From positions 682,001 to 746,000 of the forward strand of contig JAAVVG010000006.1 in assembly GCA_012976225.1 (NCBI GenBank): 64,000 nucleotides of DNA. The letters run 5' to 3'. The notes beneath the pieces are model-generated. The model saw only the letters and a program-made list of their open reading frames with translations, was not told where the DNA came from and did not search any database. The stretch is from Golubevia sp. BC0850. Lineage: Eukaryota; Basidiomycota; Exobasidiomycetes; Golubeviales; Golubeviaceae. This document shows positions 1 through 64,000 of this stretch, in pieces (positions within the stretch are counted from its first letter, which is position 1; each line of letters starts with the position of its first letter). The translations under genes were made by a program, and so were the position numbers.

Positions 1-1102
1 ACCAGGACTTCAACTTAGCTTGATCGTTCTTGACTAGCAGACCGATATTTCCAGCCAGAACAGGTGCTTGTTGAATAACGTTCATGGTAGTCTTCCCTCC
101 CATAGCATCTCCCATGGTGAACACGTTCGAGAACTTAGTAGAGGTTAGTCTCAAGCTTGAGTCCACGTTCGCGATCTCGACGCCATTTTTGACGATGATA
201 GCTTCTGGATCAGCTTCTTTGATGAGAGAAACGTTTGGCTTGGATCCAGTGGCTAAAAGGATGAAGTCTACTTTCTTCAAAGTTTCGCCGTTTGGAAGAG
301 TGAAATCTCTGGGAGCAGATAGAGCTCCTGGAGAGAGATCCGAGATGTCCAACCTTGAGGAGAGATGGACGTCGACTCCCTTTGACTTCAACTCTTTCAG
401 AAGTTTCGAAGAGAGAGAAGTGAACTCCGAGTTGATCAGATAGTCGGTAGCCGATAGGAGAGTGACCTTCTTAGATCCATAGACTTCCTTGACTTCTCCA
501 GCAAATTCCACGCCGACGGGTCCACCTGGGAAAAGAGGAGAGGAGTGGGGAGAGAGAGAGGGGGGGGTTGAGATTAGCGATTAGCCATGACAGCAGTCTG
601 AGAGGTCAGAATGGCCAGCAAGAGGAGATTCTACTTCATTTTGCTGTCTGCTTCACTCACCCCCAACGATGAGAATATGCTCAGCGCTCTTAACTTGCTC
701 TTGAGTGTCTCTGAAAGCCGAGAGAATCTCCTCCTTGCTCGTTCCTTGAGCAGATGCTGGGAAGGCGTACTTGGATCCGGTTGCTACTACTAGATACTTG
801 TATTCCACCTTGTTTGAACCATCAACTTCCCTGTCTAGAGTGACGGATCCCTGCTCAATTCCTTGCACCTTGGCAATGACGACTTTATGGTTGGACCCCT
901 TTGGAAAGAAGTCTTGAAGATCAGCTACAGATTTGGTTTCGTGTCCTGGAAGGACTGCTGATCGAAGAGAAGAGATTTGATGAAAGGCAACTTCTTGAGA
1001 GTCGATCAGGATGATGGAATGGTCCGAAGGAAGTTTCTTTAGCAAATCTCTGGCTACCATGGCTCCACCCGAAGCTCCGATGATTACGATGTTAGATGGC
1101 AT
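1..1102 (-). CDS. FSP1/AIF-like FAD-dependent NAD(P)H oxidoreductase (3' part cut by window edge)
   Basis: Pyridine-nucleotide-disulphide reductase fold of the AIFM2/FSP1 (AMID) group, which passes electrons from NAD(P)H to quinones. Exon 1 (1102-661) starts with ATG in MPSNIVIIGASGGAMVARDL, an N-terminal FAD-binding Rossmann strand, and carries the second FAD motif VVATGSKYAFP near residue 115. A GTGAGT...CAG intron (660-526) splits the NAD-binding motif IVGGGPVGVEFAGE, which reads through cleanly after splicing. Exon 2 (525 to the edge) continues with the typical LLATGSKPN and FTMGDAMGG segments, the latter being the Asp that contacts FAD. The C-terminus lies outside the window, so any tail anchor or lipid site cannot be judged. 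No mitochondrial presequence is obvious. Family assignment is firm; the substrate is not known from sequence. Confidence 0.85.
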
Positions 1103-1372
1103 TTTGGATAAGATGATTGAAAGGAGAGGTTGTTGGAGAAGAAGAAGAAACAGAACACAAAGAGGCGCTTGTATATCGAAAAATTTCAGCTCGCTCGTAA
1201 TAAGGCCGCACGTAAAGTCCTCCTCGGTCATTTTCCCCTCGACCTTCCGATGCCCGTACGTATCAGCAAGCTGGAACTTGGAAGCGTGACTTTGTGTGAG
1301 GGATGTTGAATCTGGTCTGCTTCAAGCTCTCGGAGCCCTCTAACAAGTTAGATCATCAGAGTCGAGGATCTC

Positions 1373-1439
1373 TCAATGAGAAGGGTTAGGACTAGGAGCA
1401 GAGAGCCAGACTGCTCCTAGTCCTAACCCATCTCATTGA
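1373..1439. repeat. Near-perfect inverted repeat, 28-bp arms, 11-nt loop
   Basis: The left arm (1373-1400) and right arm (1412-1439) are reverse complements at 27 of 28 positions; the single mismatch is at arm position 10. The loop is 1401-1411. It lies about 270 bp upstream of the FSP1-like start codon and about 300 bp past the chitin synthase stop, in an otherwise empty gap (1103-1733). It could be a very short foldback element, a regulatory hairpin or part of a 3' end signal. I see no target-site duplication beside it. Confidence 0.8.
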
Positions 1440-1733
1440 CACGACACCTATTCCTTTTGCACGGTCAGTTGGCGAATAAGTTTGGTCCCACGTGCGGGCG
1501 AAAATGAAAAAGAAAGGTAAATGAATAGCAAAGAAGTGAGATAGGGAGAACCGACAACTCAAAGAAAGTCCGAATTTGCGTGGGTTGAGAAGTGGAAAGA
1601 GCGATTAAGAAAGTGGGCTGAGGCGAAGAAACAAGTGATTTTGAATAAAATAGAGGAATCGAAATGAAAATGTAAGAAAAGGGATCGAGGGTTCAAGTGA
1701 GGGTTGAAGGGAAAAGAAGGACAGGGTCGAAAT

Positions 1734-4700
1734 TTACTCTCCCGCAAAGAGACGTTTGATTCTAGTGAGATGTAAGAGATTCGAGGATCCGGGGTCAGTA
1801 TGGGCGAGGCGTTGCAGAGTACGAGATCAGAGAACTTACAGATAGGTCAAAGTTCCTCCGAAACGGAAAGCAGCAAGAGCTGCAACCGAATAGAGAAGAA
1901 AGGCCATGTAGGTTATTCGAACGTTCTGGCTCGAGACATTGATGATAGCGATTGCTAGGCCAGCATTAGAAAGAGACCAGACTAGAACAACGTTGGTTCT
2001 GACAGTAGCGTAATCTAGAGATGGCAGACAGAGAAAGAGGAGAGAGGAGTCAGTAAAAGAATGGAAGATCGACTTTTCTGAAGAATCACTTACAATCGGC
2101 TTGTTTCAGATCTACATCCACCTTCTTCTCTTCACGAGGGGCTTTCACTGTTAGAACGTGACAAGCATCATCGTAGGCATCGTTAATGTCTTTGCTCTCA
2201 GTAGGAATGGCGACGTCAACTTGATTTGCATTGCCACCAGCGTTGACGACTCCAAGATCCGTAGAGACCTTGTCTGATCCTTTGGTACCCCAACTGATGT
2301 CGTGCAAGTTACAGAAGGCGTAGATGTTGATAACGTTGACGAAACTGGATGAGCAGGGAGAGAAGAGAGGAGACGTGTCAGCTGAGAAGTTGACTTGTAG
2401 GAATGCGAACCTTTGGACACCAACCTTGGAGCCATAAGAAGGTATTGAATGATCGAGGTAAACATGTGGTAAGGTTCGAGCTGCGAGGACAAGAGAGAAG
2501 GAAGAATCAGGTGAGTGCTATGCACAGCTTTGAAACGAGCTTCTTCCTCGACTCTAACTCACGTAAAGCAAAGAAGCGAGAAGCCAGATACCAAAAGTAG
2601 CAACGATGGAGATGACGATGTTGACGAAGATCGGATCGGTCAAGAGTTTCTCAGCTCCATCAGCATTTTGCTCGGCAGTGATGATGCTCGAGACAGCTAG
2701 ATAAATCGCAGCTCCAGTCATGTAGACCGTCAACGCTGCAAAGACCATCATGCTCAAGATGAACTGCCATTTACTACCTGCGGGTCTATTTCCCATAGAA
2801 AGGAGGAAGCAGAAGATGATGAAAGCTACGTAGATGTAGCTCAGAATGATGTTTGGGATGTGTAGGGCCGGGACCTTTTCTGACATGGCGTTGGTTAGAA
2901 TACTGAAAGCGATGAAGAAGTTAGCCATTCCGAACCAAGCGAAGAGTAGAGTGATGATTTGATAGAGGAGCTCGATGTGAAGAGCGAATTTCCTACCAAA
3001 CGAGTGACTTGATCTGTAGATGTAACCGAACTTGACGATCGAGTGGATACCAGCGAAGAAACTTCCGTTCAACCATCTTCTTCTTTGACTGATGAGTTCT
3101 GAGAAAGTCAAAAAAGGAGAACGGAGAATGAGTACTTGATTGCACTTGGTTTCCATCTCGCACCTCCCTCAACTCACCTGGAACTTGATCTGGAACGTCA
3201 GTGACGGCTTGAGCAGACTTGACGTAATGAAGAATCCAAGCACAGTCTCTCTTAGACACCAGCTCCCAACATAGAATACGATCCCTGATGATGATGGAGA
3301 AGGAAGGGAGATCTGAGTCAGTCGAGTTTTCTCACTTCAGAGACCGAACAGTCTCTCCCAAAAAGAAGAACTCACTCTGCAAGATACATGTTACTCGTGA
3401 ATATATCGGCGTCTGATCCACCACCATGAAGAGTCTCTCCCTTGAAGTAAGAGCAGAGGGGCCCTTGTCCGACAGAGTCGTTCTGAAGAGCGATGTATCG
3501 ATAGGCAGAGAAAGCACCCGGAAGCACGCTTTTGAAGATCAGGGAATGGATAGGGTCAGTGAAATAGAAGAATGATGAAGCCTGAGGACCAACAAACTTA
3601 CGTGATGTAGCCAAAGACAGATTCAAGAGGCTTATCGAGCTGTAGAACAAGGGAGGCGACGAAGCGGATTAGCGGACTGAGCGCTGAGAGCTGAAAACCA
3701 ATCTCTTCACACTCACGATATTACTCATTTTGTATTCGAAATTCTGAGCAGCGACTAGAGGATTGAAGAGCTGGCCCCAGTACTTTCCTTTGAGAGCCAC
3801 AATCTGGAGAAGAGAGAGTGAGGGTCAGGTCAATTCAATCAGCTACTACTCTTGGGACGAATATTTGAAACGCATCACAGTACTGACCTCTCCACAAGCT
3901 CCTCCGACATTAGAATTGATATCGAAAGCTTTCCATAGATGGTAGATGCTCTTGGACCTGGGCATAGTTCCGACATCTAGTAGAACACAAACGTTTGGTT
4001 GTAGGACTTGACCGAAAGCATTGAAGAACCAACGATGAGAATTGATTTTCTTTTGATTCCTTTCTTTCAAGCAGAAGAGAATCTGAACTGGCATGATCCC
4101 TTTCTCGCGACCTCTGAAACGAAGCTCTGGGTCGATGGAAAGTTGAGTGGTGTATCTGCGAAGCGGAATCAAGAGAAGAGAAATGAGTCAGAAGGTGTGA
4201 GTAGTCCCGTGCTTTCCACTGTCGTCTGGCAGATCGTGGTGCCCTCTCAGTGGAGATAATCCTTCTCGATCGAGAAAGGCAAGGAGAGAACGAAGAAGAA
4301 GCTACTCACTCGTAGATATGAGCAGTGACGGGTTTTCCGTTGACCACATTCTTTCCTACACCTTCTTGATAGACTCCCATAGCAGCTAGGACACTCAAAG
4401 TTCTACTATTGATCTTCAATCTACCATCACTGACGATGCAGACTACCACCTTCTTCCAACCTTCTTTACCCCAAGTCTTCGACCTTTCCCTAGTACAAAG
4501 ATGAGCGATGTTGGTCATCACTCCATGCATCGTTCGTGTGAAGAGCTCTTCATCTTCCTGTAAAGATCGAATGTGGAGCGGGAGAAGTAGATATGAGAGA
4601 TAAGGGAGAGAAAATGGGGACAGGGAAGTCAGAAAAGTTCGCAGTGACTGGAAAATCCCAAGCTAGCACAGCCCCGAAAAACTCAAGACTCGTTACGTCA

Positions 4701-5720
4701 ACCGAAAATTTGTAGAGGACCGGATCGTCAAGCTCCAAGCTGTTTTCCTTGGACCTTGCTCTCAACCCCTGAGCCTGATTGTACTCATTCTGCTATCTCC
4801 AACCCTCCTTGTCCCTGTCTCTATCTTCTTCTTGTGACCTAAATTCAACACCTCTGTTTCGTTTCCCATACTTTAGATCTCCTTCAACTCACGTTATACA
4901 TAGTCAGAACAATGAACAATTCAGTCCTCCTTGGAGGATCAAACAGAATCTGTCTCAAGTTATACCTCTCCTCCTTAAAGTGATCCGGATCACAAGTAGC
5001 AGCGGTATATCTCATGTGAGTGAATTCTCTACTTTCTCTATCATTGAGCCTATCCAAAAGCTTACTAGGTACAGGACAATCCAATACCAGATTTCCATGA
5101 TAAAGTTCAACTCTCTTTAAAGTCTTATATCTCCTTGGAACTCTTTGAGGAATCCTTCCATATCTAATCCCGTTTGCTTCACCTTGTTCCATGATACCAG
5201 GATGGAACCCACCTGGCATATAACTTGCAGCATCATCATCGAAGTCTAGAGGTTGACCATCTGGTCCTAGCCTAGCTCTACCTCTTGCTTGACCATCTAC
5301 TTGATCTCCATCTTCTGCATAACCATCTGCAAAAGGTTGAACTTGACCTATATGATTTCCATCTTGATCGAAAGAGGAAGCAGGAGCGTATCCGTAGGGA
5401 CTACCATCTTGAGGTAGCAGGGGAACATCACCTTGATCTAAAGAATGATCTCTGTGATCGTTATTACTTGGGATTGCATAGATTCCACCACCTAATTCCG
5501 ACATTCTACGACCATGATCTTGCTGCGAGTTGTAGTCATCGTACGATTGTCGGTTGAATGGATCTGAATGGTGTGGTTGAGGTGAATCATCCTGTGGGTG
5601 ATGCTGTCCTTGTCCTTGTCCTTGCTGTTGAGAGTATGGATCGTATTGTTGACCTTGAGTTGGTGGAGCTCCTTCATCGTAAGTTGGATATGAAGAATGA
5701 CCGAAGCCTCTTGGTGGCAT
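1734..5720 (-). CDS. Chitin synthase (division 1, class I-III type), 924 aa, 12 exons
   Basis: Membrane GT2 enzyme that polymerises UDP-GlcNAc into cell-wall chitin. Exons: 5720-4893, 4557-4310, 4155-3888, 3803-3717, 3639-3602, 3528-3376, 3284-3178, 3098-2563, 2480-2425, 2344-2094, 2014-1840, 1761-1734; the sum, 2775 nt, is in frame. The N-terminal ~180 residues are Gln/Pro/Asp-rich and disordered. The CHS N-terminal domain includes [20 protein letters not shown]. Then come LTMYNEDE, the [20 protein letters not shown] block, the [16 protein letters not shown] region, [10 protein letters not shown] and the catalytic QRRRW near residue 580. C-terminal hydrophobic segments follow. Reading through the last GTAAGT would give an early stop; splicing it adds a 28-nt terminal exon ending IKRLFAGE, a tail typical of the family. 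Intron 1 is long (335 nt). The class within division 1 would need a tree. Confidence 0.95.
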
Positions 5721-6217
5721 GAGTAGAAGTTGTTTAGGGAGTTAGGGGCTGGTGGAAGGTTTGCTGCGAGTGGGAATGTCGCCTTCTTCAGTCTTCTTTT
5801 CACTTGAGGTTTTTGATCTTCTACTGAACCTTATGATGATCAGATGAAAAAGCAAAGAACTGAGCTTTTGAAGTAGCTCAGCAGTAGAAGTGAGGGGCTG
5901 TGTTGCGTAGATGGTGTTGTTCTACATTCAAACAAGGTGTGCCCCTTCGGATTTGAGCGGCTCAAGAGGAAATTGACCTGCAAAGTATGGAATCAGTATC
6001 CAACCTTCCTCAAAATCACAATGATGATATGATAATAGTAGTAGGTGAAAACATCAACTACGTACAAGGTATCAGAGCTCACAGCCCTCCCTCGGTCCCT
6101 CCCTCCCCCTTCTCATCTTCAGCCAGGTATTCGAATTTGTTCTCTTTCACACATGATCTCGCAAATGAATCAAAAGAAATTTCGAAGGTGATCTACAACT
6201 ACATTTTACAGTAAGAA
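5721..6217. other. Intergenic gap, chitin synthase promoter region
   Basis: About 500 bp between the chitin synthase start and the stop of the next minus-strand gene. I see no convincing reading frame or RNA gene. It should hold the chitin synthase promoter and the 3' end of the CmcJ-like gene. A pyrimidine-rich run lies around 6090-6120. Confidence 0.5.
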
Positions 6218-7370
6218 TCAGACAATCTTCTTCTCCGTGATGGTCAAGACTCTAACTTCCACACTCCACCTTGCGGGATCCGAATCTTTTGTCTTAGGAT
6301 CAGAGAACGAAGTGTGAGGAGTTCTGGTTTCCGTTTCCGAGTCATAACACTTCAACAGAACCGCCTTTGTAGTTGGGAAATCCGAGAGGTAGTACCATCG
6401 ATGTGCTGGAGACGAGTGAATCTGAAGGGTCAAAGAGATGGGGGATAAGAGTATCAGACTCATCCGGCGGAACGCTGATTTGACTCGGACCTTGATGTGA
6501 TTTCTCACAGGACCCGATGCTGCTTTGATACTGAAGAGATTAGTCGACTCACCATCAAAATCTCTCCACTTCCATCTTTTCGCTTGAGCTCAGACTCTCT
6601 CCAATCAGGTTCTTTTCCTTCTCCACCGGGAGAGACAGTCCTAGAATCGGCCATAGCTAAAGGTGTACCTTTGACTGGACCTCTAAGCGGTCTCCAAACG
6701 TTTACTAACTGCGCCTGGAGATCACCATTTAATACCTTATTCAAAGTGTCTTGGCCTAAATGCTTTGCTATTCTAGCCTCTCCTGCCTTCCTTGATTGAT
6801 CTGAGTGAGCATAAGGGACAGGCAGCCGATTTTGTGGATCGTCTGGCAAGTGTTCGTCTATGAACGATTGGATGAGAAGAGAAAGAAAGCCGGGGCTTGA
6901 GCTTTCGCTCAAAGTATCTTTCTCCAAAGTTCCTACTCACCTCCTTTCTCTCTTCTCTTTCTAACAGTATGATCGAATATGAAAGTTCTATCCACTCCGA
7001 GTTCTCTCTTTATCAACGAATCGATGTCAGAATAGTAGGTCTCTTTAATCCACTCGTCCTTCTCCCATGCTTCATCTGCCCAACCTTTGGAAGTCTCGTC
7101 GATTCCAAATCCATCAACAAATTGAAATCCTGCTTGTTCAGTTGAGAATCCTGCTCTCATAAGGTCCGAAGAAGCCACATCTTTTAAATCGGTGATCTTA
7201 ACCGTAGGAGAATCAAACTTCTGATTAGATACTTCTTCCCCTTCTGGAGTTTCACTTGGAGTAACCCAGACGTACGGCTTCTTGACCGATCTTGAAAGGT
7301 AGTTGATACCGGCTTCGACGAATGGCTGATCTTTGAAGAGCGCTTGAGGTTCAGTGAGAGCAGTTGGCAT
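6218..7370 (-). CDS. CmcJ/AsaB/GA4-desaturase-like non-haem oxygenase, 312 aa
   Basis: Member of the fungal-bacterial family that includes CmcJ (cephem methoxylation), AsaB and GA4 desaturase-like proteins, regarded as Fe(II)/2-oxoglutarate-type oxidoreductases. Three exons: 7370-6941, 6857-6553, 6421-6218, summing to 939 nt in frame. Family landmarks in order: an N-terminal segment with NYLSRSVKKPYVWVTP, the DRTFIFDHTVRKRRE stretch, the metal-site-like YAHSDQS, the VNVWRPLRGPVKGTPLAMAD block, HRWYYLSDF, and the C-terminal KCYDSET and PHTSFSDP motifs. Length matches the family (about 280-320 residues). No signal peptide. Neighbours are housekeeping genes, with no biosynthetic cluster around it, so its substrate is unknown. 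An annotator missing the introns would break it into three pieces. Confidence 0.85.
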
Positions 7371-7832
7371 TTTGAGGGTTTGAAAGGTTCGAAACAGAGC
7401 TGTTCTTGAACTCGTTGTAATTCAAGCTGGGACTCGAGTGAGATGAATGAAAGAAAAGTACGGAAGAAGTTGGGAGAAAGGGGTAAAGGAAAAGTCACAA
7501 GATTTGGCCATCGTCCTATTGTTCGGGATTTGGACGGGATGACGCAATCTCTTTTCGCCAACAAGGTTCAGACGTTCAGTGGACGATGAGTCTATCGTTT
7601 GAAATTCACAGAAGATATCCATGCAGAGACATCTAAGAAGCAATCGCAGATAAGAGACAACATAAGTAGCGAGGCCGGATGGAGAAGAAAAGGAACAATT
7701 AAAAGTTGAGCTCTAGATTTTTTCAAGGGAGTGAGTAAAAGACATATCTCGAGAGAGATCGCTAATTTGAGGTTGCAGAGTTCAAGAAGATGAGATAGAG
7801 AATGAAACTGAGATCGAGACGAAGGATTCCTC
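7371..7832. other. Intergenic gap, promoter of CmcJ-like gene
   Basis: 462 bp between the CmcJ-like start codon and the asparagine synthetase stop, both on the minus strand. No supported gene or RNA; short open frames on the minus strand carry no recognisable motif. Confidence 0.5.
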
Positions 7833-10551
7833 TTACTCCTTCTTTGCGTTGTAGGCAGAGTCATGAATCGCGACGGAACGACCAGATGGGTCACTATGGA
7901 CAAGAAAAAGTGGGAAGGAGATCAGTATCAGAGACAGACATTCAAGAACAAAGATTGGAAAGTCTACTCACCTAGCACAACCCCAGTCACCTCTTGGTAC
8001 CCATCTGACAGCAGTTCTAGCGGCCTCCTCTCCTCCAAACCATCCTTCAAAGACCTCCCTGATCCAGTAAGCTTCCTTAGTATCTGGAGTATCGACTGGA
8101 TATCTCTTGGTCCTCTGGGCGAATTTGTCATCAGTGACATGGCTCTCTGCGAACTCCTTCATTCCATCGATCCAAGAATAACCAACTCCATCAGAGAATT
8201 GTTCCTTCTGTCTCCACAGAATATCATCCGGAAGATAGGCCTTTCCTGATTTCTTAGAAGGTTCGATAGAAGGGTCTAAGTCATCTGGCTTGACGTCGAA
8301 AGCTTTTCTTAACAGGTACTTCTCCATTTGAGGTCTTCCATCAGCATCGTTAGTTTGATGTAAACCCTTTCCGAACATCTTCTCCTTAGCATCAATGTTC
8401 ATTGATAGATCCAAGAAGCTCTTGTCTAAGAATGGAACTCTTGCTTCCAATCCCCAAGCCATCGTGGACTTGTTAGCTCTGAGACAATCGGCTGTGTGTA
8501 GGTTCTTGACTCTTCTGACACATTCTTGATGGAACGACTTGGCATCTGGAGCAGCGTGGAAGTAAAGGTAACCTCCATAGATTTCGTCGGATCCTTCTCC
8601 AGACAAAACCATCTTGACTCCCATAGCTTTGATCTTTCTCGAAAGTAGGTACATTGGAGTTGAAGCTCTGACTGTTGTCACATCGTAGGTTTCCAGATGG
8701 TAGATGACATCTGCGATAGCGTCTAAACCTTCTTGAACTGTGAATGTATGTTCGTGATGAACCGTTCCTAGATATCTAGCAGCAGACCTGGCTGCCATCA
8801 GATCTGGAGAGCCTGGAAGACCGATCGAGAAGGAGTGAAGTCTTGGCCAAGAAGCTAGAGTGTCTGCTTCGTTCTCAGCGTCCTCGTCGATTCCTACTGG
8901 AAGTCCATCAGGAGCTCCTCCGGATGGAGTAGCAGTTCCAGAGCTGATTCCCTTCTGCTTAGCTTCCCTACGCTTCTCGTAAGCTAACCTCTGAATCTCC
9001 GCCATCTTGTCGGTTTCTCTAGCAGCGATAGCAGCGATAAGACTTGAGTCCAATCCTCCAGACAGCAAGACTCCGTAAGGAACCTCAGACATCAGCCTCT
9101 TCTTGACAGCTTTCTCCAAAGATTCTCTGATCTCCTCGAGGTCAGCTTTGTTGGCTGGAATGTCGTCGATTAGATTTCCAGATTGATCCTTCGTCGTTCC
9201 ATCGGTGGAGATCCAGCTTGGGTCGTAGTATCTGATAGTGGCTCCGCTTTCGTAAAGGTCGTTGTTTTGAGGTTTGCTGGAATCCCAGTAGTGACCAGGA
9301 GGGAAAGACCTGACTCTGTCACATTCTTCGTGGATTGCTTTGAGTTCCGATGAGAAGTAGGTCGCTCCTGGGTACTTGTAAGACCATCCCTGATAGAGAG
9401 TAGTGATTCCGATTGGATCTCTGGCTGCGATGCAGACAGCTGGAGAAACGGAGTTGTCCACCAAGACGAAGGAGAACATACCATCCAACATTGACACGAA
9501 GGACGGTCCATGTTCACGGTAGAGGTGGAGAATGACTTCACAGTCAGAGTGAGTCTTGAAGGTTGCTTCCTTGTCTGAAAGGTTCTTGCGAAGAGTTCGG
9601 TGGTTGTAGATCTCTCCGTTAACAGCTAAGATGAGCTTTCCGTCAGCAGAGACGAGTGGCTGAGCTCCGGTGTCTGATAAAGATCAAAGTCAAGGATGCA
9701 AAGGAAGGTAGCAGGTTTAAGGAGGTCAGCGGGCAGGGTTCTTGGGAGAGCAGGAGCAGGAAGAAAGGCCAGCAGGGCGTCGAGTCACCAAAGATAAGCT
9801 TCTCCACTTGGGAAAGAGGCTCATGAGATCTTGCAGAGTGGATTATAGATATCCTGCGATCTGGGAGTAAGATCATCTCGACTGCGACTGAAGGTGATAA
9901 GAGAGGAGGAGGAAGTCCCCACCCGAGAAGATCCTCCAATCTTGGACCCCAAGGGCCCAATCTTTCTGCTCCGAAGTTGCCTCTAAACGTCTTATCTCAT
10001 CTCCGTTTCCCAAACTCTTTGCGATCAGAAAGACAAATTGACTCACCAACTCCTACGATAGCCAATCTCTCATGACAAAGGACGCTACCCTTTTGAGGAG
10101 AAGAAGCGTCTGCTTCATCTGTTACCACACAACCACTCCAATCTGGACCTCTATGCCTGATGCACCTGGAAAGGTTCAACATCTTTTGCCTGTAAGCAGA
10201 TGCCTGTGGATGATGAATACATGCTAGAATACTGTAGTAGAAGTGGGAGGGGTTGCGAGAAGATTAGATTGGACCAGATGAAAGAGGAGAGATGAAAGGA
10301 AGTCGCCCAACTCACCCGCACTAGGAGTACCAGATTTAGAGTAAGTAGAATGAATGTAACCAGTTTGCCAAGAGGAGAGAGAGAAAGAAAGGAGGGCAGA
10401 AGTTTGAGAATTGGACCAAGAGATTAGAAGAAGGGAGGAAGAAATGATGACTCGGTCAGTCGAATCCTGCTCAGATGGTTTCTCGTGTGCTAACAGAAGT
10501 GAAGACAGTAGAACTCTGATCTGATTGGTTCCCTAGCTAGATAGTTACCAT
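7833..10551 (-). CDS. Asparagine synthetase (glutamine-hydrolysing), 651 aa, with a 5-nt microexon
   Basis: Makes asparagine from aspartate, ATP and glutamine. Proposed exons: 10551-10549 (ATG only), 10320-10316 (TGCGG), 10231-10047, 9673-7972, 7893-7833; sum 1956 nt, in frame. Together the first three read [20 protein letters not shown], giving the Cys2 nucleophile of the class II glutaminase domain. Then come [37 protein letters not shown], the synthetase ATP loop LLSGGLDSS near residue 270 and [13 protein letters not shown]. The last exon gives [19 protein letters not shown]. Every junction is GT-AG: donors GTAACT, GTGAGT, GTGAGT, GTGAGT. The protein is longer than yeast ASN1 (572 aa), partly from an insert after [11 protein letters not shown] containing many Lys/Arg/Gly. 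Intron 3 is unusually long (373 nt). Identity is certain; the 5' micro-structure is inferred. Confidence 0.93.
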
Positions 10552-10851
10552 GCTTTGGGATAGAGTTGCAGAGTCGGGAGGAAAGGTTGATGAAGTTAAT
10601 AAGAAGAAGGTTGTTAAGCATTGTGATCGGTTTTCGTGAATTCTTATTTTCCGCATATGCGCTGAAATTCTTCAATTCCGCTTGAATCCGAGTCGACGAC
10701 GACTCTTTCTCTCTTTTCAGTAAAGGCAAATTGTGATGATTAAAACCAGCAGTGGTGTTGTACAAATGTTTGAAAAACGTGTATTACAGTGGATCTCTGA
10801 TTCAACTTTCCCAATTCCCCCTCTCTCCATCCTCCCCCTCTATACCCTCTC
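10552..10851. other. Intergenic gap, asparagine synthetase upstream region
   Basis: 300 bp between the proposed asparagine synthetase ATG and the Fmp27-like stop codon. It should hold that gene's 5' leader and promoter. C-rich tracts at 10800-10850 are the only feature seen. Confidence 0.45.
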
Positions 10852-13800
10852 TCACGTCCCCATGAGCATTTCTCTCTTCTCATCGTCTGTCATATCGTCA
10901 AATGCGAGGGGAGAGTTCTTCTTGGAAGGCGACGATCTACCCCTGAAGCTACTTGCCAGGCTTGAGCGAGTACTATCCACTGACGACCTTCCAGAGTTAA
11001 GATCACCTGTCTCCAAGCGAAGCCTACTCTTGCTCGGTGAACCAAGAAGTCTGTCTTTCAAAGAGGAGCTAGATGACGAATGCGAGATTGTTCTACCGTT
11101 CTGAACCGGTGTATTTAGGTTGTTGACCGATTGTGATTTCCGAAGCGAAGAGTTGGAGACTGGTCCCAGCAAGACTGGTCCAAGCATCGGTAGAGAAACC
11201 TCAGGGATCTGGTCTGATCTTGGATCTGGAGGTGGCATGGAATCTGCACTCAAAGACTTCTGCATCGAGGAGGAGAAAGATCTCGAACGAGATACGTCAC
11301 CGAAGCTCTCTCGCTCTCTATCGGGGGAGTTCTCTTCCAGATGACCAATCGAGCTTCCCTGAAGCGTTGATGAAGAACCTGACCCTGAGCGGGTCCTCAG
11401 TTTTTTCATGAAAACGCCCAGCCTAGAAGGCGGCGAGGAGGTGGCAGGGGTAGAGAGCCTTGCACTTAATGAATTCGAAGTGGAACTCCTCGAACGTTCG
11501 ACCAGGACAGCTGGATGAGAATCGACTTCTTGCCTGGTGGAAAGCTCTCCAGATTCATCTTCTTCCTCGTCATCATCATCGCTATCTTGATAAGCTTCGA
11601 TCTGAGCGTCACGAGCGTGATGAGCACCAAAACCGTGCTCCTCCACGTCATCCTGAGAAGTATTTGAAGAATCCGCTTCGGTGAGGAGAGAGCCTTTTGG
11701 GGTTGGTGGCTCTATGTTGAGAGTCAATCCTCTGGTGTGCAATTGCTGAGACTTCGGTTCTTGGGACTTGACCTGTTTGGCGCCCTTGATGCGTTGAGGT
11801 CTGTGCGAAAGAAGTCCTTTGAGAAGGCTCGTCTTTTGAGACCAAGCGGCCCGAATGATGTCTAAGAAGAAACGAATAGGGAAAAAGGAGAAAGAAGAAG
11901 AAGAAGTCAGGTCTAGAAAACGAGGCGAGAACAGAAAGGGGGCCCCGTTTAGGCAACCAAATACTCACCTCGTTTGAAGTTGTTCGCTAGATCCACGTAA
12001 GCCCAGGTACGATTCCTGTATTCCAGCATCGGCGCCCGGAACACGAGATCGTACACGTCAGTGATTGACTTCTGCTTCTCTCCCTTGTACGAGAGGCAAA
12101 AAGTGGTCTCGGCGAGTTTGACGTAGACGAAAGTGAAGTTGGCTGAAGCTCGACTTCGCATCTCCTCCGCTTCCTTGTTGGATACTGCTGTCTGACCATT
12201 CTCCTCATCAGATCCTTCTGGCTCTGCTGTCTTCCTGTGATCAGGTGTCGACGGCCTGGAGTCTGGAGTTCCTGATTTCGAAGATGATTTGGCTCCGTTC
12301 TTCTTGACCAAGTCTTTGGAGTCTTCGCTTGACTCTCCGCTACCACCGTTCCCGCCCTTGAGACGAGCGAAAGGATTCTTTTTCTTCTTCTTCGTCTCGA
12401 CATAAGGTGGACAGCGCGTGACGGCAGCGGCGGCTTCTTCCTCCTTTCTTTTCTTCTCCTTCTCTTCCGATTCCTTCTCCTTCCGACGAGCGGAGCCAAA
12501 GACGTAATCCATGATTTCTCGACCAACCTTGATCTCCAGTTGGACCTTGACGGGGTGCAGACTGAACTCGAATTGATCGATGATGGAGATTCCTCCAACT
12601 GGAGCAAGGACCGACCAGATCGCGTTAAGGAAACGACCGTCCTTAGCCATCGGATGGTCGCTAGTCTTGCTGTGTTTGCTGACGATCTCAGTGAAGACGG
12701 CGTTTGGACGAACGTTGAGAGCCTGGAGATCAACAAGGGAGAACGTGTTGGCAGCTGAGTTGTCAGCCTTATTGAGCCAAGTGAAGCTGGCACCTTTGAG
12801 AGCGAGCTTAGCGAGTAGTTCTCCAGGAGTATCGCCCATCATGTTCCAAGCGATATCGTTCGCATGCGCTTCAAATCGAAGAGCTGACTTCTTGTCCTTG
12901 TCCTTTCCAGACTGATCTTGAGAAGTGGTGATGGCCTCGTTGATGAGAAGCAGCTCTCGAACCATCTCCACAGCCTCAGCCTTTAGAGAGAGGAAGTCCA
13001 ATCGACCTTTCTGGTTGAGATGTTCGAAGTTCAGGCGATACTGGGTGTGCAAGTCTTTGGCGTGACGGATTCGGCCCTGTAGATCGGCGACGATGCACGC
13101 GAGAGCAGAGGGATCGGAGAAGTCGTAGCTGAACAGCATCGTCTCGAGTCGCTTGACGTGATCCCGGTAAGCAGGGTCTCGATGAAGCAGAAGATCTGTG
13201 ACGACGTTGTAGAGAGCAGCGAAGTGGGTCGAGTTGGCTGCTACGGCGAACCGAGGGCAGCGAACCTTCACCAGATCCATATGGTGGCGAAGATGATCGG
13301 TAGAGGCGTCGTCCTTGTAGTCCGGATCTGCTACTGGTCTTGAGAAGTCATGCATACGAAGCTGAAGGAAAAGTTAGGGAAGAGGGTCAGCGGGAAGTCG
13401 CACGTTGCAGCCGACATCGAATAGAGAACACTCACCTTATTGAATTTGTCATATTGCATACTGGCATCTGTCAGAGGAACAACTCTATCGAAGTCTCTGG
13501 ATGGAGCACTCGAGGCTATCAGAGTTTCCAGTGGAACGAATGCAAAGCCAAATTGACCGAGGTCGGGTCGCAGAAAAGAGGAGCATTCCGCAGTCGGATG
13601 GAAGACCTGAAGACCGTCCAGAGAGGCAAAGTTACGATAGAGAGCTCTCTCATTGATCGAGTCGTCGTCTAAAGCCTCGTCCCTCACAGAGTAGTTCTGA
13701 AGTCGCCCGCGGACAGCGGTGATGACGAGGGAAGAGTCCTTGTCTCTCTCGCTCTGCAGAACGATCTGAGGCTTGAGGAAGACGCAGACGTTGCTCTTGT

Positions 13801-16800
13801 TGATGGAGAACTCTTTGGAAATTCCGTATCCTGGCTCAACGAGAGGCGGAGGACGAAGTTCTCTGGTAAGGTCGTCCTTGGCTTCTGCCTCTTCCACGTA
13901 GTGCATCGTATCGTTCAAGAGACCATGGAGAAGATCGGCGCCTTCTTCGTCCTGTTCATCAGAAGAGAAGGGTGACTTGCTCTTGGGTTTTCCTTTCCCT
14001 TTGGCCTCTTCTCTTTCTCCTTCTTCGTCTTCTTGCTTGTTAAGGTCTCGAATGGCTTTCAGAGCGCGAGAAGTCATATGATGACAGAAACCTCGACGAG
14101 CTCTGGAGGAGAGATAGTACTTAAGAAGGACATCTCGAGTCGAATTGTTGAAGAAGATGGTTGGGTTATGAATGAAGAATCGTTGCTGGAATGTTTCCCA
14201 GTCGCGGTAGAGGGCTCCTACGTCTAGAGACTCGCCATCCCTCGATCCGTGAGAAGCGGCTCCTAAAGGAATCGTCCCTCCGCTCTTCCTGGCTTCCTCA
14301 AGACGTTCCAGATGCTCAACGAAGTTGTTGAGAGTTTCGATCTTCCCTCGGCACTCCTTGACCTTGACTTTAGCTTCTTTCTCCGAGTCCCTTCGTCGAT
14401 CTTTGGAGCTCGATTCAGTCTCGTCGGAGACATTTCCCTCTTGACTCTCGTTCTCTGGGGGAAGAGATCTCGGTTGGTCCTCCAGTTCCTCCAACTCAGT
14501 CTTCAGTACCTTGAGTCGAACTTTCGCAAGGTCAACTTGGGTTGAAGGAGCACCTGCGAGGAGACGGGGGACAGAGAAACAAAACGAGTCAGTTCAGACG
14601 CTCTTAGCTCGTCAGTAACAATGCTGAGCTCAAGTGACTTACTAGGTCCTTGTCCGACAAGGCAGGTGTGACTCTTCTCCTTCCCGAACTTGGAGTGCTC
14701 CAAACGAGAGAGCGCCTCTTCGTCAGCTCGATCTTCCTCCTGCTCCGGCCCAGAACTCTCATCGTCTCCCGCCTCTTCCTCGCGGGTCGTCATGTCATGA
14801 GACTCCTTTTGACGACGAGCGTTACGAGCGCGACGCTCCCTCTTCGAATCGATGTGACGATAGTAGTTGAATCGAGGGCACACGAGAGCTTGTCCTAGCT
14901 TGAGTTTGGGGGAATCGTTCTCTGGAGGACTCCAATCCAACTCAACAAAATCGTTCATGTCCACCCATTCGAGATCCGAGTCTGGGATGGTGCAATCTCC
15001 TTCAAAGAGATCGCTTTGGACTCCTTCGTCTGAATCATCGAAGGGGACGAGACGCTTGTCAGGCTCACTGAATCGAGCGATGAGCGTTCGAAGATCGATG
15101 TTGTCGCAGTCCACTTCGGCTTCGTAGAAGGGCTTGTGAAGGACTTTCCGAGGACCTCCAAGCTGGGGCATGTCCTTGATCGTCTCTTGCTGACGTTGAT
15201 GAAAGTCGAGATTGAACTTTCCGACTCTGGCTTTGACTCCAAGCAGCGTCGTCGTACCGTTGGCCCACTCAGCGTCAGACATTTGCATGTAGACGTGAGT
15301 GATGAAAAGAGGTGCGAGATCGAAGCGGTACTTGATAGTTCCAAGGTGTTGACCGAACTTGGGAGAAGGAGCTGGTGTGTTTGGGAAGAGGCTTCCATGA
15401 CGAATCGGCAGGCCCATGGCGCTGCTGAAGAGTCTGGTCCAAGCCCAGAAGTTCTCCCACGCTAGCGGAGTGAAGAAGAAGTTGTTGGGTGATCCCTTCT
15501 TCTCGTGTGTTCTATCGCCGTATCCAGTCAAACCCTCCTCAGGCGAGAAGACTGAGAGCGAGAAATGGACGTGATGAGACCGCCAGCCTTCGAAGGAGTC
15601 GAGCTAAATGGAGAGACGAGGGAGTAAAACTTATGATCAGAATTATGAAAGGACACATGAACTGAAAAGAATCGCGATCTGACACTCTCGGACTCACCTT
15701 CTCACGCTCCTCCTCTGGCAGAGTGTCAACGTACTCTTTAGATCGAGTGACCACCTCCCAGTGAGGAATCTTCTCGAACTTTCTACATTCACGATAGAAA
15801 GGAGTTCCTTCGCATCGAGGCTTGCGTTGGCAGTTCTCATCGGTGCAGGTGTGTTCGAATTGAAGTCCAACACCCCATCGAATTCCGTTGGTGAGTCTAG
15901 CGACGATCTTTTGGAAGGAGGGATCTTTCATGTAGCGTCTAGTTCCACTGGAAGCAAGTGAGTTGTCTCCAAACGACTTGCGATCCGAATCGTCGAGTTT
16001 GCTCGTCGCAGCACCAGCAGCAGCTTCGTCGATGTAGTCCTTCAAGTCCGGGATGGCTAGCATGTACTCGTTGCTGATGATCTGAAAGAACTCATGATCG
16101 TCATTCTCGAATCCAAGTCTCATGTCTACGCTACCACGCCAGCACTTGACCCAACCAGCACCGTGACCAAGGATGTTGTAAGGGTCTCGACTTCCCTTGA
16201 GATAGATATGCAAATCCCCTTCTCCAGCGAACAAGATGTTGACCTTTCCATGCAGTATCAGTGGAAGCTTGTCCCAGAAACCAAGTCTCGGAGAAGGATC
16301 GTGAGGAGGACTGGTGATGGAATCGAAGACTCGTTGGACGTCTTGGATCGTCGGTTGGATCGACTGACCCCAGACGAGTCTTGTTGGGTAGGCAGTGTTG
16401 ATCTTGACGACCGGAGAACCAAAGCACTTGACAGGCATGGCGACTTTGGGGACCATGATACCGTATTCTTTAGCCTCAGGATGTCCAGTAGCCGCAGGAA
16501 CGACGACAGCAGGGACGTGCCTGGTAGACTCCTCTCCTCCAAGCTGCTCCCCAAAGACGACGTCTGCTGTGAGATCCCAGGAGCGGAGAGATTCGTCTTG
16601 ACTTCGATGCATAGGAGGGATGTGCAAAAGAGGCAGCGGGTAGTCGCGAAGTTCGACTCTCCATTCGCTCATCCTCCAACGAAGACCAATGGGAACGAGA
16701 GTAGAGTAGAGGGTGTCCTTTGGCATCCCTTGTCCCTGTTCGAACAGGAAGTCTCTCAACTTGGATTCAGAGAACGATGGAGGTCCTATCTCGACCGAGA

Positions 16801-19800
16801 CGTGGTTCATGGTAGAGCGAAGCAGAGGAGCTGTACGACTGGATCGAGCCATCTTGATGGGTAGCTCGGAAGCCTCTCTGCCTTGCGGATATCTCCCATG
16901 GATCCTTCTCAAAAGAGAATCCTCTCTTCTCACTTGCTCGCTCTTGGCGTTGGTGTATCTGCGAGCCCAGCTGGATGCGTTGAAGGCGTGGAGACGCTCC
17001 TGAGCTTCTTCGATCGACACTTCCGCACTAGCTCCGTTGGCGGTCCTGGAATCTTCGTCGTCTGTCTCATAGACAGAGGAGCTGACGGAGGTAGAGAAAG
17101 AGCTCCTACTCTTTGAGCGTTCGGCAGCACGAAGAGACTCGACTTTCGCTGCGAAGGCGGCGTCTCTTTCACTTCTAGCCGCCTGCTCATCGCTTCCAGC
17201 CCTCCAGATGAGATTGAGTCTGGTCTCCAAAGGGTCGTCTTGAGCCTCCAGTGTCAGAATTCGGAGCTTGATAGAGATCTTGGGTAGATGCTTTGGATCC
17301 TCGGCGACTGGACTGATGACAGAATCATCCTTACCAGAGACGAATTGGTGAACGAGCTGCTTGGTAGCCTTGAAGGCGACGAGGGCGTTCTCGATAACCT
17401 CGTGAAGCGAGTATCCATAAGGAACTCTGACGCTAGCGACATCTCCATTCACCGAGATGGTCCTTGGATCTTGACTCGAGTGGTCCTTCCTGTCCACCAC
17501 GACCTTCCAATCTCTGAATCGAGCGATCTCTTCCCACACATCTGGCGAAGCTCCAGGCTGGGCGGTCTCTCCAGCTGCCATCAGAGATTCCCAAGAGACA
17601 GAGAAGCCTTCTTCCTCTGTGAATCTGGCGTCTGCTCTTCGCATAACCAAGAAGAGGTTGACGAAATGAGGAAGAGCGACGGAGCAGTGGACGTCGCTGA
17701 GGAAGACGCTGAGATGAACCGATGGTCTGAGCTTCCGAGACTTCTTCTGCTTCTTATTTTCTGGTTCTCCCGACTTGGGAGGAGAGTGAATGGATTGGCC
17801 ATCTGAAGAGCCTTTTGGTACAAGACTTCTGAGAGAAGCGACAGCAACCAGAAGACAATACGTGTGAAGAAGTTCGATCTTTAAGTTGATTCGCTTGCTC
17901 TTCTCAGTGACAATTGTCACTTCAGCGTTTGACTTTCCAACTTTGCTGCTGATTGATCCAGGAGGTCGAACTGTGACTACAGTTTGGGAGAAGGGCATCC
18001 AGAAGATGAAGTTGGACCTGTCGGCTTGATTGAACGTCTTTCTGGCTCTTTGCTTCCTGGTAATTGGTGTATCAGCAGTCTTCTGGAAGTCCCAGACTGC
18101 TGGAGCAAAGACAGAAGGAGAGGTTGGAACGTCTTTGCCGGTCTCTTCCTCCAGACCGTCGTCTTTCACTTCCTCCTTCTTTCCAACCGATTCTCCTTCA
18201 GACGGCTTCTCGTGTTGTTTAACAGCTTGCTCCGCGTCCAAGACAGGGAAAAGACCAATCTCGTAGAGGTTGACTTTTGCGATGGCAGCCCTTCCGTGAC
18301 GAGAAGCGTGAGCCAGTCCAGAAATCTTGATGTCCTCCGGAAGGTCCAAGTTGCTTCGGAAGCCGTAAGTGTATTTGGAGGAACCAGTGGACTGAAATCC
18401 GAGCTTATCCACACAGTGAGTGTACTCCAGCACGACTCTCTTCGATTCGAATCCTACTCCTCGAGAGATGTTGGCGTCGCAGCGAGCATCATTACCTCCG
18501 ACGTGAGCTACGAACGATCCAATCGAAACGTAGACAGTGACATTTGAAGGAAGCTTGTCTATCACGGGAACGACCCTGTGCATCGAGAGGAGTAGAGGAA
18601 ACAGTCTGGGTCAGTGAATCTTTTTGGGGATCGGAAAGAAATGCCTGAGCTTTTTCACTCACTCTTTTTCGACGGCCTCTTTCTCCTGCTCCTCCTCTTC
18701 AGTTTCCATCACAGCCTCTCCACCAAACAACGAAGGATCGACTCCCTTCTTTGAATGTGCAATCACTTCTGCCATAGCCGAGCAGCTTTCCAAGACCGCA
18801 GGTCTCCAGAGCTCCACGTCAATGTCGCCCAAAGAGCACCTGACGTCGACACTTGTGTGCTTCCTCTGGAACCTTGTCAGATTCGTGAACTGATCCTGAT
18901 TTCCGGAGCTATCCGAATTGAGAGAGAGATCGAATTGATGAATTGATAAGAGATGGTGCTCTGCAACATTGAGACCGCTCGGAGGGGCGTTTGGAGGTTC
19001 AGGAAACTCTTGATGAAGGTTGACGGAAGAAGATGGAGTTGCTAGGTACACGTCCAGGGATCCAAATTCCAGATTCGACTCTAGATGGTAGGTCAGAGCG
19101 AACTGTTGGGAGGAAGCAGAAGTAGAGTCGGGTGTCTTGTAATTCTTTCCAGAATTCAAGGACGACTTCCTTTGAGTCGACGAGGTTTTGGAAGCTAAAT
19201 TCAAAGCATCTTCTTCCTGCGATTGGAGATGTCTCATCTGCTTCAGAGCTTCTTCCATAGTCATCGACCTTTTCGGAGACTGATCTTGATCTGAGGGAGG
19301 CTGAAGGGAAGAAACACCGACTTCCGATTCAGCGGTCAAAGCTGCAGGTTCTTCCACCAAAGGAACTACTTCTTTATCTTGCTTTCCGCCAAACAAGAAA
19401 GACGCCTTTCTCACAGGATTCATACGTTTGACGTCCCTAGAGTAGGCAGAGAATTCGAGCTGATTCTTGGCCAGAGCTTTCCAACCGGCTTTCCTTTCGG
19501 CTTCCGATCGTTTGACGAATCCTTCTTGATAGTTTCCATGAAGAACTGCTCCTATCCTAGGCAGAGAGATGATTAGCGTGGACTGACTAGGAGCTGCCGG
19601 GTTTGCAGGTTTATCTCTCCTTCTAGAAGTCACTTCGTAGTGAATGTTCTTGACCTCCATCGAGATCGCTAAGCGAGGAATTCCGGTGACTTCTCGTTCT
19701 TTCTGCTTTGACTTGTCGAAGGGAGGCGAAGAGTCAGAGAACGACTTTGATTGTTGGTAGCCTTGAGTCTTCTGCTTCTTCTGACGGGTAGCCTCGAATT

Positions 19801-22666
19801 CAGCTTTCGCGAGAGCACTGAAAGTCAATAGAGATGCCACGTGCTCCAGATTGATGTCTCCAGAGACTTCCCCGAGCGAAGCCTCGCCAACGATAGCATG
19901 TTCGTTAGGATCGCTCTCAAAGTACTTTCTGGCTCCAACTTCTCCAGCGCTCTGGAGGGAAGAGTACAATCCAAATGGCGTCCATATAGACCGACAGCTG
20001 AGAGATAGGTCTTTTGCGTCGAGCACCTTTGATCGATTGGTTACTGGTTCGTCGTTGATTCCACAGTCGGCTTGAAGACTCTTGAAGTTGAGATCTAACT
20101 GGAAAGCTCTTCGTTTCTCGATGAGAATGAGGGGATCTTCCTGGTTGCTAGCCTTGTTGTTAGCGAATCCTCTCCAAATCCTGTCAGCAATTCCAGCGAA
20201 TCTGCTGGTGCCGGCAGCAGAGATAGCCTTCCCACTTTTGACACCACAGCTTCCTAGCCAGAACTGATGAAGTTCGTCTGAGTGATCACTGGTCTTCAAT
20301 GAGAACTCCAGCCCTTTGAGTAGCGTTCTAATCTGCAGAGAAGAAGGGAAAGCTGCGATGGATTCCTTCGGCTGCTTTGAAGTTGAGGAAGAGTCAAGAT
20401 TTGAGGAGTCGGATCTAGCTAGGAGCGATGGTCTAGGACAGGAATTGGCTTCGATCAGAGGCATTGAGATGGAGAGAGAACCTAGGAGTCCAAGGAACAA
20501 TGCTGCTCCAGAGCTCCTCTTGAGATTGCTTTGAAGGGTTTCGGTGGCTACCTTGATGTGAGCTTCATCCGTCCCTGTACTGATGGAGGTGAATCGTTTA
20601 TACAGAGAGAGAATTGATGGTAAGGTGGAATACAATCAGTCAGATGCAAACGTCGCTCACTTAGATTAGTATACTCACCTCAGATCATCCTTCTTCTCCT
20701 CCAGACTCTCTCCTTGAGACTCAAACTCTTCCCTCTTCATTCCACTCTTCATTCTCTGCTGCCTTCTCTTTTCAATCACTCCCAATACTTGCATGACAGC
20801 GTCCATTCCAACATTGACCTTTGGAATCCTGATTCCAACTTGAACTGCTTCGTTTTGAACACTAAAGCTGGGACCTAGCAAGACAGACATCTCTAGAGAA
20901 GTGACGTTTGGGATAGATAGGAGCCTAGCTTGTTGAGGAATGGTAGCATGACTGGAAGAGGATGTGGAAGTGCTAAACTTCTTGAGACCTCCCAAACCTT
21001 TGGTCCTATTACTAGATAGACCTTTGGTTCCCCAACCAGTATCAGAAGAGAAAGTTGAAGTTGGATCAGGTTCCAGAGCCCAGTCCGCCCACCGATCTGT
21101 CCAGCCACTCAGAGCGATCGTTGACATCGCGTTCAACATTGAGGCGCTGTTGCTTCTCTTCAAGGTAGGAGACGAAGGAGTCGTAGGTGGAGTCGAAGAA
21201 TCGGGTCCTATTCCTGAAAGCCACTGAGCGCTAGAAGAAGTATCCATATTCCGAGCTTTTCCACGAGATGAACTTGGTCTGGAGGATTTAGCGTAGTTCT
21301 TGAATGAAGGTCTGCTGGGAGTTTGTGGACGACTAGCACTTGATAGATTGGAATCATTGAAAGTTGAACTTGAGATTGAATGACCGTAGGAAGTGGAGGA
21401 CTTTCTTTGACTGTCACGAGTAGGTTCTTTGGCAAAGGAAGTTTCGAAGATTTGAACTCCCTCGAAAGATAGTTTGAGGCTCCCCTTTCCAGCAGGAATT
21501 CCAGTCCTAACGTAGCTAGCAGCTCCTTTCGCACCTTCTCCTATCCTTCCCGACATGCTGTAAAGTGCATCGGATAACCTTTGACTCATTGCTTGCTGAT
21601 TCTCATCTCCATCTTCAGCTTCACGTCCATCGAGATCGGAATCTCCTAGAGAGAAATTGCAAGGGTTCCCATCCTTCCCCTTCTGAGTAACCAAAGCCAT
21701 TGAGAAATCACCATGGATCCTGCCCACTCTTAACACTGCTTCGGATTCTTGATGATAGATCTCCATCCTTTCGATCTCAATGTCCACCAGAGAGGCGAGC
21801 ATTGGAAGTGCAGAGGCAGTCAGGTAGAAAGCTGATCTAGAGGCCTTCAAGAAGAGACTCTTGATCCTTGGCAACCAATGGAGCTGAAGGTAGAGTTTGG
21901 AAACGTAAAGAAAGTAGAGGGGCATGGTGCGATAGTTGAAAGAAGAAGGTGTAGGTAATCTCGAAGACGAGGCTTTCACTTGGTTTCCATCTTGATTGGA
22001 GTTGAACGGAGATGATGGTTGAGATCTAGAGGATCCAGATTGAAGGGATGAGAAGGTGTATGTTTCGGAGGGAGAACCTAGTGATGGCAGAGCAGGGGTG
22101 GTTTGAGGGCTCTGCAACAGGATCCTCAATCTCTCTTCCTGTTCCTCCTTCTCCTTCCTTGCTTCCATGATTGCATCTTCTTTCTTCTTCCTCTCCCCTT
22201 CTATCCTCTCCTTCTCCGCTTCTTGATCGTTGGAAGGTCTGGGTAGACGAATTCCAACTCCCTTGACGTGAATGGTCAGGAAGGACCTTCTCTTGACTGA
22301 TTCCCCATTGATTGACTTGCGATTCTTATCTGACCAAAAGATGGGCTGAATTTGCTGAATCCTGACAATTAATCCATCATTGCCATAATCCCTTTCTCCG
22401 TTGAAACACTCAGCTGAATTGGAATTGGAAGGGAAACCATTTGACCTCCATTCTATCCCTCTGATCCCTCTGAGACCGACTCTCTTGACTCTTAAAGGAC
22501 CTCGTAAGAATAAGCGAGGTATTCGCGGTAGAATGGATCGAAAGAATAGGAAAGTTGATAGTAGAAGTAGGAAGATTGATAGAAAGTATTGGGATTGGTA
22601 GAATGGAGATGGAGATGGAGAGGAAGAGGAAGAGTTGATGCTGGTGGAGGTGGCACTGGATGACAT
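10852..22666 (-). CDS. Fmp27/Hobbit/BLTP2-family bridge-like lipid transfer protein, 3,754 aa
   Basis: Giant rod-shaped protein of the Fmp27/SABRE/Hobbit/KIAA0100 (BLTP2) family, held to carry lipids at ER contact sites. Seven exons: 22666-20679, 20579-18663, 18575-15698, 15603-14643, 14553-13436, 13361-11969, 11861-10852; the sum of 11,265 nt is exactly in frame. The N-terminus has one hydrophobic anchor (FLSIFLLLLSTFLFF, residues ~28-42), as expected for an ER-anchored BLTP. The hallmark GFWDK domain lies near residue 2070 (PRLGFWDKLPLILHGKVNIL), followed by GHGAGWVKCWRGSVDMR and a Cys-rich patch EHTCTDENCQRKPRC. Later come SHHVHFSLSVFSPEEGLTGYGD and SLFPNTPAPSPKFGQHLGTI, strongly conserved stretches. 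Ser-rich low-complexity inserts fill parts of exons 1 and 2, and a Lys/Glu-rich segment lies near 12,300-12,480. The last ~290 residues are Ser-rich and probably disordered. Family call is strong. Confidence 0.93.
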
Positions 22667-23445
22667 GCTTAGATTGACTGACTGATTTGTCGCTCCCGTG
22701 ATTAGAGGTAGAGTAGAGTCAAGTTGAAGATGTTGAGAAGATGGAGTAATATTGTGTGTTACTGTCCACTCATTCTCTCCCCGGACTGGCTCAAGTTCTT
22801 TAGATTGGACTGATCGATGAGAGCTAAGAGAATCTAAGACTTTGTTCTCTCAATCTTCTCGACCTTCAAGCTTCAAGTCAAGTTTCGATGTTGGCGGAGA
22901 ATTGAGAAATTGCAATTCCAAGGAGGGTTTGATCCGAACTCTCCATAACTCCACCTACCAATTTTGTTTAGTGAATCTTGTTCGCATCTCCCGTCAACGC
23001 ATCAACAGAGCTCATATAAAACACCCAACAATTTGATTCTGAAGACAGTCTGCAGTTCTGACCTTCCAATCGAGAGAATCTTGCGTGGCCGAGAACCTCA
23101 TCTCTCTACAGCCTGCCCCTTCTTCAGGATTGGATTCGCTAATCTCAAAGGACAACCCTATCACACATTCAGTTGAAGTTCAGAGGTCTTTTCGGTTCGA
23201 CTTAATTGCTTGTCATCGTACATACAAGTAGGAGCCCCATTTCCGAACAATGCAAAAAGGCGAGCAATGAGGTGACAAGAGAAAAGATGGAGACCGAAGA
23301 GAGAGAGATTTTCGTTAATCTACATGCTAGGAGAAAAAGAAAATTGTTATTAGCAATAAGGGACACCCTGAAAGAGAGTAGAGGAAGAGGAATCTATACA
23401 CAAAAGGGAATACGCGAGACAAAAAGTAATTGGAGTCGAGAATCT
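22667..23445. other. Intergenic gap upstream of the Fmp27-like gene
   Basis: 779 bp between the Fmp27-like start and the stop of the next minus-strand gene. No supported gene. A TATA-like CATATAAAAC lies near 23012 on the plus strand but no plus-strand gene follows it. Confidence 0.45.
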
Positions 23446-24512
23446 TCAGTCCCCTTTCTTACTCCCACTAAAATTCCTAGCTGGGGGAGGAGCAACTTGT
23501 GCAGATTTAGCTTTAGTTCCAGCAATCTTCCTATCTTGAATTGGACTACTGATACTTGAATTTGAAGAACTAGGGTTTAGATTCAAACCGATAGCCCCTC
23601 TTTTAGTTGAAGAAAGATTGACAGCTCTCCAAGGAGAATCTGAATTCGAAGGGTCATTCGTATCCTGGTTTAAATGATTACTAGAAAGGGAGTTGGAGCT
23701 AGAATGAGATCTAAACATATTAGAAGTTGAATTTTGAGGTGAAGATTGAGAATAAGAGTGTTTTGATAACTTGGATGGAGTTCTAGGTAGAGTCGAATTG
23801 GAAAGAGTGTTGTTTGGATTTAAAGAAGATCTATCTCTTGATGAAGGTGAGATTTGACCATTTCTACTTGCAATTGAGATTTGAGATAGATTTCCATCTT
23901 CTTCTTCATCATCTTCTAAACCCCAAGCTTCACTTGAATTCCTTAATCCAACCTTCCCTCTAGAAACCTTTTCTTCTTGATATTCTTCTTCATCTTCTTC
24001 ATTTAGTAAACCCATTTGTTCAGATCCTTGACCTTCTTCTGTCACTCTTCCCTTCTTCTTTCTATATGGAGCTAGACCAATCTTTCCTTTCGTGACCTCC
24101 TTTTCTTCTTCTTGATCATCGTCATCTACATTTGGAGAAGGGGATCCGAATCTATAGAGAGCATAACAGATCGCTAAGATGATAAAGAGAGTAGGTACCA
24201 CCAGAAGCCAAGTGGAGAGGCCGGTGATGAACTCCGGAGCGCCAGTAGCTTCTACCGTAGAGGTTGAGAATGAGGAAGAAGTTGGTGTTGAAGAGTTCAA
24301 TCCGGATACTTGGTCTGGAAGGGCTGCTCGGGCTCTGTGATAAGGGCAGAGGGGGGAGGGAGAGATGGGTTGAGTAGCTAGTACTTGGAGGAAGCTGCTG
24401 AGATGCTGCTTGATGGAACATCTTTCTGAGAACCTGAAAGTGGTCTGATTGAAGATCTGAAACGATTTCTGGAAAGTACTTCTTCCAAAGAGAGCCTCTC
24501 GGTATCAACCAT
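23446..24512 (-). CDS. Single-pass membrane protein with long acidic/Ser-rich tail, 338 aa, unknown function
   Basis: Two exons, 24512-24385 and 24334-23446 (1017 nt, in frame), joined by a short GTACTA...CAG intron. The start MVDTERLSLEEVLSRNRF is the only ATG that stays in frame across the junction. Residues ~60-85 are Ser/Thr-rich; one strong transmembrane helix follows (LSTWLLVVPTLFIILAICYA). After it come Asp/Glu clusters, two similar motifs GKIGLAPYRKKKGR and GKVGLRN, and a Ser/Asn-rich tail with a third GAIGLNLNPSS. The repeated G-[KA]-[IV]-GL motif may be a short linear docking site. There is no cleavable signal peptide, so a type I or type III topology depends on the N-terminal charge. 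I do not recognise the family. Its start is 489 bp from that of the divergent hydrolase gene. Confidence 0.7.
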
Positions 24513-25001
24513 GATCCCGTTGCCTCACCCTCTCCCTTTCTCTACTCCCTCTCCTTCACCGTCTTTGTAACGCGCCAATTGATCTAGATGCTGACTGTTT
24601 GACTAACCTTTGTCTGTACATCTTTATTCCTATTCCACTCATCGACTATTTCGGACTATCGTGCTATCGGAGAATCAAAGTATGGCTCGACTTGGCGAGG
24701 TGATTAACAGCAGCTGCTGCGTCTTATAGGAGAGAGAGAGTTGAGGTTGTTGGAGTATAGATTTGACTTGAATGGGCGGTCGATGAATGCAAAGGAAAGA
24801 TCTTTTGATGGCTTTAGTGAAATGGAATTGGAATGGGAGAGGGTCAAGAGCAGAGAAAGGGAGAAGGTGCCGATGAAGAACGGAACAAAAGGTCACAACT
24901 CGAGCCCCTTTGGGAACGAGATTCAATTTTGCTTCCTCTTCAAATCCTGTTACCAATCACTTTGTTCTTTCTACCATTTACATACCAGTAATCCTCTAAG
25001 G
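24513..25001. promoter_or_regulatory. Shared divergent promoter region
   Basis: 489 bp between two divergent start codons (24512 minus, 25002 plus). C/T-rich stretches occur near 24515-24560. No clear TATA box or long inverted repeat seen. Promoter role is inferred from gene order. Confidence 0.45.
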
Positions 25002-26037
25002 ATGACAACTTCATCTCAAACTGAACACGAGCGTTCCATCAGCTGGTCTCTTTCTCTTTACCTCACCGAGCCAACATCTCTACCTTTCCTGAATTCAAAT
25101 CCAACTCTCTCCAAGTCAATCATCTTCGTCGGAGGCTTGACAGATGCACCTGGAACGGTTCCTTACATTCCAAGCTTAGTACGAACTCTTCATTCAATAG
25201 GATGGTCTCTAATCATGCCAACTCTCTCTTCTTCTCTCGGCGGTTATGGTCAAGCGTCTCTAGAAGGTGACGCCCAAGAAATTCAACTCTTACTTTGTCA
25301 TCTAAAGAAACAACAGGTGATCTTGATGGGTCATTCAACGGGATGTCAAGATCTAATGACCTACCTTTCAAAAGATAGACCGCAGAAAGTAAAAGGTGTG
25401 ATCCTTCAAGCTCCAGTTTCTGATAGAGATGATTTTAATTGTAGGAATCCAGATGGAAGTGAAGAGTTGGAATTAGCCACAAAACTGGTTAAAGAGGGCA
25501 AAGGTCATCAATTACTGCCTAGAGACATTTCCTCCGATTCTGAAAATGGGAGTGAAGATCTGAAAGGGAACACTAATCTTATCATCAACCCCGCTTTCAC
25601 TGCTTATAGATATCATTCTTTATTCTCCAAGAATGGGGACGATGATTTCTTCTCGAACGATCTAAGTGATGAGGAATTGAAAGAAAGGTTTGAACCGATT
25701 TTAAAGAGGGGGAAGGTTTTGGCTTTGCTGGGCGAAGACGAGTGAGTAGAATCTTGAGCTGATTCCAAGACTCGAGGACAACAAACCTCCAAAATGTGAG
25801 AGTCAAAATGAACGTTAAACTGATGTTCCTCTTTCTTCCTGCTTCTCGTCACCTTCCAGCGAGTTCGTTCCTAAACCATTAACTTCAGAAAGTTTTCAGA
25901 AACGTTGGTCTTCACTTTTCGACTCTTGGGATTTCGAGGTTCATCTCTTGAAAAAAGCGAATCATAAGGTTGAAAGGGGGGAGGCTCAAGTGCAGTTATG
26001 TAGGAAAGTGAAGGAGTTCGTGGAAAGAGTTGGATAG
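25002..26037 (+). CDS. DUF1749 alpha/beta-hydrolase, 305 aa
   Basis: Two exons, 25002-25741 and 25860-26037 (918 nt, in frame), joined by a GTGAGT...CCAG intron. Alpha/beta-hydrolase fold of the fungal-plant DUF1749 family: early strand SIIFVGGLTDAPGTVPYIP, then the nucleophile elbow VILMGHSTGCQDLMTYL with Ser in GHSTG, and VKGVILQAPVSDRD. A Ser/Asp-rich insert lies around residues 175-190. The second exon carries LKKANHKVE near the C-terminus; the His there fits the position of the catalytic His. No signal peptide, so cytosolic. Members have been linked to UPF0613 and siderophore-esterase-like proteins, but the substrate here is unknown. Confidence 0.82.
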
Positions 26038-27028
26038 TTCGGAAAATCTAGACCTTCGAATCTCTCTATTTTCTCTTCTATGGATGGCTTTCTTTAGCTG
26101 AAAGTCAGATGGTTCCGATCTGTTCAAGTCGATCTCAAGAAGGGGCTTGCCGAAATTTGTTGAAAGCGGACCGTTCTAAGATCGAAAGCATCGTTTGCTC
26201 TCCCTCAGTCTTTTCGACAAATCCCATAACATTCACCGGTAGCAGATGACAGAGCATAGAGACTTCATGTTCCTTTTTTTTCTGACCCAGACTTCCGAAG
26301 TGAGCCGTAGCAGGTCGGGCTCTCCTCCGAATCCCTCTACGAAAAAAGGGTTGTTGACGTTCTGGAGCAGAATAGCCCCACTAAGTCTCGTTTGAGCTGG
26401 TCCAAGATGAAGATGTGACAAGGTTCTTCCAAAAGAATTGAAAGTCAAGCAGTCGGAAAGCGACCTCGAGTTAATCTCGCAGGAGTCAAAGTCAAGGTGG
26501 TGACGCGAGATTCCCCGTTTCGCCTACGGGACCATTTCTGAAGAGTTACAATTAAAACTTACAGGTAGAAGGTCAACTGACAGCTAACAGCTTGTCCGAC
26601 GTGACAGAGAGCGTGTTTTTCCATTTCAAGGCTACTGCAGAATCGACGAACCCCAAAGACAATGTTCGAAGCTCTATCCACTCAAAAGCTATCTTTCTGA
26701 GACCTCGGCTTTTAGCAGAATCTCCTAAGATGATCACGAGAGCGAGGATAACGTTGTGAGATTCGGCCTCATCTTATGACACCACGCTCAATCTACCGTT
26801 CCGATAATGACTGGAACAGAGAGAAGATTCGGAACTAGGCATAGAACAAATATAGAACATCCGGACGTGAGAATCAATCTGTAGTAGACTAGAGTGTACT
26901 TTGGCGGGTAGGAGAACTGACGGAACAGAGAGACGTGAGACCTTTCGGTCAGCTTTTGGCGTTTCGAACTGAATTCTTCACCATCACCAAAGACTCAAAT
27001 CTCACTTCTCAACTCATAACGAGGTTCT
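26038..27028. other. Gene-free gap between convergent genes
   Basis: About 990 bp with no supported gene on either strand. One small inverted repeat with 8-bp arms (AATCTCGC at 26473-26480 and its complement at 26505-26512) is present. It is long for a convergent 3'-3' gap in this window and could hide an unannotated non-coding transcript. Confidence 0.4.
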
Positions 27029-27452
27029 CTAAATCAACTGCAAGAGGACTCCGATTCCGAACAGAGCGGAGATAGCGTAGAGAGCTTTGTTGTTGATTCT
27101 TCTTCCTGAGTCACTGTCACCTTGACCCAAGTGGTACTTGAGGAAGTCTTGGTAGGTACCAATCTGTAAATTCACAGTCTTTGAGATCTTGTGGGCACAA
27201 TCCTGGGCACTCTCAAAACCGGAGAGTAGAAACCGTAGATGTTGATGGGCGTGTCATTGTGTGTTGCTCTAGCGGAGAGTACCCGAACAATTCACTTTGA
27301 TCTTCCGTTCCGACCACCGTGAGATTACCATCTTGAATTTGACATCTCTCTGCGATATCTTTGCAAATCGTGACGGAGGCATTGTAAGGTTGCTCCCATC
27401 GAACGGCGTTGATGACCAGCGAGCAATTTGAGATGGTAGAGTTTAGATCCAT
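27029..27452 (-). CDS. Doubtful small gene with possible C-terminal membrane anchor
   Basis: A stretch ending at a TAG (27029-27031) encodes QDCAHKISKTVNLQIGTYQD followed by FLKYHLGQGDSDSGRRINNK and a hydrophobic tail ALYAISALFGIGVLLQLI, like a tail anchor. Upstream, a frame starting MDLNSTISNCSLVINAVRWE (27452) has four Cys and a DGNLTVV segment that faintly recalls CVNH or other small secreted folds. I cannot find a single convincing intron that joins the two; a weak donor near 27310 and the acceptor GCCCAG near 27200 would keep frame. They may be one gene, two, or chance. No family recognised. Confidence 0.3.
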
Positions 27453-27736
27453 GATGCTGTTTTGATATTTGAGAGTAATACACGAAGAATGAAAGAAATG
27501 AATAAAAGAGAAATTTTCGGGGCTCTTAGGTATAGCACTTTGGGAAACGTTCTGCCTTTTGGAGAATGCGAGCTAGTGACCACGAGGTCCTTGCAAAGTA
27601 CTCCTCTAGGTGGATTCACGACTTCCCTTTCCTTCTTTCCTGACTTTCACGCAAACTTCAAGCTTAGATAAAGTTGCGTCTGCTGTTTCATTCTACAAAG
27701 TAGACTATCAACAGAAGGAATCAAAACCTAGTCATA
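27453..27736. promoter_or_regulatory. Probable upstream region of the secreted-protein gene
   Basis: 284 bp between the doubtful minus-strand gene and the plus-strand start at 27737. No TATA box stands out. Assigned as promoter only from position. Confidence 0.35.
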
Positions 27737-30453
27737 ATGCTCAAGCTCGGGATTTGTTTAGCATGCATGCTACTCGTCCTCACCAAGTGGGTTGAAGCAA
27801 ACCTGATCAACGAGATAATTGAATCAGTCATGCCAGGCAACAGTGAGTGATTGAGAGGAAAGGAGCGAAGAGAGGGCTTCTGCTGACCTTCAGCCCCTTC
27901 TCTAACAACGATTCGTCGCAGCTTCCACTGCTGCTGGATCTACCAAGGCTCAGAACCAAACACAGAGACAAAGCCCCCATTCCTTCTATCGTAGCCCCTT
28001 TCCATCGCCTCCCGAGTGCGATGTGCGCGTCTGGGTCAGGAGTGAAGACCTCCGTCCTTCAAGCATCGTCGAAGGAGATGTCAGAATCTTGAATAATCTG
28101 ACAGATCGATCTTTAGAAGAATGCAACATCGTATCTTGGTCATTGGGTCTACGCTTCAGAGAAAGAGGTGCCGTTCAGTATCTGACTGGGCGGCCTATGA
28201 GACCTACTCAACCTCAAGGTCTCAACTTGACTGCTCACGCTGATGATGAAGAAGCGGACCTTCCCTTCGAATCCGATCAGATGGTCTTTGGAAGTATTAA
28301 GGAAACAGTAAGAGATGAGGGTCGTGAATTAAGGAAGAAATGGGACCTGGATCTGGAGAGCTGGGTGGAGAAAGTCAGAGATTGGGAAGAATCAAGCGCT
28401 TATTCGGCTACCGAGAAAAACATCACTGTTTTCGAGAGTTTCTTGGATATGGGAAGTCCAGAAAGTACCAGATTAGATGGTGAGTCTTTATAAGGAAAAA
28501 GTCTGGATGTGTGCTCCGTCTTTTTCAAGAACTGAGCGACCATTGTCTGTTTCTGCTTCTACAGATTCTCCCAACCAACATCAAGTCGAGAGCTTCGCAG
28601 TCGTCGTCCCTTCCACCAATTTCCTTGCAACTGAAGCTGATTCTCATTCCGGGGGCTTGCATGGTCCTGCCGTGAGTTCGATTCTCGAGGTTGTGAGATC
28701 TCAACACCCCGCTGATTCTTCCCAACTCTACTTTCTGTGTCAGATCGAGGTCGGGTCTTCAATAGATCTAAGCTACTTCGCAAAGGTTAAATTGGCCAAC
28801 GGCACTGCAATTGATGTCCCTGCGGGCAAGGCAACTTTCCTACCACTACCTCAAAGCGAAGTTGGTCTGTCGCTTGCAAGAGATGGCGAGACCGCCCCGC
28901 CCACTTCGGTCTTTGATCTGAAGTTCGAAAAGTGTAAGCAAGTGGACCAGCTGGACCATGATCAGGAATGGAAGATGGAACTGGAGATGCCCTCTATGGG
29001 ACAACTTGTTCAGGGTACGTCCGACTCTGGCTGTTTTCTTGTTCTTATCTTTCTTCTAGCTGAAGTTTAGCTTACAAACCCTTCTCATTCAGGTCGGAAC
29101 TATACTCTGAATGGAACATTGACTGGTCTTCTCTCTTCGAATCGCCTTCCCGTCAGCCTTTCCGTTCACCTCTCGGTTGACAGCCACTCGCATTGGGCTT
29201 TGAAGACTCTGACCGAAACCGAGGAGCTAGACATGGACATAGACATGGACTATTCCGGATCTCAGTCCAACAGAACTGAGCTTTTAAAAAAAGCTGCTGA
29301 GACCATCAAGAGGATCTCCCGCTCAACGGAAAAGCAACAACAGAGTCATCCTCACCTGGAAATGCTTTTGAGGGAAAACAAAAAGTCATTAGATGACCAG
29401 GGTCGAGAGAAGGAAATCTCATTCGGAAGAAACGAGTACTGGCGAAATGAAGTGAAAGGAACCGGTAGAAACCACGACTTTGAACAAGAAGCCGCGTCTC
29501 AACTCCGAACGAATTCAACTTTAACTTCCTACGACTTTCAAATTCATCTCACCATTCCCAACGACACCTTTCCCACCTCTAGATCAAGCTTTGATACTTT
29601 CACCTCATCGCTTCAGTTCGACCTCAAGACTGTAGACGTCGTAGACTTGGCCTGTCTTAATGTTCTAGTCAAGAAAGAAAAACGAATTAAGCCCTCGGAG
29701 ACCGAGATTCTCCGATGCGACTCCTCCTCTTCTTCAGTCGAAAAACATTCAGAGATCAATCACGAGCTTTCCAATTGGGTTCTAGACAAGCACAAGATGA
29801 AGGATTCGGCGGAGCTTTGGAGAAAGGTTTTCGATACGAAGCCAAGATCTTGGAACGATGAGAATCTTCCAAGCCGCTCTCAGCATCAAACGGTTCAGGT
29901 GACGATCGTTCCAAGAATCTGGAGTGAGCCCAAGAGAACTCAGAAGCTGGAAGAGATACTCTCGACAAAAGAGGCTTCGAAGTACCCTCCCTTCCACTAC
30001 TCGGAAGAATCAAGTCACGCTAGAGCCCCCATGTTGATCAAAGGTTCTCAAGAGGAAATCTTCAGAGCCGTCGATCTTCTAGTGGAAGAGAGGAAACATC
30101 ACGAATCCATTCGTACCAATTCAAGCGCTGCAAATCTCAACCACCTGGATGCTTCTTTTCCAATCGTCCAAACTGTTTCAAGCTCTAGCGTCACTCTACA
30201 CTCAAGTGGAATGAAAAAGTACAAGCTGAAGCAGATCAAACGCAAATTAGGCTCAGAGCACATGATCCCAAAATCGGAAAATAGGGATGACGAGGATGAC
30301 TTCGCTCAGAGAGGTTTTCAAGTCATCAACATAAAGTTCTTAAGGCCTGGCGTTTGGCGATACCCAGCAAAGAGAGGTTCCGCCGCATTGGATATTGGTC
30401 TCATTTGGAACGAAAATGTCATGCTGGACATCTTGAAGGGTAGAAGAGGATGA
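27737..30453 (+). CDS. Large secreted or ER-lumen glycoprotein, 824 aa, unknown function
   Basis: Four exons: 27737-27842, 27922-28479, 28565-29014, 29093-30453 (2475 nt, in frame). The N-terminus MLKLGICLACMLLVLTKWVEA is a good signal peptide. The mature protein has many N-X-S/T sequons (for example NLT, NGT, NYT, NRT, NST, NDT), fitting passage through the ER. The first domain reads CDVRVWVRSEDLRPSSIVEG, then DVRILNNLTDRSLEECNIV and SLGLRFRERGAV, a beta-strand pattern a little like arrestin-N domains; that is only a resemblance. The last exon, half the protein, has no recognised domain and ends ALDIGLIWNENVMLDILKGR. No transmembrane helix and no HDEL-type tail are visible, so secretion is as likely as retention. 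No neighbour explains its role. Confidence 0.75.
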
Positions 30454-30756
30454 TTGATCGGGTTTGGCTCTGGATTGGACAGTTTCGCTTCTTATTTAAT
30501 TTTTTCCCATCAGATTCTTTGTGATCTGCTTCTATGTTTAAAATTCTCAATCAAAACATTTGTCTCTCGCCTGTTCTTGTCGTCTCGGGGAATGAAGACT
30601 TAAAATTCCTGGGTGACAGATTACAAGAAGAAAGATTCGAGAAAAAACTGGAGATTGGAGAACGATGAGGTGAGAGAGACGAAAAAGAAAGGAGAATTGA
30701 AGCCTTGAAGGAGGATATAGCACACCGCCGCTGGGGTAAATAAGAAGAAGCTCAGG
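30454..30756. other. Convergent 3' gap
   Basis: 303 bp between two convergent stop codons. It should hold both 3' ends; AT-rich runs (30495-30545) may serve polyadenylation. No gene seen. Confidence 0.4.
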
Positions 30757-33745
30757 CTACTTTGCCTTGGCTTTCCCCTTCCCTTTCCCTTTCGGCCTCA
30801 CTCCATCTTCCTCTCCCTGATCAGATGCCTCATCTTGATCTCCAGCATTCCAACTCCTATTTGGCAATCTAGTGAAAGAGCTTTCAGCGCCATTCTGATC
30901 CATAGAGGTGTCATGAGTGGAATGCATTGGTTGAGAATTTCTAGCTTGAGCAAAGAAGAGTTTGACTTTTCTTTTGGAGACGTTTTCGATCGAATAAGGA
31001 TTGCCTGGGGAGAAGGAAGAGTCAAAGGTAGAAAGATGGACAAGAGGAGATCAGATGCTCGCTTTCCGAGTGAGGGATATCACTTTCGTTGAAATTGAAC
31101 TCACCTCTAGGCACCAAGAACATCCCGCCTGGAGCGACGATGAAATTGCTCTTGAAGACTTTGACTCTGACTGCTCCTTCTATGACAACAAAGGTCTGCG
31201 ATTGAGGGAAGAAAAGGAGGGGTGAGAAGACGGCTTCAAGGCGGATTCGAGATCTGACCCAACAAGAATTCCCTTTCCCTTTCCCATTTCCTAGACTCAC
31301 GTAATTGTTGTCCTTGCTTGGTTTCGTTGGTTTCAGCCCATTCACTGGAATCTCCAAGACTCCAGCCGCCATGAACTCATCTACACCGAAAACCTTTTCG
31401 AAAAAGAAAGAATTATTGAAAGCCTTCCTCGGTCGAGTCTGTTTCGAGGTACAAGCAATTCCTGTAATAAGGGTCAGAGACAACGGAAAAAAAAGAAAAA
31501 AAAAGGTGTCAAAAACAGAGAAGCCATTCGAATCCCGAAACAGACTATCCGATTTCATCCAAGGTACTCACTTCGTTCCAGCTCTGTTCCCTGTTCAGCA
31601 TCAAACACAACACCATGAGTATTAGTTTCGGCATCCCAATCATCTTCAGGATGTTTCGTAGCAGCTGTAGGATCCAAAGCCATGTCTTCATATTCAATTT
31701 CATCTTCTCCATCTTCATCTGGATTTCTCTTTATCCTTTTAACCTTTTTAGTGTTCTTGATACCAGATTTCTTAGGCATAGCCAACTTCATCCCAGAGAA
31801 AGTGCCTTCACCCTCTGCTCTCGGAACTCTGATGACCTCCTTCATCGTCACTCCGCCAATTCTTTTAGGATCAGCTTCGAATTCATCTTCTTCATGTTCA
31901 TCATCATCATCATCATCATCTCCATCTCCATTCTTAGTTGGAGAAGCTCTTTTCTTCGGTTGAGAAGGTAAAGAAGATCTACCATAAACAACTCTTTCAC
32001 CTCTCCAAAATTCCAAAGGTTTGATCCTATGTCTACCACCTCTTCTTAAACCTTCTTCATTGACTTTATTCTCAGATCTTTGATAAGCAGATGGAATTCT
32101 TTCTACAACTTCTCTATGGATAGTTTCTTGATTCGTACCAGCTTTGGTTTTGGTAGTTCTTTTCTGAACTTCCAACACTGGCATGTTTCCGTTTGGAATT
32201 TCTTGAAGACCAGAAGATGTTTGTTTGGCTTTCCCTTTCCCTATTCCTTTATCAGAAGTAACCTTCTTTGATTTAACATTTGATTTAGATGCTTCAGAAA
32301 GATCTTTCCTTTTAGCAGCTGCTTTCTCTTTCTTCCCAGCAGTAGTGTATTCCAAAGCTTCTTCTCCAACATCATCTTCGATAATTTGTTCAACTTCCAT
32401 GGGTCCATAACCTTCTTCCTCTTCTTCCTGACCATCAACAAAGTCTTGAGGATAATCATCTTGAGGAAAGTCAATTTCCATTTCATTAGGTTCGACAGTT
32501 TCTTCTTCCGCCACAGCCTTCTTCTTATTCGTACTCTTCTTCTTAGTTGGAGGAGGAGGAGAGATCGAACTAGATTTCTTGGACTTGCTGACGTTCTCTT
32601 TCTTGGTCCCTTTTCCTTCGACCTTCTTAGATTTAGCTTCCTCTTCTTGTTTCAATTTAGCAGCTTTCCTAGCTTCGTAACCTGCATTTGGAGCTTTGGT
32701 TCTTCCACCGAGTTCTTCTTCTGCTTCATCGTTTTCTACCTCTTCATCTCCAGCCATGGCACTTAAATCAAAAGATCTGGATCCAATAGGTTCATCTTCA
32801 TCTGAAAGACTGGATCGAGGTTTGGAAGCTAGAGATCGTCGATAGGCTGTTCCTGGAGAGAGAGCGGAGCCTGGAGAAGGAGAAGGAGAAGTTAAGAAGA
32901 CAGAAGCGGTTGAAGACATTGAAGGTTGATCAGAGGCGTGAGAGTGGAAAGGCAGTAAGAGTAGGTTGGGGTGGTGAGGGTCAATGGGCTGAAAACATGA
33001 ATCAAGCCACCGCATTGATGGCAGTTTAGGCTCCTCCAACAGAAAGCGCAGCTTTTACCAACGATGTCAATCAGGAAAAGAGAGGAACGAGAAAGTCGCG
33101 AAAGCCTTTCTGACCCTCTCACTCTTGCCCAGGCTGGTCTCATTTCTGCTACCTTCCAAATCTATATTCCCTTCTCCTTCCCACTCTAAAATCAGAAAGA
33201 GTCATGTTATTGATCAAGATCTCCCATCTAAAAGAAAGAGGTGATGGAGGTTACCAGATGAAGTCACTCTCCTCTCTTTGTACTCCCACCACCACCACCA
33301 CCAATCGCGTCCTAATTTCTCCAATTTACCTTTCGACTACCTGATTGAAGCGAACATAGAGAAAGCACTGAGATCTAATCTCCCAGTACTCACTCTGACC
33401 TATGTCCATACTGCTACTGTTCTTTGCAGAAGTTCTCCCTTTGAAGCTACTCCTTCCGGCTCCAACTCTACCACTTGGTCCCATCATACCATCCTGTCCA
33501 TCTCCTTCTTCTTCCGCTTCTTCTTCTTGATCATCATCATCTTCTTCTTCTTCTTCTTCTTCTTCATCGTCTTGATCATCGTCTTGATCTTGATCTTGAT
33601 CCTGCTGCTCCTGTTCTTGTTCTCTTGAAGCGTGTTTCAAAGCAGCATCCAACATTCCTTCAACGTCATCGACATCATCTGAGATTTGTAATCCAGTTCT
33701 TGATCCAACTCCTGCTTGATGAAATCGATTTCGGTTATGAGACAT
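30757..33745 (-). CDS. MIF2: Inner-kinetochore protein CENP-C/Mif2, about 716 aa
   Basis: Centromere protein that binds CENP-A nucleosomes and links to outer kinetochore. Likely exons: 33745-33394, 32870-31572, 31461-31301, 31195-31105, 31004-30757; the sum, 2151 nt, is in frame. The N-terminal exon has GVGSRTGLQISDDVDDVEG, like the Mif2 N-terminal conserved motif, then a long Glu/Asp/Gln tract. The CENP-C signature is clear: RRGGRHRIKPLEFWRGERVV. The C-terminal cupin dimerisation domain spans the last three exons (FMAAGVLEIPVNGLKP, TFVVIEGAVRVKVFKSNF, VAPGGMFLVPRGNPYSIENV), followed by a GKGKGKAKAK tail. Several acidic and Lys-rich blocks lie between. The 523-nt first intron is the weak point: other acceptors or a small extra exon between 32870 and 33393 are possible. 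Confidence 0.88.
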
Positions 33746-34078
33746 AGCTTAATTGATAGATAGTAGATAGATAGATAGAGGAGAGGAGACGGTCAGTTGT
33801 ATGGATAGGCGCGGTCAGCTCTCCAAAACTCCATCCGAGCTCACGTGTTTGCTTCAGATGTCGACCTCTAAAATTGAGATGGGAATTCGAAAAGTACTAC
33901 ATACAGGAGATTTACATGATTAACAGAAAAGAAATTGATGACCAAAGAGAAATAGAGCGAACGAGTGAAGGAAGTCAGAGGACGGAAAGGCTCCCACTAA
34001 GAACGTTTAAAAAGTACAAAAAACGATGAGCTATTTACTGAATGATTATTTGAAGGGGTGTTTATCACTCATTCGATT
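33746..34078. other. Intergenic gap with short GATA microsatellite
   Basis: 333 bp upstream of CENP-C. It holds an imperfect GATA-type microsatellite at about 33754-33779, directly before the CENP-C start on the minus strand, so it lies in that gene's leader or core promoter. Otherwise nothing is seen. Confidence 0.5.
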
Positions 34079-37000
34079 TCAGTCATAAGTCGTTCGATCT
34101 CTCAACCTAGCATTCTTCAAACCTCCCTTCCAATACCAACTTTGACCTTCCTCTCCTTCCTCTTCTTCAACCCCTTCTTCTCTAGCCTGTCTGGAACTTT
34201 GAGCTTGATCTTGAGAAGTATGATTCCTATTCAAATTAGAGCTCTCTTGGACTTTATCTTGATCTCTAGTCCTACTTTCACTTCTCCCTCTAATCGAAGC
34301 AGGACCTCCCTCATTCCTCTCCACCATTTCCTCGTTTCCTTGCTCTGCTTCTCCTTCTTCTACATCATCATCTTCTTCAATCCAACCATCCTCCTCATCT
34401 TGATTTGTAGCTTGAAGGTGGAATCCATTCTCTCCAGAATCAGCAGCAGTGGTTCCAGTGAGTTGACCTCCGCTTCCACCATTTGAACCATCACTTCTTC
34501 GACTATCATTTGAATGATTGAAATTCCTGAACTCTTGATTAGAGTTCGTCGTCGTCGTAGAATTTTGATTGATTGGAGGATTTGAGAGATTCGAGCTCGG
34601 AAGATTGGAATTTGGAGTTCTAGGAGTTGGAAGATTGGAATTCGGATTCCTAGGAGTTCCATTAGAATTGTTGATAGAAGACCTTTTCCTATTATGAGAT
34701 TTCGGATTTGAATTCGAATTAGAAGAAGTTCTAACCACGGTCCCACTTCCACCTGCAACGGCATTTCTATTGTTCCCGTCCATCATACCCCTTAAACCCA
34801 ATCCACCATTTCCACCACCTCTACCATTACTCATGACCTGTTCTCTAATGACACTTTGTTCTTCAGCTACAACTCTTGCAGCAGCAGCATGTTCTAATTT
34901 CAATCTTCTAACTCTACGTTTCAAGAAACCAGGTTGATGTGAAGCTATCCAACCAATGAAACCATTTCCAACTCCAGAAGAATTCTCAGAAGAGGATAAA
35001 GCCGTACCAGTTGGATTTGTAGAGGTTGAAGGAGCATTTGAAGATGAAGAACCAGCTACTGTTTGAGCGTCATTTGAAACATCTTGATCTTGTCCTTCTC
35101 CAGAACTTCCTTCTTCTTCCTGAGTTTGGTTTCGAGTTGATTCTTCTCCTTCATTTCCACCTATGGCAATCGATTCCAAAGCAGTTTCTCCAGGATTTTC
35201 ATCATTGAAATTGACTCTATTGTTTCTACCACTTTCATTTGCTGCTCCATCCGATTGAACTTGATCCGCATCTCCTTCGTTGTTGTTTCTTCTCCTTCTA
35301 CTGAGAATTCCGTTACCACCTCCATTAACTGCACTACCCCCTGCACTAATCGTCCCGTCATTACTTCTAGCAGTCCCTCTACCGCTTCCCATGCCCAAAA
35401 CCGAAGCAGATCCAACGATCCTACCTCTCAATCTTCTCATTCCTTCCATAACGTCTGAATCTCCACCTCCTGCAATAGCAGAAGATTCTCCTCCTCCATG
35501 ACCACTATCGTTCTCGTATTTCTTCGAAGCTAATCTTTCAGCTTTTTCTAACTTTCTACGTCTACGTTCTTCTCTCTTACGTTTCTTAGCTACTCTCTCT
35601 GCTCTATCTTCTACTTCTCCGATACCCTGAGAGATGCGAAAGAAAATTTGGAGAAGATGCTTTGTTTTGTAAGAACAGATAGCTAATTTCCTAATTCTCT
35701 TCCCCTGCAACCTGGCAGCTCCCCAAAGAAAAAGCAAGAAAAAACTCACCATTCCAGCTCCTACCCACCACCAAAAGCCCAACCAACTTTGCCAGATCGT
35801 AAGAGTCCAACAAACGTCTGGTAACCACCATAACCTATCATAAGCGATTTCAACAAAACTGATGGCAGTGTTCAAAATCGCCAATCCAACTGCTCCACCG
35901 CCAAATGAAGCGGTTCCACCATCGGTTCTCCAAGCTCTTTGTCTGTTGACCGCCAATCCCCAAATGAGCAAGGCGACCGTATAGAGGAGAGTTAGAGTCG
36001 AGTTACAAATGTTCCTGATCGAATCTCCTAAATCTGAAGTCTTCAAATCGTCATTCGAGGAAAGAGCTGTGAATTCCATACCTGAAGCTGCTAATGCCAG
36101 AGGTCCTAGCATCCAGAAGATCAGCCGCGCTTCTAGAGCTGATGGAAACAGCAGCGTTAGAAATTGGATGTGTGTTAACTGTTGAGGAGGAAGGAGGGAT
36201 AGAGAAAGATGGGAGTTAAGCAAGATATCACTTGATCTACTTCTTCAAGATGGAGTACTCACATGAACCAAAGCAGTAGTAACAGCTCTCATCAATAAAT
36301 AAAATACTGTTTCAACGATATTCCAACTACCATCTTGAGGTGGAACTTGAATTCCAATGTAACTAAACATGTATGGCCAAACCATTGATTTCTCTCTTAA
36401 CCTATCAAAGATCGAATGGATTTGAACTGAAACTGAACATAGTAACATTAAGGAAGATGAGATTTGAAGTAGGTAATTTCGTTTTGATAGGGGGAAATGA
36501 TAATGGATTGTGAATAATAAATGGATTGTTAAGACTGCTACTAAGGCTAAGTTGACTCCGTGAACTACGACTTGTGCAGGCATTGAGAAGGCAAAATCCG
36601 GCATTAAAGCTAACAAGGGATCGGAAGTGGAAGTTGAAGTTGGGAGAGGTTGACCATCGATTGTTGAGACTCCTCTGGGGGAAGGGAGAGGGAGGGGGGA
36701 AAGCCAAGGCCTCAGCTTTTGAATGAATCTTCTTTTGGAATCAATCTAGTGGCTTCAATACAATCACTTCCACTATGACTTTCTTCTCCACTCAATTCCC
36801 CTCAACTTGGAGGGAAATGCAACTACGCAGCATGATCCGATTCCCACTGAGCTCATCTTCATGCAGCATTCCTTTTCTGATTCCACTCGAGCTCTTTCCG
36901 GGTCCGTCTATATCTTACTTCACACATACTATCACTACAATGCTGATCTTTGAAATCAGAAAAGTAAGAACTCACGTAGGTAAAATGTCCAAAGTACTAG

Positions 37001-37085
37001 ACTCAGCTCTCCGAATAGCCTGGGCTAGCATATCCACAGCATAGCCTGTGGGATAAGCATTGGAGGGTCTCTGATTATCGGCCAT
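34079..37085 (-). CDS. Multi-pass membrane protein (about 7 TM) with long disordered Asn/Ser tail, about 873 aa
   Basis: Exons 37085-36976, 36674-36263 and 36178-34079 (2622 nt, in frame). Start MADNQRPSNAYPTGYAVDML. Hydrophobic helices include MPAQVVVHGVNLALVAVL, YLLQISSSLMLLCSVSV, VETVFYLLMRAVTTALVH, FWMLGPLALAASGMEF, STLTLLYTVALLIWGLAV, FGGGAVGLAILNTAISFV and WQSWLGFWWWVGAGM. Then comes a basic coiled-coil-like stretch (RVAKKRKREERRRRKLEKAE) and a ~550-residue tail rich in Asn, Ser, Gly and acidic residues. The layout recalls conserved fungal membrane proteins of unknown function; not a classic GPCR by motif. A GTGAGT at 35748 and CTCAG at 35626 bracket a 123-nt stretch without stops that may be an in-frame intron. 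If it is spliced, the protein is 832 aa. Confidence 0.78.
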
Positions 37086-38464
37086 CTCTGTACCTATGAT
37101 CGAATAGAACAGTCGAATTGGATCAGAGTAGAGTCAGAGTAGTAGTTGTATGCAGTACAGTAGATTGCTGGGTGGCTTGGAAGCCCCGTATTCAATTGAT
37201 CTTCTCTTCTATTGTTGTCTACCTTCAAGATAACGTGAAAGAGACTCTTGTGTTCTATTCTTGTAAAGTGAACGCCTTGACAGGCGAAATTGAGACTTGA
37301 ACGGTTTGGAATGGCTTTTTGCTAGAGCTCGATTTGTACAAATCAGGTTGAGTGAGAGTTGATGCCTGAACGGAATTGATCAAGGAAGGATGGAATTCTA
37401 CGGTAGAATCAGAATCGAAAGAATTGAGTCAAAAAAGAGGTGGAGAGTGAAATGGTGGGTGGAATGCGTGGCAAGTTTGGGACTTTGGGAGTTTCTGAAA
37501 GAGTCCGAGGACCCGTGCAAGCTCACCCCTTGATCTCTCTAATTGACCTCCTGGATCTGATAGGATTTCCCTGTTCAAATGAATGCGTACGAAACTACAT
37601 GGTTCCTCTCGCTCTTGCGCTTCCGCGGTTGGATTGAGCCACTAAGAGGTCGGAACTTCCGGATTGAGGTCATGGGCGCAGCAGCGTTTCTAGCGTTGTA
37701 AAAGAAGAGATGAGGTCGACAACCTTTCTATTTCAAAAGAGATAAGGTCAAAAAACAGAGTGATAGATATGTACGTAGTCAAAGAGATGCTTCAATCAGA
37801 GAGGGGGAACCCTTATCCTCTGACCCTCTTTTTAGTGAAGGATTAGAATGGAGTTTGTTACCGACCGAATCCTTCAATTGGAAGCTCCTATGGAAGCTCG
37901 GGCTAGAAAAGAGCAGTGAATCATGGGTATGATCGAAAACTTCCCTTAGAATCCAAGCAAGGCCCAATGTTAAATTAACCCTCTCGTCATCTTCTGTCTC
38001 AAGACTAACAGAATGAAGCATAGGCCAAGAGTATTATTTTTGAACTCAAAAGATTGTTTCAATCGAATAGGGGACATCAACGGCTGGCGATACCGAGAAA
38101 ACATGAGAGTGAGGGTGAGTGAGGCCACCATCGTACCATCGGTCGTCTGACACTTCTTTTGATTAGAGAATGAACGAAAGTACCTGAGATGGTATAAAAG
38201 TGAGAACCTTGAAAGACTTAGTTTCAAGTTCCCATCAGATTCAACTTTCTCTTTTCTTTTTCTTCAAGTTCAACTTCAATTTCTTTTCGGTAGCCGGTTC
38301 TACCATCCTTTTCTTCTTCTTCTTCTTTCAAACCTCTTTTCGAAGCTTCTTCTTTTTCTTTTCATCTAACCATTCTTTCAAGAAGTCTTTCTTTTTCTTT
38401 TTCTTTTTTCTTTTTCTTTTCTTCTTTTTTCAAATCTTCAAACTCTTTCCACTTCTCTGCAAAT
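37086..38464. promoter_or_regulatory. Long divergent promoter region with CT-rich leader
   Basis: About 1.4 kb between divergent starts. The right end looks like a strong promoter for the repeat-precursor gene: a TATA box, then some 220 bp of nearly pure C/T (about 38225-38455) up to the ATG. C/T-rich leaders of this kind mark many highly expressed fungal genes. No coding frame is supported in this gap. Confidence 0.6.
38193..38200 (+). promoter_or_regulatory. TATA box of the Kex2-repeat precursor gene
   Basis: TATAAAAG, a textbook TATA element, sits 272 bp before the ATG at 38465 and just ahead of the CT-rich leader. Few other genes in this window have so clear a TATA box, which suggests strong or inducible expression. 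Assigned from motif and position. Confidence 0.65.
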
Positions 38465-41342
38465 ATGCAAGTCACCAAGATCGCTCTTTCTTTGGCTTTT
38501 GTCTCTTCCCTATCCCTAGTGTCTGCTGCTCCGATCCAGGTGAGTGAACATCACAAACCCCGAACAACTTCCAATCTCTCAATTACGGACTGACAACGCA
38601 TTTTTCGAATCCATAACAGGAGAAGCCTGAAGACGTAGTCGACAAGAGACTCAACGCTGCAGGTTAGTTGCGAATGAGTTTCATCTGATAGTTGTTCGTT
38701 TCTCTTACACCATCTCACTTTCTTCTCTCCCAAAAATGTAGGTCTCGGTGCTACCATCTTTGCTGGTACCGCAATCTACAACGGACTCAAGGGAAATGGA
38801 TATATCAAAGAGGCTGAAGAATTCAAACAACAGTTTGGTGTGAGTGCTCAATACAGCCTCTCTCAGCATTCGATTGAAGTCAAAGTCAGTTCTAATTTTT
38901 TAATTTTTTTTCACCCTTCCTCCCTTCCAGGTTCAAGAATCTTCTCCAGAAAAGAGATTGAATGCAGCAGCTATGATCGGCCTTACTGGTGGAGCGGTGA
39001 GCATCGGATTCCCAAAACCCAAGACTCTTTCCTTTTGATCCCCGTGAACTAACCAGCTCTACATCTCTCCTCTCCTTCTCAGGTCCTCAAAGGTATCTTC
39101 GGCTCAAAGGAAGCAGCAGATGAGTTCCTTGCTACCGATCAAGGAAAGGAATTCGCCTCCAAGCTTGCCTCCGTCGAATCTAGAGATTTCAACGACACAG
39201 ACGAAGAAATGGAGAAGAGATTGAGCATTCCTTTCATCGGTGCCAGAGTTCTCCACTATCTCGGAAAGATCAAGGTCTCCAAAGAGGCTCTTCAAGAACG
39301 TTCTGAATCTCCAGAAAAGAGACTCTCGTGGGGAAAGGCAGCTGCTGGAGCAGCTGCAGCAGTGGTCGGATGTGAGTGTGGCTTTGAAGAGTATGATGAC
39401 TTTCGATCCCTGGCTTCTTGTTTGGTTCCGCTCCCGAGCTGAGCACAACTTTACCTTCCATGTCTACTTTCTTACTCTACAGGGTTTACTACAAAGGAAG
39501 GTCAAGACTTCTTAGCCACTCAAGAAGGTCAAGACTTTGTCTCAAAACTGGCAGTCAACGATGTCGAAGCTAGAGATGTTGACGTTGTGAGTTTTTCTTG
39601 ACTTCTTCAAGTCTATCTACTCCCCCCACCCTACTCCCGATGACTCATCCCCTTGACTCGTTTCTATCAATCCTCGACTCCAGCCTTCCAATTCTTCTGG
39701 GAAGAGACTAAACGCTGCTGGTGAGTTTATTTGGGATAAGGCAAGAAGTTCTGCCTATATCTCATGCAATCTCTCTCTCTCTCCTTCCAGGTATCGGCGC
39801 AAGTGTCTTTGCTGCTACGGCCATCTACAATGGGTTGAAAGGAAACGGATACATCAAGGAGGCTGAAGAGTTCAAGCAGACTTACGGAGTGAGTTCTTCT
39901 TTCGACGCTTCTTTTTTCAACCATATCGACATTCGGAAACTCTCGTTCAGTCCTAAGATGGAGAAGATGACCGAGGAAAAGTCTCCACCCAGATGCGTTT
40001 CTGAGGCCAGCTTGTTCTTACCCGCGATTGTCTTCCAACTTTCCTTCTCCAGATCCAAACTCTTGATGGGTCTTCTCCAGAAAAGAGATTGAATGCAGCA
40101 GCCATGATCGGCCTTACCGGTGGAGCAGTGAGTGATCAGTGAAGCCTCGATTCGAAGGAGTTCTCGTTCTTGACTAACGGACGAGACCCCCTTCTCTCAC
40201 TTCCCTTTCCCTTATATCAGATTCTCAAGGGTATCTTCGGATCCAAAGAGGCTACTGATGAGTTCTTAGCTTCCTCAGAAGGTCAAGAGTTCGCTTCAAA
40301 GATGGCTGTGAGTGTTTGGTGTCTTAATCTATTTTCTTTCAGGGATGTTCAGTCGTCTACAGACTCTCACCCGACTCTCTCTCCCTCTATCTTCAAACAG
40401 TCTATCGAATCTCGCGACCTCAGTGATTCAGAGAAGAGATTCAACGTTCCAGTCTATGCTAAAGTTGCGGGAACTCTAGCTGCAATTGGAGCCTCATTCA
40501 CAGGTGGTTACTTCGCTACTAAAGAAGGTCAAGACGCTCTCGCTGAGTTGACTTCTTCTTCAAAGGATCTCCAAGCCCGTGGAAAGGTCGACTATGGCTA
40601 TTTGGTTGGTGAGTTGTCTTTCTCATCGCTTCCCTGCTCCCTCTTGAAATTTCCACTAACTTCGATCGTCTCTCTTCCAATCTTAACCCTTTCCACCTCC
40701 TCAGCTGGAATCATCAGTGCCTTCAATGCTATCAGAGCCCGAGATTTAGATGAAGATGTCGAGCTCGAAAAGAGACTCAGCTCTGCAGCTTCTATCAAAT
40801 GGGGGTTGGGAGCCGTTGCTGCCGCTTTTGGGGCTGGATCTGTAGTCAAGAACATTGCCACTCGTGACGTAGACGTCGATGACTCTGACTTGATCAACTT
40901 GATCAGAGATCAAGTCAGAGCTGAAGCTCGCAACAATGTTGACGATTTCCAAGCCCGTGGAAAGGTCGACTATGGCTATTTGGCTGGTGAGTTGTCTTTC
41001 TCATCGCTTCCCTGCTCCCTCTTGAAATCCCCACTAACTTCGATCGTCTCTCTTCCAATCTTCACCCTTTCCACCTCCTCAGCTGGAATCATCAGTGCCT
41101 TCAATGCTATCAGAGCCCGAGATTTAGATGAAGATGTCGAGCTCGAAAAGAGACTCAGCTCTGCAGCTTCTATCAAATGGGGGTTGGGAGCCGTTGCTGC
41201 CGCTTTTGGGGCTGGATCTGTAGTCAAGAACATTGCCACTCGTGACGTAGACGTCGATGACTCTGACTTGATCAACTTGATCAGAGATCAAGTCAGAGCT
41301 GAAGCTCGCAACAATGTTGACGATTTCGATCTTTTGGGTTAG
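38465..41342 (+). CDS. Secreted Kex2-processed repeat precursor with nine Lys-Arg sites, 573 aa, 13 exons
   Basis: Exons: 38465-38539, 38620-38662, 38742-38839, 38931-38996, 39083-39371, 39483-39586, 39684-39720, 39791-39888, 40053-40127, 40221-40307, 40401-40608, 40705-40986, 41083-41342; the sum of 1722 nt is in frame. A signal peptide (MQVTKIALSLAFVSSLSLVS) is followed by KR at about residues 34, 80, 139, 173, 232, 281, 336, 416 and 510, mostly as EKR. After each site comes L/F-N/S and a Gly/Ala-rich hydrophobic run, for example LNAAAMIGLTGGAVLKGIFG, LSIPFIGARVLHYLGKIKV, FNVPVYAKVAGTLAAIGASF and IKWGLGAVAAAFGAGSVVKN. These are often followed by a DEFLA...GxEFASKLA motif and an acidic spacer opening with Arg-Asp (ESRDFND, EARDVDV, ESRDLSD, RARDLDED). 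The plan fits fungal Kex2-processed repeat proteins, a group that includes repellent-like peptides, peptide precursors and Ece1-type proteins. I recognise no homologue; peptide function is unknown. Confidence 0.85.
40571..41326 (+). repeat. 378-bp tandem duplication, intron included
   Basis: Copy 1 is 40571-40948 and copy 2 is 40949-41326, head to tail inside the repeat-precursor gene. Each copy spans an exon end, a 96-nt intron and most of the next exon. Reading by eye, the exon parts after the intron look identical; the introns differ at about three sites and one exon codon differs (GTT versus GCT before the donor). This adds one 94-residue peptide unit to the precursor. Confidence 0.9.
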
Positions 41343-42136
41343 ACATCCTTTCTTTCTCCACTCCATTTTGTAGTGCTTTATTAGTTATCTCTGTCTACTC
41401 ATGTTCTTAATTTGAGATTGAAACGTTGAATTTTGAAGATTTCTACCTCGCAGTGTCTATGTGTTTGGTTTCGAATTTTCCCTCTTCTTGGTCCCCCTGG
41501 AAATAACTATCTCTTGACATCCCGACCCTCATACGACTCATGCTCTCTTGAATCTTTCAGCAATGAAATCACTCCAGGGAAAGGCAAAGGGAACGCAACA
41601 ATCCGAGACTCGGTCTGTGAAAAAGAAAAATGGGAGAACTGATGCTTCAAGACTTCGTCCATGAGCACCCCTGTGCTGTCAAACTGCTCGCTTTCGACTT
41701 TCGAGTCAAGGATGTATATTTTTGAAAATATATCAGTCATTGAGATTCTAAGAAGAAGGAGGGAGAGTCGACCAAAAATAGACCCATCTTGGCTATACAG
41801 ACGTTCGGAGGGAAAACAAGTCACTCACCACCACCCCCATCATCATACCCATTTCTTCATTTGTTCCTCTAATCAACTTTTCAAAGTAACATCAAATCAG
41901 CAAGCTAGCTTAGTCAAAGCATAAAGAAGGGGAAAGGATTGAGTAACAGCATGTCTGGTGAGTCGCAATTCAGTGCAGTTGGCTGGCAGGCAGGCAAAGC
42001 AGAGGAAGGAAGGAGACAGAGCTATGCATCGCTGCCAAAGGACTGTGGCACTCAATTCAATAGAAATCAATAGATGGGATGGATGGCCTAATCTTCATAG
42101 CATCAAGAGCTGAAGTTCTGATCCATCCAACAAACC
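41343..42136. other. Intergenic gap after the repeat-precursor gene
   Basis: 794 bp with the 3' end of one plus-strand gene and the promoter of the next. A short AT palindrome lies near 41713-41740. No supported gene. Confidence 0.45.
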
Positions 42137-43534
42137 ATGTCTCTATCCTTCTACTCCTTTCCTCTGCTCTCTTCTCCTCCTTCAGCCGTCTATTCCATCT
42201 ACACCTCACCGAATCATGCACCAATTCCTAATCATCTTCCAACTTTAATCGTAACTCCTCATGGTCAACCTCATCACACTCTGTTAGTAAACTAGAGTCT
42301 TTGAACTTGAGAGTCAAGTTACTACTCAGTTTCTAACTCCTCCCTTCCTGTTTCTATCCTCCTCTGTTCAATCCTAAACCTTTCAGCTACTCTTACATCC
42401 ATACAAATTTCAACAAGGAGACTTATCTCCTAACACCGTCAGTCCATTCAATTCAATCCTCTAATCCTCAATTCCTCTACCCCTCTTCCTCGATCAACTC
42501 ACCGACCAACTGACTTTTGTTCTCTCTCCCCTCACAGATCCCCACAAGGAGATCTATGTGTTGCCAAGATGGTTCCACCACCAGGATCAAGAGGACCAGG
42601 AGGTCCAGGAACGGGTTCAGAACAAGGTCATTCTCCAGGAGGAACTCCACCAGACAAATCAGTCCGATGTGAAGCTTCACGAAATTTAAAGTGGGCAATA
42701 ACGAATACAGGAATTCATGCACCAGTTTACAAATTGACTTTACCAAATCCAGATGCACCAGGAAATGAACAACCATTATTCCAAATTTCCAAACCTAATC
42801 CAAACGCAACTTTTTGGACTTTGTTTTATTTCACTTATGCTGGTCATTTGATTCCACCAAAACGCATTGAATTTGGAAAGATTCAAAAAAACGTGAATGG
42901 GAATTCTGGTTCTGCTGGTACTGGAGCTGGATCAGCAGCTTCAGGAGGGGGTGGTGGAACTAGAGTTTCAATAACAGGGAAATCTCCAGAAGAAAAAGCA
43001 GTTTGGCAAACTCTTGGAGAAGGGAATGAAGATATGGTTGAATGGATAGTTTTATGTGCTGCTTTAAACGTTTTAGATGAAGAGATTATTAAAGCTGCAG
43101 AGAAGAATGGATTAAAACCTACTCCAACACCTCAAGCTCAAGCTATGGGAGGTGGAGTTCCAAGACCTGGAGTTGGACCCAATGGAAGACAAATGCAACA
43201 AAACGCAGTTCCTTCTTCTAGACCTACTAACGGTAGACCTCCACCTCCTGGACAACAAGGATACAGACCTCCTCCTCAAGGTCAGATGAGAGGTCCTTCT
43301 CCAAATCCTCCTCCTCCTGGTCAAAGTGGTTATCAGAGACCTCCACCTCATCAAATGCAAGGTCGACCGATGCCTCAACAGGGAATGCAGGGAAGACCTA
43401 TGCCTCCTCAACAGCAAATGCAAGGAAGACCTATGCCTCAGCAGCAGATGCAGAGACCTCCTCCTCAAGGTTATCCTCAACAGCAACAGGGAATGAGACC
43501 ACCTCCTCCTCCTCAAAATGGAAGGAGGTTCTAG
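42137..43534 (+). CDS. Conserved-looking protein with Pro/Gln-rich repeat tail, 397 aa, unknown function
   Basis: Exons 42137-42282, 42387-42437, 42538-43534 (1194 nt, in frame; donors GTTAGT and GTCAGT). Start MSLSFYSFPLLSSPPSAVYS. The globular part (residues ~20-225) has LPTLIVTPHGQPHH, SPQGDLCVAKMVPPPGS, NLKWAITNTGIHAPVYKLTL, QISKPNPNATFWTLFYFTYA followed by GHLIPPKRIEFGKI, and EEKAVWQTLGEGNEDMVEWI. A Gly/Ser linker (NGNSGSAGTGAGSAASGGGG) interrupts it. The last ~120 residues are Pro/Gln/Gly/Met-rich with near-tandem QMQGRPMP units and a GMRPPPPPQNGRRF end, likely disordered and able to bind SH3/WW or RNA partners. I do not recognise the family. No signal peptide or TM helix. Confidence 0.75.
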
Positions 43535-44730
43535 GAGGGGCAGAAGGAAGAACGGAAGAGAGGAAAAAGTCTAGAGTTGAATGAGTGAAAGTCGAAACGA
43601 AGGAATCGGCAAGAGATGGGAAAGTGGGAAAGAGGCAGTTTAGTTTCAACTCAAAATTAAGGATTCCAGTTGGAAAACTAATTCTGGAGAACTACTGAAA
43701 GGATCGAAAATTCAAGATTTTTGAGAGATTGACTTCAAGCTCAAGATCATCGACCTACAGGTCCTCTCTCTATCTCCTTCAAATCCAAAGAGCTATCAAG
43801 TTTCAAGCTGGGACTCTTCAAGATGAGATCGTTCAAGTTCAGAAAGCTGAAAGGTGTCCTCAGTCTTTGGCCTTCGACTATCAAGTTCTATTTCCTCTCT
43901 CTCTCTCTCTCCCAAATGATCCATATCCTTCCTCTTTCACCCTTCAATACTACCTTTCAAAACCTCAATCCGATACTCTATCCCACCTCAATTTTTAATC
44001 ACAGAACTCAATCTCAGCATTTCAAGATTCCCCCTCTCCAAACATCTGCTCTTACCCTCCCCCTCAATCTCACTCAACCTCTCCTCCCTCAAACCCCTCC
44101 TACTTTACACACTCATAGTTTTACTTCTTATCCTAGTAGGCTGGACCTTCTCCGTCTCACTCTATCAAACGAACAATTTTTTCTACCCTTCTTGGACTTT
44201 TTCTCCCTTCCCCTTTCTTGGTCTCTCTCTCTCTCCTCCTTCTTTGCCACTCCAAAAGGTCTTTTTTTCTTTTAAGCGTCACTGTTGTCCATAAGTCTCC
44301 CAATCCCCTCAGAAACATGAGAAAATCCCAAATTCGAATCTTCTTGGTCTTTGTCGAAATTCTTCTCAAACCCCTGTTTTTCTTTTTCCTTTTGCTTTCC
44401 TCTATTTCTGGCATTCTTCAAATGATTATTGTGTCTTTTTTCTTGTCTACAATTCGGGGTTTGAGAATGAAATCTCTGAAAAGGGGAAGAGGGGGGGGGG
44501 ATTTGCTGTTCTTCCTCCTCTCACTGCGCGAGCGCTCTCTTGCGGTTGTTTCGAAGGTTGAGGCACGCTCTATCTTCTGTTTTGATATGGGATTCAGTCT
44601 GTCAAATAATGAAAGGATGCAGCTTTGAGTTATGATGTTCTCTCTCTGAAAGAGGTGGTGATTGAGTTTGCCTCCTCTGCTATTTCTCTTCGTCCGTCCC
44701 ATCCCCCAGCACACCAAAAACGAGTCTGCA
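43535..44730. other. CT-rich intergenic region
   Basis: 1.2 kb between two plus-strand genes. From about 43880 to 44460 it is strongly C/T-rich on the plus strand. Several frames are open only because of this composition. A G run (GGGGGGGG) sits near 44490. Likely promoter and leader of the next gene; no gene supported. Confidence 0.45.
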
Positions 44731-47038
44731 ATGAGCTCGTACTACGGAGACGACTATTCAACCAATCATGTCGATTCTGAATCGCATTACCATTCTAATC
44801 AAGAACCATTACCACCACCACCACCACCACCAGATGCTCCAACTTCTTTAAGTGGACACCCTCCAGCTCCCAACGATGGTTTAATTGCTACAATTCTATC
44901 TTATTCAGACAATCAACTTGAACCACCTGCTGCTCATTATGAACAACTTGATCAACAAGATGTGCCTGATTGGTTAATTGACTCAAATCAATCTTCTAAT
45001 TACAATTACTTAGAAGGTCATCAACATCATCAAGCTCAGCATGATCAGCAAGAGCATCATCAAGATCCAATCCAATCTGAAATCAACAATCAATTTGAAC
45101 CTCAACCTTTCTATCCTCAGGAGGATCAACCTTTTCATCATCAAGAAGAAGAATCATCCAACTATCCTAATGACAATCATCTAAATGGAGAGTACTTGAC
45201 TCAACAGGAGGAAGCAGAGCCAGCAGATCTTCAAGAGGATGGTCAATCTTACTCTTATCAAGTGGAAGAAGCTGATCCACTTCAACCTACAAAGAGAATG
45301 GGTGGTGGAAAAGGTAGAAAGACAAAGGATCAAGCTGCAGAAGAAGAATTCGAAAGAGCAAGGCAGATGCAAGAATTGGACATGGAATTGAAGTTCGGTG
45401 GTCATGATGATTCTTTGGATGACAATTACTTTTCTAGGTCAGTACCTCTTTCTTCATCATTGGTCTGGGAATTAGTTTCTCATTCTTTGAAATCCCTTTT
45501 GGGCAATTTCTCTCTCTCAGAAATCAAGTCTTCACTGAAGATGAGAAGACAATGATAGTCAATCACTTGGCTGCTAGAGGTGAACAATGGGAATACAAAG
45601 TCAAAGGTTTCGCAGTTTGTGAGAAATTGATTGAAATGAATCCTAATCATACCAAGTTTAGTTACAAGTGAGTTCCTTTGTTTGGAGGTTTCTCTCGACT
45701 CTGGAGGTTTGAGCTCGGGGAGAACACACCCATGTTGAAAGCCTGTCTCTCTCTCTCTCTTTCTTCCCTTTCATTTCAAAAAGCAACTTTCTTCGTAGAT
45801 CAATGACAGATCCAGCAGCTACTAGAACTTTGAGATGGAAAGTTAGACAAGCTCAACTTGCAATGTGGCCAGATTTATTAGATGAAAGAAGAAACAATCC
45901 TTGGACTCCAGAGGATCAGGAATTCATCGTTCAATTCCTTGCCAGCAACCCTGAGATTCCTTGGGATGGAGTTGATATTGCCAATCATATGGCAGTGAGT
46001 TGGAAACTTGGCAACCATCGATCAGAGCTTCGAACCTGAAAACGATCAACTAAATGCCGTCCCTCTTCTCCTTCACTTTCTCAAGGCTGCAAATGACAGA
46101 CATGTACCCTCGGATTTCCAAACGTTTTTGAGAGACAATCTCAGAGGAGGTCTCGGGTTAGGGGTGAGTTTGAAACTAAGATGAGATCTCTCTTGGTCTT
46201 CTCCTCTTGTAGACTGACCGAACTCTGGCTTTACCAAATTCCTGTCATCTTTCAAAAGTACGTCGCTAGTCAAAGACTTCCAGCCGAGTTAGCAAGTCAA
46301 ATTGGATACGCTCATGGAAGCAGTCCTCCCAAGCCACCAAAGGCCCCAAAGGAGAGGAAACAAAATAGAAAATCCGTCTCTCAAGGTGCTCCCAGTGCAG
46401 GCCCATCTGGCAGCTCTACTCCAGCTCCAGCTGCAGTTCCAGCTGCAGGTCCGACACCTACTGCTATCTCTCCACCACCAGAGCCAGTAGCATCTACTTC
46501 TCAAATCCCCTCGACCTCAACTTCAACAACCGATCCAACTCCCACTTCCACCCCAACAATCAAAATCAAGCTCAAAAGAAACCCTTTCACACCTTCAGAC
46601 ATTGATCAGATCGTAGATCATCTAGCTTCTTTACCTGAATTCATCCCGGAGAAATTCCAAGAGACAGTTTGTCTTGATCTAGAAGCTTTGAATTCCACTC
46701 ATACCAAGACTAGTTATGCCAGTTTCTTGAAGGACAATACTGGTGGAAATGGTAGGAAACTGGAAAACGTAGTGGCAGAGAAGAGAAGTCAAATCAGAAG
46801 GAAAAGGAGAAAGTTGGAATTGAAGGGGAAGAAATATTTTGAATCAGATGAAGAAGTCAAGGAAGAGGATGCTAGACAGATCGATAGAATGGTGAGACCT
46901 AAAATTAATGAAGGGAAAATCAAAATCAGTTTGGGTGGGAAAAATAAGAAGGATGGGAAGGTGGGTGAGAGTAGTGGAAACGGGAAAGTTGAAGAGGAGG
47001 TTGATGGGAAATCTTCGAGGAAGAAGAGGAAGACTTAG
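44731..47038 (+). CDS. Probable nuclear protein with three Myb/SANT-like repeats, 635 aa
   Basis: Exons 44731-45437, 45521-45667, 45799-45994, 46086-46163, 46259-47038 (1908 nt, in frame). The first ~180 residues are Gln/His/Pro-rich (PPPPPPP, QHHQAQHDQQEHHQD) and disordered. A basic patch GGGKGRKTKDQ follows. Then three degenerate units of ~65 residues share a [FW]T-x2-[DE]-x3-IV-x2-LA start: FTEDEKTMIVNHLAARGEQW, WTPEDQEFIVQFLASNPEIP and FTPSDIDQIVDHLASLPEFI. Units 1 and 3 also share an HTK-x-SY stretch, like the Rap1-type Myb pattern (compare HTWxS). Between units 2 and 3 is a Pro/Ala/Ser/Thr linker. The C-terminus is Lys-rich (RSQIRRKRRKLELKGKKYF; SSRKKRKT), fitting nuclear targeting and nucleic-acid binding. 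Function is inferred; a telomere or chromatin role is only a guess. Confidence 0.72.
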
Positions 47039-47518
47039 TAAAGATCAAAGCAGTTGCGTTGGTTTGTTGCTTTTCTTTCTCAATTACTTTTACTGCTTGC
47101 TCTTTGTCATCTTTTCATCAAGTCCTGGGTTCTGTCATAGAGCTGTAAATAATTTCACGCTTTGAATCTCCTTCTCCGTCTCTCTTTCCTTTTCTTTTTT
47201 TTCTTCCTTTCCCTTTTTTCTCTGGGTTCTCCCTTCAGTCAACTTTGTACTTCCGAACCATCACATCAAATCAGTCTCGAGTCAAGTTGATCGTCTATCG
47301 ACCAGAAGATGAAGAATGTTGTTGCACGAATCTACAATTGCGCTCGATCAATCGAGGGGAAATCACAACTGATCGAAACAATGGTTGCTCGAGAAAACAT
47401 TGCCGGTGGGGGAAGAGAAGACAGATCAGTCGGACAATCGGCAGATACATGTAGCTGGAATACTGTTCTTGCTCTCCCTCCTCAACACCGACAGACTCTC
47501 CTAATCGTCAAACCAAGA
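47039..47518. other. Intergenic gap
   Basis: 480 bp between two plus-strand genes with a C/T-rich run at 47165-47220. The frame of the next gene stays open upstream to an ATG at 47309, but that extension has no recognisable motif and I treat it as leader. Confidence 0.4.
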
Positions 47519-49253
47519 ATGGTCCTCCAAAACAAGTACAAAGCCAGAGCGAGTAGGAAGTACAATGCAGATAGGGGAAGAGGTGGAACATCAAGGGGAA
47601 GTAGTAGTGGCGGAGGTAGAGGCAGAGGCGGTTCTTCTTATCATCAAAATCGAGATGGAGAAGAATCTGAAGAAGCCTCAGAGCAAGAGGGAGAGGTAGA
47701 GGATGACCAAGAAGAAGAACAAGACTCAAACTTTCCTTCGTTATCATCAGCTTCAAAATCGAATCAATCAACCAAGAAGGAGGGAGATGCAGTCAAGAGT
47801 AGTGGAGGTGGAAACAAGTATTCAAAGAGAAAGTTGGAGAGCAACAGTTGGAGGTATCATGTCGAGGAGAAAGACCCGAACCTAAGTGGTGAGTATATAG
47901 CTTCTCATAGAAGGTCTGATTGGGCTGGTTGGAGGGAAACTCAGGTTGCAGCAGCTTGAGATTCGAGAGGGTAGGGGAATGGTTCAGAGAGGCCCCTCTC
48001 CTGAAGCTGTTTTAGAATGTATGCCTATACAAAGCTCCATTGATTGCTTCATTGGTTTTCAAGTTCTTTGAATTCCAGGAGACGACCCATCTATGGGAAC
48101 CTTCAGCTTTCGTTGCATCTTCTGAAATCACCTCTGTTTCTGACCTACTCACCTACCTTTCCTCCCCACCTCTTGTCCACTCATTTGACTCTTCTAGAAT
48201 CGGATCCCGAGTCAGAAGTCGATCTCTCGAACCTTATAGCCAGAGTCTCATCTCTCTCAACCGACAACACCTCTCTACCCTATTCATCTCAACAAGCTGA
48301 AGATTCATCATTAGAAGCAGACATTGATAGGTCTCTGTCTCATCTACATCAAAAGCAAAGAGAACGAAACAAAGGTCTGAGTGGAAGGTTCGGAGAAGAC
48401 ACTGATGGAGATGCGAAGAGAGGGAAGATTGTCAGAGAAGAAAAAGAAGGAGATGATATAAACGAAGAAAAGTTGGACAAAGAAATTAGGGAGAAGTTGA
48501 GGCAAGAGAGAGAGGATATGAGGAAAGATAAGGAGAAAGCTGAGGCTTTGAGAGGTGAGTCTGGAAGGAGTGAAAGTGAGAGAGAGCTTGAGGTTCGACT
48601 GACTGTGTCGACGCTGTCTTCTAACACTTTGCCTAAACACTACGATCCCTTCTATAGCTCTCAAACAAAGGTTTCAACACCGAAACGTAGGAGACAGAGC
48701 TTCCACTTCAACCTCCACTTCATCTAGAAACTCAACTGCTCCAGTTCTACAAATCGGTAACAATCCTCCCATCAAATCTTCTGGATCTAGTCCCGTAGCT
48801 CATTCCACTCAAGGTCGATCTTCTTTCACAACTTCTTTTGGTAGGAAGTCAGGTTCAACTCTTCAAAATCCAGGACCCTCAAGGACGTCATCAAATGGTG
48901 GAGAGGACATTGACACTTTCTTAACTTCCCTTTCTAAACCTTTGGACTTATCTCCAACTTCTGAGATTGAAGGGTTTGGTGGATTCAAAATGTCTCCGAG
49001 CTTGAGTAGTAAAGGTAATGGAAAGGGCGAAAGAAGATCTTTTGGTGAAGCTTTCGAAAAAAGACCACAGAGTATTGGAGAGGATTTAGATTTAAACCCT
49101 AGGAATTTGCAGGAAATGTTTCAGAAGGGCTCTAGTGAAACAGTTGGATTGGGAATGGGAGTGGGGAAAAGCGGGAAGAGAGAAAAGGGGAAAGAAAAGG
49201 AGAAACCAAAGGTTGAGAATCTGGAAGACTTTTTGGATGGAATGTTGGGGTGA
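47519..49253 (+). CDS. RGG-rich basic/acidic protein, about 429 aa, unknown function
   Basis: Likely exons 47519-47888, 48198-48554, 48691-49253 (1290 nt, in frame). Start MVLQNKYKARASRKYNADRG, followed by a GRGG/GGGRGRGGSS box of the RGG RNA-binding kind, then a Glu/Asp-rich stretch and KLESNSWRYHVEEKDPNL. Exon 2 gives ESEVDLSNLIARVSSLSTDN and a charged coiled-coil-like region (NEEKLDKEIREKLRQEREDM). Exon 3 is Ser-rich and ends ENLEDFLDGML. The 309-nt first intron could hide a small exon near 48078-48110. An upstream in-frame ATG at 47309 is possible. The mix of RGG and coiled-coil parts suggests RNA or ribosome-linked work, but no family is recognised. Confidence 0.65.
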
Positions 49254-49426
49254 AGAAGGTGCTTTTGGTCTTTTGCTTAATCCAATGTTCATTCTGCTCA
49301 TGCTCTTCAATGTCGGTTTTGATTCACAAGTTTATCGTCACTTTCTTTTGTTGAGGGAAGCGGTTCTTGAGATGTTCTCACGCTTTACTGTTGCTTATCA
49401 ACAAGCCAAACCACTTTTCTCAGAAC

Positions 49427-51059
49427 ATGACACGAGTTCCTCAAATTCTGGTTGTAGGTGGTAACGGTTTTCTAGGTAAGAATTCCGAATCTTTCAAAGT
49501 CAATCCTGAGGACCACAGAGGACTTTCAGAGCCAGAGGTTTGGCTCGATAGAAGCTATTCTAATTCTTCTTATTCCACTCAATCATCTTCACTTCTACCC
49601 TGTCTATTCATCAACTTCCGATCATGAAACTGTATTTCAACTGAAATAGGTTCTGCAATCTGCAAGCAAGCTTTGTCTAGAGGGTGGAAAGTTACCAGCA
49701 TAAGGTAAGTAGCCTGCACTCTACCTAATCTCAATTCCTACTCGCTACCTTTCACTTCCATCTGATCCTTCTCTACTTCTCTTCTTCTCAGTCAATCAGG
49801 TAAACCTTTCGTTTCACCAGCAGGACATCAACCTTCGTGGTCTTCATCTTCTTCAATATCTTGGAAGAAAGCAGATGCCTCAAACCCTTCGACCTATTCT
49901 CATCTCTTGAATCAATCTGACGCCGTGGTTCACACACTGGGAATCTTATTGGAAGGAGATTATAAAGGCAAAGGAAAGAAGGGTTCAGGTCCTGTGGGAG
50001 CCTTGTTGGGAGCTTGGAGAGAGGAATTGGGTTGGACAGATGCTGGTAATCCGCTTAAAGGTGGAGAGCAAAGGAAGGGGAAGTATGAAGCTGTTAATAG
50101 GGATTCTGGTGAGTAGGAATCAGATGATGAAGTAGTTGTTACATGTTTTGGAGGAGGAAGGTGAGGTAGGTAATCAGCTCTTGACGAGGGAGCTCCCTGT
50201 CAAGCACTACCAAGACTCTTGAAGTGGTTTCCAGCTGATCTCGAATCGTTAATGAAGAGCGAAGATACATTTACAAAGTTTGTGGGGCTACAACTTCGGT
50301 TATTGAGCTCCAAGACTTTTCATCCCACCGACTTCTGACTCCCCTTTCTTCTTCCTTATCTCCCTCCGCAGCTCTAACAATGGCTTCAGCTTTCATCTCC
50401 TCAAGATCCTCCTCCAATTCTTCTAAGTCATCTCCTTTCGTCTACATCTCAGCGGAAGACATTTTCAGACCTATCATTCCATCTCGATACATCTCTACGA
50501 AACGAGAAGCTGAAGATGGCATCTCTGCCTTAGCTTCTGAGGTCCAGTCAAGATCTAGAAATGACATGACTCCCACAGAAGAAGAAGTTCCCGACGCTGA
50601 TGGAGCCGGGTTGGCAGGAGAGATCGGTGGCGAAGAGAAGAACTTTGGGATTCGACCCATTTTTGTTCGACCAGGTAAGAAAGATACGAAGAGGTGAAAC
50701 CTTCTGTTTTCTAACTGCCTTCCTTCTCACTGCCAGGTCTAATGTATCATCCTCACACTCGGCCGCTCTCAACACTTCCAGCTGCCTTCTTCGATTTAAC
50801 TTCAAACCTTCAGTCCTATCATCGGAAATCCAAACTTCCATTCCCAACTGCTTCTGAGATTCTCCAAAGGTTCTCGTTGGAATCGATGGGGAATCTGTTG
50901 AAGTTGAGCCCGCTTCATGTCGATACGGTTGCTAAAGCTGTTTGTGAATCTATCGTGAGGGAGGAGGTGATGGGACCAGTGGATACGAGGGCGATTAAGA
51001 GGCTGAGTGGGTTCAAAGAGGATACGGAGGAGAGTTGGGAGGAGCCGAGAGTGGTGTAG
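49427..51059 (+). CDS. COQ11/YLR290C-like atypical short-chain dehydrogenase, 348 aa
   Basis: NAD(P)-binding protein of the NDUFA9/COQ11 type, which in yeast works with the mitochondrial coenzyme Q synthome. Exons 49427-49475, 49650-49704, 49792-50108, 50372-50674, 50737-51059 (1047 nt, in frame). Start MTRVPQILVVGGNGFLG sits in the Rossmann Gly-rich loop, which is completed across intron 1 by SAICKQALSRGWKV. Then SQSGKPFVSPAG, SDAVVHTLGILLEGDYKG (the usual strand 4 region), YEAVNRDSALTMASAF, FVYISAEDIFRP, RYISTKREAE (the YxxxK-like position) and IRPIFVRPGLMYHP. These fit YLR290C closely. The start at 49427 leaves no presequence before the Rossmann strand; import would then rest on an internal signal. 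Confidence 0.85.
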
Positions 51060-51739
51060 TTGGGGGGATGAAGTGAGAAAGAGGATATGACGATGCTTTC
51101 TTGGCTTCAAATTTTATATTTTCGGCCTTTGAGTTTCTGCGCTTCTCAGCGTGTTGATACCATCTCTGTTGACTGAATTTGTCAAATCTACAGGCTACTT
51201 CGATTTTGAGACTCGGTTCGTACATGGCTCGTAAAACAAAGGGAGAGAAGAAAGATTGCGAAACAAAGAAATGGGGTCGAAGGAAGTATTCGAAGTGGGA
51301 GACAAAGATAAGCCGCAACTAGAGAAGAAGGGAAAATGGGAGAAAATTATTAAAATGGCAAGAGAAGAACAGATGTAGGTTTAAGGCAAAGAAGTTGAGA
51401 AGGAAAATTGAACTGAAAGTGGGGTGAGAAAAGAGATCTAGGCAGAAAAATCGGAGCTGTTGAGAGCAGTAAAAAGTTGGAAGCTGGAACGAAAAAGCGA
51501 AAGGTTGTTTTTTAGTTATTGACTCTTGAAGGTACGCTTGAGTTTCGGTGAGATCTCTTGAGATGTCAACAGTGAAGAATTGACGAACGAAAGATGAATT
51601 GAAGATGACGAGAGCTCTGCATCAAAGTGATGTGAGATCGAGGGAGGACAGGTCAGTATTCACGAGAGGGGGAAAATTTCAAGGCACAGAGACCAAACGG
51701 ACAGAGAAAAGGGAAGTGTCGACTCACGTTGCTTTTCCG
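51060..51739. other. Intergenic gap between convergent genes
   Basis: 680 bp between the COQ11-like stop and the start of the F-box-like coding frames on the minus strand. Nothing supported on either strand. Confidence 0.4.
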
Positions 51740-52874
51740 TTAGATATCCAAATCTATGAATTTCGAGACATCCTCAAGATTGATCAACTCTTCCACTAGC
51801 TCTCTTGTCTCCTCCAAGTCTAGATTCTTAGAATCCCACTCTTGAAAGTAGATGCACAGCTGTTTGATACTCTTTATCTTGATCCCACCTATCTCTTCCC
51901 CAGCCTCTTCGTCACTTTTCCTTCTCTTTAATGTTTCCTCCAGATCTTGAACGAGCCTTCGATGAAGTTGTTCAGTCATCCTCAACTTCTCTAGGAAAGG
52001 GCATTGATGATTCAACTCCTCACATTCATACTCTAAACCTCCTAACCAAAGCTCTGCCACTTCCGGCAACCTTTTGGGCATCGCATCAGAGCCAGACTTT
52101 AATATCATGGTGGGAGGAGTCACCATCCAGACTGGAAATGTTCCGATGATGAGTTCCATAACCTCTACTTAGGGAAATGAAGAGGAACGTGATCTTGTAC
52201 CTCAGGTGGCCAGTTCTCGTGGATCTCCGCAAAGGGTTCGAGACGGCACCTTCAAGACTCGATACCATGTATCTTCCGTATTTTCCGTCTCCGACCCTAT
52301 GACATGGAGAGAAGTAAGATTGTTTAGGAAGTCTAGAGGAGAAGGGGAAGCTAACAGCTCTTCGGACCAACATATTGAGAGCACTTGCAGATTTGACTTT
52401 TTCTGTTCTCCCCTTTGCTTTGTTCCGTGAAGTCGGACGCACGAGACGTATTGACTTGGTGTAACATTATGATCCAACAATCTGAATTCTTCTAATCTGG
52501 GAAACCTTTGAAATTGATTCGAGAGATATTCTCTAGGTTCGTAGTATGGTGGACTTAGAGAAAAAATTTGCAGACTTTCGCTGGATTTCTCCAATATTTC
52601 CAATTGGAGCATATCCACCTATTGAATCAGGAGCGATAAATCCTTCAATGGTTCCCTTGCTGTTATTATTAAATAACTGTGGGACTGTCAATAAATCTGA
52701 TTCAAAAAATTCTTCTGGCAGTGTGACCCTTCTCCAAGCACTTTGATTCTTCTTGAGGCAATTTGTCCAAGTTCTTGACACTCTTAAAGCATTCACCATT
52801 TCTTTTGAATTCAAAGACTTTAAGACTTTCAGCAAGAGCTCTATCGGAACGTCGTTGATGCTGGAAGGAGGCAT
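51740..52874 (-). CDS. F-box-like protein (third exon join uncertain)
   Basis: Exon 1 (52874-52686) encodes MPPSSINDVPIELLLKVLKS then LNSKEMVNALRVSRTWTNCL, a good F-box that would bind Skp1 in an SCF ubiquitin ligase. A 67-nt GTCCCA...ATAG intron leads, in frame, to exon 2 (52618-about 52202) with leucine-rich-like text (LQLEILEKSSESLQIFSLSP, LEEFRLLDHNVTPSQYV, SNLQVLSICWSEELL, LDFLNNLTSLHVIG). A third stretch (52159-51740) continues in style (LPEVAELWLGGLEYECEELN; IKSIKQLCIYFQEWDSKNL), but I cannot fix the junction: the exon 2 frame meets a TGA at 52202 unless an earlier weak donor is used. It may be a functional substrate adaptor or one that has begun to decay. Confidence 0.6.
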
Positions 52875-53242
52875 TGGAAGGAAGATGGTGATCACATGAG
52901 CGAAGAAAAATTTTGATCAAAAAGGAAACCAGATGACTCAGTTCAGTCCGGCATGTTCGCTCGCTTGGGCCTCTTCCCCTCGGAAGGTTGCGAGAGGACT
53001 TGACTGAACACTTTTCAAAATCAGAGAGAAGCTTCTCTCTGGAGAAAGGAAAAGGGTGAGAACTCTCAGGAAGGATTTTGTCGCCTGCGTCTTAGACAAA
53101 GGAAGCTGCAGAGAAGATCCGTTGTGTAAATGAGCAAAGTATCGAGAGCCTTTCAGCAGTTCGAGACAAAATAATTTCAAATTTGATCAAATTTGTGCCA
53201 GGGATACCCATTTCAACAAGGTAGAGGAGGCCATTAGAGGCT
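52875..53242. other. Gap between two F-box-like loci
   Basis: 368 bp between the F-box-like start at 52874 and the end of the next minus-strand F-box-like locus. No supported feature. Confidence 0.4.
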
Positions 53243-54067
53243 TCAAACACCGGCGGACAGATTTGCCACCTTCTCAACAGCTCTCAGGCTTTTGACTTCG
53301 TGATCTAGAATGAGGACTAGAGCATCAACCTCGTGCATCTCCAGCATCTCTAGATTGATAAATTGAAGTTGTGGGGATTCTTCACCTGGAAGCAACCAAT
53401 TGAGCCGAAAAAAGAGATGCTTGAGAGATTCAGAACAGTGAGAGAGTACACTTCTCCAAGTCGAATGAGAGTTGCGTTCATCCACTTTTAAGGAAGTGAT
53501 AGTTTGGAAGAGAATCGGATGACTGACGTGGAGGTAGATGGAAGCTGGTGATTCAACAGTAGGAATCCAGAGAACTTGAAGAGATCCAGACTTGATTGCA
53601 CTTGCCCTTTGAAGTTGAACCTTAGACACAGAAATCGAAGCTCGGAAGTCGACCAAGTTGGGAAGCTTTGGAAGCAGTGAATCCGTGAGAATTTGGAGAG
53701 ATTGCAATCCCTGAAGATGCGTTGACTCCATATTATAATTCGAAGAACTCGACGAGAGTTGAGAATTGATTCGACGAGTTGAGAGAAATCTTGGTATGGA
53801 CCGTCTTTGAATGCAAATGAAATCTCCTCTAGATTTGATCCGCTCTTTTCACCGAACTGATCGACCAACGACTGGATCTCTTCCAAATTTCTCTCTGGAA
53901 GATAGGATCCTCCAGAATGACCGATTCTCATCCAACAACTCCAACCATAATCTGCAGACCTCTCTAACTTTAACCACCTCCTTCGTCTCCAAGGTCCTAA
54001 GAGTAGTGAGAAGAGTCTCTGAAGGTAGGATGTCGTTGATAAATCTCAGCTTAGATGCCACTGGCAT
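53243..54067 (-). pseudogene. Second F-box/LRR-like locus, frame appears broken
   Basis: Starts MPVASKLRFINDILPSETLL, then TTLRTLETKEVVKVREVCRL and WLELLDENRSFWRIL, an F-box closely parallel to that of the gene just downstream (KEMVNALRVSRTW versus KEVVKVREVCRLW). After RIL the reading must shift frame to reach LPERNLEEIQSLVDQFGEKS and SNLEEISFAFKDG, with no GT-AG pair I can fit. A second shift near 53740 is needed to reach LQGLQSLQILTDSLLPKLPN, SGSLQVLWIPTVESPA, LKHLFFRLNWLLPGEESPQL and LEMLEMHEVDALVLIL, ending at 53243. So either two unusual introns, sequence errors, or a decayed copy. The two loci look like an old tandem pair. Confidence 0.5.
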
Positions 54068-55734
54068 GATCTTAGGTTGAGAGTATTGAAGATGTTGGTA
54101 GAGAGAAGCGAGGACTGATGAGACAGCGAGATGAATTGAGGAAGAGGAAGAGGAGAGAAGAGAAGAGGTCAGAGACAAGAGAAACCATTGAACAGGCATG
54201 TCACCTGATCCAATCAAGAGATCTAAGTCTCACCTTTTCTCTTCCAAAGTGGAAGAATAGAGAGCAGAGGGAACAAGTAGAAGGCAAGGCTTCGTAGTTC
54301 GTGGCTCGATTCGATTCGATTTGGAGAAGCACCTCTGAATTCAATCTCGTTGATGAGTAGGGATGAGCTACCTCCAAAAAAGAATATATTGAGTTCAGAT
54401 GGGTCTTTGAGAAAGTCCAACAACATAACAAAGCAGTCGAAAGAAGATAATAAGTGTCAGAAGGCTTGAAGGAACCGAGAAGGCATGCTATGCTCTCTTC
54501 CTGTGGACTCACCTGGCTGAATTGCTCTTGAGAATGATTCAAAAGCTTAATCTGAAGATCTAATTTCAATCCAATCGATCTCTAGAAAGGAGGACTCTGA
54601 TGAGATGGTCAGCAAGTCAAGAAGGGAAGCCACAAGATTGAGCTTCCTCTTGATGACTGACCACCCACACAAATTCCAATCCTGTTGCTTCTTCTTTGAT
54701 TCCATTCTACCTTCGAAATAACTCATAGAATTGCTTCTATCCTGCAATACAGAGAAGAGAGAAAAGTCTATGAGAGGAGTACATTCAAGTAGCTACTTCA
54801 AGTCAAGACCGGCTGCAGATGCTACTCTTCTAGCCAGTTCAGCAAATACTAGGTCAGTCTACAAGCGGGTGGCTCAAATTCACGACCAGTCAGCCAATTC
54901 AAAGGGACGTAGTAGAGAAAGAGGTCAAAAGAGGAACAGTTCATGGACTGACAGCTGTGGGAGATAGGATAGAGAAGGATCGATCAGAGGATCGATGGTC
55001 AAGTCATTGAGGTCGAAGAGAATGGCTTCACACGAATTCGGATGAAGATCAAAAGATTAGGTAAGAAGCAGAAGAAAAGGGGAAGGAGGTAGCAAAGAGG
55101 TGAGTCAAGGGAGAAGTGTAGGGGAGATGTCAGAGGAGAGAGAGAGAAAGAGATCTCGTTTCCAGTCGGGCCCGCAAGGCTGTAGAGGTTCTGATGCGAT
55201 TTGGGATGGATCAGATGCCATGGATCTGAAACTTCAGGAAACGAAGTAAAGGAAATCAGACGAGGAGAAAGAGGAAGGTCGACTATATGCTATTAAAAGA
55301 TGCTGCGAAGGTCCTGTACCTAACTTCTTCCTGATTCACGCTTTATCTGCTTGCTTCTTGAAGGGTGGTAGAGGATGATCAAGATGAGCAGATGGCTTCA
55401 GCTCAATTCCAAGCTGTCTTCATGTCGCTCTCTTGTCTAGCTCTGAAGCCCTCTTCTCTCACTTTTTCAAGCGGGGTCAATGACCTTATCCAGAGGGGAC
55501 ACTGCTTGTTGGCCGCAGAGTTCCTTAAGAGTCTCTGATTCTTTGGTTGCTGGGGAAGAAACAGATGGGTGGGAAGTAAAAGTTGAGAAAAGGATCATTG
55601 AAAAAGGAAAAGTGGACAATCTCGAGTTCTGAAGTGAGACCTACTCCCTCTCCCACGCCTCCACCCAAAACCTTGGAAATTGCTCAAGAGGATGTAATAT
55701 GAAAAGTAAGGAGACCTCCAAGTAACACCTTTGG
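54068..55734. other. Gene-poor stretch before tRNA-Ser
   Basis: About 1.7 kb with only short open frames and no recognisable protein motif. One plus-strand frame near 54730-54970 is Ser/Arg/Lys-rich but unconvincing. No RNA gene recognised. Confidence 0.4.
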
Positions 55735-55841
55735 GGTCATCTGGCCGAGTGGTCAAGGCGTTCGACTTGAATTAACATTGAATTGTTCACATTCTCATCG
55801 CATACTCTCTGAGTGCACAGGTTCGAATCCTGTGGTGATCG
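55735..55841 (+). tRNA. tRNA-Ser(UGA) with 25-nt intron
   Basis: Acceptor stem GGTCATC (55735-55741) pairs with GGTGATC (55834-55840), including two G-U pairs; discriminator G (55841) fits eukaryotic tRNA-Ser. D-arm GCCGAGTGGTCAAGGC at 55744-55759. Anticodon arm TTCGA-CTTGAA with anticodon TGA at 55768-55770. The intron (about 55772-55796) follows position 37 as in eukaryotic nuclear tRNAs. After it come A and TCGCA, then a class II variable arm (ACTC-TCT-GAGT) and T-arm ACAGG-TTCGAAT-CCTGT. Mature length is about 82 nt. One anticodon-stem pair (T28-C42) is a mismatch. Confidence 0.88.
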
Positions 55842-55846
55842 AAATC

Positions 55847-55851
55847 TTTTT
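55847..55851 (+). terminator. RNA polymerase III T-run terminator
   Basis: TTTTT five bases past the tRNA-Ser discriminator, the normal Pol III stop signal. Confidence 0.8.
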
Positions 55852-56126
55852 GCCTCCTGCTGCTGTTCCCACTTCCCCCTCTTCCTCAACCTCTTCGTCC
55901 CTGATCATGTGCTCGTGAATTCAAATTTTGTATACTACAGGGCGTGGATTCTACCGCCATTCATTGTGCTTGGCAATTAGAGGTCTTCACTTCCTTCCCC
56001 CTCTCTTGGTGAATTCTGGCAAGAGTTTGGATTTCAAGAGAGAAGCTACTCAAACTTCAAAATCAAACCTCGAACTCTTTAACCTTTAACACTGTAAACT
56101 GTAAATTTTGAACTTTGTTTTTCAGA

Positions 56127-56174
56127 GTAGTTCTGTATCTAGATACTTGATTGCAATGGAATTCAACAGATCGA
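56127..56174 (+). repeat. Dispersed repeat, copy A
   Basis: A 48-bp segment starting GTAGTTCTGTATCTAGATAC that matches 56299-56347 in the same orientation. Over the first 38 bases there are six differences, all transitions. The shared core is GCARTGGAATTC. Confidence 0.65.
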
Positions 56175-56298
56175 AAAAAATTAAAAATTATTGTACAAAC
56201 TTTTAGCTTGAAATACCAGGTCAGATCGTAAGACTTGGGAGGAGACATCTATTGAGGAGCGACCTTGGTGGGGAGAGGCTCACAGAGGACAATCCAGG

Positions 56299-56347
56299 GT
56301 AGTTTTGTATTTAGGTACTTGACCGCAGTGGAATTCGATGGATTCGA
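56299..56347 (+). repeat. Dispersed repeat, copy B
   Basis: Direct copy of 56127-56174, 172 bp further on, starting GTAGTTTTGTATTTAGGTAC. Its right part (CGCAGTGGAATTC... ATTCGA) also matches 63785-63808 in inverted orientation at about 22 of 24 bases. Confidence 0.65.
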
Positions 56348-57575
56348 TAAACAAAGGGGGGCTAGGTTACTCATGGCCAAGCGTTCAGCTTGACTACGAG
56401 GTTAATGACCATATGACAATGATGCAGACTTCACAGAGCAGAACTCCAAAAACGTCTTTCCAAATTAACAGAGATCATTTTACTCTCCTAGCCGATAAAT
56501 CTCACGAGCTCACTTTTATCAGTTCACTCAGACTTTGGAAAGAGGCAAGGGAGGTCTTGCGAAGTGATGAAGTAGTTCAAAATGGAAGGTCAAGCTGAAG
56601 TCCTTGGATGTCGGAGAAACAGATGAGTGAAGCGGTATGGATGAGAATCTTGGAGTGCAAATGTCTGGGGTGTGGATTAGACTGATGGTTTCTTTCCCTT
56701 TTCTTTCTTGACGATTGGTTATCACGCAAAAGAATGAATTCCAACTATTCCCTGGATCTCTTCTTCCATCTCTGAGAAGTTTTGAACGATGAGATCCTAC
56801 CACGTCTTTTCGTTTGACCTATGTTTCCTCAACAAATGAGAGATGGGGTTGGGTGTTGATGGTCATATTCGATAGCTGATGAAGGAGAAGGGCCTGACTT
56901 TCGGTGGGATAAATGAATTTTTCTTGAGACCTGCTTCGTAACAAGTCAGATCTAGCCGTGGGAGAGAGTCTCAAGACGTCTCTTGTAGCGGGAATTTGAT
57001 TGGACTTGGACTTTGTGATTTTTCCACCATTTGCTCTTCCAGCTTCCAGATTTTACTTCGATTCTCTTCAGTCTTCATCCTCCTTGTGGACTACTTTCTA
57101 TTGAGAGGGGTTGCGTCTAATGGAGAAGGACCTGGACTTTTACGTGAACCAGGTCAGATGGGTGGGAACTTTATGGGTTTTAATGGTGAGAAGGATGAGG
57201 GAAGTGAAGAAGGTGGGCCTGGCCGCCTGGGTCTGAGGAAGCGAGGAAGCGAGGAAGGTGGACTTAGCCAAGAGACATTGGAGATGAGGTCCGAACTGCT
57301 TTCTGTTCATCTTTTTCAATCTCTCACACTTTGTATTTTCTCTCTTAATATTTCCAACCTTCGAACCTCTACCTCGTTGTTCATAGTCGATTTTCTTGGT
57401 CCTTCCTGTGATTTCTCAATCGAGAAACCCATCCACAGCTTGCTTGGTTATCGAGTTTGTGGTGGCTTTTGAACTTCTGATTGCGAGAGTATGTTCTAGA
57501 TTGAGATACAAAGCGGTAGAGGTGACGGATTGATAGACAATTGAACGAACCCATAGATGTTGAGACGACGACTTC

Positions 57576-60500
57576 TCAAAGCCTCGACTTCTCTTGACCA
57601 AGAACCTTTTCTAGATCGGCGAACTTTCTATACTCCTCGATTGCTTCTGGATTGGCGATGGCCTAGAAAAGAAAAGAAAGGAAGTCAATTACTGTAGACC
57701 CTTCTCCTCAACCCCTTCTTCACTACTCAACTCACGCTTGAAGGTTTGAACTTTGTGTTGCCACTTACAACACTCTTAACTGCGAGCTCAGTCTTCTTAC
57801 CGTTTGCCGTCTATTTCCAGAAGGGAGAGGAAAAAGTCAGATGATCTAGGGCGACAGATGCGAAGGTTCTTGGTATCTCAAACTCACAAGAGGAATGTCT
57901 TTGATCTGGAAAACTTGATCTGGGACATGTCTCGCCGAGTGAGCGACTTTGATGGCTTGGTTCAGTGAAGAGATCCTTTGGGAAGTCAAAGTCTCGGAAG
58001 GGGCCAACTTGAGGAAAAGCAGAATGCGCTCCTGTGAATGGGAAGAAAACGTTTTAGGGAGTTCATTCAACCAAAAGCCGAATTCCAGCTGTACTCACAT
58101 CGTCATCTTGCTTCCTCTTCTGGCCGACGCAGATAGAGTCGGAAATCCAGTTGAACCTCTCAACGACTTGATAGATTTCAGAACTTCCAAATCTGATTCC
58201 ACTTCTATTCAAAACACCATCAGATCTACCCATGATTTCCAAAGCACCGCCATTCTTGAAGTCTCTTCTAATGAAGTCGCCTTGAGCCCACAGACCCTTC
58301 CCGTTACCGTTTTCATTCTCATCAAACCTTGTGTAGTAAGACTCTTTATATTTGGCTTGCATAGCCTTCTTATCCTTGCCCCAAAAGAATAGTGGTTGAG
58401 TAGGGAAAGAAGTGGAACAGATTAGTTCCCCAGGTTCACCAGTCTTTTCGATGTCTTCTCCATCTAACGGATCTAGAATAGAGATCTTCATTCCTAGAGT
58501 CTTGCAACTGATGAGATTGCCATGCACAGGCGACATTGGTGAACCGCTCACGAACGTAGATGCGATGTCGGTCCCTGGGGAAAGGATAAGAGTAGTTTTA
58601 GCAAGACAAGTCATACTTCTATTTAGACTAGTTCAAGTACTAACCTCCACTGATAGACATCAAGTGAGTCTGATTGTTTGAAGACTTGACTGTTTGAGCG
58701 AAGTTCTTGTAGAACCAAGTAGCATTACCCATGCTGAGAGGCGAACCAGTAGAAGTGACTAGCTTCAGATTACTTAAGTCCAAACCTTTCGAATTAAATC
58801 CACTTCTCTCTAATTCAGTTAAAAATCTAGGAGAACATCCGAATCCAGTGACTTGAAACCTTTCCAATAGTTTTGGGAGATGATTGGGAGATGGATTCAA
58901 AGGTGAACCTTCTAAACAGAGAACACTTCCACTACAATTCAAAGTTCCCAAAAGATAATCTGTTGAGAAACGGCAGAAGAGAGAGAAGGGGAAGCAAGGA
59001 ATCAGAGAGATCCGTAGAGACCGTCGACGACTAGTCTTGCCCAAGCCCCCTTGCCAAACTAAGTGTCGAACTGACTTTTTCTGCTACTCACACCACATAA
59101 TCCAACCGGTGCTCGTAATTTGACCCCAAGTATGCATAGGTTGAGCATCGAACTGCAACAGCTTCTCCTTTCTTTGATTAATAGCTATACTTTGCGAATG
59201 AACGATAGCTTTCGGTTCTCCAGTAGTACCACTGCTGAAAACGATTATCGTAGGATGAGATAACGACAATTGTTCGAATTTGATTTGAGGAATCTTAGAC
59301 ATATGATCAGAAAGGTTTGAAGATTTCAACCACTCTTCGAAAGTTACGCATTTCATCGACTTGGCTTCCCATTTGATGTTTTGAGACACCAATGGATTAT
59401 GATGAGAAATGACTTGGAAATCTGAAGGTAGAGCTCCTGATTCTTTGGAAAGTAAATCCATAACTGTTGCAACTCTTGAGAGGACGTTAACGACCTTCCC
59501 ATTGTAGTAAGCAGAATCATCGACGAAGAGCATCTTAGGTTGAATCGTTCTGACTCTTCCTGCGATAGCGTCGACTCCTGCATCTGTTGGGATGGCCGAG
59601 AATACAGCTCCAATAGAATTAGCAGCCAAGAATCTGCAGGAGAGTAATAACAGTCAGCAAATCGTCAAACTTCCAGCAACTCCATCTCATACTCACGTAA
59701 CAATAGGTCTAGCAGTATTACAAGCGATATGAGCCACAGTATCTCCTTTCTTTAAACCTTTTTCTCTCATTCCTTTAGCCATAATAGCGACTCTATCTCT
59801 TAATTTACCCCAAGTCACAGTTTTCACTTCGAAACCTTTCTTCGAATCTTCCAATCCTCCACCTTCTGGAATCTCATACACAGCCACATGACTTGAAGCT
59901 GGCCAGTTGTGTGGGTTCGAAGGAGAGCAAGAAGTTGAATTCGAGGGATGAGTTGGGTGTAGGACGTTCTCAGCGTAGTTGAATAGAGCTCCAGGATAGT
60001 ACTGAGGTAGGTCTACTGGTAAAGCTGAGGAATCAGTGATTAAGGAATCGTACTTTCTTGAATGCCGAAGTCCGACAAAATCCCATAGAAGTTCGTAGAA
60101 ACGGATGTCGTTTACTGAGAAGTCGTGGATCTGGTCGTAGGTTTCTGCGAGGGATGAGGATAAGAAGGACAGGTCATTTGAGAGGGTACAGCCAGTTTCA
60201 CGCACTCCAGTTGCATATCCTCCCCATTAGCTTCATGATTTATTTCAATCCTTAATGGCGCGGGTCAGAAAGACTGGAGCTCAGGTTGTCGTCCTATGAG
60301 CTCATGCCAACTGCCAGCGTTGCCCAATCATTTCATTCCTTTGAGCTCTCTATCAGTCTCACTCGCTCCTCCCACGCTTCCACTCTCTTCCAGTCCGATC
60401 CCTCCTATCCCCTTTCATGCATGGCCGTTGTTGAAATGCTTCGAGCCAAGAGCTCTCACAGCAGCAGGTGGTTCTGAACTGGGCTCTCTCTGTACTCACC

Positions 60501-60605
60501 CAAATTGAGGCTGTACCTTGCATTTGCCAACTTTCTGAACTTGTTGAGTAATGAAGATTGAATCTGTTCGTTTGTAGGTTTCCATAAAACTGGTAGCAGC
60601 GACAT
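57576..60605 (-). CDS. Acetoacetyl-CoA synthetase, 750 aa, SRL C-terminus
   Basis: ANL-family ligase making acetoacetyl-CoA from acetoacetate, ATP and CoA. Exons 60605-60500, 60204-59697, 59633-59092, 58959-58645, 58574-58099, 58031-57888, 57810-57736, 57662-57576 (2253 nt, in frame). N-terminal ACAS_N region: WDFVGLRHSRKYDS, PGALFNYAENVLHP. Then VTWGKLRDRVAIMAKGMRE and AANSIGAVFSAIPTDAGVDA, the AMP-binding loop VFSSGTTGEPKAIVHSQ, SMGNATWFYKNF and SISGGTDIASTF, WAQGDFIRRDF, GRSDGVLNRSGIRFGSSEIY and the catalytic Lys loop TANGKKTELAVK. Order and spacing match AACS rather than acetyl-CoA synthetase. The last three residues, SRL, are a type 1 peroxisomal targeting variant, so the enzyme may act in peroxisomes. 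Its start is 201 bp from that of a divergent monooxygenase gene. Confidence 0.93.
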
Positions 60606-60806
60606 CTTCGAAGTGTTGTGGTAAAAGGTTGGGGAAGAGATCACCGGCCTTCCCGGATGGCAAGAGTAGGCACACAGGTTAAGCCTCGTACGTCGATCCT
60701 CGTACGTACGATCGACGTACGAAGACGACTTTCAACTTTCAGCCTCTTTCTTCTTCCTTTTCTTCTTCCCATCCCATCTTTTTCATCCTTCTCATATTTA
60801 CCCAAC
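60606..60806. promoter_or_regulatory. Bidirectional promoter with perfect 13-bp inverted repeat
   Basis: 201 bp between divergent starts. At 60686-60698 and 60710-60722 lie exact inverted arms (TCGTACGTCGATC and its complement) around an 11-nt spacer, itself holding a CGTACGTAC palindrome. Such a long symmetric CG-rich site in a shared promoter looks like a binding site for a dimeric regulator, perhaps a Zn2Cys6 or bZIP protein. The regulator is not known. Confidence 0.6.
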
Positions 60807-63385
60807 ATGAATTCCAAAGAAGTTCCATCAGAGACGCAGTACGAAGGGTGAGTCGAATTCTCTCCGGTTAGAGACATCCCTTTCGTCTTCTCTGACTTTC
60901 TCCGCATTTTAACCTTTCTCTCCTCAGGATCATCGTGGGAGCTGGGATCAGCGGAATGGTAGCTGCTAGTAGAATGGCAATGGATTTGGGAGCTGAAAAC
61001 GTGAAACTCTTTGAGAGAGGCCAAGATCTTGGGGTGAGGACAAGAATCCAAGATGCATGAACCGAGAACGAGAACTCGTTCTCTCCATCCAAAGCCTCTT
61101 CTTCTGACTTCCGCTTTCATCTCTCGCCGTTCACAGGGTACCTGGTTTTGGAATCAATATAGAAACGCTGGGTGTGACGTTCCCAGTAGGTATGTATCAC
61201 TAGGGCTACTCCTTTTTGGCCTAGCCTCTCTTGTATTGAGATTAGCATCTGAACTTCTGGTTGCTCTCCTGTATGCCCTCACTCTAATCTAGGCTCTACT
61301 CGATCAGTTACGCTCAAAAGAACGAGTGGTCAGAGTTCTTCCCTCACCGTGAGTCAAAAGCCGAGGTGTTGCGTTCTTTGTTCTATAGAGGCCTTGGTCG
61401 TGACTTACTCCTATCACTTTCCTATCTTCTCGCCGTAATCTTTCTAGAACAAGAGATTCACGAATGTGAGTTACGAACGCTCTCTTCCACTAGGTTTCGT
61501 CTTTCTTTACCTGACCTCTCATCTATCATTCTCACAGATCTCCAAGGAGTAGGTAAACAATTCAACATTTATTCCAAAACCTCTTTCGAAACCGAAGTTG
61601 AATCGGCCACATGGTCTCCTTCAAAGACTCATTGGATAGTAGTAGTGAAAGATCTCAAGACCAAAGAAACTTCGACTCACACCGCTCGAGTCCTGTTCTC
61701 CTGCGTAGGAGCTCTATCGATTCCAAGAGATTTAGACATTCCGGGAGTCTCTTCCTTCAAAGGAAAGTTATTCCACTCCGCAAAATGGGAATCCGGTCTT
61801 GACTTTACGAACAAGAAAGTCGTGGTACTAGGAAATGGTTGTTCAGCTTCTCAAATCATTCCAGGTATCTGTAAAGAAACGAAGAGTCTAACTCAAATCG
61901 TTAGATCTAAACATTGGTATCATCCTCAACATGGAAACCCTCTTGATGGTCCTGTCACTAAATGGTTGGAAAAGAACTCAAGCACCTTCGTTGGATTTCA
62001 AAGATGGATTTTGGTTTTGGCTTTAGAAAGTCATTTCATGCAGGCTTTTATTAAGGAAGGCAAAGGTGCTAGGGAAAGGTTTATTAAACGTGCTGTGAGT
62101 CTGAAAGTACGAAGAAAAGAAAGTGGCTTCGAGACTGCTGACTCCTTTCATCTTGCTTTCTCGCTCATATAGACTAACTACATCAAGACCAATGCTCCTG
62201 CCGAGTACCATGACATGCTGATTCCTTCTAGATTACCAAACGGGAAAATGGAAATCGAAGTAGCCTGCAAACGTAGGATTTTCGATGGAGAAGGTTACAT
62301 CCCTTGTTTGAATGACAAGAACGTCGAGTTGACAAATGACGAATGTGTTCAGATTAATGAGAACTCTGTTACTTTGAAGAGTGGTAGAGAATTAGAAGCC
62401 GACATCATTATCTGTGCTAACGGTTTCAGAGGCGAAATGTTCAGCCTTCAGATGGACATCAAGAATGGAGAAGGATTGAGGTTGGAAGATTACGTGAGTG
62501 TTCAGCAACAGGTCAAAGCAAAAGGTTTGAAGACATCGTTCCACCAAAGCTGACATCTCCTCTCTCTTGTTCCTCCTTCGTAGTGGAAAGAGGCAGGCTT
62601 ACCTCAAGCCTATCGTTCGACTATGATCTCTTCTTTCCCTAATCTAATGGTTCTCTGGGGTCCAGGAGCTGCTACAGGCCATTTCTCTGCCATCTGGTCT
62701 ATCGAAAGATCAATGGAAATGGCGACTACTTTACTCAAGCCAATTTTCAAGGAGGGACCAAAGAGTCAGACCAATTTACAGAGATCTAAAGGGAAGAGTG
62801 TCGATGTCAAGAGAGAAGCTGAAGATCTTGAACAGATTTATATTCAAGATGCTCACTCGAAGTTGATCTATAGCACTGTGAGTTCAAAGTAATTGAAACT
62901 GAAAGGGAAGCTGGAAAGTGGCTGACTCTTCTTCTCCTTTCTCTCCTTGTCTCTCCTCTTTTCAGGGATGTGGAGCTTGGTACACTCAGCCAGACGGTCG
63001 TGTCACAGCTGTTGCTCCAACTTTCCAAGTCAACGTCGCAAAGCGCTGTAAATTCCCAGGTGAGTGACCTGTTTTCGTTTTAACTTTTGATCCAACTATC
63101 TAACCATCGGCCTCTTTTTCTCTTCCTCTCTCAGTCGCTTCCGATCTGATCTACACTGGTTTCAAATCTCAATCCAGAGCCATCTCACACTGGACATACC
63201 TTCAACAACTCTTTTCTCTTTTGAGAGTCGGGGCAACCCCAGACGTTAGGTCAAACAAAGAAGCTAATAGATCCATTCCAATGATCTTGTTCCGTGGTAT
63301 CACTTTCCCTGTCAGCTATTTAATGAATCGCTTCTTCATGAGAGGAATGATCATCTTTTCTTGGATCATCGATAACGTCATGTAA
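60807..63385 (+). CDS. Baeyer-Villiger-type flavin monooxygenase
   Basis: Class B flavoprotein monooxygenase using FAD and NADPH to insert oxygen next to a ketone or oxidise N/S. About nine exons from ATG 60807 to TAA 63383-63385, with GTGAGT-type donors. Landmarks: FAD loop IIVGAGISGMVAASRMA, GTWFWNQYRNAGCDVPS (the family GTW...CDxxS motif), LYSISYAQKNEWSEFFPHQQ, the Baeyer-Villiger fingerprint FxGxxxHxxxW as FKGKLFHSAKW, NADPH loop VVVLGNGCSASQI, the linker EADIIICANGFRGE, and LMVLWGPGAATGHFSA. The C-terminus has hydrophobic runs (MIIFSWIIDNVM) that may touch membrane. No signal peptide. Shares its promoter with acetoacetyl-CoA synthetase, so co-regulation in ketone or keto-acid use is plausible. 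Substrate not determined. The donor after CDVPS uses GTATGT. Confidence 0.9.
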
Positions 63386-64000
63386 CAATCTACACCGTTT
63401 CCGAAAGGAAAGACCCTTTTCGGAAAGACCCTCATTCTTGTATATCCCTTTTATTTGCTGTTGGTTGTAAATCTCTCGAAATTTGGTCAGATCAGAGTTT
63501 CTGAAAGATTAGAAAACGTTCTTGGATAGACAGAGAAGAAAGTCAAAGAATCTTCTTGCTTTCTCAATCAAACACAACTCCTTCGTATTCTACTGAAACC
63601 TCTTAGAGCGAAGCGTTCCAATCTACAAAGCTTCTCAGAGATTTCCTGAAAAACGTTTTTGGCCTTTTGCTCTCATCGACGACTTTGATCTTCTCAGTTG
63701 ACCGTACGTACCTCTTGTTGTTCTCATTCATACTTTTGGTTATTCGAGTCAACTTCTCCCTTTTGTTCCCCTACTTTTTTTTAATCGAATCAATTGAATT
63801 CCACTGCGCTCAACTTTACTCTTCGATCTCAGAAAGCAGACAAGTAGTCATGGCTCGAGTCGAACAGAACTTCCAACCAAAGGTTTTTGACGTTACCAAC
63901 CGTACTTCAGTGAAGTAGTGAAACCTGACCAAACCCTTCAAACCGATTTGAGACCTGCCTTCAGAAACAAAAAGAATCCCTACGCTATAAGATTGAGAGA
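63386..64000. other. Right-edge intergenic region
   Basis: 615 bp after the monooxygenase stop. No gene is supported; a short frame from an ATG near 63851 (MARVEQNFQPKVFDVTNRTS) stops after 22 residues and could be a first exon cut by the edge, but no donor was convincing. Repeat copy C lies inside. Confidence 0.4.
63785..63820 (-). repeat. Dispersed repeat, copy C (inverted)
   Basis: On the minus strand reads CGCAGTGGAATTC then AATTGATTCGA, matching copy B (56323-56347) at about 22 of 24 bases. It lies 7.4 kb away in opposite orientation. Confidence 0.6.

Follow-up and report, generated by a model that had tools for sequence, protein, structure and literature searches.

Kex2-processed repeat proteins (KEPs) have been described from fungi, where they are widespread (PMC6339444, PMC7329392, PMC9769878). 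To be listed in either of two KEP surveys, a protein must have three or more similar repeats between its Kex2 sites (PMC6339444, PMC7329392), and 1114 of the 1193 KEPs in one of these surveys have a single motif type (PMC6339444). Rep1 of Ustilago maydis has ten strongly conserved repeats, with amphipathic peptides between its Kex2 sites (PMC2515848), and these peptides form amyloid-like fibrils (PMC7329392, PMC9769878). Ece1 of Candida albicans, with orthologues reported in three Candida species, is a secreted polyprotein from which cleavage at KR gives eight different peptides, one or more of them helical and membrane-active (PMC12153327). Here and below, statements on published systems refer to the portions available of the papers cited.

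The gene analyzed here lies in a window of 64,000 nt (the whole stretch of DNA under analysis) from Golubevia sp. BC0850. Its product resembles KEPs in having a signal peptide and KR sites spread throughout, with peptides expected between them; further likenesses are the Ste13-like Glu/Asp-Pro after some sites of its paralogues and the apparent monobasic cuts reported for some KEPs. It differs in that its segments are mostly unlike one another, the best groups being pairs, with about seven motif types by our own lettering. In our approximation of the survey criteria, applied to the window protein and distinct from the published pipelines, cleavage in silico at KR/RR left ten fragments after the signal region, where at least four are asked for, and three similar repeats were not found. 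The precursor thus would work like a KEP, yet would probably not be listed as one.

In design, Ece1 is the closest known system, being likewise a KR-separated polyprotein of different peptides; it has orthologues in three species, against a family of about 30 genes here. What the protein shares with Rep1 is that Kex2 sites in a secreted precursor delimit several amphipathic peptides, but there the repeats are conserved and number about ten, whereas here we find mixed modules predicted, at low confidence, to be helical. Ustiloxin-type cyclic RiPPs (dikaritins) also derive from a Kex2-cut secreted precursor, with short repeated cores instead of long modules; a search for UstYa (DUF3328) gave 0 matches in this genome, and none in the control genomes either. 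What looks new is this family, its mixed modules and its recurrent DLLG tail, whereas the class to which it belongs (KEPs, Ece1/candidalysin, Rep1) is known.

Gene model and layout of the precursor

The 13 exons of the gene (Table 1) were returned identically by a dynamic-programming gene finder at intron penalties of 6 and 7; at penalties of 3 and 5 the 13-exon model was not recovered, and the gene finder overruns the 3′ end there. The codon table of the gene finder came from the open reading frames of the window plus the window gene, and its splice model from the introns of that same gene. Because it was trained partly on the gene itself, the agreement is a consistency check and not independent proof. 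We consider the gene model well supported.

Table 1. Positions of the precursor gene, its exons and its modules in the window (modules lettered in this analysis).
Feature	Position	Strand	Remarks
Whole gene	38465..41342	+	13 exons, 12 introns of 70-164 bp; 573-aa precursor, 9 KR
Exons 1-5	38465-38539, 38620-38662, 38742-38839, 38931-38996, 39083-39371	+	Gene model
Exons 6-9	39483-39586, 39684-39720, 39791-39888, 40053-40127	+	Gene model
Exons 10-13	40221-40307, 40401-40608, 40705-40986, 41083-41342	+	Gene model
Signal-peptide-like N-terminus (MQVTKIALSLAFVSSLSLVSAA)	38465..38530	+	Pattern common to paralogues; signal end assumed
Module A: LNAAGLGATIFAGTAIYNGLKGNGYIKEAEEFKQQFGVQESSPEKR	38650..38957	+	Residues 36-81
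Module B: Gly/Ala-rich stretch, KEA stretch, VESR|D, acidic spacer, EKR	38958..39220	+	Residues 82-140
Module G: LSIPFIGARVLHYLGKIKVSKEALQERSESPEKR	39221..39322	+	Residues 141-174; missing in closest paralogue L023
Module C: LSWGKAAAGAAAAVVGWFTTKEGQDF..., VEAR|D	39323..39707	+	Residues 175-233
Module A'	39708..40088	+	Residues 234-282; second A copy; introns at equivalent places and phases
Module B'	40089..40439	+	Residues 283-337; second B copy
Module D (FNVPVYAKVAG...LQAR) and module E (GKVDYGYLVAGIISAFNAIRAR|D...)	40440..40775	+	Residues 338-417
Module F (LSSAASIKWGLGAVAAAFGAGSVVKNIATR|D...) and second module E	40776..41153	+	Residues 418-511
Module F' and C-terminal tail ...NNVDDFDLLG	41154..41339	+	Residues 512-573

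The original prediction, made from the letters of this DNA, had described a signal peptide and nine KR sites, mostly EKR, in 573 residues, each site followed by L/F and then N/S, with an acidic spacer opening with Arg-Asp after most segments. All these features were borne out. The sites comprise seven EKR, one DKR and one GKR, the two next residues are as described at all nine, and such a spacer is present in six of the nine segments that come after a KR. The start of the protein is taken as a signal peptide from its hydrophobicity and its likeness to 19 other N-termini at paralogue loci, with an assumed end after residue 22. In 5000 shuffles of the mature sequence, KR occurred 1.9 times on average and at most 8 times. 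The segments after KR are 34–94 residues long, and at full length they are at least 70 % identical (ungapped) as three pairs only: A/A', B/B' and the last two.

The modules follow each other in the order A-B-G-C-A'-B'-D-E-F-E-F', against A-B-C-A'-B'-D-E-F in L023 and A-B-D-F in paralogues L029 and L030, all lettering and assignments being those of this analysis. From an alignment of ten copies, module E reads RGKxDYG...IISxFNAIR and variants. The gene carries an in-frame tandem duplication of 378 bp on the + strand (window 40570-41325, as 40570-40947 plus 40948-41325), which spans an intron. Compared over 380 bp, its two copies differ at 4 positions, 3 in the intron and 1 in an exon; L023 has a single copy of this unit. 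DLLG is missing at the end of the internal copy, in keeping with its being a tail.

Elsewhere in the window, positions 3598-9491 (- strand) consist in part of asparagine-synthase-like and chitin-synthase-like stretches, recognized by eye, that are fused in one model. The models of the other window genes are rough, and the neighbors have no evident functional link to the peptide precursor.

A family of about 30 genes in the same genome

Searches with the N-terminus, with the window protein and then with six divergent paralogues yielded 28 further accepted loci in the 25.77-Mb genome. With the window gene this makes 29 loci and, since L036 holds two genes, about 30 genes in all; the locus counts are to be read as "at least". 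The weakly supported members L045 (E 0.03) and L046 (E 0.07) were accepted with the additional evidence of the shared start and a KEA/KEG motif, and L052 on a match of the N-terminal part. Region C7:552500-557500 (L056), with a match of E 6e-4 and weaker ones, was dropped, no member model being obtained. Six contigs that together form ca. 17.6 % of the genome carry 25 of these genes, as counted by hand out of 30: seven on C61, five each on C8 and C17, three each on C12 and C7, and two on C55.

Statistics were calculated on 27 of the 29 models. L027 and L034 were left out, since they gave no full model in the retrained gene-finder run and different, uncertain models in other runs, as was the second L036 gene, whose model overruns into a neighbor; L033 enters as the longer of its models. 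The family sequences are related, and hence not independent, so that the following motif counts are descriptive and not probabilities. There are 77 KR in the 27 models, against 19.6 in shuffles, with Glu preceding 51 and Leu succeeding 42 of them; the motif [LIVF]x[AST]RD occurs 35 times (1.4 in shuffles), and DLLG or KLLGF 19 times (0.4 in shuffles). The C-terminal tail (DFDLLG, DLLGL or KLLGF; 41316-41339 in the window gene) lies within the last 14 residues in 18 models, and KEA or KEG is present in 21. The spacers from RD to KR or RR were net negative in 25 cases out of 25, with a mean of -3.7, in a search whose pattern itself opens with Asp.

Conservation and selection

Comparison of the window gene with L023, its closest paralogue, gave a dS of 0.51, a dN of 0.066 and a dN/dS of 0.13 over 443 codons. 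In nine other pairs dN/dS was 0.19–0.33 in eight and 0.77 in one, several dS values being near saturation. All eleven introns of L023 are at matching places and phases in the window gene, and its seven KR sites all align with a KR of the window protein. Identity was 89 % in the cores (338/379) and 60 % in the spacers (18/30). Kept KR sites and cores, together with spacers that drift but stay acidic, are expected if the cuts and the cores are constrained and the spacer mainly needs its charge. For toxins in an arms race, the purifying selection seen in most pairs would be less typical, which counts against a membrane-active role.

These comparisons also bear on whether the sites are used at all. 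The number of KR varies in the family (14 of the 27 models have at least three, and two lack both KR and RR beyond the signal region), as might be seen if the sites were not used in bulk and the whole or once-cut protein served as a long, flexible helical-repeat protein of the wall or the medium. We regard this as very improbable: against L023 the KR are the best conserved element, while their acidic surroundings drift, the residues flanking KR are strongly non-random and, in some paralogues, Glu/Asp-Pro sits directly between the site and the Leu start. KR sites that are not universal in the family, structure models that are poor, and the lack of Glu/Asp-Pro trimming sites in the window gene count against our leading reading; even so, a secreted polyprotein that is cut into peptides is very probably what the gene encodes.

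Putative processing of the precursor

The genome contains one match to a proprotein convertase (Kex2-type) and one DPP-IV-type (Ste13-type) gene, with models of 1002 and 1021 codons, respectively, including the stop; the types are given by match. The pattern R-(E/D)P-L(N/H/A) is found at 11 sites in ten paralogues, eight of these sites following KR or RR, in a count made without a shuffle control. The window gene has none of these Glu/Asp-Pro trimming sites, and in other copies Leu-Asn comes directly after KR at the place of the (E/D)P-L sites of the paralogues.

From these motifs, the signal peptide would take the precursor into the secretory pathway, and Kex2 would cleave after KR and, in paralogues, after RR too. 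A second, monobasic cut likely falls after [LIVF]x[AST]R and before D, which would part the core from the acidic spacer; mass spectrometry of basidiomycete KEPs found peptides apparently cut after a single Arg, and without the STE13 dipeptide (PMC9769878). In paralogues, a Ste13-type dipeptidyl aminopeptidase would trim Glu/Asp-Pro to leave a Leu start, mostly Leu-Asn. The predicted products, probably about ten from the window protein and ca. 20–50 residues long, would contain a moderately hydrophobic helix, rich in Gly and Ala and with small-xxx-small spacing, after which a KEA/KEG helix often comes, and one precursor would yield several different peptides. The acidic spacers may keep the peptides soluble en route out of the cell, and it is plausible by analogy with Ece1, as had been proposed, that they hold them inactive or soluble until cleavage; in Ece1, the flanking peptides shield the hydrophobic one and are reported to guard against intracellular aggregation, not against self-toxicity (PMC12153327).

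The Ste13-like Glu/Asp-Pro of the paralogues is also a feature of alpha-type pheromone precursors (PMC9769878). It would suit released peptides that act as signals or host-directed effectors, on receptors or host targets, with the diversity of modules reflecting many targets, as would a large, diversified family with few relatives found; moreover, twelve KEP-rich species of one survey interact with plants (PMC6339444). Such a role seems unlikely, because the segments of the window protein are longer than the pheromone cores of 9–24 aa (PMC6339444), so that the short repeated core of an alpha-type precursor is not found, and because the mating pheromones of basidiomycetes are prenylated a-type (PMC9769878).

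Composition, charge and structure models

Gly and Ala make up 38 % of the hydrophobic stretches in the 27 models. The mean KD over 19 residues was at least 1.0 in 61 of 85 segments (of at least 25 aa) and at least 1.6 in 11 of them, so that most segments are hydrophobic only to a moderate degree. The peptides had been predicted to be weakly cationic and to show GxxxG-like spacing, and both descriptions call for correction. Net charge of the window cores ranges from -2 to +3: it is positive in the short modules E (+2), F (+3) and G (+3 with its KR), but -1 to -2, up to the Arg, in the hairpin modules B, B' and C, and 0, with the KR, in A and A'. Within the family's hydrophobic stretches, literal GxxxG does not exceed chance (33 vs. 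30.8 ± 5.0 expected), whereas small-xxx-small spacing of G/A/S is enriched (312 vs. 251.9 ± 9.5 expected); the enrichment of G/A/S spacings peaks at 4 (z = 6.2), with smaller values at 3, 5, and 7. Two single-exon pieces were modeled by AlphaFold as helices without any strand, with low confidence (mean pLDDT of 58 and 49). The first model has coil at its KR sites and where the Ala-rich part of module C starts; in the second the KR sits within a helix.

Near-neutral charge and the packing of small residues would favor assembly, and Rep1 likewise supplies several hydrophobic or amphipathic peptides from one secreted, KR-separated precursor (PMC2515848). In the manner of the Rep1 repellents, the products might be surface-coat peptides that assemble by themselves on the surface of hyphae or cells or at an air-water interface. 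We find this improbable. In contrast to the ten strongly conserved repeats of Rep1, segments at least 70 % identical at full length occur here only as three pairs, about 30 divergent genes are many for a structural coat, and the AlphaFold models, at their low confidence, are helical and without strands. Additionally, 11 of the 14 hydrophobin (PF01185) matches listed, from putative genes, score above the cut-off, so that a coat may already exist.

Most likely, the released peptides would instead act as candidalysin does, by inserting into foreign membranes or assembling on them. Membrane action by itself is possible but slightly doubtful, given the modest hydrophobicity, the net-negative modules B and C, unlike cationic lytic peptides, and the lack of GxxxG enrichment. 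Candidalysin is more cationic and hydrophobic than the present peptides.

Relatives in databases

Pfam held no family for the window protein or for six paralogues; the Pfam matches of the window protein (best E 0.036), under the cut-offs, were dismissed as noise. NCBIfam gave no family for eight pieces of the family, although this library is built for bacteria and archaea and its silence says little. One of eight pieces matched a PHROG at E 0.0053, which looks like noise, as do the PDB profile matches at E 0.1 or worse. No relative was confirmed in the prokaryotic (51 pattern-matching stretches) and viral (16) collections. When 5.8 billion proteins were searched with the whole 573-aa query, none of the 8000 candidates that were scored reached E 0.1.

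Exon-sized profiles were also run against metagenome ORFs and matched at least 13 (profile A4) and at least 4 (profile A6) among 8000 candidates scored each. Thirteen of these 17 ORFs are 97–100 % identical to loci of this genome and by sequence would come from the same or a very close organism. Of the others, P0008 is 90 % identical to L031, and P0009, P0010, and P0011 are clearly divergent, so that three or four metagenome ORFs are the candidate evidence for the family in other species. ORF P0010 has a similar signal-like start, followed by REPLNAAGMIGL...SKEAADEFL...SKLA, which suggests that the precursor design is common to at least one related organism.

We recognized no described family of this kind in the literature covered, which, with most subscription journals lying outside its scope, is a weak sign that none exists. 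The family of about 30 genes for secreted, KR-separated polyproteins is apparently undescribed. The prediction of a Kex2-type polyprotein family of its own is well supported by the number of genes, the purifying selection, the kept KR sites and the silence of Pfam and NCBIfam. Its label "unrecognized" holds for the family, but not for the class, as KEPs are already described and widespread.

Proposed function and significance

Taken whole, our leading reading is evenly balanced: a modular family of Kex2-processed secreted polyproteins that would release different helical peptides, most likely membrane-active. A more elaborate and rather unlikely extension is that the approximately 30 genes form a module-shuffling system with mixed cassettes, in which acidic stretches serve as solubilizers and DLLG serves sorting or processing. 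In its three-protease code, Kex2 would act at KR, a monobasic cut would fall at [LIVF]x[AST]R|D and, in some members, a dipeptidase would trim Glu/Asp-Pro, and the resulting peptide cocktails would form mixed membrane pores or assemblies against competitors, as a fungal counterpart to multi-peptide bacteriocins.

The polyprotein kind described here combines different modules and accounts for about 30 genes in a 25.8-Mb genome. In Coprinopsis cinerea, 22 KEPs are predicted in all (PMC6339444, PMC7329392, PMC9769878), so that number alone is nothing new, but in the available portions of these papers they do not appear as one family. Both surveys seek similar repeats, and families of mixed modules would be under-counted wherever three of these are required. 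Should the peptides be released, a single fungus would produce a large and varied mixture of helical peptides to which the family libraries searched contain no relative. Membrane biology, work on fungal competition and peptide discovery would then gain new material. The acidic spacers and the conserved C-terminal tail offer testable predictions on how hydrophobic peptides are handled in the secretory pathway.

Other observations in the genome

Two pairs of hydrophobin (PF01185) matches on contig C6, at ca. 82 kb/178 kb and 477 kb/528 kb, have identical scores and opposite orientation within each pair, which suggests inverted duplications or an effect of the assembly. Small secreted-looking proteins with ELERR/NRR sites adjoin family members at L040 (C7:412500-417000, + strand) and L051 (C33:1211500-1217000, + strand). 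At L037 (C12:369500-374000, - strand), a neighboring secreted-looking protein with RR has two similar NGKD stretches, one of them cationic (VIVNGKDYGVTPLGRAGRIWKFLGRV...), and is possibly another peptide precursor.
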